DNA of 19,775 nucleotides from an uncultured Chlorobiota bacterium (GTDB lineage: Bacteria; Bacteroidota; Ignavibacteria; UBA10030; UBA6906). The translations under genes were made by a program, and so were the position numbers. The stretch lies in contig CAADGV010000039.1 in assembly GCA_900696645.1 (NCBI GenBank), positions 1 to 19,775 of the forward strand. Direction: 5' to 3'. This document shows, one piece after another, positions 1 through 19,775 of this stretch. The notes under the pieces were generated by a model. It was given only the letters and a program-made list of their open reading frames with translations. It did not search any database and was not told where the DNA came from. The first letter of the stretch is position 1; each line of letters opens with the position of its first letter.

Positions 1-121
1 CTCCGATGCGTGTGATACACATGTTTCTCCGATAGATTGTGGTGGCTTGTTTCCGGTTACTCAGACTGTCCATCTTACCAAATAACCGCTCTTTTGTCCA
101 CCACCTACCGGAAAGGTTTCC

Positions 122-2014
122 TTATTTAGCAACAATGAGTTTCATCGCTTTGAAATAGCTCCCAGCTCTCATCGTGTAGAAATACACTCCCGTCGACAAG
201 GTTGAAGCATTAACTTCCTTCACGTATGAACCTACTTCAAGGAATTCATCCATTATGGTTGAGACTTCTTTGCCGAGAACATCAAAGATCCGCAACGTGA
301 CGTGGCTCGCTTTGCCGATATCAAAACTGATTTTCGTTACAGGATTGAAGGGATTGGGAAAGTTGCCAAGCAATTTTGTTTCGGTTGGAAGGCTCTTTTC
401 ATCAGTTCGTGATGACAATTTCAGGAATTCACCCCTGATCTCCTTCTTGTTCGAGGGCACAGAGAACAAGACGCTTCCGCCATACGCGATCTTCGTGACG
501 ATGCGATAGCTGAAAATGTCGCTGAAATATGAAATGAGAATTTCCTCATCCTTGTACGAACTGGCTGAAGAAGAGAGCGTTGCAATGTCTGCGTACGCCG
601 TATCGTACATCCACTTTCTTTGCACAATGTAGTTCAATGAGCCCAGGTTAAATACGCCTGACGAGTCCAAGAAGGTATTGGCAGTCCAAGTCAGGAGAGG
701 GTATCCACCATCGTTGAGAATGGAGTCGAGTGTAACAGTCGCAACAACATTCTTGAGTGCTTTATATGCATCTATCCTTCCAGCTCCTGTTCCCGACTGA
801 GAAATCGGATTGCAACTGAGGGGGCTGATAAAGATACGCCGTAAACTCTCAATTGAAATATGAGGGTTGAAGCTTCGCATGAGTGCTGCCACACCACCAG
901 CCACCGGTGCCGCGTATGATGAGCCGCCATACAAGGCTGGCGCTGACAACTTGACCCCGCTCCCCGTTGTCGTTCCAACGTAATTGTTGGAATCAACATT
1001 TGCTACGGAGACACCATATCCACTCTGGTATATCGGGCCAGGAACATTATTCCCGGCAGCATTGACGAATAAGACACCGTGCGCGAAGGCCGTATCAATG
1101 AAGGGTTGCCAAAAAGTAGGGTTAAATGCAAATGCATATACGAAAACTCGCGCGCCATTGTCCACGGCATAAGCAAGGCTATTCCAGTGGGAAGAGGGAA
1201 GACCCATGATTCGGCACTTTGGGGCAACCCCTACTCCACAGTTAGTTGAAACACAAGAATCAATCGCGGACGCCGCATGGGAAGCCATGGGCGTTCCATG
1301 CCACCACAACGGGTCACCGGGTAGCAAGCAAGAGTTTTCAATATCAGGGTCGTTGCAATTGAAATTCCATCCATGAATATCATCGATGAACCCATTATTG
1401 TCATCATCAATTCCGTTATTGGGAATCTCACCCCAATTCGTCCAGAGATTGGAAGCAACATCTGCCGAAAAATACTGGTTGTTTGGTTCAGTCAAACACT
1501 TTATCCCACCTCCGCAAATTGCAATAACCACACTGGTATCTCCAAGTGTCCATTCCCACGCTTCGGGGCCATTCACATCCGCTTTGTCCGTTCCTTGGTG
1601 AACATACCACATTTGGTCGTTAGCAAACTTCGCATCGTTCGGGTAGTATGGCCCGAGCAACTCCGGGGTTTCGTCTGGTACAGGTAATGCCCATTGCACA
1701 AACTCATTTGCCTCGTACGACTCTTTGAGGCTTTCCAAATCCGCGCGCTCATCAAAGAACAGCGTGAAAAATTTGCGAAAGGGGCTGCCAGCTTTGTACG
1801 ACATCGGATACATTGCGATAAGCTCACTGTTCTGATTCAGTTCGACTAAAGAAGATGCTTTCTCATTATCGAGAGTTGCAGAGCCATCTTCTTCGATTAC
1901 CATTCCGTCAAGTGCCTCTTCGGTCAAGCAGACGGCCAGCTTTACCGGGTTTGACTGTGCTGACGCCTGAACGACACTCACGAATACAAATAAGACTACA
2001 AGCATTTGTTTCAT
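122..2014 (-). CDS. Secreted S8 (subtilisin-like) peptidase homologue with T9SS C-terminal sorting domain; catalytic Asp apparently lost
   Basis: 630 aa. A signal peptide (about residues 1-20, ending ASAQ) is followed by a variable N-terminal region, a subtilase fold (about 130-425) and a C-terminal sorting domain (about 548-630: NFPNPFNP, then LRIFDVLGKEV and STGVYFY). The last is typical of type IX secretion cargo, so the product is expected to cross the outer membrane and be attached or released. Visible subtilase landmarks are His239 in HGT, oxyanion Asn322 in AAGN and nucleophile Ser366 in GSSYAAP. A Ca-binding-like Asp/Asn-rich loop lies at 199-217 (NGIDDDNNGFIDD). The strand that normally ends in D-T/S-G reads VVIAICGGG, placing Gly168 where the catalytic Asp should be. 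Protease activity is therefore doubtful; it may act as a binding protein or use another acid. The ATG has a GAGGTG ribosome site 5 nt upstream. It stands alone behind a 533-nt structured leader region. The 121 nt after the stop show no clear gene or terminator. Confidence 0.9.
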   Translation of the reverse strand: MKQMLVVLFVFVSVVQASAQSNPVKLAVCLTEEALDGMVIEEDGSATLDNEKASSLVELNQNSELIAMYPMSYKAGSPFRKFFTLFFDERADLESLKESYEANEFVQWALPVPDETPELLGPYYPNDAKFANDQMWYVHQGTDKADVNGPEAWEWTLGDTSVVIAICGGGIKCLTEPNNQYFSADVASNLWTNWGEIPNNGIDDDNNGFIDDIHGWNFNCNDPDIENSCLLPGDPLWWHGTPMASHAASAIDSCVSTNCGVGVAPKCRIMGLPSSHWNSLAYAVDNGARVFVYAFAFNPTFWQPFIDTAFAHGVLFVNAAGNNVPGPIYQSGYGVSVANVDSNNYVGTTTGSGVKLSAPALYGGSSYAAPVAGGVAALMRSFNPHISIESLRRIFISPLSCNPISQSGTGAGRIDAYKALKNVVATVTLDSILNDGGYPLLTWTANTFLDSSGVFNLGSLNYIVQRKWMYDTAYADIATLSSSASSYKDEEILISYFSDIFSYRIVTKIAYGGSVLFSVPSNKKEIRGEFLKLSSRTDEKSLPTETKLLGNFPNPFNPVTKISFDIGKASHVTLRIFDVLGKEVSTIMDEFLEVGSYVKEVNASTLSTGVYFYTMRAGSYFKAMKLIVAK

Positions 2015-2082
2015 AACAACACCTCATACCGTTGTTGTTGAAGGAAACTGTGATTTACGCTAGAATGAAATTGCGGTTTCAT
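2011..2082 (-). other. Possible 23-aa leader ORF overlapping the peptidase start (ATGA)
   Basis: An ATG at 2082 opens a 23-codon frame (begins MKPQFHSSV, ends YEVLL). Its TGA overlaps the peptidase ATG by 4 nt, the arrangement expected for translational coupling. The same frame is open upstream as far as a TAG at 2107-2109, and before that lies a very strong Shine-Dalgarno sequence (2129-2140). The ATG itself has only a poor ribosome site (AGGG, 2 nt away). There is no homology signal I recognise, and the start overlaps a perfect hairpin (2063-2084). A chance frame is quite possible. Confidence 0.2.
2038..2066 (+). promoter_or_regulatory. Plus-strand sigma70-like promoter (TTGAAG-17-TAGAAT)
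   Basis: TTGAAG at 2038-2043 and TAGAAT at 2061-2066 are separated by exactly 17 nt, matching the housekeeping consensus at 4/6 and 5/6 positions. The expected transcription start is near 2073. No plus-strand protein gene follows, but a structured stretch and an intrinsic terminator do (2159-2250). It is read here as the possible promoter of a small RNA. Confidence 0.4.
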
Positions 2083-2084
2083 TC
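2063..2084. repeat. Perfect 8-bp inverted repeat
   Basis: gaatgaaa (2063-2070) and tttcattc (2077-2084) pair perfectly around a 6-nt loop. It overlaps the -10 of the plus-strand promoter candidate and lies about 50 nt before the peptidase start on the minus strand. It could be an operator or an mRNA hairpin. Confidence 0.5.
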
Positions 2085-2128
2085 CCTGTTGACCGACTTC
2101 CTGCTTCTACCACTGTCTTTTGATTTCC

Positions 2129-2140
2129 TCACCTCCTTTC
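2129..2140 (-). promoter_or_regulatory. Unusually strong Shine-Dalgarno sequence without a proper ORF
   Basis: On the minus strand this reads gaaaggaggtga, complementary over 12 nt to the 16S tail. At ideal distance (4 nt after it) comes ATC, then codons for KRQW and a TAG. No ATG, GTG or TTG is suitably placed. This suggests either a decayed or non-canonical leader peptide, or that the sequence is really an anti-SD-like element of a plus-strand RNA. Confidence 0.4.
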
Positions 2141-2213
2141 AGTACATTGCTATTGCCGACAACAGAACTCCTTTTTAGGAGAAGGCTCATACCTTCTGTT
2201 GTAGGCGTAATAC

Positions 2214-2250
2214 CCGCGTCGGGCATTGCGGTGCCCGGCGCGGCTTTTTT
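2214..2250 (+). terminator. Strong plus-strand intrinsic terminator
   Basis: A 12-bp GC-rich stem (2214-2225 with 2232-2243, one G-U pair, 6-nt loop ttgcgg) is followed by C and six T (2245-2250). Read on the minus strand it is a stable hairpin preceded by A6, so it is not a terminator for the peptidase transcript. There is no plus-strand protein gene for it to serve. Confidence 0.7.
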
Positions 2251-2369
2251 GGTAGAGCCGTGAATCGACGTGGTGAACAGCTGCCACTCCTCATTCATCT
2301 TTGGAAGTAGTGCCGTTTCCCGCTGATCTGTTACTCTAACGTAGACGAAAATGAAAGGCGAAGGTGGAG

Positions 2370-2392
2370 AAAAAAACGAAGACGAGCGTCTT
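2370..2392 (-). terminator. Weak minus-strand terminator, possibly of the fab-rnc operon or an attenuator
   Basis: The minus strand reads aagac-gctc-gtctt (2392-2379), then CG and seven T (2376-2370). It lies about 155 nt after the rnc stop and about 97 nt after the -10 of a promoter-like pair (2489-2517). Its left arm can instead pair with agcgttcttt (2424-2415) in a longer 9-bp bulged stem, so two mutually exclusive structures are possible. The stem is short, so efficiency is uncertain. Confidence 0.45.
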
Positions 2393-2488
2393 TCTTATCT
2401 CATCCACTCGCTGCAAAGAACGCTCGATGTATCAAACTCCGGGCGGGGGTTGTCTATTAGGCACTGAAGTTTGACAATATCTGCGAAT

Positions 2489-2517
2489 AAGATACACCAG
2501 GGACAGAAATATGTCAA
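2489..2517 (-). promoter_or_regulatory. Minus-strand promoter toward the S8 peptidase (TTGACA-17-TATCTT)
   Basis: A perfect TTGACA (2517-2512) is followed after 17 nt by TATCTT (2494-2489, 4/6). It lies just downstream of rnc and points at the peptidase. It would give a leader of about 470 nt. A perfect 7-bp inverted repeat (tcaaact/agtttga, 2432-2438 with 2468-2474) falls at the start of the predicted transcript. Confidence 0.45.
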
Positions 2518-2547
2518 GTTAAATTTATCAAAATGTGCAACGTTCAC

Positions 2548-3339
2548 TCACGTTTTTCTCTGCAATCTCTCCAGCGCCCTGCTCGCCGCGAGTTGCTCGG
2601 CTTCCTTTTTGTTCTTGCCGGTGCCGGTACCGCTTTTTTTGCCGTTGAGCGAAACTTCAACCGTAAACGTCCGGTCGTGGTCGGGGCCTTCTTCTTTCAC
2701 AATTGTGTAGCGCGGAACGCCGAGTCCGTGTGCTTGCGCAAACTCAAGCAACATGCTCTTGTAGTTTTCGTCGGAGGTGATCACGGTTCTATTCTGCAGC
2801 GCCTCGACAAGTTGCCGCTCGACAAATTTCTTCGCCGCATCGAACCCGCCGTCGAGGTACACTGCGGCGATGATCGCCTCGTATGTATCCGCAACGATTG
2901 TATCCGAGCCTTTGCCCATGGATTGCTGCGCGCTGTGACTCATGAGAATGAATTTGGAAAGATTGATGCTCTTCGAGTACGCTACAAGCGCTTTGCGGTT
3001 GACGAGGCGAGAACGGACTTTCGTCAGCTCGCCTTCGTCCGCTGAAGGGAAGTGGCGGTACAAATATTCTCCCACAATCAGATTGAGGATCGAATCACCC
3101 AAAAACTCAAGCCGCTCGTTGGATTCTCCGTGCTGGTTGGTTTGTTGAAGGTAGGATCGGTGAACAAGCGCCTGCACGAAAAGATCCGCGTTGCGGATTC
3201 TGTACTGCAGAGCTTGTTCGAGCCCTTTGATGTTGTCAGGAGGGAGGGTGATTGACTCGTCTCCCCCCGAAGAGTCTCTGTTACGTCCGCCGGCGGCGGA
3301 CGGGAAGAACTTCCTGCGAAGTTCCTTCAGCCACCCCAT
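2548..3339 (-). CDS. rnc: Ribonuclease III
   Basis: 263 aa. It cleaves double-stranded RNA in rRNA and mRNA maturation. The RNase III signature NERLEFLGDS is at 74-83. Catalytic acids by comparison with the E. coli enzyme are Glu75, Asp82, Asp151 and Glu154 (ADTYE). A double-stranded RNA-binding domain follows (about 192-260), ending in KKEAEQLAASRAL. The N-terminus is about 35 residues longer than in the E. coli protein and of low complexity; its coding DNA contains a perfect 8-bp GC-rich palindrome (3284-3302). It is the last gene of the fatty-acid operon, 24 nt after fabF, an order also found in other bacteria. The ATG has a modest GGGTGA ribosome site. Confidence 0.96.
   Translation of the reverse strand: MGWLKELRRKFFPSAAGGRNRDSSGGDESITLPPDNIKGLEQALQYRIRNADLFVQALVHRSYLQQTNQHGESNERLEFLGDSILNLIVGEYLYRHFPSADEGELTKVRSRLVNRKALVAYSKSINLSKFILMSHSAQQSMGKGSDTIVADTYEAIIAAVYLDGGFDAAKKFVERQLVEALQNRTVITSDENYKSMLLEFAQAHGLGVPRYTIVKEEGPDHDRTFTVEVSLNGKKSGTGTGKNKKEAEQLAASRALERLQRKT
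3284..3302. repeat. GC-rich perfect palindrome in the rnc 5' coding region
   Basis: cgtccgcc/ggcggacg with loop ggc, inside codons of the variable N-terminal extension of RNase III (around A15-R19). Similar GC-rich hairpins occur at 10517-10532 and 14227-14244, suggesting a dispersed short-palindrome family in this genome. Similarity was judged by eye. Confidence 0.5.
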
Positions 3340-3363
3340 GAATCACCCGCCATGAATTGCTGA

Positions 3364-4611
3364 TTACGAAGTGTATTTCTTGACGATAAGTGTCGCGTTC
3401 TTTCCTCCGAATCCGAACGTGTTGCTGAGGGCGTAGTTCACAGTCCGCTTTACCGCAACGTTCGGTGTGTAGTTCAAATCGCATTCAGGATCGGGGAATT
3501 CCTGATTGATGGTCGGGGGAATGTGATCGGCGTAGCACGCCATGATTGCGGCAATCGCCTCAATAGCGCCCGCCGCGCCGAGCAAATGCCCGGTCATGGA
3601 TTTCGTTGAGCTGATATTCAGCTTCTTAGCATGCTCACCGAACGTTGTTTTGATTGCGGTGTTCTCGGCAATATCGCCCAGTGGGGTCGATGTCCCGTGA
3701 ACATTGATGTAGTCAACCGCCTCCGGCGCAATGCCTGCGTCGTTCAGGGCACGCTTCATCGAGCGTACTGCCCCCTCTCCGCCTTCAGCCGGAGCAGTAA
3801 TATGATGAGCGTCCGCGGTGTACCCTATGCCGACAACTTCAGCGTAGATCTTTGCCCCGCGTTTGAGAGCGTGTTGGAGTTCCTCCAGCACAAGTGTTGC
3901 CCCTCCTTCTCCCATCACGAAGCCGTCGCGCTTTGCATCGAACGGGCGGCTTGCCTTCTCCGGCTCGTCGTTGCGTGTGGAGAGCGCCTTCATCGAATCG
4001 AACCCGCCGAGCCCCATCGGCGTAATAGGTGCTTCGGAACCGCCGCATACCATCACGTCCGCATCGCCGTATTGGATGATGCGGTACGAATCGCCGATGG
4101 CATGATTCGCCGTGGCGCATGCCGAAACTGTTGCATACGTCGGGCCTTTCAAGCCGTGCTTCATCGAAACCTGGCTTGATGCGATATCGGGGATGAGCAT
4201 GGGAATGAAAAACGGGCTGATACGCCGGGGGCCGCCTTCCTTGTAGTTGTTGAACTGGGCGTCGTAGGTGATCATTCCTCCGATGCCGGAACCGTACACG
4301 CATCCGGCACGATCGGCGTCCATGTCCTTCAACGGCAATCCCGAATCGGCAACTGCTTCATCCGATGCAACCACCGCGTACTGTGCAAAGGGATCCATAC
4401 GTTGGGCGGACTTCCTGTCCATGAAATCTGTGGCCTTGAATCCCTTTACTTCACAGGCGAATCGTGTTCCGAACAAGGCTGCGTCGAAGTAGGTAATGGC
4501 GGCTGCACCGCTTTTCCCGGCGAGAAGGCTTGTCCAATATTCCTTCGCGTTCAGGCCGATCGGCGTTACTGCACCCATGCCGGTGACGACGACTCTTCGT
4601 TTCTCACTCAT
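3364..4611 (-). CDS. fabF: Beta-ketoacyl-ACP synthase II
   Basis: 415 aa, the usual length for KAS II. It condenses malonyl-ACP with acyl-ACP in each elongation round of type II fatty acid synthesis. The nucleophile is Cys165 in TVSACAT. The decarboxylation histidines are His305 ([10 protein letters not shown]) and His342 ([11 protein letters not shown]), with the conserved Lys337 between them. The glycine-rich C-terminal NTFGFGGKN is present. The ATG at 4611 has GGAAAGGA upstream. It lies between acpP (58 nt gap) and rnc (24 nt gap). Cys-His-His chemistry separates it from FabH-type (Cys-His-Asn) enzymes. Confidence 0.97.
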
Positions 4612-4669
4612 AGATTTCCTTTCCGAAAACCGATGCGCTCAGTGGAATGCACGGTTCCGCTTGTACCAA

Positions 4670-4909
4670 TCAGGCAGACTTTGAATTGATGTATTTGATT
4701 GCGTCGCCGACCGTTCCGATTTTTTCGGCATCCTCGTCGGGGATGGTCAACCCGAATGCCTTCTCGAACTCCATCACCAACTCGACCGTATCCAGCGAAT
4801 CGGCTCCGAGATCATTGGTGAAGGATGCCTCGGGCGTTATTTGACCTTCGTCGACGCCGAGTTTATTGACGATGATTTCCTTCACTTTTGCTTCGACATC
4901 TGCTGCCAT
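4670..4909 (-). CDS. acpP: Acyl carrier protein
   Basis: 79 aa, acidic, a four-helix carrier protein. The phosphopantetheine attachment site is Ser38 in the motif [11 protein letters not shown]. It carries the growing acyl chain between the Fab enzymes encoded around it and donates acyl groups to PlsX. A strong AAGGAGG ribosome site lies before the ATG, fitting the high expression expected for ACP. It sits 51 nt after fabG and 58 nt before fabF, the common order fabG-acpP-fabF. Confidence 0.98.
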
Positions 4910-4960
4910 TGTTGTATCCTCCTTGGTGTTTGGATTTGTGAGTGTGACGTGTTGCGTCTA

Positions 4961-5707
4961 CTACATTGTCATTCCGCCGTCAACGCAAATTACCTGGCCG
5001 GTAATATAGTTTGCGTCCTGCGATGCGAGAAACTTCACGACGGATGCGATCTCATGCGCTTGTGCCGTGCGTTTCAGCGGAATAAAATCTGCGAGAGCCT
5101 TCTTTTGATCGTCGCTCAGCTTGTCGGTCATGTCGGTTTCAACGTAGCCGGGGGCGACTGCATTTACTGCAATATTGCGAGAACCTAACTCTTTTGCAAT
5201 AGATTTTGTGAATCCGATAATGCCCGCCTTCGACGCCGCATAGTTTGCCTGTCCGGCGTTGCCGGTAATGCCGACAATTGATGTGATATTGATGATCTTT
5301 CCCGAACGTTGGCTCATCATCGTCCTGCAAGCGGCCTTTGTGTAATTGAACACACTGTTGAGATTGTTGTCGAGTACGGCATTCCAATCGTCTTCACTCA
5401 TTCTCATCAGCAGGCCATCCTTGGTAATGCCCGCGTTATTCACGAGAATGTCGAGGTGGCCGAACTCTTTCACGACAGCGTTCACGACTTCCGCTGCATT
5501 CGTGGTCGAAACGGCATCCGCTTGATATGCTCGCGCTACAAGTCCTCTTACGGCTAAATCTTTGACTAGTTCTTCGGCCGGTGCCGCCGAACTCTTGTAC
5601 GTGAAGGCCACTTTCGATCCGGCCTCCGCAAGAGCAACAACAATTGCCTTGCCGATTCCCCGTCCGCCGCCGGTGACTAATGCGACCGTATTGTCCAAGA
5701 TTCCCAT
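4961..5707 (-). CDS. fabG: 3-oxoacyl-ACP reductase
   Basis: 248 aa with the chosen start. A short-chain dehydrogenase that reduces 3-ketoacyl-ACP with NADPH. It has the nucleotide-binding TGGGRGIG (12-19), NNAG (90-93), Asn115, catalytic Ser143, Tyr156 and Lys160 (YAASK), and the C-terminal ITGQVICVDGGMTM. The frame is open further upstream to 5860, but that part lies over the end of the DUF3109 gene and does not look like a reductase. The ATG at 5707 has AAAGG at 6 nt spacing. The ATG at 5713 overlaps the upstream TGA (ATGA) but has no room for a ribosome site. Either way the two genes are translationally coupled. Confidence 0.97.
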   Translation of the reverse strand: MGILDNTVALVTGGGRGIGKAIVVALAEAGSKVAFTYKSSAAPAEELVKDLAVRGLVARAYQADAVSTTNAAEVVNAVVKEFGHLDILVNNAGITKDGLLMRMSEDDWNAVLDNNLNSVFNYTKAACRTMMSQRSGKIINITSIVGITGNAGQANYAASKAGIIGFTKSIAKELGSRNIAVNAVAPGYVETDMTDKLSDDQKKALADFIPLKRTAQAHEIASVVKFLASQDANYITGQVICVDGGMTM

Positions 5708-5709
5708 GC

Positions 5710-6315
5710 TCATCCTTTGGTTTCTACAAGTGACCCTTTGCGAAGCGACTCGTAGTGGTTTTCTATCATCGTGTAGCCATCTTCGCCGAGCAGATGTGTG
5801 AGTTCTTCTTTGCAGGCAACAAAGAGAGGCGTCGAAAATGCCGAACTGATTGTGCAGCAACGTTGCTCGCCTTGCAGCATCGGATCAAAGCTCACGAGGT
5901 TGCCGCTCACCTCAATGGGGAAGAGTACACAGTACATCGGCTTCCACGCCCACTTGTGTTTGCCCGCTGCCACAGCAGCCAATTGAATCGAACATCGCCC
6001 GACTTTGTCGAGGAATGCGCATTTGTCGTTAATAACTTCCGATCCGATTGCTTTTCCTGAAGGGAAGTCGCTGTCGTCGACGATCTCATGCTCAAACCAC
6101 TTGGTTTCATCCGTTGTCTGTGTTTCATCCATCTGCTGCTTGACGAGATCCTTCTCCTCCATGATACGTTCGTGATCTTTCACATCCATCCACACTCCGC
6201 CTTCGCAGCATTGGGATGAACAGTTACACGGACTTCCGCCTTCAGGATATCCCTTCTCGAAAAACTCATTTGAGATGGTGAATTGTTTTACCTTCAATTG
6301 TTGTTCTTGCGCCAT
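5710..6315 (-). CDS. DUF3109-like cysteine-rich protein inside the fab operon
   Basis: 201 aa, no signal peptide or membrane segment, so cytoplasmic. It has ten cysteines: Cys30, 32, 36 and 37 (CNCSSQCC), Cys99 and 108 (CAFLDKVGRC), Cys129 (MYCVLFPIE), Cys153 and 154, and Cys168. The pattern resembles the DUF3109/YkgJ-type cysteine-cluster proteins, thought to bind zinc or an iron-sulfur centre, but no reaction is established. It lies 9 nt after fabD and overlaps the start of fabG, so it is co-transcribed and probably co-translated with lipid synthesis enzymes. That context hints at a role linked to fatty-acid metabolism or metal/redox sensing, which is inference only. The family call rests on recall of the cysteine spacing. 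Confidence 0.75.
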   Translation of the reverse strand: MAQEQQLKVKQFTISNEFFEKGYPEGGSPCNCSSQCCEGGVWMDVKDHERIMEEKDLVKQQMDETQTTDETKWFEHEIVDDSDFPSGKAIGSEVINDKCAFLDKVGRCSIQLAAVAAGKHKWAWKPMYCVLFPIEVSGNLVSFDPMLQGEQRCCTISSAFSTPLFVACKEELTHLLGEDGYTMIENHYESLRKGSLVETKG

Positions 6316-6324
6316 CTCGATTTT

Positions 6325-7236
6325 TCAGTTCGATTGAATATCGGAAAATTTGTCAAACCCGGAAGCCTGCGCATTCGATGCAATACGCTTCAAGAGTCCC
6401 TGCAGTACTTTGCCCGGCCCGACCTCCACAAACGCATCGGCGCCGTCGCGTACCATGTGCATCACGGATTCTTCCCAGCGTACGGGACTTGTCAGTTGCC
6501 GGAACAGCAAATCACGAATATCTTCCGCCCGCGTTACGGGTTCGGCGGAAACATTGGCGTACACCGGAATTGCCGCATCAACGATTGTTGTTTCGTCGAG
6601 TTTCTTCTTGAGTCCGTCGCGGGCGCTTGCCATTAACGGCGAATGAAATGCCCCGCTGACGACGAGTTCTTTCACAAGCTTTGCTCCGCGTGCCTTTGCC
6701 AGTTCCATTCCTTTTCGAACACCGTCAACCGAACCGGAGATGACAATCTGTCCCGGTGAGTTGAAGTTTGCCGGCCGGACAATTCCCGCAACAGACGCTT
6801 CTTTGCAAACTTCTTCAACTGCCTCGGGAAGTAGTCCGACAACGGCTGCCATTGTTCCTTTTTGTTCTTCGCCTGCTTTCTGCATCAATTCACCGCGAAG
6901 CCGTACAAGCTGAAGTCCCGCTTCAAACGTCATTGCGCCCGCCGCAACCAGTGCCGAATACTCGCCGAGCGAATGTCCCGCAACCATATCGACCGATTGT
7001 GATTTCAGTTTCCTGAACACAACGAGGCTGTGAAGAAAGATCGCAGGCTGCGTGTTGCGTGTTTGTTTCAATTCTTCGTCGGGACCTTCGAAACAAATCT
7101 TGCTGAGCGGTACGCCAAGTACATCATCTGCGTGCCGGAAAAGTGTGCGTGAGTCGGCATCGGCTTCGAAGAAATCCTTTCCCATGCCGACATATTGCGA
7201 GCCTTGTCCGGGGAATATGTATGCAGTCTTTCCCAT
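6325..7236 (-). CDS. fabD: Malonyl-CoA:ACP transacylase
   Basis: 303 aa. It transfers malonyl from CoA to ACP to supply the extender unit. The N-terminal FPGQGSQ is present. The nucleophile is Ser89 in GHSLGE, with Arg114 binding the malonyl carboxylate, His198 in GAFHSPLM and Gln247 near the active site. The C-terminal VEVGPGKVLQGLLKR is typical. The ATG overlaps the fabH stop by one base (TGATG), so translation is coupled. It is followed after 9 nt by the DUF3109 gene instead of directly by fabG as in many bacteria. Confidence 0.97.
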   Translation of the reverse strand: MGKTAYIFPGQGSQYVGMGKDFFEADADSRTLFRHADDVLGVPLSKICFEGPDEELKQTRNTQPAIFLHSLVVFRKLKSQSVDMVAGHSLGEYSALVAAGAMTFEAGLQLVRLRGELMQKAGEEQKGTMAAVVGLLPEAVEEVCKEASVAGIVRPANFNSPGQIVISGSVDGVRKGMELAKARGAKLVKELVVSGAFHSPLMASARDGLKKKLDETTIVDAAIPVYANVSAEPVTRAEDIRDLLFRQLTSPVRWEESVMHMVRDGADAFVEVGPGKVLQGLLKRIASNAQASGFDKFSDIQSN

Positions 7237-8243
7237 CAGCCTTTAGCGTCCTCCGCAGACCATTTGATGAGGGCAGAACCCCACGTGTATCCTGCGCCGA
7301 ATGTTGCAATTACAAGTATCTGGTCTTTCTTCAATTTTCCCGCTTGCCACCATTCGGATAAGCAAAGCGGAACAGTTGCTGCGGTGGTGTTTCCGTATTT
7401 GTCGATGTTAATCATGACTTTGGATTTGTCGAGCTCCATCCGCTCGGCTGTCGCGTCAATGATGCGAAGGTTAGCCTGATGGGGTACAAGCCAATCAACA
7501 TCGGCGCCGGTTAAGTTGTTTCGCTTCAGGATTTCCACTGAAACATCGGCCATGCCCATCACGGCGACTTTGAATACACTTTTCCCGTCTTGATAGAGAT
7601 AATGCCAGCGTTTGTCCACCGTTTCGTGGGATGGTGGATTCAAACTGCCGCCCCCCTTCATATGAAGGGCGCCGCCGCCGGAGCCGTCGCAACGCAAAAT
7701 GGAATCAAGAATACCAACGGACATATCGTCTGTCGGTTCGAGCAACACGGCACCCGCGCCATCGCCGAACAGAATGCAATTATTGCGGTCGGAGTAGTCG
7801 GTAATCACGCTCATTTTGTCGGCGCCGATCACCAGCACTTTCTTGTACGCGCCGGTTTCAACAAACTGTGCCCCTGTCATAAGGGCAAACAAAAATCCCG
7901 AGCATGCGGCTGACACATCGAATCCCCACGCGTTCTTGGCGCCGAGTTTGTCCTGAACAAGACACGCCGTTGACGGAAAGAACATATCGGGAGTGATTGT
8001 TGCCATGACAATCAGATCGACCTCATCGGGCCGGATGCCTCTGTTCTTCAGGGCGTTCTTTGCCGCCTCGACCGCCATATCGGACGTAGCGCCGTTTTCG
8101 AGAATGTGTCGTTCACGTATTCCTGTTCGTGTACGAATCCATTCATCGGTTGTATCCACCATCTTCTCCAAATCGAAATTGGAGAGAATCTTGTCGGGCA
8201 CGTAATGTCCGACTGCGGTTATTATTGCTCGTCTCTTTTGCAT
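7236..8243 (-). CDS. fabH: Beta-ketoacyl-ACP synthase III
   Basis: 335 aa. It starts fatty acid synthesis by condensing an acyl-CoA primer with malonyl-ACP. The catalytic triad is Cys114 (SAACSGF), His255 (VPHQANLRI) and Asn285 (KYGNTTAAT), the Cys-His-Asn set that marks KAS III. The N-terminal DEWIRTRTGIRERH is characteristic. Its start overlaps the plsX stop by one base (TAATG), and its stop overlaps the fabD start by one base, giving a coupled plsX-fabH-fabD block. Primer preference (acetyl or branched) cannot be read from the sequence. Confidence 0.97.
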   Translation of the reverse strand: MQKRRAIITAVGHYVPDKILSNFDLEKMVDTTDEWIRTRTGIRERHILENGATSDMAVEAAKNALKNRGIRPDEVDLIVMATITPDMFFPSTACLVQDKLGAKNAWGFDVSAACSGFLFALMTGAQFVETGAYKKVLVIGADKMSVITDYSDRNNCILFGDGAGAVLLEPTDDMSVGILDSILRCDGSGGGALHMKGGGSLNPPSHETVDKRWHYLYQDGKSVFKVAVMGMADVSVEILKRNNLTGADVDWLVPHQANLRIIDATAERMELDKSKVMINIDKYGNTTAATVPLCLSEWWQAGKLKKDQILVIATFGAGYTWGSALIKWSAEDAKG

Positions 8244-9295
8244 TACAATCTTTCCTGCTGACTCTTCGCGTACTGCTTCATTGCTTCTTGAATTCGCGCG
8301 TTCACCTTGCGTTGTACCATTTCTTCGGCACGGAATATCATATTCTTGATTGCTTTTGGCGTCGAGCCGCCGTGCCCGATAATCGAAACGCCGTTTACGC
8401 CAAGCAAGGGGACGCCGCCATGTTCCTGGTAATCCAGCTCTTTCATCACCGAGCGCATGCCGCTGCGTGCAATCAGCGCTACCAGTTTGTTGACAACGCT
8501 GCGTCCGGCAAAATCGGTGAACTTCGATTTGAAAAAAGCGGGAACGCTTTCTCCGAATTTCAAAAGGATGTTGCCGACAAACCCGTCGCAGACAACAACA
8601 TCCACTTTCCCTTTCAGTATATCCCTGCCTTCGACGTTACCGAAGAAGTTGAGCTTACTTTGCTTCAGGAGGGCAAATGCCTCAAGTGTTACTTCATTGC
8701 CTTTATTGTCTTCCTCGCCAATGCTGAGAAGTCCGATGCTGGGATTCTTTTTGCCAAACATCGCTTCCACATAGGTTGTTCCCATGACGGCAAACTCGAA
8801 CAAGTGTCGTGGTTTGCAATCGACGTTCGTTCCGGCATCGACAAGCAGACTGGGTGTGTGGGCCGACGTGGGGATAAGAGCCCCGATCGTCGGACGGCCT
8901 ATTCCGCCGATTCTTCCCAGAATCAGTGTTGAAGCGGATAGCATCGCCCCGGTATGCCCTGCGCTGACAACGGCATCCGCCTTTCCATCCCGATGCAAGG
9001 TAATGGCGACAGCGATGGAAGAATCCTTTTTCGTTTTCAAAGCGGCGGTTGCGCCATCGTTAAACTCGATAATCTCCCGAGCGTCAATTATGGTGCAGGC
9101 CTCTTTGAAAGCCCGCGCACCGGTATGTTTCTGCAATTCCTGTTGTATGCGTTCCTGCTGCCCGACGAGGAGAAGCGAAAAACGCCCCCCTGTTGACTCC
9201 AAAGCATCCAATGCTCCTGCAACAACATTCTGCGGAGCGTAATCACCACCCATCGCATCAACGGCAATACGTATGTGCTCGTGTTGAGAAGCCAA
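8243..9295 (-). CDS. plsX: Phosphate acyltransferase PlsX
   Basis: 350 aa. It converts acyl-ACP to acyl-phosphate, the donor for PlsY in phosphatidic acid synthesis, linking fatty-acid and membrane lipid synthesis. Recognised by the N-terminal AVDAMGGDYAP (11-21), SAGHTGAMLSAS, CDGFVGNILLKFGES and the C-terminal GVPLLGVNGVSIIGHG. The start appears to be TTG at 9295: an in-frame stop lies three codons upstream and no ATG fits before the conserved motif. No clear ribosome site is seen, so initiation may depend on coupling to rpmF 46 nt upstream or on the hairpin at 9328-9354. Confidence 0.96.
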   Translation of the reverse strand: MASQHEHIRIAVDAMGGDYAPQNVVAGALDALESTGGRFSLLLVGQQERIQQELQKHTGARAFKEACTIIDAREIIEFNDGATAALKTKKDSSIAVAITLHRDGKADAVVSAGHTGAMLSASTLILGRIGGIGRPTIGALIPTSAHTPSLLVDAGTNVDCKPRHLFEFAVMGTTYVEAMFGKKNPSIGLLSIGEEDNKGNEVTLEAFALLKQSKLNFFGNVEGRDILKGKVDVVVCDGFVGNILLKFGESVPAFFKSKFTDFAGRSVVNKLVALIARSGMRSVMKELDYQEHGGVPLLGVNGVSIIGHGGSTPKAIKNMIFRAEEMVQRKVNARIQEAMKQYAKSQQERL

Positions 9296-9327
9296 GAGGA
9301 TTCAGGCTTGAAGAGGGTATACGGGGA

Positions 9328-9354
9328 GAAAACCGTCCAACTCAGGCGGTTTTC
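9328..9354 (-). promoter_or_regulatory. Hairpin across the rpmF stop codon
   Basis: gaaaaccg and cggttttc form a perfect 8-bp stem (9328-9335 with 9347-9354) with an 11-nt loop that contains the rpmF TGA (9342-9344). Two further C-G pairs are possible inside around a bulged A. No T-run follows on the minus strand, so it is not a standard terminator. It may mark an mRNA processing or differential-expression point between rpmF and plsX, which lacks its own good ribosome site. Confidence 0.4.
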
Positions 9355-9524
9355 GGAACTTTGATGAAGCGACCATTATAGAAGCCACAATTGGGGCAGG
9401 CTCGATGCGGAAGTTTCATCGAATGGCAATTGGGGCATTCGGCTTTGGCGGCCGCGGTTGCTTTGTAATGTGTGCGGCGCTTTCTGCCCCGTGTTTTCGA
9501 GTGTCTGCGTTTTGGATTTGGCAT
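9342..9524 (-). CDS. rpmF: 50S ribosomal protein L32
   Basis: 60 aa, basic. The N-terminal MPNPKRRHSKTR is diagnostic. It keeps the full zinc-ribbon set (Cys30, Cys33, Cys43, Cys46), so this is the zinc-binding (C+) form rather than the Zn-independent paralogue. The ATG has AAAGGAG 9 nt upstream. It sits 32 nt after the DUF177 gene and 46 nt before plsX, the widely conserved yceD-rpmF-plsX order that ties ribosome production to lipid synthesis. Confidence 0.97.
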   Translation of the reverse strand: MPNPKRRHSKTRGRKRRTHYKATAAAKAECPNCHSMKLPHRACPNCGFYNGRFIKVPKTA

Positions 9525-9556
9525 GAACTACAACTCCTTTTCTTCGATTTCAGTAA

Positions 9557-10054
9557 TCAATTGCTTTGCAATTTGCGCAACTCTTCCCAGCGCGAGTCAA
9601 TTTCCGTATCCGAACACGTACAGGTTTGCTCGTTCAAGTTCGTTCCGCATAACGGGCACAAGCCCTTGCACGTTTCCTTGCACAGCACTTTGAGCGGCAC
9701 GGAAAGCAATACCGTTTGCCGGACATCCTCGGCTATATCTATCATATGGAGTGCGGCTGAAATAACCTGAACTTCCGCCGGGTCGAGATGTTGCGTTTCA
9801 ATCCCCTCACTCACATACACCATCGAATAACCCGATCTAAGGGATTGCGAGAACGGTGAAACGCACCGGTCGCATGTGAACCGTGCCGTTGCCGAGATTG
9901 ATGCTGTGAGAAGAATTTGCGTGGAAGATTTGTCGAGAACGGCCTCAACCGCCACGTTTCCCTCGAAATCCTCTCCGAGCGTCAATTCTGCCGAATTGAC
10001 CGCAAATTGGTACCGGTGAATACCATCTGAGAGTCCTGTAATTTGGATTTTCAA
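9557..10054 (-). CDS. DUF177 (YceD-like) protein
   Basis: About 165 aa from a TTG at 10054, which has GGAGG 9 nt upstream. A GTG at 10063 (168 aa) would overlap that ribosome site, and an ATG at 10147 would precede the promoter at 10101-10129, so both are less likely. It carries the family hallmarks of a CDRC pair (Cys61, Cys64) and a C-terminal cluster CKETCKGLCPLCGTNLN plus a later Cys. These are likely metal ligands. YceD/DUF177 proteins are found next to rpmF across bacteria and are linked to 23S rRNA metabolism in plants and E. coli, but the biochemical role is not settled. First gene of the fatty-acid operon. Confidence 0.9.
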   Translation of the reverse strand: MKIQITGLSDGIHRYQFAVNSAELTLGEDFEGNVAVEAVLDKSSTQILLTASISATARFTCDRCVSPFSQSLRSGYSMVYVSEGIETQHLDPAEVQVISAALHMIDIAEDVRQTVLLSVPLKVLCKETCKGLCPLCGTNLNEQTCTCSDTEIDSRWEELRKLQSN

Positions 10055-10100
10055 TGTATTCACCCTCCGGTACTCGTCGAAATTCAAAAAAACCGAAGAA

Positions 10101-10129
10101 AATATAGGTAAATGCCGAACGAGAATCAA
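10101..10129 (-). promoter_or_regulatory. Promoter of the DUF177-rpmF-plsX-fab-rnc operon
   Basis: TTGATT (10129-10124) and TATATT (10106-10101) are spaced by exactly 17 nt on the minus strand, close to the sigma70 consensus. The transcription start should be near 10094, about 40 nt before the TTG start of the DUF177 gene. The -35 shares bases with the T-rich tail of the preceding terminator hairpin (10131-10167). No typical FapR- or FadR-like operator was recognised around it. Confidence 0.65.
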
Positions 10130-10130
10130 G

Positions 10131-10167
10131 AAAGCCCATACGCACACCCGAGGCGGCTATGGGCCTT
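10131..10167 (-). terminator. Terminator hairpin after the PUR-family gene
   Basis: On the minus strand aaggcccata (10167-10158) pairs with tatgggcttt (10140-10131) over 10 bp with one G-U and a 17-nt loop. It is followed by CTTGATT. It ends the PHP-ribH-PUR run about 30 nt after the PUR stop. The tail is only moderately T-rich, and the loop is large but could fold further. Confidence 0.55.
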
Positions 10168-10197
10168 GGGAAATTTATGTTTAAGGGAGGGAGTAGA

Positions 10198-10479
10198 TCA
10201 GTCTTGCTTCTCTGACGGAGCGATTTCCAGCAATTGGGTCTGGACGTGCTCCACGGTTTCGACGAGAGCTTCGCGGAACTTCTCGAAGTCTTCTTTGTAG
10301 AGGAAGATTTTGTGCTTTTCGTATTCGTCGTCGCCGACCCGTTTGCTTTCGGTGATGGTGATGTAGAAATCCTTTTCCGATTTGGTGGACTTCACATCAA
10401 AGAAGTACGTTCGTTTGCCGGCACGTACCCGTTTGGTGAAGATTTCGTCTTTGTAGCCGTTGTTCTCCAAGGTAAACAT
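10198..10479 (-). CDS. PUR-alpha-like nucleic-acid-binding protein (DUF3276)
   Basis: 93 aa with ATG at 10479. It resembles the single-repeat bacterial PUR-domain proteins of Bacteroidota, Chlorobiota and spirochaetes, of which Borrelia BpuR is a studied example that binds DNA and RNA. The core is RVRAGKRTYFFDVKSTKS followed by DFYITITESKR and a C-terminal helix. The AAGGAGG ribosome site touches the ATG with no spacer, while a TTG three codons on (10470) would have 9 nt, so the true start may be TTG. Targets are unknown. Last of the run headed by the PHP gene, followed by a terminator hairpin. Confidence 0.85.
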   Translation of the reverse strand: MFTLENNGYKDEIFTKRVRAGKRTYFFDVKSTKSEKDFYITITESKRVGDDEYEKHKIFLYKEDFEKFREALVETVEHVQTQLLEIAPSEKQD

Positions 10480-10516
10480 CCTCCTTGTTTTGTGATTGGT
10501 GATGTGGTTCCCCCGA

Positions 10517-10532
10517 CCGCCTGACCGGACGG
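10517..10532. repeat. GC-rich imperfect palindrome
   Basis: ccgcc-tgacc-gg(a)cgg forms a 5-bp stem with one bulged A, in the 83-nt space between the radical SAM and PUR genes. It resembles the palindromes in rnc and ribH. It might be a member of a short repeat family; the likeness is by eye only. Confidence 0.35.
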
Positions 10533-10562
10533 AGGATGTGATTGTCGTGAGATATTTTTGTT

Positions 10563-11591
10563 TCAGAAACTTACTTCGTAACGGGCAGCATACTTGCCGG
10601 AGAAGGTAACAGCATTGTCGGGCAGCTTTTTCCGGCTGGAAAACACATTTTTCAGCAGATAGCCGCTCCATTCTATCCGTTTGCAGAAGGCGTCATACGA
10701 TTCATTCTGCCAGTCAAAATCCTTTCGCCACACAACTTGGGGGGAGATGTAGCGTTTCACTGCCTCAAGAATGACGGTGTTTTCATTCGTTTGTTCGTAT
10801 GAAGGATCTGCGGTATTTGCGAGCAGTGTAATGTTACGGCGCTTGCACTCTGCCGCAAGTCCGCTGACAATTGACCTGTATGTTTCGATTTCAGAGCCGC
10901 CCAGCGGTGTCCGGAACGCCCCGCCGATATCCATTACCGGGCGGACCTGCAATGTCTTGATGCTGTATTTTCCGAACACATCAAAGAAGCCGCGAAGCTC
11001 TTCAAGATTTTCCGCGTTGACCGTGTAGTTCACACGAAGATTCGGAGTTGAGACGTTGGCAGCCTTCTTCATGGCGTCGAGCCGTTCCAGCACATTAATG
11101 AACTTCTCGAACGATGCGTTCACCATGAAGCGTTCGTACGTTTCCTTCTGAACGCCGTGCACCGAAAGCGCCAGTTCATCCAGCCCGTACCCGACCAACT
11201 GTGAAAGATGCTCATCCGTAAAGAGCATGCCGTTTGACGTGAAGCCGACAAACGGGATGTTGTACGATTTTCCCAGCCGGATGATTTCCGTAAAATCCTT
11301 GTAGAGAGTCGGTTCCGTTCCGCAGCCGATAACGAGTTGCAGGGTTTTCGGGAACAACAGTCCGGCTATGCGTTCGATTTCCTCTTTTTTGAAAATGCCT
11401 TTGGCAGTTTTGCGGTATTCCTCATCGCTGAAATAGCACATTGTGCAGCGAAGATTGCATGCCATAACGGGATCGAACCGCAGGAACAAATGCCGCATCT
11501 TCAATGTGTGTGCAGCCAGCACCGAGAGGAACTTCACGCGGTGGCTGCGAACCAACCGGTTGAGCTTGATAAGTTTATAGATTCGATCCAA
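10563..11591 (-). CDS. Radical SAM protein
   Basis: 342 aa. The iron-sulfur site is CNLRCTMC (Cys45, Cys49, Cys52), preceded by LRFDPVMA. GCGTEPT (90-95) stands where the SAM-binding GGEP motif normally lies. The rest fits a radical SAM partial TIM barrel. There is no clear SPASM cysteine cluster at the C-terminus and no signal peptide. The start appears to be TTG at 11591 with a weak GGGG ribosome site. The next ATG (residue 32) would remove an N-terminal helix that looks coding. It lies 26 nt after the PorZ-like gene. The substrate is not evident; a peptide or carbohydrate modification role would be a guess. Confidence 0.85.
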   Translation of the reverse strand: MDRIYKLIKLNRLVRSHRVKFLSVLAAHTLKMRHLFLRFDPVMACNLRCTMCYFSDEEYRKTAKGIFKKEEIERIAGLLFPKTLQLVIGCGTEPTLYKDFTEIIRLGKSYNIPFVGFTSNGMLFTDEHLSQLVGYGLDELALSVHGVQKETYERFMVNASFEKFINVLERLDAMKKAANVSTPNLRVNYTVNAENLEELRGFFDVFGKYSIKTLQVRPVMDIGGAFRTPLGGSEIETYRSIVSGLAAECKRRNITLLANTADPSYEQTNENTVILEAVKRYISPQVVWRKDFDWQNESYDAFCKRIEWSGYLLKNVFSSRKKLPDNAVTFSGKYAARYEVSF

Positions 11592-11617
11592 TGGTTCCCC
11601 GGCTCTTGCGGTTCCGC

Positions 11618-13897
11618 CTACCGTCGCAGGACGGCGACTTTTCCTTTTCCGACTTTGTCTTTTTGCGTTTCGGAGTATGCAACAATCAGATATACTCCGG
11701 ATGCGACATCCTTGCCGCTCTCATCCTTACCGTCCCAAAAACCGATGCGGCCTCCGGGACTCTGGAATTCACGCACAAGGTGTCCGTCAATCGTCAGAAT
11801 TTTTACTTTCGAGTTTTCTACCAATCCATCAATTGTAAGAGGGAGAGAGTTCGGGATTCGGTAGGGGTTGGGGGAAACAACAATCTCTTCAAATTCCGTT
11901 TTGGGCTGGACAGATGTTGTTGTGAGACTCGCCAGTCCGTTCGTGGTGGCAAAATACACTGTGCCGGTTTTCGGGTCAACGGCAACATCCCTGATTTCGT
12001 TGCTGATGATTCTTCCGTCGGTATTCTCCATGGTATACTGTGCAAGAGTCTGAATGCCGTCACGCGAAAGAAGAATGGCCCCTTCGTTTGTTGCAATCCA
12101 TTTCTGGTTCAGCGGGTCAACCGCAATTGCGTTGATATACAGCCCGCTCAACGGTTTGTAGCTTGCAATACCGCCGCTTCGTGTGGGATTTGCGGGGTCG
12201 AGGATGATGGCAATGCCGCTTTCCGTTCCGATCCAGATGTTGTTATCGCGATCCACCACAATCGAATTCACATTATCGTTCGGGAGTCCGTTCGACGAAT
12301 TGAGATAGATCTCTGCCACGCTATCAGCAGTTGAACCGCGATTGCCCAACATCGCGACGCCGCGATTTCCCCGGACAACTGACGCAATCCACAGATTGTC
12401 GGATGCGTCGACGGCAAGCGGCCGTGTTACCTGCCGCTCGGTGATATAGTCCTGCGGCGAGCCGTTCACATACACCGGAAGTGTTGCCCACGTGCCATCC
12501 GACTTTCTCACGGCAAGTGGCCTGTTGTCGTACGGAACCATCACGGTAATCCACGTATTCCCGCGCCCGTCGCAAGTAGCGGCACCTGTTACGACCTTCC
12601 CTGTATCATCCGGCGTTCCCGCCAATCCACGGTTTCGCCCGAAGTGATTGGCTGTGTCAACCACCTCGGCGCCGCGAGGCATCCGAAGAATCCCCTCCTT
12701 CCACGATCCGAGCCATACATCACCGTTGCATGCTACACTTACACGATAGTAGTCATTGAACGGCAAGGGGGAGTTTTTGGTGTTGAACGATTTCCACGAC
12801 GAGCCATTGTAGCGATAGAATCCCTTCCCTCCCCCGCTGATGCCGGATGCTCCCCACACATTGCCGTCAGGATCCACGGCAATGCTGGTAAACTGGTTCG
12901 ATGCGGGTCCGTTCGGGAAATGCGAAACCCAGGAAGTTGTGAATTCCATTACCCCTCCGCCTGAGGTTGCCACGATAGGCTTGCCAGCTTGATTGAGAAG
13001 TACAGCGCTGACGGCTGCCGGTACCGTTGTTCCGTACCGTGAGAAGACGTTCTGGGGGGTGATGGTCGAGACGATATTTCCTGCCTCAGCAACAGCCATC
13101 ATCGTCGGTGATGCTGCAATCGAGATAATGTTGCGGCCGTCGAGTGAATCATGCGGTGTCCAGACTCCGCTTTCGAGTACATACAAGCCGGTTGAGGTTC
13201 CTGCATAGAGTTTATTATTGAAGATTGCCAGATGTTTCGGGAGTGTTGTTGCTGAGCCGACAGTTTCAAGCGTCCATGCCTCGGGCGGCAGAAGATTCGG
13301 GTTGGAAAGACTGCCGTATGCAACCCTGTGTGTCGTTTGCCCGTTGGAAACGGTTGCCCAAAGCTTTCCATCAAACAGAACAGCAGATGTGACAGCTACG
13401 CGAACATTTCCGCTGAGAGCGCCGAACCGCGTATAAGTATCGCCAAACTGAAATTGCGAAACCCTGAAGACACTCAAACCAAAATTTGTGCTGATTAAGG
13501 CCGTGTCGCCGATGATGGAAATGCTGTTGATACGTTTATTAGTTTGGCCGGAGTTGGCGATATCAGGGATGTAGCGCCATTGACCGGTTGCCGGTGAGTA
13601 GATATGGACGACGCCGGTTGAAGTTCCTGTCCACACATCACCTTTTCCGTCCACTCCCACCGCTGTCAGGTCGGTGGATTGCAAGCCTTCGGCGCTTGTG
13701 AATTTCGTCATCGTCTCCGAGCCTTCCGTCCAGGCAAACAGCCCGCCGCTCGTTGCTGCCCATACCGTGGCTCCGTCCCGTGCAATGGAACGAACGTCCT
13801 GCATGGAAGTATGATTCTTCCAGATGCCGACTTGTCCGAATGCCTGAAGCGAACAGATTGCCGCAAGCAGAATTCCGCCAACAACTCGTGTCTTCAT
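11618..13897 (-). CDS. PorZ-like double-propeller protein with T9SS sorting domain
   Basis: 759 aa. A signal peptide (about 1-21) is followed by many 'two-component regulator propeller' repeats, seen as recurring VWAATSGGLF, DVWTGTSTGVV, NVWGASG, DVWLGSWKEGIL, NIWIGTESGIAII and KWIATNEGAILL. The C-terminal domain (from about 673: SPNPYRI, VKILTIDGHLV, WDGKDESGKDVASGVYL) is a FlgD-like/type A sorting domain. There is no kinase or DNA-binding part, so it is not a hybrid sensor. Size and layout (two propellers plus sorting domain) match PorZ, a surface component of the T9SS attachment complex in Porphyromonas gingivalis. A T9SS cargo of unknown role is the alternative. The ATG has AGGAG 10 nt upstream. 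It follows ribH by 55 nt. Confidence 0.8.
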   Translation of the reverse strand: MKTRVVGGILLAAICSLQAFGQVGIWKNHTSMQDVRSIARDGATVWAATSGGLFAWTEGSETMTKFTSAEGLQSTDLTAVGVDGKGDVWTGTSTGVVHIYSPATGQWRYIPDIANSGQTNKRINSISIIGDTALISTNFGLSVFRVSQFQFGDTYTRFGALSGNVRVAVTSAVLFDGKLWATVSNGQTTHRVAYGSLSNPNLLPPEAWTLETVGSATTLPKHLAIFNNKLYAGTSTGLYVLESGVWTPHDSLDGRNIISIAASPTMMAVAEAGNIVSTITPQNVFSRYGTTVPAAVSAVLLNQAGKPIVATSGGGVMEFTTSWVSHFPNGPASNQFTSIAVDPDGNVWGASGISGGGKGFYRYNGSSWKSFNTKNSPLPFNDYYRVSVACNGDVWLGSWKEGILRMPRGAEVVDTANHFGRNRGLAGTPDDTGKVVTGAATCDGRGNTWITVMVPYDNRPLAVRKSDGTWATLPVYVNGSPQDYITERQVTRPLAVDASDNLWIASVVRGNRGVAMLGNRGSTADSVAEIYLNSSNGLPNDNVNSIVVDRDNNIWIGTESGIAIILDPANPTRSGGIASYKPLSGLYINAIAVDPLNQKWIATNEGAILLSRDGIQTLAQYTMENTDGRIISNEIRDVAVDPKTGTVYFATTNGLASLTTTSVQPKTEFEEIVVSPNPYRIPNSLPLTIDGLVENSKVKILTIDGHLVREFQSPGGRIGFWDGKDESGKDVASGVYLIVAYSETQKDKVGKGKVAVLRR

Positions 13898-13915
13898 GGT
13901 CGTCGTTCTCCTCTC

Positions 13916-13951
13916 AAGAATTATTATGTGTTACAGCCCGAAATAATTCTT
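13916..13951. repeat. Perfect 10-bp inverted repeat before the PorZ-like gene
   Basis: aagaattatt (13916-13925) and aataattctt (13942-13951) are exact inverted copies around 16 nt. It fills most of the 55-nt ribH to PorZ-like gap and is AT-rich, unlike the surrounding genes. There is no T-run typical of a terminator. It could be a regulator binding site or an mRNA hairpin just before the ribosome site. Confidence 0.5.
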
Positions 13952-13952
13952 A

Positions 13953-14444
13953 TCAACTGTTCGAACGGTTCTTTTCTCCGGAGAGCTTTTTGAATGTATT
14001 GACTAATTCGAGAGCAGTCATCGCTGCATCCCAGCCTTTGTTGCCGGCCTTTGCGCCGGCACGTTCCAACGCCTGCTGAAGGTTATCTGTTGTCAAGACG
14101 CCGAATGATATTGGAACACCCGTTTCCAGAGCAACATTGCCGATGCCTTTTGTCACTTCCGAGGCCACGTAGTCGAAGTGGGGAGTGTCGCCGCGGATTA
14201 CGCATCCGAGACAAATAATGCCGTCATGCCTGCCGGAGGCGGCAAGCTTCGCTGCGATCTGCGGAATCTCAAACGAGCCCGGGCAATACACAACGGTGAT
14301 CTTCGCGTCGCTCACCCCGTGTCGTACAAGGCAATCGACCGCGCCATCCAGCAATTGTGTGGTGACAAGGCTGTTGAACCTGCTGACGACGATGCCGTAG
14401 GAATGTCCTTCGCCCGCGAGCATTCCTTCTATTTTCTGGAACAT
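13953..14444 (-). CDS. ribH: 6,7-dimethyl-8-ribityllumazine synthase
   Basis: 163 aa. It makes the lumazine precursor of riboflavin from the ribityl-pyrimidine and dihydroxybutanone phosphate. Family motifs are RFN near residue 22, CPGSFEIP (54-61), GCVIRGDTPHFDYVA with catalytic His89, FGVLTTDN and the C-terminal AGNKGWDAAMTALE. No other riboflavin genes are nearby, so the rest of the pathway must be elsewhere. It lies 24 nt after the PHP gene. No FMN riboswitch is visible upstream. Confidence 0.97.
   Translation of the reverse strand: MFQKIEGMLAGEGHSYGIVVSRFNSLVTTQLLDGAVDCLVRHGVSDAKITVVYCPGSFEIPQIAAKLAASGRHDGIICLGCVIRGDTPHFDYVASEVTKGIGNVALETGVPISFGVLTTDNLQQALERAGAKAGNKGWDAAMTALELVNTFKKLSGEKNRSNS
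14227..14244. repeat. GC-rich palindromic motif in ribH
   Basis: tgcctgccggaggcggca contains overlapping short inverted repeats (gcct/aggc, tgcc/ggca). It codes for ordinary ribH residues (around A69-G71) in a poorly conserved turn. It may belong with the palindromes at 3284-3302 and 10517-10532. Confidence 0.3.
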
Positions 14445-14468
14445 GATCGTTCTGCGTTATGTTGAGAA

Positions 14469-15311
14469 TCAAGAACTGCGGTGGTGTGACTGAACAAGCC
14501 TGCGGCGCATCATCTCCACCTCGTCATCGCTCATCACATATTTTCCGAACACATCGGCATCATTTCTTCTGCCTCCGTGAAAATCGGAGCCGCCGCTTGT
14601 AAGCAAAAAATACTCGTTTGCAATTCCTTTGTAATACGCTACGCGTTCGGGAGAATGCGAAGGGTGAATCACCTCAAGTCCGTCAACACCCTGCTTGATC
14701 AATTCCATCAACATCTTTTCGTCGATGAAATTTCCCGGGTGGGCGATGAACGACAACCCGCCGGCAGCGGCAATCAACTCGAATGCCTCCCGCGGCGTCA
14801 CCTGGCTTTTCTTTTCGTATGCGGGTTTTCCGAATCCGATGTACTTGAAAAATGCTTCGTGATACGATTCCGTCAATCCTTCTTCAAGCAACGCGTTGGC
14901 GATATGCGGCCGCCCGACCGATCCCGCACCGGCTTTTTCGAGAACCGACTCGATCCGTAACGGAATCTTTAGACTGTTCAATTTGTCGATGATGCGTTCG
15001 GCCCGCTTCACACGCTCGCCGCGGTAGTGCGAAAGATAGTCGAGCAGCGCCGCATCGGTATGGTCGAAGAAGTACCCGAGAATATGAACGTCGTGCTCGT
15101 TGATCGTGGCACTGAGTTCCACTCCCGAAATGACATCAATGCCGAACTCGGCACTCAAGACATGCGCTTCCCCGATGGCAGCGGTGTTGTCGTGGTCGGT
15201 TATGCTGATAGTGGATAATCCGACACCTCGTGCCCGCTCCATCAACTGGCGGGTGGTCAGCGTCCCGTCGGAGTGAACGGTATGCATGTGTAAATCTGCT
15301 TTACCCGTCAT
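14469..15311 (-). CDS. PHP-domain phosphoesterase (TrpH/RNase AM type)
   Basis: 280 aa, cytoplasmic. Metal ligands of a PHP domain are visible: His8 and His10 in DLHMHTVHSDG, Asp15, His40 (ITDHDN), Glu65, His76, His136 (GRPHIA), His191 (IAHPGN), and Asp243 and His245 (GGSDFHGG). The length and the GRPHIA and SDFHGG motifs fit the YciV/TrpH group, known to act as 3',5'-nucleoside bisphosphate phosphatase and 5'-3' exoribonuclease on short RNA. It is not the PHP domain of a DNA polymerase. The ATG lies in a perfect 12-bp palindrome (gtcatgcatgac, 15307-15318) and has no good ribosome site. It may be co-transcribed with the Crp-like gene 44 nt upstream or with ribH downstream. Confidence 0.88.
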   Translation of the reverse strand: MTGKADLHMHTVHSDGTLTTRQLMERARGVGLSTISITDHDNTAAIGEAHVLSAEFGIDVISGVELSATINEHDVHILGYFFDHTDAALLDYLSHYRGERVKRAERIIDKLNSLKIPLRIESVLEKAGAGSVGRPHIANALLEEGLTESYHEAFFKYIGFGKPAYEKKSQVTPREAFELIAAAGGLSFIAHPGNFIDEKMLMELIKQGVDGLEVIHPSHSPERVAYYKGIANEYFLLTSGGSDFHGGRRNDADVFGKYVMSDDEVEMMRRRLVQSHHRSS

Positions 15312-15355
15312 GCATGACCGGATTGTGCTTGAAGTTTATGTATGAAAAAGAACGG

Positions 15356-16039
15356 CTACACGTACCGGGATTTGAATTTCTCATAATCGTTGATGATGAG
15401 TTTTCCCCTTTCCAACTCCAGATGTCCTTCACGGATGTAGGCATGAATCATGCGCGAGATGGTTTCACGTGAGGTGCCCGCCATGTTGGCGAGATCTTGT
15501 TGGAGGGGAAGTTCATCAATTTCAACGCGGCCCCTGCGAATCTTGCCGATATCGTCGGCAAGCTGAAGAATTACGTTTGCTACCCTCCCTGCGGCGTCTT
15601 TCAACGACAGGCTCTTGATCTGTGCGTCGGCTTTACGCAGGCGCATGGTCAATTCCTTCAGCAAGGCAATGGCAACTGACGGGAAATCGTGCAACAACTT
15701 CAGAAAATCGCGGCGGTGAATCATGAACAGCTCGGATTTCTGAATGGCTACGACGCTTGCCGAACGAGCAAGCCCGTCGAGAATTGCCATCTCGCCGAAG
15801 AAATCACTTTCTCCCAATATGGAGAGAATGACCTCCCGTCCGTCGTCATCCATTCGAACCACCTTCACCTTCCCGGTGATGATCACAAACAGGGCGGCTC
15901 CGGCCTCTTCCTCCAACAAAATTATACTGCCTTTTTTGTACTTCTTGCGAACCCCTACCTTGGCAATTGTATCAAGATCCATCAGCTCCAAATCGCAGAG
16001 TATCGGGACGTTCTTGAGGAACTCCAATTCATCTTTCAT
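15356..16039 (-). CDS. Crp/Fnr-family transcription regulator
   Basis: 227 aa. An N-terminal cyclic-nucleotide-binding fold (about 15-120) carries FFGEMAILDGLARSASV (80-96), with Glu83, Arg92 and Ser93 at the positions that bind the cyclic nucleotide phosphate in CRP. A central dimer helix follows. The C-terminal winged helix-turn-helix (about 177-210) has LPLQQDLANMAGTSRETISRM, close to the CRP recognition helix. There is no N-terminal cysteine cluster, so it is not an oxygen-sensing FNR. cAMP-type ligand binding is plausible but untested. It has its own promoter (16104-16132); the ribosome site is weak. Target genes are not evident from the window. Confidence 0.93.
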   Translation of the reverse strand: MKDELEFLKNVPILCDLELMDLDTIAKVGVRKKYKKGSIILLEEEAGAALFVIITGKVKVVRMDDDGREVILSILGESDFFGEMAILDGLARSASVVAIQKSELFMIHRRDFLKLLHDFPSVAIALLKELTMRLRKADAQIKSLSLKDAAGRVANVILQLADDIGKIRRGRVEIDELPLQQDLANMAGTSRETISRMIHAYIREGHLELERGKLIINDYEKFKSRYV

Positions 16040-16103
16040 TATGGGATTCAGGGCGACCTCTTGGAATGTTCAGTGGGTTGTGCACTGGCTGCAAGTTGTT
16101 CAA

Positions 16104-16132
16104 AATATAGCCCCTTAGTGCCACAAAGTCAA
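16104..16132 (-). promoter_or_regulatory. Promoter of the Crp/Fnr gene
   Basis: TTGACT (16132-16127) and TATATT (16109-16104) with a 17-nt spacer on the minus strand, 5/6 at each box. The start of transcription should be near 16097, giving a leader of about 57 nt. The -35 begins inside the T-tract of the preceding terminator (16131-16154). Confidence 0.65.
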
Positions 16133-16154
16133 GAAAACCACAGAGCCTTGCGGT
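16131..16154 (-). terminator. Intrinsic terminator after the PEGA gene
   Basis: The minus strand accgca (16154-16149) pairs with tgtggt (16142-16137) over 6 bp with one G-U and a 6-nt loop, followed by TTTCTT. It lies 7 nt after the PEGA stop codon. It overlaps the -35 of the Crp/Fnr promoter. Confidence 0.55.
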
Positions 16155-16161
16155 GCTCCCC

Positions 16162-16938
16162 TTATTCAGAGAGAACGAAGTAGGTGAACAGCCCGAGGCT
16201 TATTTGCGTGGCGGCGAGGGCAATACCGGCAGCCGTATCAAGCCGGTTCACTTCCGAAAGCTGGGCCGGATCGCCGTTTCTGATGTATTGACCGTACAGA
16301 TTGTCGGCCCGGACTTTGAAATATGCCGACGCGGCACCGGCGACGATTGTTGTTGCACCTGTAATATAGAGCCGTAGAGAACCGGTTCCTTCGTTGGTTT
16401 CATCGTTTAGGGCTGTTTCGTCTGAATCGTGTTGCCATTTCCGCTTCAGTTGTGCCGTAACGATTCCCCGTTTTGCGGAAGCGAGGTCGATTATCGTTTC
16501 CTCAAACCCCGATCTTCGCAATGTGAGTGACGCGTGGTCGGTTTTGAGAACCAGCGGGGTTGTGCCCAAAATCGAATCTTTTACGGCCACTTCGGCGCCG
16601 CTTGGCGTTGTTACAATAAGGAATTTCCTGCTGAACGTGTATGAAAACTCCCGGCTCGTGCCTTCTTTAATGGTAACAGAATCCACAATCGGCTCGCTGA
16701 GCCAATTCCCGACATCGGGAGAAACAATGCGGAGGTTATAGGAACCGGGCGGAATTGCAAAATCCAGAAGCGGCGTTGTTCCGATGCTGTCGCCGTTCAG
16801 AAACACATAAGCGCCTTCGATATCGGCAAGAATGGTGACGGTGGAACTCGTGGTTTCAACCGCTTCCAAGCTGTCAGGCTGTTGAGCGAACAGTGTAGAG
16901 GCTGAGAGGAGAAGGAATATCAAAATTCTTGCTATCAC
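16162..16938 (-). CDS. PEGA-domain envelope protein
   Basis: 258 aa from a GTG with GGGAG 7 nt upstream. A signal peptide or anchor (about 1-18, LFAQ) is followed by two PEGA-type repeats: 33-75 (ILADIEGAYVFLNGDSIGTTP then PPGSYNLRI) and 106-152 (PSGAEVAV, LGTTPLVL). A charged linker and two likely membrane helices (about 187-206 and 235-256) follow. PEGA repeats are surface beta-sandwich modules often tied to cell-wall or polysaccharide contact. Here they are probably periplasmic. It is last in a three-gene envelope unit, 12 nt after the PQQ-propeller lipoprotein. No enzymatic motif is seen. Confidence 0.8.
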   Translation of the reverse strand: MIARILIFLLLSASTLFAQQPDSLEAVETTSSTVTILADIEGAYVFLNGDSIGTTPLLDFAIPPGSYNLRIVSPDVGNWLSEPIVDSVTIKEGTSREFSYTFSRKFLIVTTPSGAEVAVKDSILGTTPLVLKTDHASLTLRRSGFEETIIDLASAKRGIVTAQLKRKWQHDSDETALNDETNEGTGSLRLYITGATTIVAGAASAYFKVRADNLYGQYIRNGDPAQLSEVNRLDTAAGIALAATQISLGLFTYFVLSE

Positions 16939-16950
16939 GTACTATCTCCC

Positions 16951-18105
16951 TCAGTTCTGTTCTTTCGAAGTGAAGGCAAGCAGAAGCTTGTCATCTGTTG
17001 CAACAAAGATCTTTCCTCCGGCAATGGCAGGCGAGGTTTTTACTCTTCCTTTCAGCGTCTCCTTCCACAGAATTGCACCTGTTGTCGTCTGCACGGCGTA
17101 CAACTCCTTTTTTAGCGTCCCGACATACGCAACATTGCCCGAAACAACAGCCGAAGAATTGATGACGCTGCCGAGCTCTGTCGTCCAGGCAAGTGTACCG
17201 TCGTTTGCGTTCAGGGCGTGGAGCTTTCCTGCGGTTGTTCCGATGAGTACAAGATTCTCAGGAAACGATGGCGTAGCATAGATCGATGCCCCCGCATCGA
17301 ATTGCCAGAACACGTTGCCGGTTTGGCTGTTAATGGCGAAGAACGTTCCGGTACTATTGCCGCAAAACAACGTGCCGTTGATGACGGCCGGAGCCGCAAA
17401 AATCGGGGAGCCGGTGTTGTAGCTCCACGCTTCCGCTCCGGTCGTTGCGTCAAGTGCGTAGATGCTGCCGTCTTCTGCGCCGAACATCACGAGATTTCCG
17501 TCAACTGTCGCTGACGAACGAATTCCTTTCCGCGTCGAATTATCGGAAAGCCGGAACCGCCAATCGTGATCGCCCGTCTCTTTGTCAACGCAGAAGAACA
17601 GGCCGCTTGTGTTGCCGAAGTAGAGTCTGTCATTGAAAAAGAGGGGGGTGACTTCAAGATCGCCGTATTCCTTTTTCCAGAGATACTTGCCGTCAAGCAA
17701 ATCGTACGCAACCAGTGACTCGCGTGAGTTTGCAATAGCGATATACAAGACATTGCCATCAACAGCGGGCGAGCCTTTGATTGCATCGCCGATATTCAGC
17801 CAGCCGATGCGCTTTCCGGTTTTAGCATCGATGCCGTGCAGTTCGCCGCGCAGGTTGGTGGCAAGCACAACATTACCGATAACAAGCGGCGAACCGGCGC
17901 CCATGCCGCTTGTAATGTCGCGCTCCCATGCAAGTTTCAGGGGTGGCTCGACACCCTGCTCTGCGACGTTGGTTCTGCCCGGAGTTCTGCCGAACATTCC
18001 CCAACTGTCACTCTCGGCTTTGAACGGTGGAGGGATTCTCAATCCTCCGCATCCGACTGCCAGCAGGGGAAGAAGCAACACAGTGTGACGAAGCAGCTTT
18101 CTCAT
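16951..18105 (-). CDS. PQQ-like beta-propeller lipoprotein (BamB-like)
   Basis: 384 aa from ATG at 18105, which overlaps the upstream stop by one base (TGATG) and has GGTGGGA 6 nt before it. A GTG at 18117 is the alternative. The lipoprotein signal peptide ends in LAVGC, so Cys19 would be lipidated. The rest is a run of PQQ-propeller blades, seen as repeated 'VxGNxLYxGxxxGxLxALDAxTGxxxW' (for example GSPAVDGNVLYIA, SSATVDGNLVMFG, AAPAVINGTLFCG, SSAVVSGNVAYVG, TSPAIAGGKIFVA). There is no dehydrogenase catalytic site. The layout matches BamB, the barrel-assembly accessory lipoprotein. Its position right after an Omp85-type gene supports an outer-membrane partner role, which is inference. Confidence 0.85.
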   Translation of the reverse strand: MRKLLRHTVLLLPLLAVGCGGLRIPPPFKAESDSWGMFGRTPGRTNVAEQGVEPPLKLAWERDITSGMGAGSPLVIGNVVLATNLRGELHGIDAKTGKRIGWLNIGDAIKGSPAVDGNVLYIAIANSRESLVAYDLLDGKYLWKKEYGDLEVTPLFFNDRLYFGNTSGLFFCVDKETGDHDWRFRLSDNSTRKGIRSSATVDGNLVMFGAEDGSIYALDATTGAEAWSYNTGSPIFAAPAVINGTLFCGNSTGTFFAINSQTGNVFWQFDAGASIYATPSFPENLVLIGTTAGKLHALNANDGTLAWTTELGSVINSSAVVSGNVAYVGTLKKELYAVQTTTGAILWKETLKGRVKTSPAIAGGKIFVATDDKLLLAFTSKEQN

Positions 18106-19775
18106 CAGAAATCCCACCCAAAAAAGAACTGCTGGAACAACCCATCCTGCAACCTGCCGAAATTCCTCTCAATGCGTTTTCCGATATCGTAGCGGAGAAC
18201 GAGCACGCCGCCGAAATTCATACGCAGCCCGCCGCCGATACTGCCGAGCGTTTCGGTGTACTTGTCGTCCCAGGCGCTGCCTGCATCAAAGAACAACGCC
18301 CCGCGAATAGAAGAAAACACAATGCCGCCGAAGGGGAACTGCAAACCGATAGCGTCGATGAACGGGAACCGAAGCTCATGGCTCGTAAGCCAGAGTTTCT
18401 CTCCGCGTATTCCCCATCGCGGCCAGCCGCGCAAATCCCAACTTCCTCCCATCACAAAACGGCGTGCCTCCTTGCCGCCGTTGTACCAGAGCCAGAACCG
18501 CGACGCAAATGCGCTGCGCTGCGAAAGCCGCTCGTAGTTTCTGTAATCGAATATGACGGAATAGTAGTTGGCGTTCGAGTATTGTATGTCCGAAGTGTAC
18601 GCGAGCGTCAAGCTGAAGCGGCTGCCGTCGAGCGGGCCGCTGGGTCCCCACAACGAATTGTCATGCACGAACGCAACGGAGTTGGAAAGAAACAGCGCCT
18701 TCCTGTCCTCAAGCCGCAAGTCGGCATCTTTGTTCGAGTTGCTGAGACTGACGGATGCCTCGACGCGTTGGAATTTCGTCAACGGGTAGCTGAGCGCAAA
18801 ATAGCCGCCGAACACGCGTTCATAATAGAACTCATCCCTGTCCGTTAGATCGTAGCGGCGTCCGGTGAAACGGTAGATGCCGTACGCAAAGCTCGTCCGT
18901 TGTTTCAGCGAGAATCGGGAAATGGCAATATTGAAACTCGACAGCAACTCATCCTGCGACTGCGCGGTGTTGTACAGCAGAAAGTAGTACTGATCGTTGC
19001 CGAGTACATCGCTCAACGCAACCGCAGCCCCGCCCGATGTGCCGAACACCGGGTCTGTGGAGATGGCGCTCTGCGCGATGTCGAGACTGTAATCCCCTTC
19101 ATATCTGTACCGTTTCACCTCTGATGTAGCAACAATTGACTGCGCTTCCCAAGGCTTCTCTTTGTTGTAGAGATCGATGAGGGCAACTGTTGTCGAGGTG
19201 TCGACAATTGTCCGGACATCCTTGATCATCCGTATTTGGAAGCTGAACCGCTCAAACGCCGTGAACACCAGATCGCCGTTGGAAGTCCAGGCCGGATCGA
19301 ATGCGGCCGTAGTGAAGTGTGTCAACTTCGTCATTGAACGATAACCGCCGGTGAATGGCTTGCTCATATCCAGCAACCACACATTTTGTGCGCCGCCATT
19401 ATCGCAGGTAAAGGCGAGCTTCGAGCCATCCTTCGACCACGCGGGCGAGAGGTAGCTGTGGGGACCGTAGGTCAGATAGTCGATTGCCCCCGTTTCGATA
19501 TCGTACAAAAAGAGATTATACTTGTTCTTTGTTCCGAATGGCGTTCTGTCGGAGGCAAAGGCGATCTTCCTGCCGTCGGGCGACCACGCCGGGTCGCGGT
19601 CGTCGTAGTAATCGTTGGTGAGCTTGCGGAGTTCTTTCGTTTCGGTATGGATGACATAGAGATTGTTATTGCCCGACTTATCGATCGACGAGAAGACTAT
19701 CTGCTTGCCGTCGGGTGACCACGACGTGGAACCAATGCTGACAAGCGACTTGAACCGGAAGGTTTCGATCAGATC
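18105..19775 (-). CDS. TolB-like propeller fused to Omp85/BamA-type outer-membrane barrel (5' partial)
   Basis: The frame is open to the window edge, giving 556 residues of a longer protein. The visible N-terminal part has PD40/TolB-type repeats: SWSPDGKQIVFSS (about 18-30), AWSPDGRKIAFAS (63-75), AWSKDGSKLAFTC (112-124) and a more divergent PAWTSNGDLVFTA. From about residue 230 it becomes a beta-barrel of the bacterial surface-antigen type, with alternating aromatic strands. An LRGWPRWGIRGEKL loop (about 448-461) sits where BamA-family proteins have the VRGF/Y motif. It ends in FFFGWDF, with the C-terminal Phe expected for barrel assembly. An internal TTG at 19508 is not the start. It is coupled to the PQQ lipoprotein downstream. 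It may act in export or surface assembly; the cargo is unknown. Confidence 0.85.
   Translation of the reverse strand, partial: DLIETFRFKSLVSIGSTSWSPDGKQIVFSSIDKSGNNNLYVIHTETKELRKLTNDYYDDRDPAWSPDGRKIAFASDRTPFGTKNKYNLFLYDIETGAIDYLTYGPHSYLSPAWSKDGSKLAFTCDNGGAQNVWLLDMSKPFTGGYRSMTKLTHFTTAAFDPAWTSNGDLVFTAFERFSFQIRMIKDVRTIVDTSTTVALIDLYNKEKPWEAQSIVATSEVKRYRYEGDYSLDIAQSAISTDPVFGTSGGAAVALSDVLGNDQYYFLLYNTAQSQDELLSSFNIAISRFSLKQRTSFAYGIYRFTGRRYDLTDRDEFYYERVFGGYFALSYPLTKFQRVEASVSLSNSNKDADLRLEDRKALFLSNSVAFVHDNSLWGPSGPLDGSRFSLTLAYTSDIQYSNANYYSVIFDYRNYERLSQRSAFASRFWLWYNGGKEARRFVMGGSWDLRGWPRWGIRGEKLWLTSHELRFPFIDAIGLQFPFGGIVFSSIRGALFFDAGSAWDDKYTETLGSIGGGLRMNFGGVLVLRYDIGKRIERNFGRLQDGLFQQFFFGWDF

What the first reader, a model, noticed from the sequence alone, without database searches (positions are those of the whole stretch)
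2038..2250. Candidate new small RNA with three-way junction and intrinsic terminator, antisense to a peptidase leader
On the plus strand, where no protein gene exists, there is a full transcription unit layout. It has TTGAAG-17-TAGAAT (2038-2066), a compact three-way junction in which nearly every base from 2159 to 2202 is assigned, and a 12-bp GC-rich hairpin with T6 (2214-2250). The promoter, fold and terminator are each suggestive, and their order and spacing fit an RNA of about 178 nt. It would be complementary to the leader of the S8 peptidase mRNA, so antisense control is a natural idea.
Basis: partly seen in the sequence, partly recalled or inferred. Interest (0 to 1): 0.6.

Follow-up and report, generated by a model that had tools for sequence, protein, structure and literature searches.

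The report
Candidate small RNA beside peptidase gene
The sequence between two bacterial genes carries a very convincing transcription stop signal and a folded segment that together look like an ordinary, species-specific small regulatory RNA gene, but nothing related was found in any relative, so neither its expression nor its function is shown.

Summary
TTGAAG-17-TAGAAT is at 2038-2066, a three-way junction at 2155-2206 and a 13-bp terminator hairpin plus T6 at 2214-2250. The parts are not equally strong. The terminator is excellent: -26 kcal/mol, fourth strongest on either strand of 420 kb of this genome. Hairpins of this class (-18 kcal/mol or better) number 15 there against about 0.2 expected by chance, none inside a gene. 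The junction is significant (z about -4; -5.8 with the terminator) but folds equally well on both strands. The promoter is weak: 9/12, about a 10% chance per 150 nt. A weaker 8/12 promoter (2120-2148) would start the RNA exactly at the junction, giving about 96 nt instead of about 178.

No copy was found in genus, family or order, none convincing in the class sample, and there is no Rfam match, so covariation cannot be tested. The peptidase is also orphan, and the sister genome lacks both at this site. Plus-strand small ORFs look non-coding.

Best reading: a lineage-specific intergenic sRNA, complementary to the S8-peptidase leader if the only minus-strand promoter found (2517-2489) is used. 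An anti-Shine-Dalgarno stretch (2130-2140) suggests a trans seed, with weak support. Ordinary kind, unproven.

The parts
2038..2066 (+). candidate promoter P1, TTGAAG-17-TAGAAT (9/12)
   Evidence: sites of 9/12 or better are about twofold enriched upstream of genes in this genome
2120..2148 (+). alternative promoter P2, TTGATT-17-TACATT (8/12); would start the RNA at about 2155
   Evidence: sites of 8/12 are not enriched upstream of genes
2073..2154 (+). pyrimidine-rich 5' part of the RNA if P1 is used, unstructured (z +0.16)
2130..2140 (+). CACCTCCTTTC, identical to the 3' tail of the genome's own 16S rRNA (anti-Shine-Dalgarno); possible seed
2155..2206 (+). three-way junction: closing stem 2155-2157/2204-2206, stem 2159-2166/2195-2202, two inner hairpins
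   Evidence: folds on both strands
2214..2250 (+). intrinsic terminator: 13-bp hairpin 2214-2243, C, T6
2489..2517 (-). TTGACA-17-TATCTT (10/12), likely promoter of the S8 peptidase mRNA; leader of about 467 nt complementary to the sRNA
122..2014 (-). S8 peptidase with Por_Secre_tail sorting domain

Best explanation
The + strand between about 2067 and 2250 is a lineage-specific intergenic small RNA gene: a sigma-70-type promoter, an unstructured 5' stretch (if P1 is used), a stable three-way junction, and an intrinsic terminator that stops transcription about 300 bp before rnc. Its most likely actions are base-pairing with the mRNA of the oppositely transcribed S8 peptidase, whose putative long leader is its perfect complement, and/or pairing of its anti-Shine-Dalgarno stretch with ribosome binding sites in trans. 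Shown here: the elements, the strength and orientation of the terminator, and the lack of coding signal. Inferred: that it is transcribed, which start site is used, and both targets.
For: Terminator class with 15 seen against about 0.2 expected and none inside genes; this one ranks fourth and is + oriented. It has no same-strand protein gene upstream. The 62 nt before it are the most significantly folded among the 24 strongest terminators sampled; 2155-2250 has z -5.83. Sigma-70-type promoters are enriched upstream of genes in this genome and two candidates precede the RNA. The anti-SD piece pairs with translation start regions better than shuffles, 6 of 200 as good. B. [quoted passage not shown]
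Against: No expression data. No homologue in any genome searched, so no selection on the structure can be shown. P1 is chance-level by itself. The junction folds as well on the minus strand. The anti-SD signal is weak and lies outside the RNA if P2 is the start.
Confidence: 0.55

Rival explanations
1. Only the terminator is functional: a left-over of a deleted + strand gene, or a stop for stray antisense transcription heading towards rnc. The upstream fold is incidental and there is no dedicated RNA.
For: The region is recently rearranged: the sister genome has different DNA after rnc and the peptidase is an orphan. The promoters are weak.
Against: The block directly before the terminator is unusually structured. 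No trace of a + strand gene was recognised, though no similarity search of + strand fragments against a protein database was made.
Confidence: 0.25
2. The structures belong to the minus strand: they are part of the ~467-nt leader of the S8 peptidase mRNA and act there as a cis element or mRNA stabiliser.
For: TTGACA-17-TATCTT at 2517-2489 is the only minus-strand promoter-like site found in the region and is 10/12. The junction folds as well on - (z -4.20).
Against: The T6 tail and the two G-U pairs of the terminator fit + only; on - the hairpin has A-C mismatches and no T tract. The strong SD-like AAAGGAGGTG on - has no start codon (ATG, GTG or TTG) at a usual distance (sequence).
Confidence: 0.12
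3. The + strand encodes a small protein, for example the 37-codon ORF 2065-2178, ended by the terminator.
For: Two other strong terminators without an ORF of 100 aa or more close upstream follow short ORFs (read by eye). This ORF ends 35 nt before the hairpin.
Against: Codon usage is like intergenic sequence (score -2.84, in the lowest 3% of gene pieces). With P1 the ATG would overlap the -10 box. No relatives by DNA search.
Confidence: 0.05

Closest known systems
GibS and other intergenic sRNAs of Bacteroides thetaiotaomicron (PMC7366714)
   Same: Intergenic, about 100-200 nt, single-stranded 5' part, structured 3' part, intrinsic terminator; many such sRNAs are strain-specific.
   Different: No sequence relationship was tested or is implied; GibS has mapped ends and targets and is conserved in its genus, while this candidate has neither. 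Promoter type differs: the Bacteroidota type (TTTG/TAnnTTTG) was not found in the sample here.
sRNAs with anti-Shine-Dalgarno seeds such as AbcR1 (named in PMC6234868)
   Same: A C/U-rich single-stranded stretch complementary to Shine-Dalgarno sequences.
   Different: Seed use here is inferred, with weak statistics, and lies outside the RNA if P2 is the start.
cis-antisense RNAs
   Same: Complementary to the putative leader of the neighbouring peptidase mRNA.
   Different: Does not cover the start codon or ribosome binding site of the peptidase; the leader itself is inferred.

Membership tests
intergenic sRNA with own promoter and intrinsic terminator | intrinsic terminator in the right orientation | tested here: met
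intergenic sRNA with own promoter and intrinsic terminator | promoter / transcription start | tested here: inconclusive
   two weak sites, 9/12 and 8/12
intergenic sRNA with own promoter and intrinsic terminator | no coding capacity | tested here: met
intergenic sRNA with own promoter and intrinsic terminator | discrete transcript | not testable with these tools
   needs RNA-seq or a Northern blot
cis-antisense regulator of the S8 peptidase | target mRNA extends over the antisense region | tested here: inconclusive
   only minus-strand promoter-like site found lies upstream, at 2517-2489; no transcript data
any Rfam family | score above the gathering threshold | tested here: not met
conserved structured RNA | homologues with covarying stems | tested here: not met
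   no homologues found, so covariation could not be examined

The most novel reading that the evidence does not exclude
A young sRNA that carries a copy of the 16S anti-Shine-Dalgarno tail as its seed and represses, as a group, those mRNAs of this species that have strong Shine-Dalgarno sequences, a minority in a genome where such sequences are sparse before genes.
Probability: 0.07. Interest if true: 0.5.

Novelty: new member of a known kind. Interest (0 to 1): 0.25.

Why it matters
It would also illustrate how a new sRNA gene can arise next to a newly gained secreted peptidase gene. By itself it is an ordinary candidate.

Tried and rejected
Rfam at gathering and permissive thresholds: nothing. 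tRNA/tmRNA: none. Repeat or mobile element: single copy in its genome, and no plasmid or phage match for the whole intergenic region. Covariance model R1 in family, order and class: the two non-self hits at E <= 0.01 (L114, L115) match mainly or only through the GC-rich terminator hairpin and were rejected. Orthologous intergenic region after rnc in relatives: no similarity. S8-peptidase orthologues with a conserved leader: none at E <= 1e-25 in the order, only a 25%-identical relative in GTDB contigs. Bulk target prediction with the whole 82-nt 5' part gave no signal. A second orphan sRNA candidate was searched for as a comparison and is also single-copy, so it does not serve as a positive control for the homologue search.

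Full report
WHAT IS THERE. The window is the whole of contig C39 of the genome. Bases 2015-2547 lie between rnc (3339-2548, minus strand; RNase III) and an S8 peptidase with a Por_Secre_tail sorting domain (2014-122, minus strand).

HOW STRONG EACH PART IS. I calibrated on 400 kb of the same genome plus the window. Hairpins of -18 kcal/mol or better with a T tract number 15. None lies inside the ORFs of 100 aa or more that cover 89% of the DNA, 10 follow a same-strand gene within 150 nt, and about 0.2 are expected from shuffled DNA (6 in 22.3 Mb). So this genome uses intrinsic terminators, and false ones of this strength are rare. The one at 2214-2250 ranks fourth by energy. It is oriented to the plus strand by its T6 and by two G-U pairs that are A-C mismatches on the other strand. 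There is no plus-strand protein gene for it: ORFs of 37-48 codons have the codon usage of intergenic DNA.

The junction is a significant fold (z -3.95), but so is its minus-strand version (z -4.20), since it contains no G-U pair. Junction plus terminator (2155-2250) has z -5.83, and the 62 nt before this terminator are the most significantly folded among the 24 strongest terminators sampled; about 6% of random intergenic 62-mers reach z -3.5.

Promoters: TTGACA/TATAAT-type sites of 9/12 or better are about twofold enriched upstream of genes in this genome, 36 against 19-21; the Bacteroidota type was not found in the sample. A 9/12 site occurs in about 10% of random 150-nt stretches, so P1 is weak support. 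A second site, TTGATT-17-TACATT at 2120-2148 (8/12), would place the start at about 2155, the first base of the closing stem, giving a fully folded RNA of about 96 nt. Sites at 8/12 are not enriched at all, so neither start is established. The 82 nt between the two starts are unstructured (z +0.16).

RELATIVES. Nothing related was found: blastn in 60 genomes including its own, permissive blastn in 19 genomes of the family, a covariance model in 21 family, 98 order and 391 class genomes (the two weak outside hits match mainly or only in the terminator stem), plasmids, phages, and an exact 23-base piece in viral contigs. In the sister genome G001, whose RNase III is 94% identical, rnc is followed by an unrelated stretch and an isopentenyl-diphosphate isomerase-like gene (named from the sequence by eye), without peptidase or RNA. 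The peptidase's catalytic part has no relative at E <= 1e-25 in the order. The RNA and the peptidase are therefore restricted to this lineage as far as the held genomes show, and covariation cannot be used for or against the fold. In Bacteroides thetaiotaomicron 27 of 49 high-confidence sRNAs were strain-specific (PMC7366714), so lack of conservation does not by itself speak against an sRNA.

HOW IT COULD WORK. Cis: the only minus-strand promoter-like site of 8/12 or better found in the intergenic region is TTGACA-17-TATCTT at 2517-2489; sites of 10/12 or better are enriched about three- to fourfold upstream of genes (10 against about 3). If it is used, the peptidase mRNA has a leader of about 467 nt that is complementary to the entire sRNA, and the two promoters face each other. 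The RNA would not cover the peptidase start codon. Trans: 2130-2140 is identical to the 3' tail of the genome's own 16S rRNA. Bases 2121-2146 pair with translation start regions of 339 genes somewhat better than shuffled versions (57 against 41 +/- 7.5 at -14 kcal/mol; 6 of 200 shuffles as good; 2 of 200 relative to control windows inside genes). Any anti-Shine-Dalgarno-like stretch would do this, so it is weak support. The whole 5' part shows no signal. If the RNA starts at 2155, this stretch is only promoter spacer.

VERDICT. A lineage-specific intergenic sRNA is the most likely reading (0.55). The antisense idea is possible and unproven. It is a new member of a known kind, of modest interest.

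Noticed in passing
L110:7790-7945 (G000:C7:127790-127945, + strand): A second orphan sRNA candidate in the same genome: TTGACA-17-TACATT followed by a ~110-nt RNA with three hairpins ending in a 16-bp terminator; fold z -7.0. No Rfam match at gathering score and no copy in 20 relatives.
   Followed up: partly
L109 near 10533-10600 (G000:C7, minus strand) and L110 near 7870-7930: The DNA before two of the strongest terminators is similar: CTCGGTCGTTCGATAACAAGAAGCCGAG and CTCGGTCGTCCAATAACACGGAGCCGAG; possibly a shared terminator or antiterminator arrangement.
   Followed up: no
G000:C33:38014-38350, minus strand (L095): A short ORF encoding near-identical tandem repeats (around KSGVMNIPDPPRP) directly before a strong terminator.
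   Followed up: no
window 122-2014: The S8 peptidase is an orphan: its C-terminal sorting domain is widespread in relatives, but the catalytic part has no close relative in the order or in GTDB contigs.
   Followed up: partly
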